Below, piece after piece: positions 1-64,000 of a stretch of 64,000 nucleotides of DNA. Below the pieces are notes generated by a model. The model made no database searches. It was not told the origin of the DNA and worked only from the letters and a program-made list of their open reading frames with translations. The position numbers were made by a program, and so were the translations under genes. Every line of letters begins with the position of its first letter. Position 1 is the first letter of the stretch. This stretch comes from Linnemannia elongata. Lineage: Eukaryota > Mortierellomycota > Mortierellomycetes > Mortierellales > Mortierellaceae. The stretch covers positions 62,001-126,000 of the forward strand of contig JAXBDG010000005.1 in NCBI GenBank assembly GCA_036320915.1, read 5' to 3'.

Positions 1-2362
1 TTGGCGGCCAAGGAGAATAAGGTGAGAGTCGAAGACGAGGGAGGGAGGGAGGGAAGAGTGTTTGTTTGTATTTTTTTTTTTCCCTGCTGCAACTAAGATA
101 GGCTGAGTTTGTCAACAGAGGAGGGGGACAAGCAAGGAAAATAAAAAAGTGAAAGAGAACAACGTGGTCGTGAAAAGGAGGAGAATGAGGAGAAGGGAGA
201 AGTGAAGGAGAAGGGGAGAGAGAAGAGAGAGAGAGAGAGAGATAGGGAAAGGGAAGGGTGAGGAGAAAGAAGAAGAAAAAGAAGAAAAAAAAAAAAAAGT
301 AAAAGAGTAAAGGAAAAAGGGAAGAAAAAGGATAAAACGGCAAACCAGAGAAAAGAGGGTAGTGGTGGTGCGAGGCGGAGAAAAAAAAATGATAAATAAA
401 CGATGAGAGAAGGAAGGCAGTTCGTTTGATTTTGGTTTGAGTGATGTTGGATGATGGTTTCACTCGATTGGAGAGTGTGTTCGATTTCGATCACCGCCAC
501 GGACATATATATATATCAGATTTACACTACTTGCCTTTGTTGATTAAGGGTGGGGGTACAGTCTACTACTGTAACAGTGTAACCAACAAAACAACACTCA
601 TTGCTCATCTAAACGTTCGATGAAATGAAATTTCCCGCACACCCAAATAACAACAAAAAAAAAAAAAATCACAATTGTGTTCCACTCTTGCAGCAGTTGC
701 ATCCATCACAATAACACACCACAGCAACTTTGTTTGAGGTTCAACTCAACCCAACCCCAAGAAAGAATATCCGGCACTAGAACACGTTCATCGATCATGT
801 ACGCATCCAACTTTTTTCCTTTTCTTTATTTGCCGAAGATTGCTTGTACCTTTTGCCATCGTACTCGATATTGTCGGGTCAGTTGATTGTCCATCTGGTT
901 CCACCTCCTTGACTGTTTGGTCGTTTGGTCTGTTTGCAATGAAAAAAAATGAAAAACGAAACAAAAAGGAAAAACCTGTCCATTGACACCATTTTTCAAC
1001 ACGAAAGCACCAGTGGACTGGGTGCTACTGAGTATGAGTACCCCCATATATACACACACAAGGTAGCTACCCATCCATAGGTGATTCAAACATGGACAGG
1101 GGTCAAAACGCAATATGACTATTGGTAATACCAATATCATCATGAATGACAAATACCCGAAACCAGCCACCCAGCCACCCATCGCAAATATTGAAGGGGA
1201 ACTTGAATACGTGGTAGGGGAACCACTTGGAGTCAGACATTCAAAACGTACTGTGCTGAGACGTATACAAAACATTAATTCTAGTTACCAGAATATCTCT
1301 GCTCTGCAAGTTATGAAGCATACTTAAGCTCTAGGCTAACTCCACCATTTGCTCTCATTTCAACGATTCCTCATAGTACACGCACTCCTTGTCTCGCTCC
1401 ATAGTCCAATACCGGGTGAAGGGTGAGGGTGAGCTGACGAGAAAGTGAGCGATCTCACTTCCCCTTCCATCGCTGCCTTTCTTCGTCCTCGGACACTTTT
1501 GTGGCTACGCTGGTGGGATAACATTGCTGTTCCACTAATCAACGCTCCCATGGACAACTCCAAAAGGGTTGCACAAGATAAAACGAGATTGAACACCATC
1601 GAAGGAGAACGAAGAGAGGTGGTCTCTCTACTTTCTTCTTTTTTGCTTTTTGCACGACACCACAACCTACGAGGGGAAACTCTATCCTTCCATCTATGTA
1701 TCGAGAAAATGTACGCCCAAGTATCAGGCAACTCCTCCCTTTGTCATTACCTCTGTGGACATGGGAGGGAGAGAGAGAGTCAACAAAATAAACAAAGGAC
1801 TCATTTCATTGCCCCTTGAAACGTCGACCCTACCTCCGTACCCTACCCATTTAGAGATTGTCCAGTCCAATAGGTCATTCACGCTCCCTGTCCCTATTGG
1901 GTTCACCCTTCCTCAATGAGATGGGATGGGAACATGGAACTAACTGTCTAGGGAAATTCAGCTCCGGATACAATGCAACTGGTCGTCATCATGGGTTTGC
2001 CTGCCTTCTGACTCCTACATTCTTGATGGCTGCAACCGATCCCCATGAGCTACAAAAAAAGAGGGAGAGCCAAACTTGACCGGCGCTTATGGGAGAACAG
2101 GTGCGTGTTTGTGAATTCGAGACCGCTTCCTTTTTTTTTTATCTACGGACAGGCTGCATGCTCCTGCAGCTTACACAGGAAGGACAGGCCACTTTAGATG
2201 TATCCTCGCTCTGCCTCTCCCTTTCCTTCCCCTTCCCTCCCATTCTTTTTCCTTTCTCCCGCTGCTGCCTCCCTGATTGCATTTGAATGGACATCTGAAC
2301 GTCTTTCTGTTGAAATCGCCCTGTCCATCGTTTGTATTTTGGGTTAGGGGGTTAACAACAGA

Positions 2363-2408
<46 letters not shown>

Positions 2409-3187
2409 CTGAGCGGGGCCAATGAGAGAGACTACAAACCGCCAAAGAGCATCCTCTCACCTAAGGCAATCGTGCCTTTTTTCATCCCTTCCCTTCAAGT
2501 ACCTATTCCTTGACCCCCCCCCCCCCCCTCAAACTAAAAAGCAACACCGCCTTTTCAGTCATTGTTCTCACCCATGGGATAAGAAATGGAGGAGAGGAGA
2601 AAAAACAGACGAAAGTTCGTCTGTCTGGAGTCAATTCATGGACCCTTGCTCTGCTCGTACCACGGTCCCACTTCGCTTGCGCCAACAAAGAGCAAGGACG
2701 GAGCCAGCTGGTAGACTCTTGCCTTTTTTTTTGTACCTTGTTGCCTCCAACGCTTCGACCTTACACTGCACCCTCCCTCCTTCCTCACCTCTTTCTTCTC
2801 TTTCCCCCTTCTTTTTCGGCTTTTCGCTCTCCCATCACTGTCGTTCCTTCCTCAGCCCTCATCAACCCCATTTCGACGTCTCATAACGACCATCATCTTT
2901 GCATTCACCCACCAGCGCCCAGTTGTTGGAACACAAAAGAACTCATCACCTGGTTCACAAGAACGACGTAGTCCTACATTCTCGAAACACAACAATAAGG
3001 TGTGCAATCTAAGCAGTGTGAACCTGATTCACGCCCTTTGGGGAATCACGAGTCATTCATCAAACCACGTTCACCAAGCTCACCAAGCGACACGCCCTTT
3101 CCTTTCTTCTATCTTTTTCTCTCCCAAGCTGTGCTCAGCCTCTGCGCATCATTTCCTGTTGATATCTCGTTCAGTGAACAATTGTTC

Positions 3188-3229
<42 letters not shown>

Positions 3230-3417
3230 CGCGACGCGATCTGGACGCGTCAATTCCTCTTCACTCTCTGCTTTTTTTTGAAACAGGACGCGACCCAAGC
3301 AGGGACTTGATGCGTACTGATTACGAGATTGCCATCAACATTGTCTTACCTCACTGAGGACAACACTTTTAGGGCATAACTCTCACTTTCTCGCTACTTT
3401 CGCTTCCATCTTCGACA
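1..3417. other. Spacer upstream of the RasGEF gene
   Basis: No coding region is supported here. The stretch holds GA/CT-rich low-complexity DNA, an uninterrupted A run at 2366-2406 (41 nt), a C run at 2514-2528 and a second A run at 3189-3227 (39 nt). The open frames seen are Ser/Phe/Leu-rich translations of this simple sequence without recognisable domains. It probably holds the promoter and 5' UTR of the gene starting at 3418. Confidence 0.6.
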
Positions 3418-6400
3418 ATGGCACCTCTCTTTGGACCTGCGCACATCCCTCAGCAGGATCCTGCCACAACAACGCTAGGCGATTATGTTCAGGATCACGA
3501 GCATGCACCTTGCATTCAAGACGCAGCAACCCATCATCCTGACCTGCCCATCAAAGTCGAGCAGACAAGGATCCTAGGCCAACCACCTTCCTGCCTCCCT
3601 TCTCCTTCTCAATCAACTTCGTCCTCTGTCAATGGATATCAGCAGGGAGACATTTCTCTGTCAGATAGCGAGGCTGAAGTGTTGCAGTTCGCAATTTCCG
3701 TACCACAGCTCCATCATCATCCACATCTCTCGAGTTCATTTCCACCGCAACGCCCCCTACCTACATCAATTCTCCAGGAGACTTTTCCGAGCCTTTCGCA
3801 CCAAGCATCACCACCTCCACCACCAGCACTTGAACCACATCCTATTCCTATCGCGCAAGAAGCAGTAGAGGGAGGAGGAGGACCACTGCCTAATGACGAT
3901 CTACAAGGATTGACGCAGAAATTAACCCAAAGGCAGAGTCAGGAACAACAGGAACAACAGGAACAGAGACATATTCCGATGTCGTAAGTAGACTTTGCAG
4001 TTCATTTTAAGCATGTCTTGGTGTCTACAGTATTCATAAGACAGGTTTTTTTTGTTGGTTCTCTCCGAAAAAGGGTCTATGTGGTTCGTGTATTAATAAC
4101 ACACCAACCCACCATATCATTCATGAACGAATGGAAGAAATGAAAGAAAAGAAGAAAAAAAGGAGAAAGGTGAGAGGGGTTGACAAGTAAAGAGGCCTGG
4201 GCCGAGCATCGAATGGCAGTAAAGAGGATGGAGCTGCCTTCATTCTCTCCCTATTTCCCCACCCTCCACTCCTCCCTCTCCCTGCGTTTTGGAGTACACA
4301 CCAGCCATTCTAATGAATTAGAGGCTCTCCTTTCTCATTCCCTTCTCTTCCTTCTCTTTTCTCCGTCTTATCCCACCTTTTAATCCCTTCACCTTCCTCT
4401 CTTTCTTTTCCCTCTCGTTTCTGCCTTCATCTCGTTTTTCATAATTATCTCATCGTCATCTCACTTTTGCTCTCTCCCTCTTTCTCTTTCTCTCCCTCTC
4501 TCGCGTCCCTCCTTCAACCTCTCTCCTTTTTTTCTTTGTCTTACCCTCGCACTTCACACGAATGCTCCTCACATCCCTCTCTCGCCTCTCGTCCCTCCCT
4601 CCTCGTTAGCACCTGCGTTATCGTTGTTTTCATTTCAATTGCTCTAAAAATTCACATCCTCCCTTCCATCCCTTCATTCGTAAACCCCCCCTATTGTCAC
4701 TGCTCAACCCCATACCACACATTTTATCTTTTTTGGCCCTTGCAGCATATGGAGTGGATAGCGTTTGTCGACCAAATTAGACATCCTTCGACTTCTCCAC
4801 TAATCCTAATCCTGTTACCCTGCCTACTCTCTCCCCCCTCTTCCCTGCCTCCCTTCCTTCCCTCCCTTCCTTTTTCCTTATCCAAATGTGTTCTTGTTGT
4901 TGCGTTACTCATTTGAGGTCCAATAGGAGCCCACAGTCAAGTACCACAAGAACAACTACTCGGAAGGAACGGAAACATTGGTCCCTCGACCAGCTCCAGA
5001 TGAACGGGCTCCGTCTACCAACCGTCTTTCCTCCGTTATCGTCCCCCTCGCCAACGGCCTTCACCACCACCACCACCACCTTGGGAGAAAGTGGGCACAA
5101 CAGTAATAATGGTTTCAGTGAAGACGGTCTCGGCTCTTTGTCAGTTGATGGTGGTTGTAATGGTCATGTCAAGACTCAGTTCCGATACAGTAGCAGCGGG
5201 AGTCCCTCGTCTGGCAAAGTCTTGGTGACACAAAGACGGATTCAACCCAAAGGTACAGTGCACCTCTCTCTCCCTCTCTCTCTTTTATTTTTTTTATTTT
5301 TTTTTTCAACCCCTTCTCTTGTTCCTTTTCCCACTATCCCTTTTGCGCCCCTGAACACAAGAAAAAAAAATACAAACAATACAGAACGCAACAAAAGGAA
5401 AAACAAAAATACACCCCGACTGTGGTACAAAGGATCGATGCAGGCACATCCTTTGACCGCCCTTCTCGCCTTCTCCTCACCCTTCGTCTTCTCTCCCTCC
5501 ACTTTTATCTTACCTTTTCCTCGTCCAGGCAACAGCAACAGCAACAGCAGCAGCAGGAGTGCGTCCAAAGATTCACTCCACCACGCTCGTCGCAAGCGAA
5601 ATAGCCATCACGGAGGACAAAGCCGGCAGCAGCAGGGTCGCAACACTAGTATGGGCGATTGTCACTCTACCCTTCAACATTCGCACCAACAGAACTCTCA
5701 ATCTGAGCCCCTGCCGTCATCGTCTCCCCGTAACGAGTCGTTAGCATGGGTGCTTCCTCCGATCCCCTCCTTTGAGGAGCTCAGTCTTCGCTTTGACAGG
5801 AGTCGCACTAGCAGTATGAATGCCATTGTCGAAGGCGAGCATCTCCGAGCAGAGTCTCAGCAACGGCCGCAGGAGCAGCAGATCCAAGATCAGAGGGATA
5901 TTCATCGTGGTGTCACAAACGCTCTCCTCCAAGCTGCTGAGAGCAACAGCAACGGCGTTTATGAATCAGGATCGGGAGGTGGTTGGATTGGAGAGCATGC
6001 AGCTGGAGAAGAGGACGATGTGTTGGTTATGCCGGACATAATACCCGACACCCATCCGTCCATCTTTGACGACATTCTCTCGGACGACAATGAGGCGTAC
6101 ATCATCTGGAGCACACCATCAACAAAAACCAAGCAACAAGCACCACTCTCAACGTCGACGGCAGGACCGTCTTCAGGAGGGGTGTCTTCAGGTGCAGCGT
6201 TACCAGAATCAGTCAAGCACCCCGCAGGATCGGATGCATCTTCGTCAGCAGCGACAACACAACAACAACAACAACCATCGTCATCGTTGGACAAAGGAGC
6301 GACCTCTGCGGGACAGGATCGTTCCACGAAGAAGGGATGGTCGACCATTGAACCCCTGAGTGTTCGTATCAAGGAAGCCAATCGGTCAACAGATACCCTT

Positions 6401-9400
6401 AACTCGCTCGGTCAATCAAAACCAACCAAGCAGGACGGTAGCAGCACACCCACCACTACCACCGCCACCGCCATCACCTCAGGAAGCAATCTTCGATCTC
6501 CGAAAACACCGACCACAACTGCTACCCCCGCAACTACTACCACCGCCACAGAGCTTCAGCAAAAGAACAGAGTGATCATGGCCGCCACTGTCGAGAAGTT
6601 GATAGAGAAGTTGACGAGTGAGATTGGTAAGTTTAGCAGATGAGGCATAGAAGAGATCTATCTCTCTTTCCCATGTGCCCATCTTTGTCAGCGTTTTCTT
6701 ATTCTTTTGTGTTTGTTTTCCCGCCCTTTCGGAGTCTCAACACATCTCTCTTCCAACGTCTTTTTTGTTTTGTACCTCGTTTTCTAATCCATCTTTGTTT
6801 TCCTTTGACTTTGGTAGACTACACGTTCCTGACGGACTTTTTCCTCATCTACCGACTCTTCATCACACCAATGGCACTCCTAAAACTCATCATCGTCAGG
6901 TTCCATTGGGCTCTAGTCGATGACTCCCCCCAGCGACAGATTGTACGGATCAGGACATTTGTCACCTTACGCCATTGGCTCCTCAACTACTTTGAATTTG
7001 ACTTCATGCGATCCAAGGACCTCCGCCAGACGTTGGGGCTTTACCTTCGCTCCTTGACAAAGCATCCCAGGGTGACGAACAGTATGCGTGAGCAGCGGAT
7101 TGTCAAGGAGTTGAGACGGTATGTTCAGAGTCTGAAGACGATCCATTACCGGAAGTTGGCTCAGCAGAAACTGGAGAAGCAGAGTCGTAAGCAGCAGCAG
7201 CAGTTGATGGTTGAACGAAGGCGTCGTCTTCAGGCCAGGAGATCCTCCGCAGGAGGTCGTGGAGGTATTTTTATTTTTATGTTGTTGATTTTTTTGCGTC
7301 TTATGCTGCATTGGGATTGTTGCTTGTGCATGATGAAAGGAGAGGGGAGGAAACATTCCTGTCACTTTTTTTTTTTGATTTTTTAACAAACACCCCCTTA
7401 TTTTTCTTACCACATAGGTTCTTATTTTGTTGACCACCCAGGGTCTGGAAATATTCACTCTACCACCCCTCAGGGCCAGTCATCCAGCAACAGCAACAGC
7501 GTCATCCTTGGTACTACTACTCCCACCAACAGACAAAGCATTGAGTCGGAGGCATTGACCGAAGGGCTCGCGGTCGAGTTCCGATCCAGCGACCAGTCGG
7601 AGGATGACTCTGATGACATGGACGAGGACGACTATTTTGACGAAGACGACGAGGACTTCTCTGACGAGGATGAGGATCTGTACGACGATCAGGATGAGGA
7701 TAACGGTCAGGGTCTGTACTCAGGATCGGGAACCTCGGCAGAGGATGATAGGTTTGAGCCCTCGTCCGAGAACAGTCTGTATGATAGCGAGTACGATTCG
7801 GAGTACTCGGATTCTGTAGAGGGGGAGGATAACCCTGCGGAGAATGATGAGCAGGATCAACAACGGTCCACATTGGAGACCGTAAGCGGTGGCGTCAAGA
7901 GGAATGCAGAGGTAGAAGGTCTGGCGATAAAATCAGCACAGCAGGAGGAAGACCTACAGTCAGAGTGCCACCTCCCCTCACCAGCATTCTCTCCGCGGTC
8001 AGGCAAGATCGTCCACAAAGGAGGCTCGGGCTCCTTCAGTTCCCGTCTGGGACCGAGCGCTGGTAGCTCGGCAGCATCCAGAAACCGTGCTCGAGGGACA
8101 CGTCCAGGCCTACCCGATTTCCAAGCTGGATTCAATGCCAACAACAACAGCAACAACAACAACAACTCCAAAATCAATCCTAGCCCGCTTCACCAGACCT
8201 CCTCTGGCGTAGGCGTCGGCGCTGGCGCCGGGAGTAGGAGAGGTAGTCGGGCAAAGACACATTCTCGACCACTTTCGACTTTCCAGCCACTGTTGTCGCC
8301 TCCACTCTCTGCTGCCCCGCTTTCTCCCCGGGGTTCACTTCGATCCGTTGAGCCTTATATGAACCCGCCACCGAGGTCGGTGGCCTCGATCGAGAAAAAG
8401 AAGCCTTGGTCCCGGTACATGAGCGCCACTGTTGGTCGACTGTCAAAGATGAAGCGCGTCTTTACTTCCCACGCCCACAGGAACGATGGTCGATCTGAAG
8501 AAGGTGGAGGGGGAAGTGGTACTAGAAGCAACATGGGTTCTGGTCGAACACGGTCTGATCGATACTGGCGAGGCAACTTGTCGGATCCTGAGGGCGAGAA
8601 GATGTCGTACTTATTGGCTTGTCCTGGGATGAACATCCTCCTCTCGAATTCTGAGGACCGTCATGGATCTTTTGGTCGTGGAGGATCCGGAAATAAGCGA
8701 AGAGGGCGGTTGAACAAGGAAGATAGGCGGAGTGGGTGGTCGAGTGATGGAGATTACTCGCAGAATGAGGTTACCCGTCAGAGGAACCAGGAGATGCTTT
8801 CGAACGCAGGCGACCAGGAGGAGGAACCCATCGAGGGCAGTGGCAGCAGGAACATGAGCGAACCTTCACCGTCCCATGACCATGTCCAACACCAAGGCCA
8901 CTCTCATCATCACTCAGCCGTCACCTATGAACAAGTCTCGACACCGACCGCGGATAGCGCAGGTCAGTTTGATAGCGATGTCCAGGAGGTCGAGTCGTAT
9001 GACGTGGATAGTGAGACCGGCGGTAAGAGCATCTGCTCAGAATGTGAGCGCGAGCAGTACTTTTCTAGCCCCGCGGCCTTGCAGAGACCCATCTCCTTGA
9101 CCGTCGATACCGCCGACGAGGACGAAGAGGAGGACGCCCAAGTCGAAGCAGGAGACGCCGGATCACACGCCGATCCTGATTCGACCCCCGAGGAGTGTCA
9201 CTGCCAAGGAGAATGCAAGTGTACCAAGGAAATTGACACCGCAGACCACCAATTGACGAGTAGTCGAGGCCCGAACCTCCGCAGGACCAGCCAACGCAAC
9301 CGTCCCGCTCAGGATCAGCGAGCGTCCTGGATGACCTTATCGTCAACGACGTCGTCAATGTTTGGACCATTGTTGAATGGGAACCATTTACCACCTCGGC

Positions 9401-12129
9401 AAGCTATCCAGCAGAGAGGCACTCTTGCGAATGTTGATCGGTTTGTAGAAAGGTTTTATAATAACCAGGCGAGTGAGGTGAGTGCTGGTGGAAGTGATTT
9501 GCGAGCAACATTCGAGTCGTCTGAGGTGCCCGTTGGGGAGACTGCTATTGCACAGCCTGTTCAGGTTCAAGGGGATTACATTGCAGAGTCTGCCAGCATC
9601 CATCCTCTTGCTGCTGATACGCACCCTGTCGGTCCCTTGACACCCCTCATCGCTCCTAGTCCTCTTTTCAGCAACCAAATTGAAGGTCCTCATGGGCTCA
9701 TTCAGTCCCAACCATCCACCTCAAGACCTACCAAACCAGCAATGAACCCCGGCCGCTCCAACTCCCAACCCAACCTCCTCACAGCCTTCTCTGACGCCAT
9801 CCTCCAAAACGAAGGCAATAGCGTTGCACCCTGGAACCCCCATCCTCAGCATCACCATCATCGCCAAGGACGCAACCCGCACAAGCTAGACAACTGTCGT
9901 CACACAAACAACACCCATCGATCTCCACAAACGCCTCCCAACCAGATCTCTCACCGCCCCTCCCTCCACCAGCAGCGCCATCAGTACTCATTTGACCATA
10001 CCAGCACCCGACGTGGAAGCCTTGACCCTTCTATCACCAATCATAGCCAAACAAGTTATTCTGCTTCTTCCCCCCGTCATGACCGACCCCGTCTCCCGCC
10101 TCCTCTCCCTCCTGCCACTCCACAGAAACCTCGACTCCAGATCCAAATCGGCAACCCACCACGTCTTCTACGACCTCAACCTGTAGAGCCGGTATCGATA
10201 GTGCTGCAGTACAGTTCTGAACTGATCGCCCAACAGCTGTGTTTAATCGAACGCGAGATGTTGAGTCAGGTACAGTGGTATGAGCTGGTCGATGCTGGAT
10301 GGACCAAGAAGAAGGCTCCTTCTATCAAGGCGAGTTCCCCAACTTCTTCGCAGGAGGAGCCGTCCAAGGGGAGTGGGTCGTCGGTGGTATCTTCGATTCG
10401 GATCGACGAGACCAGTTTGGTCCCTGCTGCTGCTTCTGCTGCTGCTGCCGGAAGTGGAAGGAGGGCGAGTGTATTAGAGAGTGGGTTAGAGAGTGGCGGT
10501 GGAAACAGGAATGATCACAATTCTGCGCAAAGGTCTGAAGGTACTGTAACACCTACTCCCCGAGTCGTCGATGGTAGTGGAGGAGGAGGAGAAAGCGCAA
10601 GTAGACCTGTAAAGGAGAAGAAGAGCTCAAAAGCGGTGGAGGATAGTCTTGGAATCAAGCGACTTGTCGATCGCTTCAACCTTGTAAGTTTTCTCTTCTA
10701 TTTTTTTTTTCTTGTGTGGCTCAACGATTCTAATGCATGTTGCAAAATATGCTTATTATGTGCTGAACTAACTAACAACGTTTGTCCTGTGCATAGACAT
10801 GTCAATGGGTGACTTCTGAGATTGTTCGCACAAAGGATCTTCAGCAGCGGGTTAAAGTCGTTGAGAAATTCATTCGCATCGCCCATGTAAGGTTTCCACT
10901 CCCCCCCCTTTATATCACTCGCTCTCTTTTTTGTTTACGTGTAAATAATTTTATAACGTTTTCTAACTATTTTTCTCCATTCCAACAACCCATCCCTCGC
11001 CAACAAAAAAAAAAAAAAACCCTCAAAAAACAGACATGCTACAACCACTCAAACTTCAGTTCGCTAATCCAACTGATGCTGGGCCTACAATCGTATAACG
11101 TCTCCCGTCTGAACCAGACATGGGCTCGTGTACGTGCTCAGGAGATGAGGATCATGGAGGATCTTGTCGAGTACACGTCGCCGTTTCATAATTGGAAACA
11201 CCTTCGGGATGATATGAAGAGTATTGCAGACGAGTGGGGTGGATCCGGTTCTGGTGGTGGTGGAGGTGCGAGTACAGTACCTGCTACGACTGAAAAGGTT
11301 CCCCCTACCTCGGGTAGTACAATGACGTCCTCGTTCTTTGGGAAGAGACGACCCTCGAAGGATTCTACTATGGCTGCTGCTGCTGCTCTGGCTTTGCAGT
11401 ATAAGGGAACGGCGTCCTCGTCTGGTTTAGGGTCGAAGGTCTCATCATCGACTACTCATGCCAAGGAGAAGGAGTTGAAGATGAGTCAACAGGACAAGGA
11501 TGCTACTGCTGCTGGCAAGGCCAGCCAGCCTAAAGGATGTATTCCTTTCCTCGGTACGATCTACAGTGTTATATTTGGAACTGCTTTCCTTGTTCACGTC
11601 GTTTCGTTGTTCGTATTATTTTTCTTTATCTCTTTCGTTTCGTTGTACTTACTTTTATGTCTAATATTTGTGAAAAAAAAAAATAGGCCTCTATCTGTCC
11701 GATCTGGTGTTTAATGCAGAATTACCTTCCTATGTCGACCCAACCACCCACAACAACCAACAACAACAACAGCAGCAACAGCCACAAGGATCATCTCAAG
11801 CATCATCGAGACGCCCATCCACATCAACATCCGCAACAGCGACCTCCACCACCGCACCACCACCACCCATATCATCAACCTCGACAAACTCCTCCTCCTC
11901 CCACCAACCCACACCACCCACAACAACCACCGAACCATCACCACGATTGTTGGTGAACATTCATAAGCACCGAACAACGGCAACGATCATCAAGCGGATC
12001 TTGACGTTCAAGACATTGGCGGGGAGGTATCCTTTTGAACAGGATCCGGGTGTGAGGCAGGTGTTGATGGCTATTCAAGGGTTGGATCCTGTTGAGATTT
12101 CGAGGTTGAGTAGTACCTGCGAGGGATGA
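3418..12129 (+). CDS. Giant Ras guanine-nucleotide exchange factor (RasGEF_N + CDC25 domain)
   Basis: Predicted exons: 3418-3983, 4927-5252, 5529-6626, 6818-7264, 7418-10683, 10797-10886, 11034-11553, 11687-12129 (2,251 aa). The protein should activate a Ras-type GTPase by GDP release. A RasGEF_N (REM) domain starts near residue 664 with DYTFLTDFFLIYRLF. A CDC25 catalytic domain starts near residue 1735 and contains QLCLIEREM, the NFSSLIQLMLGL block, LNQTW and GCIPFLGLYLSDL, which are family hallmarks. About 900 disordered residues separate the two domains, including a strongly acidic Asp/Glu tract encoded at about 7590-7710 and Asn, Gln and His runs. The catalytic domain itself is interrupted by Ser/Gly/Ala-rich inserts. 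The N-terminal 660 residues have no domain I recognise. REM and CDC25 split far apart recalls fungal Lte1-like GEFs, but Cdc25 or Bud5 orthology cannot be excluded. The first intron is long (943 bp) and is the least certain junction, so an extra small exon is possible. Confidence 0.92.
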
Positions 12130-13255
12130 TTTTGAAGAAAGGAAGGAAAGTGGGTTACTTTTAGAAGGGAGTTTGGAAGATGCAGGAGGAGGAGGAGGAG
12201 GAGGAGGAGGGAGTAGAAAAAAAATGTGTGCAACCTAACCCGTCGTCGTGTACAACAGTAATCGTTAAGAAAGTAATATTTATGATATAGAAAGAACACA
12301 AAGCAAATACAAACAACTTTGACATAGATATTTTTTTTTTTTTTTTTTTTTCTAAAATGGGAGGGGGATTCCTAGCAGCAAGGGGCGATCGATTATGATT
12401 GTTTTTTTTCGTTTATTTGTATATATATTTTTTTTTTGCAGAAATGCATACGAAAAACTGTGGTGGTGGTGGGGGGGGGGGGGGGGGGGGGGGTGACTAT
12501 TAGGATACATTACTAAGGAGGGATGTTGTTGAAGAGACGAAAGGAGGATAAAAAACAAGAGAGAGAGAAAGATAGAGAGTGTAGACGACCAAAGTCGGAG
12601 AAGAGAGTTGAGAAATCTCCGGCGAGGGTTGAAGGGTATGGTGGTTTTTTTTTTGCGCCCAGAGGGTTTGTGTGAGATTGGTGAGTGGGATGGTGTGATG
12701 TGGAACAACAAAAAAAAAGAAAGGATAGAAAAAATAGCAAAGAAATGGGTGAGAATATTGAACACGGTGAAGATGGTTGTATGTAAGATACGTAGATGGT
12801 GGTGACAAATTAAACAAGGTCGATGGAAAACAACTTTAACGAAGGAAAGAAAAGGGACCATGGGGTTCTATCCCGACCAAGAATGAAAAATACGTGGTAA
12901 CCCATGGTCCCAAATGCTTGCTCTTTCTTTCTAATTTCCATGTGGATGCAATGGATGGGTAAGGGGGGTCTGTCGTTTGTTGTGATTGTTTGTCGATAGT
13001 TTGTTTAGGTCTTCTTGTTTGTATGTGTGTTGTGTTGTTTGTGTGAGAGCGTGCATAAATTGCTCTCTTTCTCCTTCTCTCCTCCTACTCCCTTTGGATC
13101 CATGGTGACAACGAACGGAAGGGAGGGGGATGCGAAAAGGAAAGAGGCAGAGAAGAAAGAAAAATGAAAAACGAGCGCCATACAAAGGGACAACAACAAG
13201 AAATTGGAGCGAGTAGGAGGCGGAGGGAAGAAAAGTTATGGGAGGAAGGAGGCGT
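12130..13255. other. Spacer between convergent genes
   Basis: Holds the 3' UTRs of the RasGEF (+) and G-gamma (-) genes. A GGA microsatellite lies at about 12187-12211, a T run at 12331-12351 and a G run at 12471-12493. No gene is supported. Confidence 0.6.
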
Positions 13256-13712
13256 CTACATGACAGAGCATCCGCATCCTGCAGTCTTGGCCTCGAAGGG
13301 ATCATCCTTAACATCCAAGTCACCCCAGACGGTCGGGATGAGCATATCCCTCTGTGTTTGGCAGTATTGAATCAAGCTAGACGAAGTGAAGGTTAAAGAT
13401 GAAAGGATAGAAAAGCGTGTTAGTGCCGTAGTGTTTTGTTTCTTTCTTTCACAGTCTTAATTATCCTTTGTGTTCGAGTTCGTGTTCATGTTTTCTTTGG
13501 TCTGTGATGCCTTCGAATTGGACTTCTTGCACAATCGTGTTGTTGTCCAAAGTCCGCCGAAAATTGTCTTAGAAAAGCGAAAACAGGACGAAAGCCAAGC
13601 GAGAGACTTACAGTATGCTGGCTTGAGAGACCGAAATACGGTTACGCTCGAATTGCTCGCGCAGTTTCCTGTTGTGCTCCAACTGGCGCTGGAGGCGCGC
13701 CTCTGTCGTCAT
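13256..13712 (-). CDS. Heterotrimeric G-protein gamma subunit
   Basis: Two exons on the minus strand, 13612-13712 and 13376-13256, are joined across a 235-bp intron with a GTAAGT donor and CTAG acceptor. They give 73 residues starting MTTEARLQRQLEHNRKLREQ and ending GCGCSVM. The short coiled-coil N-terminus with an LEHN-KLREQ block, the central SLIQYC-like helix (here LLIQYCQTQRD), the DPFE segment and the C-terminal CaaX box CSVM are those of fungal G-gamma (Ste18 family), which pairs with G-beta at the plasma membrane after prenylation. A second Cys two residues before the CaaX Cys could be palmitoylated, as in yeast Ste18. The length fits the family. Both exons are too short to stand out as open frames. 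Fungi of this group can carry several G-gamma genes, so no symbol is given. Confidence 0.9.
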
Positions 13713-16469
13713 GGGTGAGTGTAAGTGAGAGTTCATATGAGGCGTATATGGTATATGTATGCAAGGGAGAGACGTTGTTTTTTCCTGTATGCTTTGTTTG
13801 TTGTTCGTGTCGTCGGGGATGGGATTATGGAAGATGTTGTGTTACTCTTCTTCTGCCTGTTCATTTGAGACAAAAAAAAAAGAAGAAAGGGAAAAACAAG
13901 GGCAAGAAAGGATGCATATTAGTCTCAGAAAGGGTCGCTTTGATTTCTTGTGGCCCATGGGTTTGTCTCACACAGAAGAAAAGACACTTTGTTGAACATA
14001 AAGAGGAAGTGGTAAGGAAGAAGACAAAGAGGAAGGGATGTCGACAAAATTGAAAGGGGCGCGGGCGAGTGTACATGGTGTCGAAAAGGTGACAGGATAG
14101 GATGAGGATGGTTGGAATAGCACGCGTTGTGGTTGGGGATGTTTCAGCACAGATTTCAGGTACGATCAAAAATAAAGGGGAAAGGAGGAAGGGGGACCAA
14201 GGAAGGGGGAACAAGAAACGTGGTGGTGGCAAGGTGGCGAGTGCTGATTGAAAGAAGGGAACAGAGCAATGGAGGAGGGTGGTAGGGAAACACTTACTCT
14301 GGATGGGCAAGTGGGAGGGTGATCTGAGAGAGAGGAAGAGTGCAAACGGTGGTAGGCGTGAGATCTGAGACAAGAGTGGTAAAAGGAGAAAAGGGATGAG
14401 TGAAGATCTCGGGATGGGAGAGGTTAGTGAATGAAGGAAGGAGGAGCAATGAGGGTACAGAAGGAACAAGGTGATGAGAGGAAGAGAAGAAGAGCAAGGG
14501 AAAAGGATGGCGGTGCAAGGATGGAGGAAAGGGAGGAGGTGTCGAGGAAGAAGGAAGGGTAAAGAGAGGAGAAAAAAATAAGAATAAGGCCAGGAAAAGA
14601 ATGGGTGGCAACAACATCAATTACAAAGTGGAGGGTAGTTCCAGTGGCATATAAAGATGGGTCTGTTTGTTGGAGGTCTTGGAACCCAGTTTGTCTCTCC
14701 GCGCCTGCCTGCCTGTCAGGCAGACGCCCTTGCTTGCTGGCTCGCCTGTTTCCCCTGTAGCCAGCTTCTCATATTCATAGATGTACATGCGATTACAACA
14801 CACATGGGGACATGGTTGTCTTCCAAGTCCCCCAAATGGGCTCTTTTCGATGAGAATACAGACATATCGGACACGCTGCCGGTAGAGGGGGCGGAATGAG
14901 AGGAGAAGTGGGTACAGCGGCATGTTGTAAGCAATCATCCAGGGCAGATATGAGGGAGAGAGATCATTTCAAGCAAGAACAGAGGGCAGCGCTCCTCCTT
15001 CTTGCTCTCTTTCTCTCTCTCTGTCTCTCTTTTTCCCGTTCAATCATATTTTGGACAGGGATGTATCGATGTCTTGGCTGAGAGGGCGAGTGAGTGCCAT
15101 TATTGATGCTGGATTTGTTTGTCTTTCTTTCCGCTTTTGCATCAGTGATAAAAAAAAACGCTCTCATGTTGTCATCCAATGGTCAATTATATTCTTCCTA
15201 GTTGATGTTGCGCCTATATGCAAACCGATGGTTATTTGCCAGGGGTCATTCATCCACTCGGTTCTTTATCCTTATACCTAATGAAGTACCTAGTGAAACG
15301 AGTTTTTACAAGACCACTGAAGGGCCAAAACGAGTCAATGATTGAAGGACAGAGAGCTAAGGATGGGTAGAAAAAAAGGTCATAAAGGTTGAAGGAAATG
15401 ATATAAGAAAAATAACGGGGAGGATCGAGCGGATGATTGAGAGTCTTCTTGGTAATGGCATGTGGCTAAATGCCTCTCCACTCCAATCTTTACCTTTTGC
15501 CAATTCTCATCACTCTACTACTTCAACTCGCTCTCAGCCTAATGCTAGCTAGATAGCTTTGTCTGCCGCTTGGGTTGTCGTGTTTTCTTGACCGTTGACT
15601 TTCACTGCTCACCAAGTGAGAGAGCACTTTTCTTTTTCGTTCTTTACTCCACTTAATTCCTTCGAAAGCAGGTGCTGATTGTGACTGAAAAGAAGGCCGT
15701 TCACATACGAATTGATGTGCACTAAAATGCTATCTCGCATACCACATACAGTCGAATGTACATATATTTGCTCTTTTTGACTTTCTTCAAGCCGATCATG
15801 GTTTTTTTATGCTTGGTCCGTAAAAGTGGGTTAGGGAAATGTCATCAAAGTAAAGAATGGAAGAAGAGAAGATGTAACGAAGGAGGCATAGGTTAGGAAA
15901 AGAAGAAGAACAACTAAAGGTGAAGCCAGCTTGAGCCCGATATGAAGGTTAATTGCCAATTATTTTACAGCATGGAGTAGAGGTGCAGTGGAGAATAGGA
16001 AGTTTATATCTCATTTTTCTTGTGCATGCATGCTTGGACCATGGCATTCAAAAGAAGTGTCACGTGCAAGTAGATCACGGGATAATTTTGGTCCGTGGTG
16101 GTCAGCCTAGTGCCCCTTGCTGAGATGCAATGGCCATGAGACAACGAGACAGCGTTCAGGCTGCAGGATCAGCCTTTTGGAGAGACGAACAGCCCACTCC
16201 CGTGCCCCCTTTGCTTTTTTGGACTCCCCTTCTGGAGAAAGGAAAGGGAAGGAGAGACGAAGACAAAAAATCCAAAAGGGTGTCCTCTTTTACTGTTCAT
16301 ACTTTACCACCACCACCGGTTTTGTTGCTATTGCCACCCTTTTTTCTTTACTTTTCTCATTCACCAACTGCCCACCACATCCACCACTTTCATCCTTCCT
16401 TTCTATTCACACTCCTCCTTATCCAACAACTACAAGTCCAACACTCGAACACAACCACCCTTGGATTCA
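13713..16469. other. Divergent spacer between G-gamma and OSBP genes
   Basis: No coding region is recognised. The G-gamma side (13.7-14.6 kb) is GA-rich and may hold 5' UTR exons; a GTAAGTG donor on the minus strand lies near 14293. The 14.6-16.4 kb part has mixed composition with short, non-conserved open frames only. CT-rich DNA and TCC/ACCACC tracts precede the start at 16470. Confidence 0.55.
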
Positions 16470-16584
16470 ATGTCCACGGTTCCATCGGTCTTGCGCTCTA
16501 TGCCGCCAAAGAGTCGCTCAGAATACAGTCTCGGCGCCGCTGCTTCAAGGCAACAACCACCACAGCAGCAACCTTCTTCCAATG

Positions 16585-16629
<45 letters not shown>

Positions 16630-19600
16630 CATCACTCCTTCATTCACCCTCTCATAAAGAACACAGCACTAGCCACAGAAGAAACAAATGCAAATTGTCT
16701 CAAGAAAGCTAACACGCGTTTATGTGATTTATGAATTAGATGACCCCATGAAGATGTTCAAGATCCTCGAGGCCCTTCAGAAAGGTACTGTCCTCCTCTA
16801 GGGAGCTTCACAAGGAGAACAGGAGATGTAGCATACTTCACCTGTGAACAACCACAGTGGACTAAAAGAGCAACCTTTCAACTCTTCTTAGGCGACCTCA
16901 ACGCGTTGTCGACACTTCTCCCGACTTACAGAGCAGGACCAGCCTTCCCGATCGCCAGCACGCCCGGCGGATCCATCTCCAGCACACAGTCGTTCGACAT
17001 AATGCCCCAGGCGAACCATACAACACCCGTCCACCTCGCCGTCCAGTGCGCCACTTTCCCTGTGGTTGAATATGTTCTCAACAACACCCCCCAGGTCGAT
17101 CTCAACGCAAGGGACCATCACGGATCGACTGCGCTCCACATTGCCTCGTCCATGGGTCGCTTGGATGTTTTAAAGCTGCTCTTGTCCAAGAACGAGGTTA
17201 ATGATGGCATCACCGATCACAAGGGCAAAAGCGCGTTCGATGTCGCCTCTACCGCCGAAGTTCGCGTCGTCTTGAAAGGTACTTTTTTCATGTGGACATA
17301 TTGTTAAAAGAAAAAATGAACGGAGCTGTAACACAGGAGAAGTAAGAGCAATCAGGATGACAACACAGGAGGATATAAGCACTGTCAGAGATGAAAGTGA
17401 AAAAAGAGACAGGTGTCAAAAATGCGGTCGAAAAACGACTACCACAGCAGAGTGTTAATCAGGAACAAAGTTAGGAGGACAGGGACGACTCGCAAATCAT
17501 TGACACCAGCGCCCATATGACGAGTCAGGAGCAAACAAACAAAAGGGAGAGGATTACGAAGCATGAACAAACCCTACAAAGAAAAAGACGTAAAAGAAGG
17601 TGATAGAGAGATAATGAGGATTGAGAGGCATGAGCAAAAGAACAAAGCGCCAGGGGTGACAGAGAGGGTTCTACAAATGCGCTTATCCGATTATCTAAGA
17701 TTGTTTCATGTGTGTGCGAAGAAAGCAAAATAACCCACGCTCGTTGTTACTTACTCCTTCCTCTTGTCACTTTTGACGATATTGCACCTCCGCTGTATTC
17801 CGACTCAGCCCATCGCACGGAATACCTCAAACGCACCACAGCTTTGATGCACCAGTACGCAGAGTCGGGAGACCTGTCTGCCCTGATCGGTCTCTTTGAC
17901 CACCCCCGTGCTGCCTTCGTCCTCAACATCAGCCACCAGGACACCGAGACAGGATCCACTATCCTGCATGCCGCTAGCAGACGCAAGGACATGGCTATGG
18001 TCCAATGGGCTCTCGACCAGGGTATCGACACTCTCCTCCGCGACAAGAAAAAGAAAATCGCTGCGGACGTAACCAAGGACAGCAAAATCAAGACCCTCCT
18101 CAACGACTCTCGCTCCCAGGGTAAGCACTTGGACTTTCCTTTCTGACGTGTTAATTTTACATTCTAAATAGAGTCGCTGACATTAATGCGTCTTTTTTAA
18201 TTCATCACTATCTTTAGGACCCGTTGCACCATTGATTCCGACTACACCTGGACAGCCTCCTAGACTCGAGGGAACCCTTTTCAAGTGGACTAACTATGCC
18301 TCAGGATACAAGGCTAGATGGTTCGTGCTTGAGGACGGAATTCTGTCGTACTTCCACAACCAGGAGGATGCCGGCAACGCTTGCAGAGGTAGCATCAACC
18401 TGCGTATCGCCAAAGTCTGGATCGACTCGAACGACAAGCAGAGATTCGACATCATTGGCAAGGGCTCTATTCGCTACCATTTGAAAGCTGGACATGCCAA
18501 CGAGGCCAAGCGCTGGATTCTGGCCCTGACTCAGTCCAAGCAATGGATCGAAGATGCCTCTGGCAATGATCGCAGTTCGTTCATGGATTCTCGTCAGAGC
18601 ATTAACCTGACCTCCTCGGACAGTATCCGCAGCAAGAGCGGTGCCGAGTCAGTTATCTCCCGCGGTCGCACTGTGACAAAGGACAACATGAGCACCGCTT
18701 CGCTGTCGGTGCGTTCTCGCTCGTCCTCTCTCAGCCCTGAGGGTGTCGTCCTCGAACAGGCCAAGGTGCCCCATGTCGATTCGTTTGTCGCCATGAACAA
18801 CTATGTCCAGAACCAGATTCAGATGCAGACAGAGCTGGCAGAAAACCTGATACGCGTCCAGAGAGCTGCTGAGGTGCCAGAGGATTCAGAGATCATGCGA
18901 CTTACTTTGGCGACACACGAGACGTCGCTTGCTGTCAAGGAGTCTGTATTAAAGCTGCATGCCATGACGCAGGATAGAGAGGTCTACTGGCAGCGGATTC
19001 TGGAGCAAGAGTCGCAGAAGCGTGAGCTCTGGGAGGAGAGTCTCAAGGTTCTGTCGCAGGAGCAACTGGAGATGCAGAGAGTTCTCCAGAAGGCCGAGGA
19101 GAGCAACCGCAAGATGAAGAAGAGTCGCTCTGTCCGTTCCAAGCCCAGCACGCCAAATCTTCGCTCCAACTCTATTCTGACCACAACACCAACAACGGCG
19201 GAGACTCAGCAGCAGCAGCATGCCGAAGTTGAAGCCCCTATCGTCTCCAAGGCAGAGCCCGAGAACGAGAAAGATTCAGATGCTAGCGATGATTCGGATC
19301 TCGAGTCAGGCGACGAGTTCTTTGACGCAGTTGACGACGATGACATTGTCGACTTGGACGATCAGGAGGATGAGGACGAGTTCTCAGAGACGACTGCGGG
19401 TGCTGGACAGGCTGAGGACGGTGCCGCTCAGACTGTTGCTGTTAGCTCAAAGTCCCACGGAGGGCTCTATATTGCCCCATCCTTCAAGGGATACCCCGCG
19501 AAGAACCGCGAGCGTCTCCCTACCAAGCAGACGTCATTACGCCCCGATGTGTCACTTTGGGCGATTTTGAAGAACTCGATCGGAAAGGACTTGTCCAAGA

Positions 19601-21019
19601 TTACGCTGCCTGTTTACTTCAACGAGCCTACGTCGATGTTGCAGCGTATGGCTGAGGATGCCGAGTACATTGACCTTTTGGACAAGGCCGCCCGTCAGCG
19701 TGGAGCGACCGAGCGTATCCTGTTCATTGCTGCGTTTGCTATGAGTAACTATTCGAGTACCATCGGACGTGTCGCCAAGCCCTTCAACCCCCTCCTTGGA
19801 GAAACCTACGAATACTGTCGCGAGGACAAGCAGTTCCGCTACATCTCCGAGCAAGTCTCCCATCACCCCGTAAGTTATATGTGCTTTATTTCTGTCAGGA
19901 TTACTTCTTGTAATTATTAGGGCTCATTTAACATTTTTTTTCTTTCTCTCTCACAACTATTAGCCAATTAGCGCATGCTACTGCGAGTCGCCAAACTACA
20001 ACTTCTACGCAGAGGTTGATGTCAAATCCAAGTTCTGGGGCAAGTCATTTGAGGTTCTTCCCAAGGGTACATCGCACGTGGAGTTGAAGGTACCCAAGTC
20101 CTATGCCGAGGGCACTCAGGAGATTCTGACTGATCCCAACGACGAGAACAAGTTTATTGAACACTACTCGTGGAGGAAGGTGGCGACATGTGTTCAGAAC
20201 CTGATTGTGGGCACCCCTTGGATCGACAACTATGGAGATATGTTGATCACCAACCACCGTACGGGCGAGACCTGTTTGTTGACGTTCAAGGCTCGTGGAT
20301 GGAGAGGTAAAGATGCATACGAGATCCGTGGAGCTGCATCGGATAGTCGGGGCAAGGAGGTTTGGGAAGTTGCTGGGCGATGGGATTCGAGACTTGTAGC
20401 GCGTCGTGCTGGTGGTGGACATGGTGGTGATTTGGGCAGTGATGCTGTTGCAGAGGGCGCAATTCAGGTAGCGGAGGATGACCATGGAGATATGGCTGGT
20501 CGTTCAGCATCCCCTGGTGCTTCTTCGTTGCACAACAAGTCGCGATCAGCGGGCTCCTTGTCGCCCAAGCAGGTCTTGTTGCTCTGGAAGCGTGATCCTG
20601 TCCCCTCGACTCCTACACCTTTCAACTTGACGCCCTTTGCTATGACTTTGAACGATTGCCCGGACGAACTCAAGAAACATCTCTGCCCGACCGATTCGCG
20701 TCTCCGTCCTGACCAGCGGGCCATGGAGAATGGCGACTTTGATGTTGCCAATACGGAAAAGCAGCGGTTGGAGGAGAAGCAGCGTGCCAAGCGTCGGCTC
20801 CTGCCTCCTGGTAAAGAGCACCAACCGCGTTGGTTTAAGCGGAATGCGACGGATGATGGATGGGACTTTGTCGGTCGTGATAAGCCTGGGCAACCGCTGG
20901 GAAGTGGTGCGCAGGCTGATGGACGAACTGGATACTGGGTGGAGCGTGCTCGGTGTGGCGCTACTTCTGAGCGTCCTGAGCCACTCAAGTGGGACGTTGA
21001 GGATGACGATATCTTTTAA
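16470..21019 (+). CDS. Oxysterol-binding protein, Osh1/Osh2 type (ankyrin-PH-FFAT-ORD)
   Basis: Exons: 16470-16584, 16740-16784, 16892-17278, 17809-18120, 18218-19869, 19964-21019 (1,188 aa). The product is a lipid-transfer protein expected at ER contact sites. Ankyrin-type repeats ([35 protein letters not shown]) occupy about residues 55-280. A PH domain (LEGTLFKW to [10 protein letters not shown]) spans about 300-395. A near-canonical FFAT motif EFFDAVD in an acidic context lies near residue 652 and predicts binding to VAP/Scs2 on the ER. The sterol/PI4P-binding ORD runs from about 734 to the end and carries the signature EQVSHHPP, built exactly across the 19869/19964 splice. This domain order matches yeast Osh1/Osh2 and long vertebrate OSBP-related proteins. 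The start is the first ATG in frame. The first intron carries a 42-nt T run (16588-16629). The 530-bp intron at 17279-17808 is the least certain junction. Confidence 0.95.
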
Positions 21020-21242
21020 TTCCCCCCAACTCTTTCTTCGAGTTTAGCTTTGGGTCCCTTTTGATAATAATTAAACAATATGATTTTACATTGGACTCCA
21101 ATGACTCGGAAGCTGAGAAAGGGGAAGAAGCACTTTTTTTTCTTTACTTTTTTGTTGAGAAATCAAACTATGGTATCAAATGAGCTAGGGGAGAAGAGAA
21201 AAGGCAGCGGAAAACAAGAACGAAAAATAAGGAAGGGGATGA

Positions 21243-25069
<3,827 letters not shown>

Positions 25070-28000
25070 TCAGTTCGGTATGAGGGAGAGCAAGAAAGTT
25101 GGTGGCAAAGTGGCGAGTGATATTATTGTTTACTGAAGGAAAGAGACAAGCGACGACCTATCAGAGACGAGAAAAGGGAGTTTCAATTAATAGGCGATCA
25201 CTTTTGAATGAATACGACGCGTCGAGCGTTTATATATCTATCGCTTCTTGTAGAGTCTCTGTTCGTAGGATGTGGACATCTTCAAAAAATAAAAGGCAGA
25301 ACAACAGGAAAAGTTCAAGGCAGAAAAAGAAAAAGGGAAGGAAACACTCGCGTCGCTTGGAGGTCGTTGATGCACCTTTAGGCCTTTTACAAAATAAAAT
25401 AGGGGATGGTCATAACAACGGAAGAGACAGTCGCATGAAGAGTGCTTGTGGTATGCGCCACGTGAGCCACGAGAAAAGGCGACAAGAGGAGAGTATGAGA
25501 ACGAACTAGCCAGGTGAACTCATCGAGCATAAGGGACATCCATGGAGTCAGTGAAGAGGGAAAGAGAGAGAGAGAGAGAGGGATGTTGAGCAGTGTAGTC
25601 GAGTAAGGCAGGAGGTGTGAAGGAATGTCCGAAGAACTGAGTTCTTCTCGATTTAGCGTTTGTCCTTACAGGTACAAGAATTGAATGAGGAAAAGGGGAA
25701 TCGAGTGAGGTCGGAATGGAATGAGTTGTAAGAGAAGGTCGATTGTGGAGAGAGGAGCTGTCAAGTCTGTTAAAGGAGTGTGAATAAAGGATACAAAGGA
25801 AGAAGGAACAGGAAGACAGGAAGTGAAGAGAAAGGTAAGAACACAAGGTCATTGTGGAGACAGAAAGTCAAGGCCGAAGGTGTTTACCTAGTCATATGAA
25901 TAAGCAAAGCTAATGAAAGGAAAACACCAAGAAACCCAGTGCTGCCTAGTCCGGCAGTCAGGCAGGCAGTGTAAAGGACAGAGAAATGAGAAGTGGAGGA
26001 CGCACAAACAGACAAAGACAGAGAGAGAAAGAGAGGACAATGCATTGCGCGCAGGGGGTCGCAAAAGGGAGCCACAAACAATGAAATAGACACCAAAAGG
26101 ATAGACAGAAAGCAAAATAAAAGGCCCATCCATAATAATTCATGCATTCGATATCATGCGTACTCTGTTTTTCTTTTTGCCGATGAAATCGCAAGAGAGA
26201 CAACAAGGACCATGCGTCGCTTTGTTTGGTTTGTGTGCTCTCTCTTTTTTTTTTTGTTCCTTTTTACTCCGTCAATGGACGTAACCGACAGGAAATCACT
26301 TTTTCATTTCTTTCTCTCTGTCTCCTCTTTGCTTTGTTTTCCTTAAGACGCCTCGTTTTTCGATGCATGACAATGGACGTAACGGCATTGATACATATTG
26401 GGGAGAGTGGGGGAGGGAAAACAAACAAAGGGAACAGAGGGCTCAACAACAGCATGCTACTGTCAAAGCCGAGTATGTGGGAGAGAGAAAGCAAGCATGA
26501 ATGCAAGATGTTATGAGCGAGAAAAGGAAAGTGCAAGGGTGTGGTGTGACAGTGGCGGCGTGGGGAAAAAAAGAAAGCGAGGAGTAGTCGATCCGAGTAA
26601 ACAAACATCCACCGTGAAAAAGAGATACAAAATGGCAGCGTGGTGATCAGGAGTAGAGGAGGAGAGGGAGATAGAGGAAGGATGGGAAGTGAGAACAAGG
26701 ATTGCGAAGAATAATACTTTTTTTTCGCTCAGGGACCACAAGAAAGATGGGACGACTTGACGAGTGAGACAGGCAAGCACGAAAGGGACAAAGAAGGAAT
26801 GGATGTGATGTGTATTAGGCGAGCACGGTTGTTGGAATTGTACAAGGAATAGGCGAATGAACGTGAGGAGGTGGTTGCGGTGTGCTGTACTGTGGAGCTT
26901 CGGATACGATAGGGTGGAAAGAGCGAATACAATGGGACCGAGGAAAAGAATATCACACATACTGTACGGCACACAGCGTTTGTTGTTTTTTAGTCGAGAA
27001 AAATGAAATGAACAAGGGCGAAGAGGGACCGGCTTGGAAACACTACAAGGGCGACTCCAAAAGGAGCTCTATTGGGTCAAACAAAAGACAAGGTGTCTCC
27101 TGTAATAACACCCGTTTGGGCCAGTTTGAGGAAAATAGTAGGGTGTAGTGAGAGTAGGATAGGAAGGGTGGAGGGATCAAGGAACAGAAGGAAAATGACA
27201 GTTGGGAGTCCTCACCTTGGAGACTGTGTAAAACAAAAACAAAAAAAAACAAAAAAAAGTCGGGGTCAATACTTAGAGAAGGAGAGAGGAATAAGGGAGA
27301 GGAATAGAAGAAAAAGGAAAATAGTGAGGGTTATTGCACAATGAAATGATATGAGGAAGAAGAGGGAGGGGGATAGTGGGCTTGTAAAGGAGAGATATAT
27401 AGAAGGTGAGCAAGAGATGAGGAAGAGAAAAGAGGGAAGGGGAAGGAGAAGTGACGAGAAAAGAGGGGTAGCTATTGAGCGATGAACAGAGTAAAATGTA
27501 ATACAGAAAGGGAGGGGTAGAGCAAGGTAGAGTAAGAGGGATGGTAGATACAGGAAGGTAGAGCAATTGGAGAGGAACCGAGTGGGTAAGCGAAGAAGGC
27601 GAAATGGTGGGTGTGCGAGAGGATGATGAAGAGGGAGGGAGAGAGGGAAAGGAGGATGCGAAAAGAAACGAAGGGAAGTGGAGGGAGTTGAAGAAGAAGA
27701 AAGAGAGAAGGAAGGGGGATGTGCGCGAGAGAAAAGGGAGAGAGGGGGATGGAGGAAGAGAAGAAATAAAAACAAAAAAAGAGGAAAAAAGAACGAGAGA
27801 GAGAGAGAGAGTGAGAGAGTGAGAGAGTAAGCACGAAGCACTAAACGAAGAAAGAGGAAGAGACGACAAAGGAGGTTTTGAAGGGAACTATATTTTGTTA
27901 TCTTGTTGTAACTTGTAGCTGAAAGGGAGGGAGAGGGGAAAAAGGGGGCAAGTGGACAGGAAGGAGCGACAAGAGGAAAAGGAGCAAGAGGAAGACCACG

Positions 28001-31000
28001 ATGCGAGGAATAAAGAAACGTGCAGTTTGAACGAAAACGCCCACGTTTGCTCCTACACGAGCCATATATGAATAACTTAGAGCAATGTATTCACTTACTT
28101 TCTCACTCTTTGCTTGCAATTAGTAACACCTTTCCAATTGACCATGGGCAATGACCAAGGGAGAAAATGAAAGAATGAAGAGAAGTAGGCGATTGGAGAC
28201 GATTGAATAAATGACATCCATGGAAGAGAGAAGCCGGAAATGAACAAAAGAAGGCAAGAGCGAAGAACAACAAAATGCGTCGACCCATCCTCCCATTGTT
28301 TGTTGTACACTGCTGGCAATGCTTCTAATGTTATTAAAAGGGAGCTTGGGAAGAAGAAAGAAAGAAAAAACAGGGGGCGAAGGAAAAAATAAAGAGTTAT
28401 CGGTATATCTGGTACAAGAGGAGAGCAGGGGAAGGAGTGGGATAGTAGGACATCATGGATGGATGGTATGTCGACAGACCATACTGAGACGGGAGCGGGA
28501 TAAATGGATGGACAATCGTATCCCTTCCACCATTACAACCACTCATACTTTCCGCCCAACTTAATACTCACACCCAAGACAAAGGCATTCAGATGGTCAT
28601 GTAGATCATAGTGAAATACTTTATTGCCTTTCGACGAGGAAGATACAACCCCTAGAAAATAAAGGAAAGGAAGAAAAGAAACCTGTTCGATAAGGCCAGC
28701 AATATCCTCCTTTTCTTGCTCTGACAAACAACAACAAAGAAGCACTTTGCAGAAAAGCATGAGAGAGAAAACAAAAAGCATAAGTTATACACGCATACGG
28801 TCAAAGAAGCATGAACGTTGTTTTACGTTTTGTTGTTGTTGTCAAGGCTGTTAGTTGCTGTTGGCGAGTATATGCATAAACCAACGACCAAAAAAACAAC
28901 AAAAAAAACGCCCATGCAATGCTCGCTTTGTGCTTCTCTTTTTGTTCAGTTGGGAAAGAAAACAAACCAACAGCGACGGATGAGTAATGGACATGCCCGT
29001 CCTGCAAGATGCAGCATCCGTTGTGATCTTGCTGGAAGGGGTGCGTGTGTTTGTAGTACACATACACAAACCCCAATGCAATAAAAAGACAATGGCGGAG
29101 TGACTAGAACACCCAGAAAGCAAGAGAGAAAGAGAAAGAAGGGAAAGAACCACGCCCATTCTTGCATTAGTAGAAGTGGTCATCTACTCGTATATGTGTC
29201 TTTGCAATCCGCAGGATGAAAGAGGAAGAGGAAAGGATGTGCGAAGGAAGTAGAAGGGGATAGAAAATAAGGAGACACAGCAAAAGCAAAAGATAGTCTG
29301 CGTGTTCGTCAGTCGGTGTGGTCTTTTGTTGTTGTCATCTACGGGTTCGATCAACAATGGATGGGAAGAGAAGGGAAGGAAAGGGATGGACGAGACGGGG
29401 ATTGAGAACAAAGCCGAGGGATGCAATTCTATCTGTGCGCTGACTGACGGACGTGTAGTTGACAATTGACGGAATGCGAGTTGGGATAGAAAACTGTCAA
29501 CAAAGGCAAAGCAGGAAAGGGAAAGGAACGAAAGCCTTAACAACCACACGGGGTGTGTTTGTCTATTCTGCTTGCTTGTCAATGCAAATGCAGGAATATG
29601 AATTCTCAACTCGCCGCAATGCCTCAATAGAGGAAAGCACCTCCTACACTTTTGCCATACTTGCTTCTTTGCATTGTGGCATATCAATGGCGAGTCAACC
29701 TTCATTGAGTATTGCTCGGCAAAGGCAAACACACAACAAGACATCATCACCGTCATAAAGATAAAGGGTTCTGTCTGTCTGTTTGTCTGATCACGTCGTC
29801 TTTCTAAGCAAAGATGATCTTGCTTCTAGCTTTTCCTAACTCCTTAGGGAAGACATAAAAAAGCCGATGCGTTCATTAACCAGTCGCGCGAATAGCAAAC
29901 AATCTCCTTCTAAGACGTGTCGCGTTTCGCGATTATGTCTCCCGAGTCCATCCAACAAGAAAGGGCACGACTCGCAAATCGACATCAATACCTCCTTGTC
30001 CTACTTACAACTTTTGGCAGTCTAATGGCCGGACAGTAGGATACCCCCTGCTGTCAAGGGAGGCAATTAAGATGGGAAAGAACGTGGGTCCTCTCTTTGT
30101 TCACCTACTGCTTTTTCTTAGCTTGATTGCTTGAGGAGAGCCTCGCCTCAGCGAAAGGAATGGCAGTAGAACACGATCAACAATCACTCCATCCTACTCA
30201 CCCGATCCATACTGCTTTTCTCTACGCGTGCCCAACTGTTCTCACTCCTATTCATTACAACCTGAACAACGAAGTGGGGCCTCATCACTTCGCCTTCCAG
30301 CACTACCTTCCCATGGGTGATTGTGCTTGTAAGGTGTATGTTACTTACCCCCTACCGCTTTGTACCTTTTCACTTAAACCAAACTCATGCATACACCCAG
30401 GTGTCTGCCTTTCTCCCTCTTGTTGATCAGTGCTCTTTCTTTCTTTTCCCTTCCCTGCTTTCCTCTTTTCACCCCTAGTACTTAGCCGCAAAGGGGTCCA
30501 AAACAGACGCGAACGGAACACAAAACCTATCACCCTTCCTTTAATCTTCATCCCCGTTCTTCTTTGCTTTTATTCCCGTCTCGTCAAAAAAGAAGAGAGA
30601 GAGAGAGGGAGAGCATGGTAAGAATCTACTTCCTCTCCGCTTACCACCGCCCGCCTCATGAACTGATAACGCCCCCCTCCTCCTTTTTTTTGAACCGAGT
30701 CCCCGTCCGTCGGCTTTACCTTGTTCATCTTTTCCCTTTTTTCCCCCTTCCTTCCTTCCTTTTTTCCTTGCTCCTTTCCCCCCTACTTTGACGTGATCAT
30801 GGGACGAGGACACAGACATAATAAGGGTGCAACTCAGAAGTGGTGCAACAAGCATGAGTCGATCGAGTCTCCGCCACAAAGGGATTATTTCCAAGAGGCT
30901 CAAAGCCTCAGCTCAGGGGTGTGCGCACAAGGCAAACGGGGCAGCACACATAGCGATCCATCCCATCCAGTGCGCGTCCCCAGGGCGGGATGTTTAAAAC

Positions 31001-31567
31001 AGACCACCCCAATGCAATTATGCGGGAAGAACAACAAAAATAGAAGAGGTGTAAAGAAAGGTAATGAGGAAGGGGGTAAGGAGACAGAGAGAGGAGGAAG
31101 GAGAGGGAAGAACGGAAGGACAAAGACGGATGCCTTGTTGTTTTGCTTCTTCTCCAAATGGCCAAACGAGGATAAAGGGAGAGAGGGGGATAAGGAGAGG
31201 GGGGGGGGAGGAAGCATTCCTCCATGCATGCATGAGAACTAAAGACAAGTACAAGCCGGTTGGTTGTTTGGTCATGAGGAGAGAGGGAGGAAGGGATTAA
31301 TAGATATTGAGGGAGAAGGACGAACCATAATGATCATCGATGGTACAACCCCATGTGTTTCTATTCCCATCAACGATCCAGATCGTGAACTGTTGTACAG
31401 TCGAACCAAAACAATGCCAGACTAGGGTCTTTTTGTTTTTGTCAATGCTCCCTCTCTCTTCATCTCTCTTTTTTCTACAAATGAACTGAACAAAAAACCA
31501 TCAATGTGCTTCATGTTGTCTCTTTGCCAATATTATCCCCCGCGACTCGTTTATTATGATGTATGGT
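25070..31567. other. 6.5 kb gene-poor region
   Basis: I see no gene I can support. Open frames are many but are translations of GA/CT-rich simple sequence, for example minus-strand Ser/Leu/Phe-rich frames at 25.5-27.9 kb and about 30.7-31.3 kb. Isolated GT/AG sites occur but do not join conserved coding segments. No tRNA with a complete A-box/B-box pair was found. The part next to 25069 should hold the kinase promoter and the part next to 31568 the UBTD 3' UTR. Confidence 0.5.
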
Positions 31568-32711
31568 TCAAGGGTCAGAGACAAGGACCTGGAGTACAGT
31601 CCCATGTTTCCCAACCTGGAAGTGCACAACATCCTCCAGACGCTCCTTATCCTCCAGAACCCGACCCAAGAACAACACCCGCACAAAACTCTTCTCGCTC
31701 CTAACGAACCCTCCGTCGACCAATCGTGCCTTGATCTGTCCAATGGTCGTGTGTGGCCCGGGTACTGACAGCGACACTTCCTTTTGGCTGTTGGAGAGTC
31801 GAATCCGAACGATCGTCCCTTCTTGACCTTGTTGCTCCGCTGCCGCAACCAGGTTATTGTGCTGCTGCTGCTGCTGCTGCTGTCGCTCGCGTCGCGATTG
31901 TGCCGCATCTCTACCACTACCACCAGTACTTCCCTCTCCCCCACTACCGCCACCAAGACCAGAATCCTCTACAAGATTTCCAGGATCTGACAGAATTTTC
32001 AAAGGAACAACATATAAATTTCCTAAATGATCGTAACACGCCAAATGCGACATCGGGTCCTGCCTCCGACTCCTTCGACTCGCACTCTCACCTCCACTTC
32101 CTTCGGCTCCGTCAATGTTGCCAGCGGCAGCGGCAATGAGTTCAGGGGCAACGTAGGAGGGGACGGTGATGCGGGCTGCATCGAGGACGGCCTGCAATTG
32201 GTCTGCATCGTTCTCGGTGTCACAGCAGGCTGCCCTCAACGCTTGCCATACCTCCGCCCGACCCTGTTTGGTTCAGATATGACGATGAAAAAATAACGGT
32301 GTTAGAGTTATCAGCAGTTGATGGAAGTAGGCTGACGCCTACCGGACCGCACAACCATCCTGGCGAGAGAGATTGAGAGTGAAAAGTGAGAAGAAGAGGG
32401 AGAGAAACGTACGTCATAGATGGGGGCGGTGTCCCAGAACTCTTGCCTCTCACGCTCCAGCTGAGTTCTTGTCGGTGGCGGAACTGGGGCGTTCCAACGA
32501 TGATTCTTTGGTGCTAGGATCTTACGGCCTATTAATCAAGAAGTAGTGGCGTGTTGAATGCGTGAGTATGGGCAGCTTAGCAGTCCTGACCGTTGGACTT
32601 GACATGCCTTTGTCTTTGTGAAGAGTATTGAGTCAAGAGAGATATATGTAACACACCGCCATAGCCGGGCTCGGAGTCGTCATCGACCGGTGTACTTGAA
32701 CAGCAACCCAT
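31568..32711 (-). CDS. Ubiquitin domain-containing protein, UBTD1/UBTD2 family
   Basis: Minus-strand exons 32711-32657, 32528-32413 and 32263-31568 give 288 residues. The N-terminus MGCCSSTP is a clear N-myristoylation/palmitoylation signal, as in animal UBTD proteins. The UBTD N-terminal domain follows: QEFWDTAPIYDGRAEVWQAL across the second splice, then LDAARITVPS and CYDHLGNLYVVPLKIL. A Gly/Gln-rich linker precedes a C-terminal ubiquitin-like fold (about 205-288; IVRIRLSNSQKEVSLSV to VLQVLVSDP) that lacks a terminal Gly-Gly, so it is not conjugated. Animal relatives bind E2 enzymes of the UBE2D type; the fungal role is unknown to me. The poly-Gln tract and a GGAE-type low-complexity insert between the halves are lineage additions. 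Confidence 0.93.
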
Positions 32712-33906
<1,195 letters not shown>

Positions 33907-34269
33907 AAGCGTAAGAGGAGTTAGTCCACACCTCTTTTTTTCCTCTTCGTCTTGTAACAAATCAAACAACACCCAATACACTGCTTTTTGCTCGACCCTT
34001 CTACCCAACCCAATTTGTAGTATTATGTCTGTACCATATCTCTCTCTTTGCAGCCTTTGTTGAAATAAAATTGGCAGCCTCCCCCCCCTCTTTCTTTCAT
34101 CTGCATCTGTCTGTGTGTGTGGACTGTACTGTGTAACGAAATACCAAAGAGTCCTGTTTCGTTCTGTCATCAGTTCTGTTCTTTTTTTGCGCTCCTATTT
34201 CTTGAAACAAAAAAAAAGCGCTGTCTATATTGCTATCTATGCACAAAACTACTGTACAACGACAAGAGC
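33907..34269. other. Spacer between convergent H3 and RFC2
   Basis: CT-rich 3' UTR of H3 with an AATAAA-like AAATAAAA near 34064, then mixed DNA up to the RFC2 stop codon. No gene seen. Confidence 0.5.
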
Positions 34270-36200
34270 TCACGCAGCAATAGAAGAGACACGGGTCATC
34301 ATACTGAGGAGCTGCAACTGCTCATCGGCTCCATCACAGAGACACTTGTCCATGTCTCCAAAGACCTCGGCGACTTTAGCCTTCTGCAATGGGCTCAGAT
34401 GCTCGTTCTTCAAAAGCCTAGAATGCAGCTGTGAAAGCACCTTGGCCGCTGAATGTCCGTCCGCAACAACGTTCTGTACCTCAGCCGCAATCTTCTTGTA
34501 ATCCTTACTTAACCAGCATCCCTCCAGTCCATCAATTACCGATTCTGGTACCGTCTAGCATTTTCATTCAAATAGAGGGGGAGGGGTGTCAAATGACAGT
34601 AAAATTAGTGTTATGTGGGTGAGTGTCTTGGTGAAAATAAGAGGGACAAATGGAGAAGGATACAAGGGGACAGGGAGAGAGATAAGAATGGGGAAGGAGT
34701 AACACACTGCATGAACAACAACAGGGAGATACATGAGATAGAGCAGTAACAAGAAAGGAGGGACAAATTGACAAGAGAAAAGTAGAATGTACAACAGAGG
34801 GGTAGGAAGGTATATAGAGAAATACAACAGGATAGAAAGAGAACGAACACTAGAGAGAAGGAGGGATGGCGGAGGAACGAGTGGAGAAGAAGAGAACAAG
34901 AGGGGAGACTTACACCAGCAATATCAGCAATGACATCCTCGCCAATCTCGGTGCCTTTGCCCATGAGCCGAGAAGCACTCTGGAGATACATAATAGCTTT
35001 CCGCAGATCGCCCTCAGATACCCGAATAAGACTCAAAATGGCTTCGGGTGAGATCTTGACTTCTTCCTGACGACAGATCATCTCCAGACGCTCCTTGCTG
35101 TGCTTTTCCTCCAAAGGTCTGAACCGGAACTTTGCACAACGCGAGGCCAAGGGTTCGATGATACGGGTCACATAGTTGCAGATTAGACAGAAACGGGTCA
35201 ATTTGGAGTAAGTCTCCATGGTTCGGCGCAGTGCTGACTGAGCGTCTGCTGTCATTGAATCTGCCTCATCTAGAATGATGATCTTGTATGGTGGGCAACT
35301 CTGAGTTCTACTCGGTCATAAGCGTGTGCAGTTGTTAGTCTCTCCCTGAGAGCGGAGACATGGCTTGTTGGCTTTATGTACACGGCAAAACAAAAAAGAC
35401 GTACCCGATATTATGAGAGACGGTGGAGCGGGCAAAGTTCTTGACTTTTTCACGAATGACCTGAATACCACGCTCGTCCGAAGCGTTGAGTTCAAGAACA
35501 CGCGATCCGATCATCTCTGGTCTACATGGGCGAAGAAAAGACACGTTAATCGTGGTGTCCTAGTGTCCATGATACTGCCAGTCAGTCCTGAACGTTAACT
35601 CCTGCGTGCTAATTACCCGTAGATATCTCTAGCAAGGGCGAGAATGGTCGATGTCTTTCCTGTTCCTGGAGGTCCATAGAAAAGCAAATGTGGCAACTAT
35701 TTTTCATCCGCAAAAGAAAGAAGTGTCCGTTTAGATCTCTGTGATCGTCGTGATGTTCGTAAGAACAAAAAATTGGCATGGTAACTCCTTATGTGAACGT
35801 ACGTTTTGAGATTCCATGGTCTTTTTGAGAACGGCGACGGCCTGCTCCTGTGAACTGATGTCGTCCATGGTCTTTGGGCGACTAAAAGCAGAAACGAAAA
35901 TGGTGGCAACAGAGGGAGAACGGTCAGTCCTAAGGTGTTTCCGTTTGCGTATGTTCCTGATCAGCGTGTAACCTCTCCGTAGTGAAAAGTGATAACTTTG
36001 AATAAAAGTCATTGATAGCTATGTCTACGGCTGTTGGTGGTTGTGCCAAGAAAGTAGTAATGTTGACTGTCCGAGATTCCTTCGCTTCGAGTGCAAACTC
36101 ACTATTTCTCAATCCAGGGCTTGTTGGCTGCAGCGGTGGCGGCGTTTGCGGCGGCGGAGGAAGATCCTGCCGTTGTTTGTCTCTTTGCGAAGAATGACAT
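34270..36200 (-). CDS. Replication factor C small subunit (yeast Rfc2, human RFC4)
   Basis: Six minus-strand exons (36200-36103, 35881-35803, 35696-35617, 35521-35405, 35298-34914, 34554-34270) give 347 residues, the usual length. The protein is an AAA+ clamp-loader subunit that opens PCNA at primer-template junctions. It shows [13 protein letters not shown], Walker [20 protein letters not shown], the DEAD Walker B in [10 protein letters not shown], sensor-1 FCLICNY, the SRC arginine-finger motif, SEGDLRKA (sensor 2) and a C-terminal collar domain ending [19 protein letters not shown] and SRCAKFRF point to the yeast Rfc2/human RFC4 subunit rather than the others. All splice phases join in frame. 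The 5' end faces the DUF1761 gene 0.4 kb away. Confidence 0.95.
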
Positions 36201-36611
36201 TGGGTCTTGATGTTTTTTTTGTGGTTTGTTGATGTGCGATGGTTGTTTTCCTTGGGTGAATGAATGTGAGCTGTCCTGGAATTGTCAAGTTGGGCGGTTG
36301 GCAAGTAAGAATAATAAGCGTCTATTTGTTCGCGTTTGTGTGTTTTTGTTTGAAAGGTGAAAAAGAAAGGTTAAGAGTGAGCGGCTTTATTTCCACGCGT
36401 AGATCTGGCATCATTATTTCCTGCCAACAAAAAAAAGTTTCAACCTGTGAGAGAAAAGGAGAACCGTGCTCCGTTTTTCTTTCTTCTTTTACTTTCTTGC
36501 TCTCTTTACTTTCCCACATCTCTCTCTTTAACCAACAACAACTCCTACTTTTCTTCGACGACACACTTTTTCCCACTCATTTTTTACATATCAACAAGAA
36601 ACAACAACAAC
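36201..36611. other. Divergent spacer RFC2 / DUF1761 gene
   Basis: Shared promoter region of 411 bp; CT-rich just before 36612 with a CAACAA-rich leader. No gene seen. Confidence 0.5.
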
Positions 36612-37558
36612 ATGCTTCACGTCCCATACGTTGCTGGAGGATCAGTCCGTACGTTCTCTCGACCTTTTGATATAACAACTACGACAACAAACCGCCTACA
36701 AACAAGATGTGATTCTTTTGCATCATCAAAAGGAATAAGTAACACAAAGAGTACTTACACCCACTCTTTTCTACGTTTACAACTGGATAATAGTCATCGG
36801 AGCGCTTTACAACCAGATGTCTGGTGCTTTTGTTTACGGCCCCATGTTTGGCCAGGTCTGGCTCGAAGCTATGAACAAGGTATTCGCCTCATCATGACAC
36901 TTGTCTATTTAACCCAATAGTTCTTCACTTAGTACTAATGAGGTCATAATGATGATCATGTCCTGCTGATGATGAACAAACAAATAGGACAAGGGTGGTG
37001 ATGCCTGGATGGACAAGAACGGAAAGGACAACATGCCAGTCTTGATGGTCAAGGAATTCTTCCTGGGCTTAGGAAGGGTAAGTTTGTCGCTTCATTTTTC
37101 AATGCAATGCAGCAGCCAGCATTATGTGATGCACATAGACATTTAGGCCATTACGCTCATTATCTTGAAACGGCCCAGTATTTTTTCATTCATGATCCAT
37201 ATTATGCAACATGCAATGGTATCTTGTCTCTCTTCTTTTCCCTTAGGACCCATGCTAGCGTACTTTTCTTTTTTTCTTGCGCAACGTTTATTCACTCATA
37301 CTTTCTTACCCATTCCATACATATTATGACGAGTAGGCCTGGGTGACAGGATTGCTGTTGAACTTGACGCAGGCGCGCACAATGTCACAGGCTGCCCAGT
37401 TGGGAGCCTTCCTGTACTTTGGTGTCCAAGTCCCCACCATCATTTCTGAGGCGATGTGGGAGAAGCGCCCTTACGATTTGCAAAAGTTCAAGCTGTTGAG
37501 CACCTTCTCCAGCAGCGTCCTCCTCTCCTGCATCATGCACTGGTGGGGCACCGCCTAA
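36612..37558 (+). CDS. DUF1761-family small membrane protein
   Basis: Exons 36612-36648, 36794-36879, 36988-37077 and 37337-37558 give 144 residues. The N-terminal segment VLIGALYNQMSGAFVYGPMFGQVWLEAM, a middle KEFFLGLGRAWVTGLLLNLTQA helix, a third helix AQLGAFLYFGVQVPTIISEAMWEKRP and a last helix SSSVLLSCIMHWW fit the four-helix DUF1761 membrane proteins of bacteria and fungi, whose function is unknown. The phases of all three introns agree. The first exon is only 37 nt. Assignment is by pattern recall of the family, not by a search. Confidence 0.8.
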
Positions 37559-39421
37559 ATAGGATCTTCTTCAGTTGTTTTTCTACAGAAACAGATGTTG
37601 AACTCTTGCTGATTTTTCTTTTGCCTGGATTTGATATTGGACTACTGGATGACTCGATCTGTTTTGTTGATAGTTCTTTGCATGCATTGAACGACAAACA
37701 ACAAACAACACACACAAAAAAAAAACCCTCTTCTTTGTCTTTTGAAGGTTGTACAAAGGATGACTATTCTCTCACCCCCACGTGGATGCGAGGTTCGGAT
37801 CGTCCAAAATTCTCTCCTCTTTCTTTTTGTTCGTTGGTTGCCTCTTTTTCTTTCTTTTCTCCTTTCTGCGGCAATAATATGTACATAGTCAACAACAACA
37901 ACAACAATAAACGAAGAATAGGTGCATATACAGATCTGTTGAGGAAGGATTGATCGTCGTCGTCATGATGACAATGAATTGTTGGTTATTTATCTATTCG
38001 CTATCCCCGTCAATTTGGGCGTGTTCGTGTTCGTGTTCGTTCTTTTCTTCCTTCTGTTGATCCTCTGCTGCTGCTGTCGTGCTAAGAAACAACTTTTGAT
38101 CAAGGGTCAATCAGATGGATCGGGGATTAAACATTTCGCCCAAAAAGAAAGAAGCGTGGCTATCCTGGGTCTGCAACCTGCTGGCACAGGCTGACCAAAA
38201 AAAGAGAAGGGAGGGAACAACGACATACAGGGTAAGGAAATAAAAAAAACAAAGTTTTCTGTTTTTTGCTGTTGGCTGTGTGCGTGCTGCATGAGTACAA
38301 GGAAGTGGGTATGCATGTGTGCTGTAGAAGGGAGTGTGAGGGGGTGATTTGTGGAGAGGAAGAAGTATCACACAAAGAGAGAGTGAGATAGAGAGAGAGC
38401 GTTGAAGGACAAGGAAGGAAGGAAGGAAGGAAGGAAGGTAAAGGGCGTGAGATAAGGGCAATGCGAAAAAGTAAACAAATCAACTGAAAGAACCAGGAAA
38501 ATTGTGCGGATCAGATAGACAGACAGGGTGTGTGAACAAGGGAGCAAGAGAACAATCGAGCTCGTTTTCGTTCTTGGTTTCCCTCGGTACTGTTGTCCAA
38601 AGCGTACTAGGGGACAGTAATGGGACGAAAGTGAAGGTGTGAGAGAAGACACAATTTCATCATCACGATGTTCCTTTCTTCATGCTCCTTTGGCTCTTTG
38701 TTCATTTTCATGTAACTGTTAACCCCTACTCCTCTCTCTCTCTCTCTCCCTCTCTCCTCGGGTGCGAAGGCAGACTGAATGTGGTCGCATTGTGCAGGAA
38801 GAGTGAAGGGAACTAATATGCATGTGTGTTGTTGCTGTGTGTGTGTGTGGAGGGGTGAGTGTGAGTGAAAAAAAGAAAGAAAGTGGTCATGTTCACCTGC
38901 TTTCGTAAAAAAGGGGTTTGTTTGTTTGTTTGTTTGTGTTCATGTCTTTCAATGGACAATGCCAGCTGTTCTCCTTTTCTCCTTTCTATGCTTCATTCAG
39001 TCATATTTCTCAGATGCCAATGGGTGGCACCTTCTTACACGCGCTGGATCACCTTTCTTCATGTCTGATATTTGTACCTGGCTCTCCATCGTATTCTTAT
39101 TGGGTCACGATGCAGCCTTCTCTTTTCTTCTTACTTTTCTGGCTTCTCTGACTCTCTATTGTTCATGCTCCTCCTCTTCTTCTTCCTCTTCTTCTTTTTC
39201 TTCTTCTTCACGCTCTCCCCCTCTTCCCTTCTTCTTCCTTCTCGTCCCTTTATTCGCCTAGACGTGCCTCCTTCCTTCCTCACCAAGGCGACATTCCTGA
39301 TCCCTTTCTCTTCCTGTCCTGACATTGCATTGTCATTCATTTTAACAGCACCATCACCAACAAGCAACCCATCACTCCCTCCCTCGTTAACATCAGGAGT
39401 GTGAACTCCTTCCCATTCACA
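37559..39421. other. Spacer upstream of the CLC gene
   Basis: No gene supported. It contains a GGAA tetranucleotide run at about 38411-38438, a CT dinucleotide run at about 38731-38758, a TTTG run at about 38916-38939 and TTC-rich DNA at 39170-39240. Open frames here are simple-sequence translations. Confidence 0.55.
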
Positions 39422-42400
39422 ATGAGCAACGACCCTTCACCCTCGATAGCAACCCCCAATGACATCCTTACTCCATCAGTAACAACACCTTCTGACCGCA
39501 CCATGTCGCCCCCTAACCAGCCGCGCCAGTCACTTTCTGCTCAGCTCGCCCCCGACTATCACGACTTTGTCAGCGACGTCTCTTCAAACAGCAACAGGCC
39601 CCTTTCTACTGTCTCTTCCGCAGGTGGTCAGACAAAGACCACTCCTTCCTCTACCATGTCCTCTTCTAACCGATTCCTGGATGCAGTCGATGCAGTCACA
39701 GGCAGAAACAAGCAAGAGCAGGCACGCGCCAGACGTGCCAACCAGCCCAGCTTCTCTGGGTCAGCTTTCACCTCTGATAACGATAATGATGCAGAAGACG
39801 ACGATCAGGTGGACGACGACGAGCAACAAGATTTATTGAAACATCGCTCATCCAGTAGCGATAATCAAGGAACCCCAGGTGCCAACAACTCTGACGGTAA
39901 CGACGACGACAACAACAACAGCGGCCAGACACCGACTCCTCGGCTACCCCCTCTCAGCAAGAGTCAGGTCAATGTGCCTGATCCCTCCAGACCCGCCTAC
40001 AAACTGGGCGCTCCCCTCTCCTCCAAACCCCCTCGCGCCCCTTCCTCTTCTTCTCTTCCTAAAACAAAAAAGTTGTCGTCGCAGGAACAGTCTCCAACAA
40101 CAACAATAACTGCCGCAGACCCGTCAGACTATGACCAACACCTCCCCAATGAAACATCCTCCTTGCTCGGCAACAACAACGGTAGCCGACCAAGAAATCC
40201 CCAGGGCAATGGCAATGGGCATGGACAACAAGAACGCTGGACGAATGAGGGATCTAGAAGGAGAACTCCTCGTTACAACGGCTCAGCCGTCGATCCTGAC
40301 CAGCAAGATGGCGATGGCGATGGTCTGGACAACACCAGCGAAACGGACTCCTTGCGGAGACCATCTAGGTATACAGATCGCCTTTTGACTATTTGTACCC
40401 GCCATTTCAATTTCAGATGATGCCATCCTCCACCACTCCCTGCTCTTTGTCACACCATCAAGATGCAGGTTCCCATGCAAACCTAGCTTTTTTGATTTAA
40501 GTCAGACGACCACAACAGACAGACAGCAGCAACCACTATGCGATGGGGCGTCCATCCGTGCGCACACGAAACATACGGCAATGATTCGACCGTTGCTGCG
40601 TAACACTGCTTTTCATCTCCCATCTAACTCCTGTTGTTTCCGATCTATCTTTCTTTTTTCATGTTTACATATCAACGATCCGTAGGGCTAGATCACTTTC
40701 GCCCAATATGGAGTCTCGTCGTGGAAACAGAGGCAGGGTCATCTTTCGCAACTATCCATCTTCTGGCCGAGGCAGGAGCAATGGCAACAACAATGCAAAC
40801 AGGGCTCTGCAAAATTTGCGTCGATCTAGCATGGCCAACATCAATCTCGTCAAAGAGAAGCTGCTGACTCGTCGAAGTGGCTTTTATGATGATGCCAAGG
40901 AGGCATTGGTCAAGGAGAACAATGGTATCCGCATCTGGTACCACAACTACACCACCATTGGTACGTTTGAAAGAAAGCACGTCTTCATCTTGCATCTTGT
41001 TCCAGCTCTCGTTGATCTCCCATCGCAAACGTTTTATTTTTCACAGGGACATTTTTTTGTTCTTGTTTGGAATACTTGGTCAGTGCATTGCGGCTCATCA
41101 TTTTGTTTTGTTTGTACGTCTCTGAACCAGATTGGATCCATGACTTTGTCAAGGAGCGCGTACGCCTGCGTCACCTGAGATCGATTGGAGGTATCCGGGG
41201 CATGCTGAAAAACAGAGCAGATAGTCTGAAAGGCTGGGTCCTTGTCCTCTTGACCGGTAAGATCATACATGCATGTCAAATCAGCAATCATTCTTCCCCC
41301 TCTCCTGTTTTTACCCCTTTCCATCATACTCCCTCTTGCTGATCGTTTGTGGTGCATTGCGCGCGCCATCTGATCTGATTTTTTGTTTTTTATTTTCAGG
41401 GACGGACTGATCGTTCTTGTTTCGGTTTCTGATAACCTTATTGCTGTTGGTTGACTGATTTTCTAACCCCGGTTCAACAAACTCCCATTTGACTATTTGT
41501 TCTCATCTAACCCTGATCCCTACTCCGTCCGATCTCAACCTGAATAATTTGTGCTTTAAATCCTTCCTATGGTCCTCAAGGTGTCATCACGGCCTGTCTC
41601 GCTGCCTTCATCGATGTCTCAAGCTGGTGGCTCGGAGATCTACGCATGGGGTACTGCACAACCAACTTTTGGTGGAGCCAGTACTTTTGCTGCTGGGGTG
41701 CTGCTGCCACTGATGGTAAGTCATCCATCTATCCTCTTCTTTGTTCCTGATGAACCGACTGACTCAGGAGATGTCGTCTTTAGTTGTTAACGTCCGCTCA
41801 AAATATTCCACTCCCGCTCCCCCGCCCTTTTTAGCTGGTTCATGTCCAGAGTGGGTCTCATGGTCAGAAGCACTCTCATCCGACAAGGTTATCTTGGGAC
41901 TCAGCCGTGATACCTTTGACTGGATCGTCTATTGCTGCTTCGGTGTAAGTTATTTTATTCTTGCTTACTTTGGCTCATGGAAGGATGATTCTTGCATCGT
42001 ATACTGTCCTTCTCAAACTAAAGCACATTGCGTTATCCATCGGAACAATAATAGGTACTGTTTGCAGGGATCTGTGTAGTGATGGTGACATCTGACGGAA
42101 CAGTGTCTCAACAGAGATCACATGGGTCGACCAAGCGCAGGAACGGACCCAACGGCTCCGGTCACATGCCTAGATCGGCTTCAAGGACATCGATGGAGAC
42201 CGTCCTCAACTCTTCTCAACCGAAAAAGATCGCCTACTTCGGAGCTGGATCCGGTATCCCTGAAGTCAAGACTATCCTTGGCGGTTTCGTTATCCGTGGA
42301 TTTTTGGGATTCAGGACTCTTATGATCAAGCTTATTGGACTTGTACGGTTCTCCATACGTTGTTTGAAGGTTTCGGCTCCCAGTGGTGAAATGTGATGGC

Positions 42401-44990
42401 ACAATGTTCAATGCACTGACATTTCTTTTATTTTATATTTAGCCTCTGATGGTGGCATCTGGACTGAACATGGGAAAACAAGGACCATTGGTCCACATCG
42501 CCTGCTGTGTTGCCAATATTGTCTGCCGTATCTTTGACAAATACAACAGGAACGACGGTAAATCACTGCGACTTTCTTGTTTCCAGAGCCAAGTGTATAG
42601 CAGTGATTACACGGCGCAGTGCTAATTCCTACTTGTTATTCTCTTACACCTCTAGGAAAGCGCAGGGAGATCCTTTCGGCAGCGGCGGCGTCAGGAGTGG
42701 CAGTCGCCTTCGGTGCTCCTATTGGTGGAGTCTTGTTCTCATTGGAGGAAGTATCGTACTACTTCCCAAGCAAAACCATGTGGCGGACCTATTTCTGTGC
42801 CTTGATCTCTGCCGTCGTCCTGAAGGTACACATTTCGTTGTAATTGTTATTGAAAAAAAATGCACCTATGATTACAACTATTAAGACTTACATCATGTTC
42901 TTCTACGATGCGTGCATAGATGATTAACCCATACCGTGTCGGCAAGACTGTGCTCTTTCAGGTCACCTATGACCGCGACTGGCATCTGTTCGAATCGGTC
43001 CCTTTCTTCTTCATCAGTGTCTTTGGGGTAAGCAGCATTAACTTCCGGGTCCGCCTCCTTATATAGTATGCGGCTAAAAGCGATTGAAAGACGATGCTAA
43101 CCATGTTACTATTTATCTCCGCAATGAAAATAGGGGGTCTATGGAGCATTGTTCTCGCAATTCCACATGAACTACTCTCGTTTCAGATCAAGGACATGGA
43201 TCGGGCGTCACCCTGTACAGGAAGTCCTTATTGTGACGCTTCTGACTTGTGCCATCCAGTGGCTCAACCCCTGGACCAGAGTCAATCTGCTGCAGCTCCT
43301 CACCAACCTCTACAGTGAATGCACCCCCGAAAACAACCTCAACGGCATGTGCGCGTAAGTGGACCCTATGAAGCCCAACGTGTCCCTGGCTCAATGTGGA
43401 AGAATATGGAGTCCTAGTACTAAAATCGCGTTTATTATGTTCTCTTCATATAGGACAAACATCGATCAGATCTACCCGATTTTCCTGGTTCTGGCACAGA
43501 TCTTTGTGATGAAGGTGGCGCTGAACTTTATTACTTTTGGAGTCAAGGTCCCCGGAGGCATTTTTATCCCCACCATGGTTGCCGGTGCCGTCTTTGGACG
43601 CATGGTTGGCCTCGGTGTCCAATGGCTCATTGTGTAAGTTTCATTCCCCATTGTTCTTTCGTAAATTTCGTTTATATGAAGAGGTACTAATAGTGATCAT
43701 ATCTCTCCGATGGATAGCAAGTACCCGGAGCACCAGGTGTTTGCGGTGTGCGAGGGCGACAGCATGGACTGTATTATCCCAGGTCTTTACGCGATGATAG
43801 GAGCAGCGGCTTGTCTTTCGGGAGTTACACGCATGACCGTGTCACTGGTCGTCATCATGTTTGAGCTCACGGGTGCCATGACCTACTCCCTTCCAATCAT
43901 GATGGCGGTGATGATGGGAAAGTTTGTTGGCGATGCCTTTTCGCCAGACGCATTCTTCAACAAGTTGATCGACCTTAACGAGCACCCTTACCTCGACAAC
44001 AAGAAGGATTACAACACGTTTGGAACTGCAGCCGATATTGCGGATCGGTACCTGGAGACGATTGATGTCAATGCTGTCAATGATGTAGATTCATTGAGAC
44101 GGAAAGTAGAGATCTTGGCAGCCTCGGGGTACTCGGATGGGGGGCTTCCTATTGTCGACCGCGGGATCCTTGTGGGGTACATTGCGTCGAATGAATTGGG
44201 ACATGCGCTGGATCTGGCGGAGCAGAAGCACCCAGATTGTATCTGTGTTTTCAGGAACCGTGCGTCGTCGAATATCCCGGCGACTGAGATTATCACGTCG
44301 TTGAATGGTCTCGAGGCGCAGGTCGGGATGGTGTCGTCACCTACTCAAGAGGCGCCGTATTCTTCAGACTATGTAGCTCACCGACAGCCGATTAGGATGC
44401 CTGAGGATTCAAGTCAGGATTGGATGCAGCCTCCTTCTGGTAGGGGTGGAATAGACTATGATAACGATATGCAAGGGTACGATCGACCTATTCGGGACAG
44501 TCGGTATCTGGACAGGCATGGTAACAAGATGCACCCGGATGACGATGATGCCAGTCTGTTGCTCCCTGACGGATCGCGGCGGCCGCACCCACGTCGTTAC
44601 AGCAGTACTGGAACCAGTGATCTTTTGCGCGATCCTACGCGTACCATGGACTTTACGCCTTTTACAGATCAGGTAACAAAATTGGTTCACTCTGACTCAT
44701 ACCATGTCTTCAATAAGCGCTGCATGCATGCATGTTACAGGTGTCATTTTTTATTAACCAACGTCTTTTTCTTTCAATGTGCATCATGGTAATAATAGGC
44801 ACCTCTGTCAGTCAGCCTATTCTCATCGATGGATCTGGTGATGGAGTTGTTTATTAAGCTGGGGATCAAGTATGTGTGTGTGGTCAAAGCAGGAGAACAC
44901 TATGGAATGATCCATAAGAAACGACTGTTGTCGTTCCTGAAGGAGAACGATGAGAAGCAGAAGCGCCATGTCCGTAGGAGTTGTTGCTAA
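39422..44990 (+). CDS. CLC-family chloride channel/transporter (Gef1-like) with glutamine at the gating-glutamate position
   Basis: Thirteen exons: 39422-40368, 40686-40960, 41131-41256, 41581-41715, 41835-41944, 42055-42342, 42443-42557, 42656-42825, 42920-43027, 43134-43354, 43454-43633, 43718-44672, 44799-44990 (1,273 aa). The hydrophobic CLC core carries GSGIPE (596-601), GKQGPLVH (638-645), the intracellular proton-glutamate segment WHLFE (Glu747) and GIFIP (867-871). CBS domain segments follow, split by a disordered insert of about 150 residues. The first 315 residues are disordered with acidic and Ser/Asn runs. Yeast Gef1 is much shorter (about 780 aa). In the GKEGP motif the conserved gating Glu is Gln640 (codon CAA), while the internal proton Glu is kept. 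Likely location is Golgi/endosome, by analogy with Gef1. All twelve introns keep phase, so I hold the model well supported. Confidence 0.94.
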
Positions 44991-45020
44991 GGATGTAGCT
45001 CCTCTCTTATAAAATGTGTC

Positions 45021-45055
<35 letters not shown>

Positions 45056-45365
45056 TTTGTTTTCTTGTGAGCTTTGTGGGCTGTAGGATTTTGTGTGAAC
45101 CGATCTGATGTGAAAAAATGTGTTGGTCTTTGCTTGTGTTTGTGTCCTAGAAAAGAGAACCTTAAATTGAGGTTCGACTCATAATGTGCGTTCGTTCACT
45201 GGAGGCGTTAAACAAAAAGAAGGAAAGAATAAAAAGTCGTGCAATGGTGGTACCCTTCCTCCTCCCCCCTCCTTTTTTTTTTCTTCCTGTTCCCAACTAC
45301 TTCTCCTTTTCTACTTTCATCCCCTCATTCACTCCTTGCCTTTCAAGCATCTAAGAAAAACAACA
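44991..45365. other. CLC 3' UTR and F-box promoter spacer
   Basis: Begins right after the CLC stop; a T run covers 45024-45054, followed by the dispersed repeat copy listed separately. CT-rich DNA leads to the next start at 45366. Confidence 0.5.
45067..45112 (+). repeat. Dispersed repeat, copy A
   Basis: 46 nt matching copy B at 63749-63794 at 40 of 46 positions without gaps. Both copies share GTGAGCTTTGTGG and TTGTGTGAA and both lie directly after a T-rich tract, suggesting 3' pieces of a retroposed or short mobile repeat read from the other strand with a poly-A tail. Confidence 0.6.
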
Positions 45366-48296
45366 ATGGTCCATTCACTCATGGCCGACCCTTGCTCATC
45401 TCCCGCACCATCCACAATGCAATCCACCCCATCCCACACTACCACCGCCAATAAGGACTACCTGTCCAAGTTGCCTCCAGAAATCCTGCACAAAATCCTC
45501 ATACTCCTCCCTTATCCCATCCACTACTCCCGTAAAACCGTATACTCCTTTCTCCGCCTCCTCCCCCTCCTCTGCGTCTCTAAACACCTCGCCCACGCGG
45601 CTCTTCCGTTGATATACGAATCCCCGTACAACCGTCCGTACGCTTCGATACAGAAGAGCAAGGAGTGGCTGGATGAAAGATTGGAAAACCCAACACGACA
45701 GTTGTTGAAGTGGAACTCTAACGCGAAGGAGTGCAAGGTTCTGGATCTGGTCTATCAATTGTCTAACGATATCGATGGCGAAGCAATTTCGGCGCGGGAT
45801 TACACGGCGCATGTCCGATACATTAATCCCATAGGGTTCTCTTCCGTCTTCCCTGAAAGCCAAATCTCCCCGCGTATTGCTCAGTATTTAAAGAGCCTGG
45901 AAGAAGAAGAAGAGGAGAGAATTATGGGAATTGAGCTGGACCAGTTACCGCCAGGGTATTTGGAGAGGTTTCAGAACAAGTGGGATTTAGTGTTAAGGTG
46001 CTTTCATGTCGAACTCTATCGTCAAGTCATCTGGTAAGTTTCTATGTATAGCAATGGCGGAGCCTTATGGTTGGTTTATTTTTTCTGTTTGGCTAAAGGG
46101 TGGAAGTATATGCCTGTTATATTAGAAGCAGTTGCTTTAGTTTTTGCTTTTCCTTGCTTTTTCATGCCTGAACCCCCCCCCCCCCCCCCCCCCCTCCCCA
46201 CCGTAACAACTACAACATAGCGAGAAAGGCGGACAATGGAACAGAAACAAAATCATAATAGTAACCTAGCTCGATTTATATTAATGGATTCTTCTAGGCA
46301 TATTGCAGAGCCGATATTGGAGCAGCTGAGGGGATTGCGTATTCCTCTCTCAGATATTGATCGTTACCTTGAGGTGGTTGGTCGATTTGAAAGTCTGGAG
46401 CAGGTAACATTTATCCTGGATGAGCCATTCGACTTTGACGCCAAGCGCTTTGCTCATCGCCCGATGCATCCAGAATGGGTGAGCATTCGGAGGAAAGGCC
46501 GAGACAGTGGTGGAAAAGTACAAGGACAATGGACAGGAGAGGAGCGCAAGGCGGAGGCAATGCGCAAGATGGTTGAGTTTGTGAAAGAGCATGTGCGGTT
46601 ATTTGGGGATCGACTCACAAAGGCGACTTGCAAGGACGGTTATTTCTGGCCAGATGCTCCTCAGTCATTTCCCGAGGATATTCAGGTTGAGATACTCGCC
46701 AGTATCCCTCCGATGACCAAGCTCAAGTCTCTTTCGCATTCTGACCGACCATTGGTCAAGGCACATCCCAAGACTATCGATTTCTGTTGGATCGAGTCGA
46801 TCGATCTGTCGTGGTTTGGAAAACCGGTCTGTGAGGGATTGTCGAATGACTGGGTCCTGCCACGGTGTCGTCGTCTCAAGTCTCTGTCTACTCCGCCTCT
46901 AGGGTCGGACACCTTCAAGTGGGCGGTTCAGGAAAAGCGGGACCTTGACAGTGTTATGTCCCGTTCAACTACTTCTACCGCAGATATTTCCCAGCAGGAG
47001 GGGCGACCGGCGTATATTGAGCATGGACTGGTGCCACTGGAGCGGATTGAGATCCATGAGGGTCGTTCACGTCCTCTTTATGACGAGGAAGTAAACGATA
47101 TCGCCATCGCCTTCAGTCAGACCATCACGTCTCTCCGAATCGAAGGAGACCGTCGCACATGGTCCGCCGACACAACCCCCTTGAGACATTTTCACATTGG
47201 CCGCGGATGGGTCGATATGTTGGCCGTGACAGAAATCCATCTATACATGCAGGAATCCGATCATCGTGTGGTGCTCGATCGTGAGTTGCTAGCGCATTGC
47301 CCAAACATCACGTCGATCAAAATCAAGGACAGGACCAGGGATTACGACTTTTCGGAGATTGTGCCCTGCCTGCCTGCCTACTTGCCGAGATTGCGGGAGC
47401 TGGATCTTTGTGGTTGGAGTGCTTTGACGTTTGATCCAGAGACGCTTTCGTTGACGCCGGGGCTTCGCAATCTTACCATCGGGACAGTGACTTCGAACTG
47501 GAGAATTGCGTTCATCCCCCCTGTCACGGAGCTGTATCGGTCGTTTGGTATTCTTGAAGAGACGGAGGAGGATGAGGGGGTTGAGGAGAATGGAGAAAGG
47601 ATTGTTCGACCAAGGTGGACCTGGGATTGGTATTTACCTATGCTAGAGTATCTGTACTTGTTGGGCGAGTTTGCATACCTGTTCCAGTTCAAGATGCTGA
47701 CGGGATGCCCACAGCTATGGTGTTTGACTCTGGATATTCGAACGAACGACTACAATGGGCACCCTCGAGTCATCACAGAAGCCGACCTTTCTATCGTAGG
47801 ATCAGGGGAAACTCGAGAGCGTATCGTTGTTGAGGGGGTGAGGTGCTTGTCGTTGCGAGGCAACTGGGTTGTGGATAATGAGTCCATCCTGTCACAGTTG
47901 TTGGTGGATACGTTCCCCAATGTGACCTACCTGAAAACCCAAGGAGGCGGCAACGGCGGCGGCGTGTTCCAATCTCTCGGCCTTGGATCCATGATGTCCA
48001 TCATCCGCAACAACCCCAACCATAAGTGGCAAGAAGTGCAGACTGAACTTGAGGAGCCTAGGAGGCAGGAAGTGTTAGATCATGGGTTGTGTAAACCCGA
48101 ATGGGAAGAAGAAAATTTGGATTTCGAGACGGTGGAGATGTTGGATGTGAGGGTCTTGTTCAGGCATGGAAATGAGGCTATTGATGAGAACTTCTTGCGG
48201 GTGTTGAAGGTTCTTGATTTCGAGAGGGATGTTTCTTGGGCCGTTGCTGATGATGCTCCTGATTACTCTCCGATGCAGGTGCCTTGGGTGGTGTAA
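45366..48296 (+). CDS. F-box/leucine-rich-repeat-like protein, upstream paralogue
   Basis: Two exons, 45366-46033 and 46298-48296, give 888 residues. The N-terminus has an F-box-like helix pair (LSKLPPEILHKILILLPYP, then LLCVSKHLAHAALPLIYESPY). The rest is an irregular leucine-rich region (for example GLRIPLSDIDRYLEVVGRFESLEQVTFILDE and LPRLRELDLCGWSALTFDPETLSL). Such proteins usually act as substrate receptors of SCF ubiquitin ligases; that role is inferred. The ATG at 45366 is the first in-frame ATG. The 264-bp intron contains a 22-nt C run (46173-46194) and is absent from the neighbouring paralogue. Confidence 0.85.
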
Positions 48297-48720
48297 ACAG
48301 CAGTTGAGTAATGCAGCATGGATGACAGGATATATATTTTTATATTTTTTATTCTTGGCATTTGGCGATTGGATGTATATCTTGGTTTTTTTTGTTCAAT
48401 TGAATGTTGATTTTTGTGAGCTGGTTGCATGGGCCATCCATGAGAGCCTTTGCTGCGGCGCTGAAAAACGTATACCTGTGACTCATGCCGTGCGCGCGCA
48501 ATGCTGAAAAGCGGAGACGCAGATAAAAGGGCATAAATCCTCTTTTTTTCTTTCCCTATTTTTTCTCGTTTTTCTCCTGCTTCTCCCTTTCTTTCCCCTT
48601 TCTTTCGTCCCTTCACATTCAGCCCACATCCGATCTCCTCAGCCCAAAAAAGCACCCTCTCACTGTATTCGTTTCACACCCATACACACTCCTAATATAA
48701 CAGCGGCAACAATAAAAAAA
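48297..48720. other. Spacer between F-box paralogues
   Basis: 3' UTR of the first and CT-rich promoter/leader of the second F-box-like gene; no gene seen. Confidence 0.5.
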
Positions 48721-51252
48721 ATGGATGACCTACAATTACAACTACCCATAGAATGCCTCCAACAAATCCTCGAAACCATCATCAAAAGAGACCCCCGCGA
48801 GGCCCGAACCTCCCTGAATGCCCTCCTCCGTGTCAACCGATACATCGGCCAAGTTACCCTCCCTTATATCTACCGCCAGCCCTTTCTTAGCGAATATTGT
48901 ACTGCCTTCGTGGTGCGGGGCCTTCGAGAGTTGGTCAGGACTTTGCTTGGTGACATTCTCCTTTGTGGTGAGAAGGTGCCGAAGAATTTGATTGAAGAAT
49001 TCCAGCTCGATTCTTCTCGGTACACCAACACTGATGTCAAGAGCATTCACCCTACAATGAAATGGCTCAACTACATTGGCCATCTTCGCTACCTCGACTT
49101 TGATATACGCAGGTTTACAACCTCCATTCTCAAGGATGATCATCAATTCTCGCAGGATGAAAAGGACTACATTGAGGGGGATGAGTTTTGGAGTCAGTGT
49201 CCTGTCAGCAATGACAGTATGGTCCTAGACACTACCATCACCAACAACATGGACTCTGACGAGCTCGAGGAGAGATTGGATCAGAGGAAGAAGGAGCTCG
49301 CTTGGTATTTCTGGAGGATGGGTCTTTATCGAGACACGCTGTGGACCCTTGCTACGCCTGTGTTGGATCAATTGGAGGGGCTGAGTTTTCCACTTTCGGA
49401 TATTTCTCGCTGGACAGGAGTTGTGGGCCGGCTTGGGCGACTCGAGACCTTGGAGTTTATCCTGGATGAGATCCCTTCAAACATATTTTTCATCGACCCT
49501 GTCAAATTCGATGAGGGTTCCAAGTTGTGCAAGGATGAGGCGATGCAGGCGTTGGTCCTCTTTGTCAGCGAGCATACACGGCTGTTCAAGGGGCGACTCA
49601 AGGCCGTCAACACTAAGTCTCAACAATACCAGTCCCAGTCCCGGTACTTTAATGAGTATTGGCACCATGTTTTATGGCCGCAAGTCTATCGACTCCTACC
49701 ACCGATGAATCGACCCACTTGTCTAACCGAAGAGGGCTGGATGCAGCTGTTGGCGCATCCCGAGACGACGGATTTGGGGTATGTGAGGGAGGTGGAAGAT
49801 TGGTTTGGGTTGTGGGATCGGATTTCGAGGGATGAGGGGTTGGAAAAGTGTCCGAGATTCTTGCAGAGGTGTCGGGTTTTGAAACGTATGGTTTTGAGGT
49901 CGCTTGGGAGAGGGAGTTTTCGGTGGGCTGTGGAGGAGAGGAAGAAGTATTTGTTTGGAGAAGGGGGAGGGAGAGGAGGAGGGGAAAGTGGTATGGCACC
50001 ACTGGAGAAAGTGTGGATCTATGACTGTAACTCGTCAACGGATGAGGCTGACGATATTGCGTTCGCGTTCTCCGACACGTTGAAGGACCTCCACATTTCC
50101 GCCACTTCCGCCGATATTCAAGACTCGCCTTTGCCTCGGACGATCGAGATTGGTCGTGGCTGGGTCGACATGCTGGTGCTGACGGAACTCAGGATAGCTG
50201 CTTACAACCTCCGACTCCTCATCGACCAGATGCTCCTCTCCCATTGTCCGAATCTCACCACCGTCCATTTGTACGATGGTACGAATATGTACCAGTGTCA
50301 GGATATTATCCCTACTTTGCCGGCAGAGCTGGGGAAGGTTACAGAGTTGGAGCTGAGTGGTTGGCCGGCTTTGACGTTTCATCCAGCGACGCTTTCTTCT
50401 GCGAGTGAGTTGAAGGTGTTACGGATCTGTGTCGGTTATCGGGAGGTGGAGAGGTCTCGTTTTTATTTTATTCCTCCCGTCGAGGAGTTGAGTCGGTCCT
50501 ATGGAGAGCATCAGGATGCAGATGAATTGGTCGCAAGAATAGGAGTTGGTCAAGAGGGAGGTGAGACGCTTCCGCTCATTATACAGCGCCCGGTGTGGTC
50601 ATGGGACTGGAAGTTCAGGCAGTTGAGGAAGTTGGAATTCACGGGAGAGTTTGCGTTCCGGTTCCAGTTTCGGATGTTGTGCGGATGTCCGGTCCTGGAA
50701 GAATTGGTGCTGAAGATGGAGACCGAACAAGTAGACAGCCATGTCCGAGTTCTCACCCACGACGACTTTTCCATACCAGATGACCACACCGTCTTTGATG
50801 AGTTTGACGTCATGGACCCAACAACAACATCAGCACAGGAACCAACGAGGAGGATCATTGTCGCTCACTCTGTCACCACCATAACTATGTCGGGCGCTTG
50901 GGTCCTGTCCGAAGCCCTATTCCCCACACTCCTGTACGACTCTTTCCCAAACCTCGGCAAGATCTCCCTCCTCGGCTGCAAAGGGTCGACTCTCCCCGCA
51001 CTAATAACCTGTCTCCGGACAACACAATGCAAGAAATTCATTAGAGTGGTAGTGTCGATCCCAGAACCGACCCAGGAGGAGAAGAAAGAGCTGGGGATAT
51101 TACGGAGGAACGAGTGGTCAAGGGAAACGAAGGCCTTGAAGTTTAGAGTGAATGCGGAGGTTTTGAAGGTGGGAGTGTATTTTTGGCCTGGTCGTAGGGG
51201 TCGTGAGATAATCTATGCTGTGTTGAAGGATGTGGGGGATGCGAGGGAATAG
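48721..51252 (+). CDS. F-box/leucine-rich-repeat-like protein, downstream paralogue
   Basis: A single uninterrupted frame of 843 residues. The F-box-like start is LQLPIECLQQILETIIKRD ... LLRVNRYIGQVTLPYIYRQPF. The body aligns by eye with the upstream gene over most of its length, for example LDQLEGLSFPLSDISRWTGVVGRLGRLETLEFILDE and VTELELSGWPALTFHPATLSSASELKVLRI, as well as the shared EIGRGWVDMLVLTEL block. Tandem duplication followed by divergence is evident. The function as SCF substrate receptor is inferred from the family only. Confidence 0.85.
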   Translation: MDDLQLQLPIECLQQILETIIKRDPREARTSLNALLRVNRYIGQVTLPYIYRQPFLSEYCTAFVVRGLRELVRTLLGDILLCGEKVPKNLIEEFQLDSSRYTNTDVKSIHPTMKWLNYIGHLRYLDFDIRRFTTSILKDDHQFSQDEKDYIEGDEFWSQCPVSNDSMVLDTTITNNMDSDELEERLDQRKKELAWYFWRMGLYRDTLWTLATPVLDQLEGLSFPLSDISRWTGVVGRLGRLETLEFILDEIPSNIFFIDPVKFDEGSKLCKDEAMQALVLFVSEHTRLFKGRLKAVNTKSQQYQSQSRYFNEYWHHVLWPQVYRLLPPMNRPTCLTEEGWMQLLAHPETTDLGYVREVEDWFGLWDRISRDEGLEKCPRFLQRCRVLKRMVLRSLGRGSFRWAVEERKKYLFGEGGGRGGGESGMAPLEKVWIYDCNSSTDEADDIAFAFSDTLKDLHISATSADIQDSPLPRTIEIGRGWVDMLVLTELRIAAYNLRLLIDQMLLSHCPNLTTVHLYDGTNMYQCQDIIPTLPAELGKVTELELSGWPALTFHPATLSSASELKVLRICVGYREVERSRFYFIPPVEELSRSYGEHQDADELVARIGVGQEGGETLPLIIQRPVWSWDWKFRQLRKLEFTGEFAFRFQFRMLCGCPVLEELVLKMETEQVDSHVRVLTHDDFSIPDDHTVFDEFDVMDPTTTSAQEPTRRIIVAHSVTTITMSGAWVLSEALFPTLLYDSFPNLGKISLLGCKGSTLPALITCLRTTQCKKFIRVVVSIPEPTQEEKKELGILRRNEWSRETKALKFRVNAEVLKVGVYFWPGRRGREIIYAVLKDVGDARE

Positions 51253-52365
51253 TAAAGGTGTAATGAGTGAAATCTTTGACGTTAAAGTGTAGGGATTTTT
51301 TTGGCAAGGTGAAAAACTTCATTTCTTGTCAAAACCTCCCCCTGCTTTTCCGTATAACTCTTCTTGCCATCTCCATCATCCACTTTTCATGTTAATGACC
51401 TGGGAATGACAAATACAGAAACGGATGCTAGGGGAGGTATTTAGATGCAGTCTGATAGAAAAGAGGTAGTTGAAAAACACTACGGTGGCAAAAAAATCGG
51501 GAATGAAATGACGTTGGCTAATTCATGCAAGACGAAATTCCATTCCGATGACAAAGAGGCATAACAGAGCAAAAAGAACTAGCAGATTGAAAAAGGAGGT
51601 CCTCTTGAATAACACCTCCATGGCAACGAAAAGAAGTGCTTGTGAAATCTCGAGAAAAAAGAGTAAAAAGGCAAGGTGATGCGATGTAAGTGGTCGTAGC
51701 TCAATAAGAAAAGAGGTCCACAAAGGAATGTTTTTTTCTCTTCAATTAAGGTTTCAGGTACACACAGGCTAATGGGTGATTGGGCAATAGTTTAATAAAT
51801 TGCACTGAATGTTACACGGTACACGGCATAGGAGTCATTTACTGAATTGTATTGAGTTGAACCTTGCGATAATGTCCTATGTACTGACTATGCCATCAAC
51901 TGTTTAACTATGCAGACCGGACGGGATGCAGTGGGTTTAGTTGTGTATTGCCGTAGCTTATGAGGTAGAGTATTGTCGCCCACTATGTATCAGATGCGAC
52001 ACACAAAAGGTGCCAAGTTTCATCTCCATGTGAACCATCCGAGAAAAAAATCGCGTGCCAGAGCCATGTTGTGCACCACCCGTGTAAAAAATGTCGTTCT
52101 ATCAAACATGTGTCCCTGGGCGCGCTTTTGGATGATGTCCACGATGCTGTAGAGCAGACGCGGCAGTGAGATCATGGGAGCTTATGGCGGCCTAGTGAAC
52201 ATTTGTTTTAATCATTATTCACTTTTTTTTGTCTTCTTTTTTTCAGGCTGGGGGAGGGGGTCACCGTAAGAGAGCCCATTCAGGCAGCTATCCACACCCG
52301 TCCGCCAGGACATATGTTAAGCTGCCCTTAACTTAAGACCTGAAAGAGAGATGTTGTACTTTCGC
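51253..52365. other. Spacer before the rDNA fragment
   Basis: AT-rich, irregular DNA with stop codons in all frames at short intervals; no gene recognised. The character of the sequence changes from the CT/GA-rich host spacers, which suits the edge of a mobile-element island. Confidence 0.45.
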
Positions 52366-52862
52366 ACAAATCAATAGAACAATGGGCTTGATCTCAGCAG
52401 ATCGTAGCAACAAGACTACTCTACTGCTTACAATACCCTGTTCAATTAAAGTCGTCTGCAATGGATTTTATCTCTTCCAATATTTGAACTTAACATTAGC
52501 AGGAACCTCACAAAGCCTTTCCGCTCTGCAAAATATCCCCACGTAGTATGATTCAGGATCCGAAGATCTATTCGTATTCTACTAAAAATCGGAAAAGGCG
52601 GTAATCGTCGCGTTCTAGCGCGGGTTCTGACGTATGGCGTTCAGCCATAACCCAACGGATGATAGTTTCGGACCATTACCTGCTCTGGTAGCCTAAATAC
52701 CAACTATCCGAATGAACAGTTCCTCTCGTACTAAGTTCAATTAGTATTGCAACAACATTTCATCAGTAGGGTAAAACTAACCTATCTCACGACGGTCTAA
52801 ACCCAACTCACATTCCCTAATAGCGGGTAAACAATCCAACGCTTACTGAATTCTGCTTCAGT

Positions 52863-52898
<36 letters not shown>

Positions 52899-52935
52899 AA
52901 CATCGCTATGAACGCTTGGCTGCCACAAGCCAGTT
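52366..52935 (-). pseudogene. Truncated, decayed 3' end of nuclear 28S (LSU) rRNA
   Basis: Read on the minus strand this matches the last roughly 570-600 nt of fungal 25S/28S rRNA, from the AACTGGCTTGTGGC segment (52935 side) to the 3' terminus ATTTGT (52366 side). Recognisable conserved blocks include the CGATGTCGGCTCTTCCTATCA segment, the GTTTAGACCGTCGTGAGA peptidyl-transferase/sarcin-side block, CCTACTGATGAA and GTAGAGTAGTC. The blocks are of the eukaryotic cytoplasmic type, not mitochondrial. Many changes from the conserved consensus are C-to-T or G-to-A. The copy stops abruptly at 52935 and no other rRNA is adjacent, so it is a dispersed pseudogene fragment, not an rDNA unit. Confidence 0.85.
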
Positions 52936-53661
52936 GTACTGAAAGAGTGAAAAATAGCTTAGCCGAAGAAAGAAAAACAGAGTAGTGGTAGAGGGCTAAG
53001 AAAGGAAGAAAACGAATGTAGGAAAAAATAGAAGCCAACCGTGACCTGTCATACACGAAATCTGCAATAGTTAGTATAGCTCACCTACTTCCATCTCTCT
53101 AAGCAAAGATAGTCTGTCACTTAATAGAGCCACTTTTGATTCTTCTAACTTAGACCCTGCTTGTTCAGAACCCAGAGTCATCTTGCTGAGAAGGGTAGAG
53201 ATATGCAGACATATAAAAATTGTTCAAAAATAAATCTTGAACAAACTCCATGTAAAATTGAACAGGGACGAATGTAGTGGGTGTTTTTTGATCGGCATAG
53301 AAAACCATAGGGAGAATGTCCAGACTGGTCTGCATGACCGTAGAAGGCCCTGGGGAGAAATCGCATAATTATTCACATTCAGAATAAAACAGTCCTCACT
53401 TAAAGAATGTACCCCAGTTTACATTACACGGTGCTAGCACACCATTTACGCACATAACACTATTTGTTATGTTTGTGAAACGGCGACTTGTTCGCACAAA
53501 TCGCGTGTAATGTGATTGAGTGTGTAGAATGTGGCTGATGAAAAATCACCTCCGCGTTTGCTTTTTTCTCTTCCCCTCTTTTCTCTTTTTCTTTGTTCTC
53601 AAACTCACAAAATCACACTCGCGAATAGCGCAACAAGAACACAAGACAAAAGCCCTGTAAC
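52936..53661. other. Spacer between rDNA fragment and Crypton gene
   Basis: No gene. The last 240 bp carry a cluster of palindromes (53421-53513) listed separately, then a CT-rich leader before the recombinase start. Confidence 0.5.
53421..53513. repeat. Nested palindrome cluster upstream of the Crypton recombinase
   Basis: ACATTACACG (53421-53430) is the exact reverse complement of CGTGTAATGT (53504-53513). Inside this frame lie a perfect 10-nt palindrome GTGCTAGCAC (53431-53440), a CATAACA/TGTTATG inverted pair (53453-53471), and a TTTGTG/CACAAA pair (53471-53500). It could be the element's 5' recombination region, an operator, or a small hairpin element. Confidence 0.6.
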
Positions 53662-56297
53662 ATGCCACGTACCACCTCTAAAATCCTCAGCAAGCCCACT
53701 GGTTCTCGTCCCGGCACCTCCGTCGCCACCACCAGCGCTGCACCAGCCTCCTCTCCCCTTCAAGCTTCCTGTCCCAACGGCAACGGCAACATCAAGAAAG
53801 GAAAAAGCCCCAAAGCCAAAACCTCCAATGGCAAGAGCGATCTGGAAGCAGCAGCGCGAACTACGGAGGAACATCTCTATGCTCCGAAGACCAAGACTAG
53901 CTACAGTGGTCAAGTCTCTCGTGCACTTGCGTACGCGAGAAGCTTTGAGGATCCTGATTGGCAAACCGCTTTCACGAAGATCTCCAAGCATACACCAGAG
54001 GTCCTTCTTGCGTACGTCTGCTACAAGTGTCGAAGCGATGGAGATGGGGAGGGTCTCTCGTATAAGACAGCCGAGGGCATTAAATCAGGGATGAAGCATT
54101 ACTTCAAGAACACGCTGGGTTGTCAGGACGATAAGTGGACCTGCGATGAGGACGGAAATTGGACGGGAAACCCTGTCCACGACATCCGCTTCGAGAACTT
54201 TCTCATTTCTCTGAAAAAGCGCGACGGAAAAGCGGGTACTAGCCGACAAAGTCTCGCAGTATCTTACAGCGACATGGTCAGACTGATGGAGCATCTTAGG
54301 GATCCAGCAACCATTGAAGCTCAGGGCGAGGCCGTTTGCAAAATGTTTCAGGCCTTTGCAGCAACTGGCTTTACCCTATGGACGAGGTAATTGTATAATC
54401 CGCATCTGATGGTGGTTTGCTGTGCTCTCTTCTTGCTTGTAATAATTAACCAACAATTTCGTGGCATTGCATTTTTTGCTTTAGAAACGAGGAGCTAACT
54501 CGCCTTCAGATAAAGGACATTGACCGTGGCCTGACCACAGAGACTGGTTCGCCGTACTTTACCATCACATTGACTTTTAGAAAAACAAATCAAGCGGATG
54601 TGACCAAAGGTACGGTTTTGCGGTACCTTTGCATGTTCTGTTTATATGTCTATGTGTACGTATCTGGTGGATAGCAACCGTAATCTTACAGTTCATGCAT
54701 ATTGACTACACCATTGCACTTAGCCAACGTCTACCAGATCCACCCACAACCAGAGGACCCATCGATTTGCTGTTATAACAAACTCCTGGAGTGGCTGGAT
54801 TGGATGGAGGCCCAAGGGCGCCAACTACAGCCTGACGATTTCGTGTTTCCTGCGTTGGATGCGAAGGGCCGTATCAAGTACCAAGAAGCCCTGTCACAGC
54901 CTCGCATACAAGGTTGGCTTGACCAGCTGACGAACCAGTCAGGTCTCTTGGCGAGACGCAATGGGAGGTTTACCACACATTGCTTTCGCCGCGGTGGTGC
55001 CCAGTTTCGGTTTATGTTTGCGAAGGAAAAGTGGTCGTTGAAAGCTGTGAAGTGGTGGGGGGGCTGGTCAGAGGGCGAGGGAACTGGTACCATAATGCGC
55101 TACCTGCTTGACGAGTACACCCGATATGAGATGGGCTTTAGCGACATGCTGGCACCGTCGCGCCAGGATAGTCGGCACGCAGTCTTCATGGGCGAGAGCA
55201 ACTCTCCAGGATCTGCCCCCGTCAGCGTACAGGCCTTATCCAAGTCGCTTGAGAAGCTCCGAGCCACACTTGATGAGGAGATGGTGCACCAGTTCTCTGT
55301 CCAGAAAAAAGAAATGGATCACCAGCTGAAGCAGATGTCCAAGTCCGTTACGGAGTCCTTGCTTGTCGCTTTGAAGGAAATGTCATCGGTCGTCCGTCCG
55401 CAAGTACCAGAGCAACAACGACAGCAACAGCAACAGCCACGACAGCCACCCCAACCCCAACCACAACCACGACAGCAACTCCAACCACAACCACGGCAGC
55501 AGCAGGAGCAGGAGGACGAGCCACCAGTTGCTCCACGCATCCCCACTGCCAAGAAGTGGCAGGACGTTATCAAGCAGTGGGAGCATGGGGATCTCGAAAA
55601 GGGATTGTTGGTCCCTCTCAAGGATTGGACAGCGACGATGAGGAAGACAGACCCAACAAGGTATTCTCAGAGGAAACTGATAGCTCTTGAGTTCATCCGC
55701 CTCGGGAGGAGTGAACGGAATATGAGAGACACGTATGGATTGAGCGCAAACGCGATAAGGGATCTTCTCGACTCTATTCGACTCTCGAATTTAAGGAGAA
55801 GGAACGACAGAGACAGAGAGGAGGAAGCGCTGGTGCAGATGGTCCAAGAGGCAGATGTGTTTGAGCCCGAGTCCGAGGCAGATAAAGAAGATATCGAAGA
55901 CGAGGAGGAAGAGGATGAAGAGGATGAAGAGGAAGAGGAGGAAGAGGAGGAAGAAAAGGAGCCGTTGACCCTCAATAGAAGAAGGATGCTGTCCGCCCAT
56001 ACGCCCGCCCATACGAGTGCACATACGCCCGCCCACAGCAAGGCAATCCTACCCAAAAGAGTTCAAGCTGAAGAGCCGGCAAGAAAATCCCAACCGGAGG
56101 ACCTTAAGCCAATCAAGAGAACCTATGGCCCTGTTCCTCGAGTGACAAGGAGTCAAAGTGTCGTGCCTACTGTTACTCCCATTACCTGTTCTTCTTTTAC
56201 TTCTAACCCCAAAACTCCTAACTCTGCCAAGCGTCGAGGAAGCAATGCAACCCTCCTCAAGTTTGAGGGTAAGAGAACGCGAAGCGAGCGTACATAG
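53662..56297 (+). CDS. Crypton tyrosine recombinase with GCR1_C DNA-binding domain
   Basis: Exons 53662-54386, 54485-54609 and 54724-56297 give 807 residues. A basic Ser/Lys-rich N-terminus precedes a core-binding region (about 70-240). The catalytic part shows Arg242 in FTLWTRNEELTRLQIKDID, with the codon rebuilt across the first splice. It also shows HCFR (His369, Arg372), Trp398 in WWGGWSEG and the candidate nucleophile Tyr410 in IMRYLLDEY. These form the R..HxxR..W..Y set of tyrosine recombinases. After a Gln/Pro-rich linker, residues about 560-640 (KKWQDVIKQWEHGD, PLKDWT, YSQRKLIALEF) form a GCR1_C domain, the DNA-binding module typical of fungal Cryptons. An acidic run and a basic C-tail end the protein. 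No frameshift or premature stop is seen, so the gene looks intact. Confidence 0.9.
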
Positions 56298-56496
56298 TTT
56301 CACACACAACACATATTGACAATACAATACGGAACATTCATTTTTCTCTCTTTTTCCTTTGTTTATTCTGGTCTTGTTCTCTTTCTTTGCGCGTTGCGTT
56401 GCGTTGTGTTGCATCGCGTTGTGCGTTTGTTTCTGTGTGTGGTGTTTGTGTGGTAGTGGTAAGTAAGCTGCTTGGTGTTTCGCTCACCTTTGTTCC

Positions 56497-56536
<40 letters not shown>

Positions 56537-56580
56537 AAGTGACTGTCAAAATCAAAATTGAACAGCCAAGTAAAAATCTA

Positions 56581-56588
56581 CATTGTTC
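56581..56588. repeat. Target-site duplication, left copy
   Basis: CATTGTTC directly abuts the left terminal inverted repeat; the identical octamer abuts the right one at 61278-61285. An 8-bp duplication suits Mutator-like, P-like or hAT-like transposases. Confidence 0.8.
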
Positions 56589-56614
56589 GGCTGCAGGACA
56601 ATTGGCGCCAAAAT
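56589..56614 (+). repeat. Left terminal inverted repeat
   Basis: Begins GGCTGCAGGACAAT and ends CGCCAAAAT. It differs from the reverse complement of the right repeat at positions 3, 15, 17 and 23 only. Confidence 0.82.
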
Positions 56615-56699
56615 GACGTCACCGGAGTGGCGTCATCGTGGAACTAATCCCCACAATCCAGCACTAATGCGTGGTTTCATACACGCGTAAAAATCTAGT
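56589..56699 (-). ncRNA. Candidate Fanzor guide-RNA (fRNA/omegaRNA) scaffold region
   Basis: TnpB and Fanzor systems usually transcribe their guide RNA from the segment overlapping and following the nuclease stop codon up to the element end. Here that is the 111 nt between the stop at 56700 and the left end. A 9-bp stem with a 4-nt loop lies at 56614-56635 (TGACG on one arm, CGTCA on the other, one imperfect pair). If the analogy holds, the guide would be copied from the flank beyond 56588. This is inference; no transcript is shown. Confidence 0.35.
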
Positions 56700-59600
56700 C
56701 TAAGCTCGGGTCGATTTGCCCCTCCTGCCCTTTTCCTGACTGGAAACTGTGGAAGCCCTCTTACGACGTGACGGGGCGCGACTGGAAGACCTGCTGCTGC
56801 TTGCTGCCGTGGTGCTGCTTGTCGCCGTACTGCTTGCCGCCGTGGTACTGCTTGCTGCCATGTTGCTTGAACTTGTACTGGAACTCGCCATCCATGGGTA
56901 TGATCCATCTGCTGCAAGCGGCTGCAGGTGCTTGGGCCTCTCGAAGGTCTTGAGCCGGTGTAGAACAATCTCGCACATGTTCTGAGCAGCCATCGTGTCA
57001 CGATGAAAGTACCGCTTGCACGAGTAGCAATAAAAACTCCGAAGGGTCACTTGCGCAATGAACTCGGTACATCGGGGGCACTTCTTCGATGTGTAGTATT
57101 CATTAATACCGACTACGACATAGCCTAGGGAGCGCACCTAAACATTGAGAGTCAAAGAGTACATTAGTTTTCAACACTTGAATTATATCAGCGATGTTAT
57201 CAACGACTTTGATGACAAAGGCTTACCGTTTGGACAAAGTACGAGAGAAATGTGGAGTGCAGTGTCGAAAGCTTGGAGTTGCTGGAAAACTGGCCCAAGC
57301 CAACTCCAAACAAAATGGGATCCTTGTCCTCATTGTCTTCGACTCGTCGACCAAGACTTCCTCCAACCACATCCAGCAACCTCTCGGCAAGGGCCTGATA
57401 TTCTGCTTGCTTGGCCCTCTCCAAGTCCCACGCATGCTTCTTGTAACGATTGTCATCCCCAGCATAGAACTTCTTCAGACGTGTCTCAACCAGCTCCAAC
57501 TCCTCCACATAGTTCATAACGCTTCCTGACTGTCCTCTCAGGGGTGGCAAACGGGACTCAAGATCCGCAACAGACTCCTCTTCACCTTCAGGAGTCACCC
57601 CCTTCTCGTACTCGAGCCACCTACGATGTCGAAATACTGGCTGGTAGATAGCCTTCTGCTTAACAGCCAGATTGTAGAAGGGAGGCTGGGATGAGTCGCC
57701 ACGCGGATCCGTTACTGGGTCATGAACGGGAGTCGAGACCAGATCTGGCACTGGAAATGGGTTGGTCATCAGTTCATCTGCTGCCTCCTGACAAGACAAA
57801 ACGATACCCTCCATGCACAAGCCCCCAGTTGCTTTCTCCTTGCCCTTGCACTCACCGTCCAGATCCTTAGGCAAATACGCAAAGCCACCGACCACGCAAA
57901 CTTGACCGCCATCCAAGGTAACGATCTTCATGTCATCTACGTTCTTTCCTGGCCACAACTTGGCGATGTCCTCCTTGGACTGAATGACGTTGCGGATTTC
58001 AGAGAGGTAATAGTCGGACCCGGCAACCGTGGTAGTCAGCCTTGGAGGGAGATCATCCTCGGGTAATCTCCTGAACCGCGCATCTTGGCGCTCTCGAAGC
58101 TTAAAAGCAGTGAGCTGGAACCTAAATCCATCCGTTCGTAGTGATCCATGGGGTATGTAGCCCTTTTGGTGATAGTCCTTGGGCTTCGTCTGCTCAACAA
58201 ATTGAAGGTGATCCTGAATCTCACTCAACGACCGAAGATTGATTGCGGCGCGGTGTCCAGTTTTGCGCCTCTGTCGGTTCGACAGGCCGGTGGGATCGAT
58301 GTCGCAGACGAAATTCTTGATTATAAATCCCGGCTCCTTCCCACCGATCCAGGTTTCCAGGTCATTTGTTGAAGTAACAGTGGCGGGGTTGTCCTGGTCC
58401 AATGAAGCCAACTCCACCAGCCTCTGCCGCAACGAGTCTCGCTTCCAAAAGAAGCTAGCCAGTTCTCTCTCTGAAAAAGTAACAAATCCCTGCTGCGACG
58501 AGGTGAGGGGTGTGATCCGCCACTTGTTTGGATGCATGTCGTTGAGAGCGATGAAATTTTCCGCTGCTGATATGTTTTCCTGAATGTTGAAGTCGATATA
58601 TGCCTCAACTTGCCCCTTGTCCTTCAGAGTGCACACCTACAATAAAACAGATAAACATCAGTTATATGCTTGTTTGTAATGAGGACCTCTATTAGAGTAA
58701 TCGTCAATGGGATCATATCATTACCTTATCGTACAACAAATGGGTTCCATTACGATAATGCTTCTTGAGTTCAACAGAAAGCTGACTAGCCGTGGACCGC
58801 ACCAGCATGCTCGGCGTGAACGACATACTGACATTGATCTCGCCTCGATTCCGAGAGGTATCGAATAGTTCAAGGTCGACCAAGATCCCGACAAACTTGT
58901 CGACTGCTTTACCCATAGCGGAGTTTTTGTTGGGAAGATTCTCCGAGTATAGGTACGTCAAAAAGGTCTCAAGGAACTTCACACATTTGTCGGTCTCCTC
59001 ATCAAGATCCGATTGGCCAGCATCCTTCTGACCGCCGTCGAGTCCATTATCTTTGTCAACTTTGGGCTTGATCCTCTCGCAGAGAAAATCCAGAACCACT
59101 CGCTCATCATCCGATACCGCCTCGCGTCTCGCCTTTAACCGATCAGACTCCAACAAAGCCTCGCCATTTTTCTTTCTCCTAGCCTCGACCACCGCATCCT
59201 CAATACGAGTCCGCAACGTCTCCAGAAAGCGACCAATAAGGCGTTGGGCCTTCCTCTTGATGTCCACTGCCAGCTGGGAACCCTCCTTCAGACATTTCGC
59301 CACCTCCCCCTGCAGCTCCGGCGAAAGCGACGACACTCGCCTAGTGTTAGCCTCCAACGTTCCGACCTCAAGAGAAACTGTGGGATGATGCCAGCCGAGT
59401 GACTTAGAGAGCCTCTGCTTGTCAGTCATCTTGGATGCCCTCAGGCCAGCAGCAGATGGTGCCTTGTCCGACTTCTGCTTGTCTTTGCTGTCCGTGGTGT
59501 CAGTGGTGGGTGAGTCACTTATGGAATGGGACATCGCCTTGGGAGCCTTCCACGCGAGCTGCTTGGCTCTTGCAGGAGGCTCATGGCTCACGCTCCCCTG

Positions 59601-61028
59601 GTATCGCTTGAAAGAAAACCGTTGGCTGTGTCGGGGTATTCGTGTCCTAGGCAGTGCTGGATGGCCAAGGTTTTCCTGACCCAAAGGAGTAAAAGTAGGC
59701 TCCTGGGGGAAGCCGGGCTGATGCTCTGAAGGGGTTCCAGAGGCCTTGGAGATCTGTCTTGGCGATTCCACAGTACGGTAGCGATTCCAGGATCTTGGCA
59801 CTCGCAGACGTATAATCTCATCACTGGTTTCTCTATATTATTAATCAAGTGTAATGAGAAATAATTCACATGATTGCTTCCTCAAAACAAGCTTTGCAAA
59901 TTATCAGTGAAAATACCTCAGATGCAGCTCCTGTATACGAATGCGTTTGAGCTCGTTATGCCGGGTACACAGATCCTTGAAGTGAAGATGCAGTTGCTCA
60001 TACAGGGTCTGAGCATCTGATGTGGAATCGACTCTGTTAAGTTTTGTTTGACGCTTGTCGATAAACACGCGAATAGAGTCCTCAAACTCCTTCTTTTCCT
60101 TGTTTTTCGAGATGACTCGAGTGTCCGCCAGATAGCTGTGCACCACCTCCTTAGGGTCTATATAATAAAAAAGAAAGACATTAAGCGCAGTTAGTTCTCA
60201 ATGTAAAGATAGCAAGAACATTCAGACCTGGAAATAGAAACATATTCGATCATTACCCATGCTGTTGATGGACTTGACAATAGAGAAGTTCGTGGCTGGA
60301 CCAAGAGACCAAATATTCTTGTTGTAATCGTTTTTGGACACTACTGCAAGTGCGGTGAGCTGAGCGCGGGTGATGCCGAGGGCCAAGAGGAGGTCAGGGA
60401 TGGAGTAAACCAGGATCATGTCGTTTGAAACGGGGCGCCACAAAGTCACGATAGATCCATAGGCGAGCATATCTGAATCACGGGAGATGATAATGTCCTC
60501 TGGGTTTGCGTCGATAGCGATTGCCAAGTCAGCCTCTGTTGCCACAACCTGGACTGTCCAGCCTCGTTCTGTCATATAATCCGCAAAGCTCCTCCGGCTC
60601 TCCATCGACCAGTAGAAGGAGGAGGCTAAACCTGAGCGGACGTCGGCAAAATGGCGTTTTCTAAGACGTTGATCGTTGTCGATGCGTGATTCGAGAGTGG
60701 TTAGGCTCGTTGCTGTTTGCTCCAGAGCTTTCTCTCGCCGTTTTTGGCGCTCGGCTGCGGTCTCACTCTTCTCCATGGCCGGGTCCCCATCAATGTAAAG
60801 AGTCATGTTCAACGCCGTTCCGAACCGACTGACTTCCTTCTCCAGACTGCGGTGGGCGGCGTCTTGCGACATGTTGGAGTAAGAGCTCCTGATGACATTA
60901 TAGCACGACCCAAGAACATCCAGTCGCCGTCGACCGTTGGTGATGATGCTCGCGAGTATTGATCGGTAAAGTTGGACAGGTGTGTAGCCCTTGCGTCGAA
61001 TGAAAGGGTACCAGTCGAATAGTCCCAT
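56700..61028 (-). CDS. FEN1/XPG-like flap nuclease fused to Fanzor (TnpB-like RuvC nuclease)
   Basis: Minus-strand exons 61028-60257, 60157-59917, 59832-58725, 58636-57227 and 57137-56700 join in frame to 1,322 residues. Residues 1-257 are an XPG/FEN1-type PIN nuclease: start MGLFDWYPF, Asp37, YIDGDPA (Asp80/Asp82), TEADLAIA (Glu165/Asp167), SRDSDMLAYG (Asp184/Asp186) and VVSKNDYNKNI (Asp234). These match the metal-binding acidic set of FEN1, and the last lies in the helix-hairpin-helix region. A mostly helical linker (about 258-707) follows. The Fanzor part has a RuvC-I Asp949 in VTLDGGQ, a candidate RuvC-II Glu1190 in GINEYYTSKKC, a C4 zinc ribbon (Cys1197, 1200, 1214, 1217) and the RuvC-III RD pair in FHRDTMAAQN (Asp1224). 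The known Fanzor/TnpB pattern D..[TS][TS]xx-C4..RD is fulfilled with about 243 residues between Asp949 and the TS pair. The C-tail is a Ser/Thr/Ala repeat plus basic residues, a likely nuclear signal. No lesion is seen. Confidence 0.9.
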
Positions 61029-61251
61029 TATGAAGGATACTTCATGTGATGGAAGTAATGGATGTGTCGTAAAAGGACTTGGGGAAGTAGAAAGAAAAAG
61101 AAAAAGTAGGTCGAATAAGAGCTCAAAAGCAGTGAATAAAGATACTGGGTCAAATGATTGTGCCGATATTCAATGTAATTTAGTGTCAATTGACAGTAAC
61201 TGCCGATCCATATTAGGAAATATTTCATGCATAGCTTCAGCCAATAAGAGA

Positions 61252-61277
61252 ATTATGGCGTCCATTGTCCTGCACCC
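61252..61277 (-). repeat. Right terminal inverted repeat
   Basis: Read on the minus strand it begins GGGTGCAGGACAAT and ends CGCCATAAT, matching the left repeat at 22 of 26 positions. Confidence 0.82.
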
Positions 61278-61285
61278 CATTGTTC
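61278..61285. repeat. Target-site duplication, right copy
   Basis: Second exact copy of CATTGTTC, immediately outside the right inverted repeat. Confidence 0.8.
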
Positions 61286-61490
61286 CTGTGACGTCATGTC
61301 ATCAGTTGAAATTCAGGTTACCAAGCCCTCTCGTCTTCAAAGGCGTTGTGTTGGTGAACCTTATTCAATGCATGCATGAGGCATATTTTTCTGTTTGTCC
61401 AACAACATTCCTTCCTTCCCTCTTCTTTCTTTCCCTCCTTTCCTTTCCCTTTCTTCCCTTTTCCTTATTTCCACCCTTTTCCAACCGCTC

Positions 61491-61826
61491 CGCGCCCATC
61501 CTCTCATCCTCTCTCCATCCTCTCTCCATTCGATCTGCTCTCCCCTCATTAGTCTCGCTAACTGTAACTACAAGTAATGGGCGGTGGGTGCTCTTCTCTC
61601 ATCGCGCACGTTGTAGCAGTTGAATCAACATCTAATTACTTTTCCGTCGCAACATTGTTGTGCAATAATAGGTCCCCGTCCACGCCCATCCTCTCGCCAT
61701 CTGAATTCCATTCGGTCTGTCCTTCCCTCATTAGCCTCACCAACTGTATTCCAGGTAAAGGCAGGCACTCTTCTCATCATTAGCGTTTTAGTACTCATAT
61801 CAACAACCAATAACGTCTCCGTCGCA
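61491..61826 (+). repeat. Diverged tandem duplication upstream of the secreted-protein gene
   Basis: Two related copies, about 61491-61651 and 61682-61826, share CGCCCATCCTCTC, CCATTCG, CCCTCATTAG followed by CTC and AACTGTA, then TCTTCTC and CCGTCGCA in the same order. They are degenerate and lie just before the start at 61870, so the duplication covers the promoter and leader, or the remains of a duplicated 5' exon. Confidence 0.6.
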
Positions 61827-61869
61827 TTTTCTTTACTATGATGCAAATAGTGATATTTCTATTACTATT

Positions 61870-62577
61870 ATGAGAGCTATTACTATCGTACTATTATTGG
61901 TGTCTGCTGTTGCGACTGCAGGACCTAATACTACGATCGAGGATGCTAGGTCTATTGGCTTCGGAATAGGCAAGGCTGGTGAGAGTAGCATCTTGCTCAA
62001 GCCTGCGAAGGATGACAATATGAACACCATTATCCGTGTGGCTGATGCAGACTTCGCTGGTGGCAGTTACCCTATTGTCAGCATCAGCAACAACGAGCGC
62101 ACAGACTATGCGAGACTGTGCCCTGGAGATGGAATCACCTGCTCGGGAGGGTGCATTGAGCCCGGCGAGACCGTGATTGATGTGGAAGACTTCACTGGCG
62201 GTAAGGTTATTGAAGATGTTGGTGTTGTCTTCCACAAGAATCCCTTGTGTATCGACTCTATTACATTCCAATTAGGTCCTGAGCTCTCATATCCGGCGGT
62301 GATCCCCATCACTGCTGAGCTGTTATACCATTGTGGCGTCGATACCAAGATATACGGAGACAATAAGAGATGCGCCTTGTTAGGTTATGAGGATGATATT
62401 AGATATAATTCCATCTCTATGAAGGTTGGCGTGCCCCAGTGGTACTTCTTCTACCTTTTTATGAATAATGCCACCCAAGAAGCAGAGACCATGACCATCG
62501 AGGATGTCAAGGTGTTATGTAGCTGGATGGGACTTAGGAAGGTTGCGCCTGCTTCCTCATCTGCTCCATGCAGTTAG
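61870..62577 (+). CDS. Small secreted protein, unknown family
   Basis: An uninterrupted frame of 235 residues. Residues 1-18 (MRAITIVLLLVSAVATAG) form a textbook signal peptide. The mature part has eight cysteines (for example CPGDGITCSGGC, LCIDS, HCGV, RCALL, LCSWM and a C-terminal Cys), which suggests disulphides, and one NATQ glycosylation site near the end. There is no transmembrane segment afterwards. I do not recognise the fold; secreted effectors or wall-associated proteins are possibilities without direct support. Its frame is clean and composition unlike the simple-sequence frames of the window, which supports it as real. Confidence 0.7.
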   Translation: MRAITIVLLLVSAVATAGPNTTIEDARSIGFGIGKAGESSILLKPAKDDNMNTIIRVADADFAGGSYPIVSISNNERTDYARLCPGDGITCSGGCIEPGETVIDVEDFTGGKVIEDVGVVFHKNPLCIDSITFQLGPELSYPAVIPITAELLYHCGVDTKIYGDNKRCALLGYEDDIRYNSISMKVGVPQWYFFYLFMNNATQEAETMTIEDVKVLCSWMGLRKVAPASSSAPCS

Positions 62578-62811
62578 CATTGCCAATCAACATGAACGCA
62601 CAAGACATCCAGTGAATTATCCTCTCTAGCAAATAAGTAAGTGGATTTTTATTCTTTTCCATTATTTATTGATATGCTGAAGCCCTTGATCCTATTTAGC
62701 CCTCGCATGCCTTATCTGGATGGGTATAGTCGATTTAGTCGAGATCCTTGTCATGCGGAGATTCTTCAAAAGGACATTGCCATTATGATAATAGAGATTC
62801 ATCGAAGGTTA

Positions 62812-63060
62812 TCAAATTGTTAACTCAATTTCATTGTTATCCCTGCTATAGAAGTTACAGCCATTGCTAATCATGTAAATAGTACCCGAATTTTTGTCAA
62901 GCGAGCTGAAGGTGGCGCTGTAGGCAAGATAGAAACCGTTACTGGAAGCTGGAACTTGATAGTTAATGCAATGAGTTCCATTCTTGGTGAGGGAGAGGAA
63001 AGGTATGGTGCTTGTGACATTGTACTGTACTGGAGAGCTCGTGGGCGATAGAGGGGTGGT
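62812..63060 (-). CDS. Possible last exon of an extracellular protein (partial)
   Basis: On the minus strand a strong acceptor (TTTTATTTATAG ending at 63061) opens 82 codons without stop, ending TGA at 62812. The peptide is Ser/Thr/Asn-rich with YNVTST, KNGTHCINYQVP, FYLAYSATFSSLD and TIYMISNGCNFYS, including several N-glycosylation sites and two Cys, as in secreted or surface beta-sandwich proteins. A short preceding exon may lie at about 63118-63230, but no start codon or signal peptide could be joined. It may be a remnant. Confidence 0.35.
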   Translation of the reverse strand, partial: TTPLSPTSSPVQYNVTSTIPFLSLTKNGTHCINYQVPASSNGFYLAYSATFSSLDKNSGTIYMISNGCNFYSRDNNEIELTI

Positions 63061-64000
63061 CTATAAATAAAAGTAACAGATAAGAATGAGGAGAGAGATG
63101 AAAATAATACCCCGCGGCTTCGCTCGCAGAGACCGGCGAATTCGCCTAATACTGTACTGGAATAGCTTGAGGATGAGCTCAGTGTTGCTGCTACAATATG
63201 CGTGACTGATGCAACATTAATGGCTACAAACTAATATTCCACATTTGCAAAGGCGTGCCGATGGACCCGCCGATGATTCGCTCCACATTTGCAAGATACT
63301 ATCGATTGACCCGCCAAGGGTTGTGCCATAAGCAACTCTGTCTGTTCTCTGGTTTTGATCTCCCTTTCAGGCAGCAGCACACACACCACCCTAAGCCTGA
63401 TCTTCTTAGCTTTGATTTATCTGTGCTTATACCGCATGCCTACGTTCTTTGGGCGCAAAATGGACTAGAGAGACGATCTTTCTTTTTAGCTTGGCTCATG
63501 TCCCTCTTTATTCTTTCCTTCATCCTGCTTCATCTGGAAGTGTCTCCATAGAGGGATGTCAATAATGGTATGCTCTTTTTTCAGAGGATAAAGAACTTTT
63601 GTACCGTTTTTTGCCTGGCATGGATCCAAAGTTCTGAAAGTTCACCTTTTGCCACTTTCAGTTCATCGTGCTACTGAAAAACATGAAGAGATTAAAAGCT
63701 GTACGCAGACTGGACCGCTTTTTTTTTCTTTCTTTCGTGTGTTTTGGTGTGAGCTTTGTGGACTGTAGGTTATTGTGTGAATCAATCTGTTGTGTAGGTG
63801 TAGGTACCGTGCCAGAGGAGCGGGTTCGATGGTAAGATTGTAGGATTAGCTCAACTGGTAGCGAATAAAGAAGGCGATACTCTATAATATGCAGAGGCAA
63901 CACTTGTCAATACTCGTTCTGCCTCTAAAAAAGAGACAAAGAGCAAATAAGCGACCTCTGGTATATCATGAATACTACCGTATAAAGGTGACTGTCTAAA
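63061..64000. other. Terminal region without a supported gene
   Basis: Contains copy B of the dispersed repeat and tRNA-like scraps (see findings). A 98-codon plus-strand frame at 63255-63551 has no recognised domain and poor context, so it is not called. Confidence 0.45.
63749..63794 (+). repeat. Dispersed repeat, copy B
   Basis: Matches copy A (45067-45112) at 40 of 46 positions; preceded by a T-rich tract as in copy A and followed by a segment with T-arm-like GGTTCGA and D-arm-like TAGCTCAACTGGTAG words. Confidence 0.6.

Follow-up and report, generated by a model that had tools for sequence, protein, structure and literature searches.

A transposon gene in Linnemannia elongata and related fungi with a predicted FEN1/EXO1-type nuclease domain joined to a Fanzor1-type nuclease

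The window, a stretch of 64,000 nt from Linnemannia elongata (Mortierellaceae; GCA_036320915.1, JAXBDG010000005.1, positions 62,001-126,000 of the forward strand), contains a transposon bounded by terminal inverted repeats (TIRs) and target-site duplications (TSDs), and its features are listed in Table 1. The only evident gene in this element encodes, as predicted from its sequence, one chain in which a basic linker connects a 5′ nuclease domain of FEN1/EXO1 type to a Fanzor1-type nuclease. Fanzors are eukaryotic RNA-guided DNA cutters related to CRISPR-Cas12. The arrangement suggests that a programmable cut is paired with its own DNA-end trimming tool in one protein. The preliminary description of this locus was sound for the coding part, but the whole unit is the larger TIR transposon.

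Table 1. Positions of the element and its parts in the window.
Feature	Position	Strand	Description
Whole transposon	56589..61277	-	4,689 bp, TIRs; ends from copy comparison
Left TSD copy	61278..61285	-	8-bp GAACAATG, 8/8 match
Right TSD copy	56581..56588	-	8-bp GAACAATG
Left TIR	61256..61277	-	GGGTGCAGGACAATGGACGCCA
Right TIR	56589..56610	-	TGGCGCCAATTGTCCTGCAGCC
Flank motif ACGTCAC	61288..61294	-	2 bp outside the target duplication
Exon 1	60257..61028	-	Residues 1-257, FEN1/EXO1-like domain: D37, D80, K87, R94, E165, D167, D184, D186, D234
Exon 2	59917..60157	-	Last part of FEN1-like domain (ends near residue 300); linker begins
Exon 3	58725..59832	-	Linker (338-486; conserved, basic) and first part of Fanzor, about 487-707
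Exon 4	57227..58636	-	Fanzor residues 708-1177, including RuvC-I Asp949
Exon 5	56700..57137	-	TNB zinc ribbon, displaced Glu1190, Asp1224, low-complexity tail, stop
Candidate omega RNA scaffold	56589..56699	-	Stop codon to right end; guide would be the flank following 56589

The five exons joined in frame into 1,322 aa, as first proposed, through GT..AG introns of 99, 84, 88 and 89 nt. Intron positions were mapped in 16 copies (three without an N half or with it cut off) by spliced alignment that was blind to the introns of the window. Intron 1 lay at residue 256-258, with an identical codon split, in 13/13 copies retaining the N half; intron 2 lay at 338-340 in 11 of these and at 309-311 in the remaining two. 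Intron 1 falls inside the FEN1-like domain, and intron 2 lies past the fold. Chance or mis-joined exons were ruled out, because the introns keep their positions across subfamilies and because the two halves are united in gene models deposited for other species. The linker blocks FNRYRT(I/V), RFSFK and HEPP were conserved. In four pairwise comparisons of seven gene segments, pN/pS stayed below 1 throughout (0.07-0.75); in three of the four pairs, the synonymous sites were near saturation.

The proposed union of a FEN1/XPG nuclease and a Fanzor in one gene is supported, since both predicted halves pass profile or fold tests. Residues 1-300 were predicted to adopt the FEN1/EXO1/XPG fold, at 12-18% identity to solved members. 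The acidic residues reported earlier as a FEN1-family signature were indeed conserved in the family alignment, the fold reaching about residue 300. Counted in 21 aligned family proteins with gaps set aside, conservation was 17/17 for D37, 19/19 for D80, 20/20 for each of E165, D167 and D186, 18/20 for D184 and 18/19 for D234, and K87 and R94 were each found in 19/19. We take these seven acids to match the active-site positions of human FEN1, and K87 and R94 presumably occupy the arch positions of the family. The Pfam XPG_I profile gave 17.7 bits for the window against a cut-off of 24.9; the copies C1:1163887 and C8:285901 scored above the cut-off, and 10/15 members of family set A3 matched at E 0.01. 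In two diverged fused copies (C9x and C12x), the E165 position read Gln by eye, and part of the family may thus carry a changed nuclease site. The N half has the fold of residues 1-300, the seven acids and the MG start in common with FEN1, EXO1 and XPG (Rad2), but differs from them in being joined to an RNA-guided nuclease; we know of no member of these families with such a partner. A search for viral relatives of this half gave 0/76 candidate stretches.

For the Fanzor half, the RuvC Asp and zinc ribbon of the preliminary description were recovered as D949 and PF07282, and the catalytic triad was extended with E1190 and D1224. The TNB zinc ribbon (PF07282) scored 41.9 bits in the window against a cut-off of 26.3 and was found in 13/15 members of set A3. 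In the same 21 aligned proteins, again with gaps set aside, D949 was present in 21/21, E1190 in 17/18 and D1224 in 18/18. In the excerpts used here, a RuvC glutamate six residues before the CxxC is given as a mark of Fanzors (Yoon et al., 2023; PMC10711439), and exactly this spacing was observed (E1190 YYTSKK C1197). Given this position rule, Glu1067 was dropped as the RuvC glutamate in favour of E1190. The same excerpts describe a RuvC-I DPG as occurring "near exclusively" in Fanzors (PMC10711439). The motif is usual rather than defining, because the active site of SpuFz1 is listed as D383/N385 in the part of its description drawn on here (PMC10432273). In the window RuvC-I reads DGG, and members of its clade have D[GAL]G; DPG occurs in C9x and C12x, which are diverged fused copies. 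The profile of the Fanzor half matched the TnpB-like protein L79 at 2.2e-4 and, weakly (E 0.035), SpuFz1 (8gkh) over the IES.(L/I)P segment, which lies in a conserved block IES.LPPLRG. The AlphaFold model of this half had a mean pLDDT of 50.7, too poor for a structure search. In the search for viral relatives, 4/35 candidate stretches matched this half, at the zinc-ribbon end only. Fanzor-like TNB zinc ribbons also occurred within about 6-15 kb of contig ends (L074, L075; C2:8289, C9:1447301, C27:2931583, C32:6152, C6:6338, C3:12111, C31:2724596); in the two that were read they adjoined an ORF judged LRR-like by eye. These are possibly a subtelomeric Fanzor family.

The N half had at least 39 matches in the genome and the exon-4 Fanzor segment at least 56. 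For 31 of the 39 N matches (30 loci), the same strand carried a Fanzor match 1.5-2.4 kb downstream. Four of the other eight, at 26-28% identity, had a same-strand PF07282 match 3.1-4.3 kb downstream, by which their reading as cellular XPG genes was ruled out; the last four (C4:913761, C17:359617, C7:810207, C8:308726) were short or stop-bearing. Two of the four with a PF07282 match, the diverged copies C9x and C12x, showed MG starts, DSD and NDY motifs and a Fanzor. Four loci with strong XPG_I matches (C32:2672978, C2:1088825, C5:78601, C5:289720) are likely cellular XPG genes. There were also 15 Fanzor fragments, at 10 loci, with no paired N match. One of them (C31b) carried a Ty3-like insert, named by eye, at the expected place of the N half, and in another (C8c) the linker was kept and the N half was not found.

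All 23 proteins retrieved with the N-half query contained sequence of both halves, in a search restricted to 0.55-1.75x the query length and hence biased to long proteins. They came from Linnemannia, Podila, Haplosporangium, Gryganskiella and Benniella, which belong to the Mortierellaceae, and from Entomortierella and Mortierella. Judged from copies and gene models, the fusion is kept across subfamilies and genera. Under the thresholds used, the 212 collected proteins comprised 34 with both halves, 99 with the N half only, 78 with the Fanzor half only and one with neither; this split is not a separation rate, because many of the short proteins were metagenome ORFs or partial records and two of the three collections excluded full-length fusions by length. 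Fifteen Fanzor-only proteins of at least 600 aa could be separate Fanzor models.

These models bear on whether the locus makes one product or two. On the two-product reading, exons 1-2(-3) would yield a FEN1-like protein, while translation starting internally, within exon 3, would yield the Fanzor separately; the two activities would then never, or only sometimes, occur in one chain. P0138, a 708-aa model deposited for a sister copy and standing for a cluster of 21 sequences, takes Met438 of exon 3 as its start; another model (P0001) ends just past exon 3; and structure prediction gave a long, disordered linker (residues 336-504 mostly pLDDT <50). However, Met438 is not conserved; over residues 300-560, no Met column was common to all 21 aligned rows, and P0009 lacked any Met there. 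Moreover, intron 1 lies within the FEN1 fold and intron 2 mostly keeps its place, models from several species span both domains, and the linker motifs are conserved with pN/pS below 1. We consider this reading unlikely, though a Fanzor-only product of smaller size may also be made.

The ends of the element were defined by its copies, which matched from GG[GC]TGCAGGACAATGGACGCCA through TGGCGCCAATTGTCCTGCAGCC and were divergent beyond. The end pattern, with up to two mismatches allowed, occurred at 43 genome sites, against 0 for the reversed control. Among the 13 copies with both ends read, the target duplications agreed at 8/8 positions in eight, at 7/8 in one and at 1-5/8 in four. Like Fanzors in general, this one is carried by a eukaryotic transposon; its TIRs and 8-bp duplications point to a DDE-type transposase acting in trans. 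No transposase was tied to the ends at the 7 unlinked end sites examined (about 18 further sites exist). Four of these (C1_4505, C9, C32e, C28e) contained Fanzor-element remnants, one (C27_513) had a left end beside Ty3-like ORFs, and C28_359 and C4e had no recognisable element remnant. By eye, a broken Fanzor element at C9:199700-208000 (L048/L064) held nested hAT-like and pogo-like ORFs. A subfamily copy (L042/L029, C1:391574-397692) lay between inverted repeats of about 398 bp, both of the right-end type.

The left flank carried the motif ACGTCAC at -17 to -11, exact in 9/19 left flanks and with at most one mismatch in 12/19; elsewhere between -70 and -7, no offset had more than one left flank within one mismatch. 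No such motif was present in 18 right flanks. It could be a TAM-like mark or a target preference of the transposase, and either explains the one-sided motif equally. It is set two free bases off the would-be guide target. The idea that the 8-bp duplication stems from a staggered cut by the Fanzor was rejected, because the motif distances of 2 and 10 bp are unlike the cut sites of SpuFz1, at about 16-20 bp in the available part of its description (PMC10432273).

With the fusion as the only evident gene and no partner transposase tied to the ends at the sites examined, the FEN1-like half might serve transposition itself, through flap or gap processing at the element ends or at replication rather than in repair of Fanzor cuts. 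FEN1-like enzymes do process replication and gap-fill intermediates. This explanation appears distinctly unlikely, given that the domain is tethered to a Fanzor and not to a transposase, and that the TIRs and duplications would call for an enzyme in trans.

At the right end, megablast aligned the window copy with the subfamily B copy C31 over the last 158 bp alone (88% identity). GTGACGT was found in 10/10 aligned right ends, and the right-end pattern occurred at 48 sites against 2 in the control. This GTGACGT is the exact reverse complement of the target-flank core ACGTCAC, which may reflect a protein site common to both, pairing of RNA or coincidence. A 113-nt stretch containing the right end folded better than its shuffles (z -2.25; 4/200 as good). 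In the consensus hairpin, 1/11 pairs had a double (compensatory) change, but 8/11 failed to pair in 1-3 of the 10 sequences, and covariation scored unfavourably (term +0.19). These data hint weakly at an omega RNA in this position. XPG/FEN1-family enzymes can process R-loops and RNA-containing flaps, and the substrate of the FEN1-like half might be RNA or an RNA:DNA hybrid; it would then trim the omega RNA or clear the R-loop once the cut is made. No specific sequence sign of such a role was seen, and we regard it as improbable to a high degree.

The neighbouring gene at 53629-56297 (+) bears an R...HxxR...Y pattern, which we take to be that of Crypton-type tyrosine recombinases; it gave no Pfam recombinase match and no recombinase family was found for it. 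Near-identical DNA occurred at 8 other places, none of them at a Fanzor copy. This recombinase-like neighbour was ruled out as part of the element, because the element ends at 56589 and those other places adjoin no Fanzor copy. Beside it, at 52368-52935 (-), lie two adjoining 3′-end fragments of eukaryotic LSU rRNA.

The element was compared with known systems through excerpts of the respective papers. SpuFz1 of the Spu-1 elements of Spizellomyces punctatus (Saito et al., 2023; PMC10432273) likewise belongs to a single-gene fungal element with inverted repeats, conserved bases just beyond the left end and a RuvC with the displaced Glu. Its RNA lies between the stop codon and the right end, where the window element has its conserved right end and candidate omega RNA. 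The one-sided flank motif is similar to the CA conserved outside Spu-1, but the TAM there is short, CATA (PMC10432273), whereas the window element has a 7-bp left-flank motif 2 bp off an 8-bp duplication. No FEN1-like domain is seen in SpuFz1 in these excerpts. PpFz1 of Parasitella parasitica is also a fungal Fanzor1 with an extra lineage-specific domain, but that domain, FRI, is linked to binding of cyclophilin and not to a nuclease (PMC11423790). The Mucoralean Fanzor1 transposons (Bao and Jurka, 2013; PMC3627910) also have inverted repeats and include Fanzor1 elements without a transposase gene (the MuDr-type ones), with duplications of 9 bp or 11-12 bp rather than 8 bp. The terms FEN1, flap and XPG are absent from the main text of Bao and Jurka (2013), and FEN1 and flap from the main text of Fanzor papers including PMC3627910, PMC10432273 and PMC11423790. 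The earlier remark that no described Fanzor with its own flap nuclease was known agrees with a search of PMC full text, which found none; most subscription journals and preprints lie outside that scope.

From the architecture, seen at the sequence level, we infer all of the functional steps that follow. The right end would be transcribed as an omega RNA with flanking DNA as its guide. The Fanzor half would find and cut the empty allele or sister locus, the nearby ACGTCAC being or overlapping the TAM, and the tethered FEN1/EXO1-like half would then remove 5′ flaps or resect the 5′ ends. Repair would be steered from end joining to copying of the element-bearing homologue, through which the element would be retained or would home. 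Transposition itself, with its 8-bp duplication, would be carried out by a transposase acting in trans. The earlier idea of a programmed cut followed by flap or R-loop trimming is compatible with the sequence. That one half makes an RNA-guided cut and the other resects 5′ ends or removes flaps, favouring homologous copying of the element, is, in our judgement, evenly poised between right and wrong. The fuller claim, a natural cut-and-resect machine in which an RNA-guided nuclease, joined to its own 5′ resection/flap nuclease, cuts the empty allele beside ACGTCAC and so compels repair that copies the element, as a built-in homing drive, is advanced more tentatively. These and the alternative readings are not mutually exclusive.

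The cut-and-resect reading is favoured by the architecture, the active sites of both halves, the pN/pS values and the retention of the fusion across genera. Further support comes from the exact 8-bp duplications, the one-sided ACGTCAC and a right end conserved where the omega RNA of SpuFz1 sits. It is weakened by the weak RNA-structure support, the DGG of RuvC-I, the Gln at E165 in C9x and C12x, the motif lying 2 bp off the guide target, the lack of an autonomous transposase partner among the sites examined, the poor folding of the Fanzor half and the start of P0138 in exon 3. The Gln, together with two members without D184, also fits a catalytically inactive FEN1-like half that serves as a DNA-binding or targeting module, a view we find very doubtful, as nearly every aligned main-clade member retains the seven acids and Lys/Arg 87 and 94.

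In eukaryotes, a lone cut is mostly repaired by end joining. A cut alone would therefore not bring the element back. If the cut-and-resect reading is true, it would provide a natural precedent for the engineered fusions of programmable nucleases and exonucleases that exist. Furthermore, the conserved flank motif and right end provide ready-made hypotheses for the TAM and the guide, and the benefit that eukaryotic transposons draw from their Fanzors would be explained by a 5′ resection or flap nuclease tethered to them.
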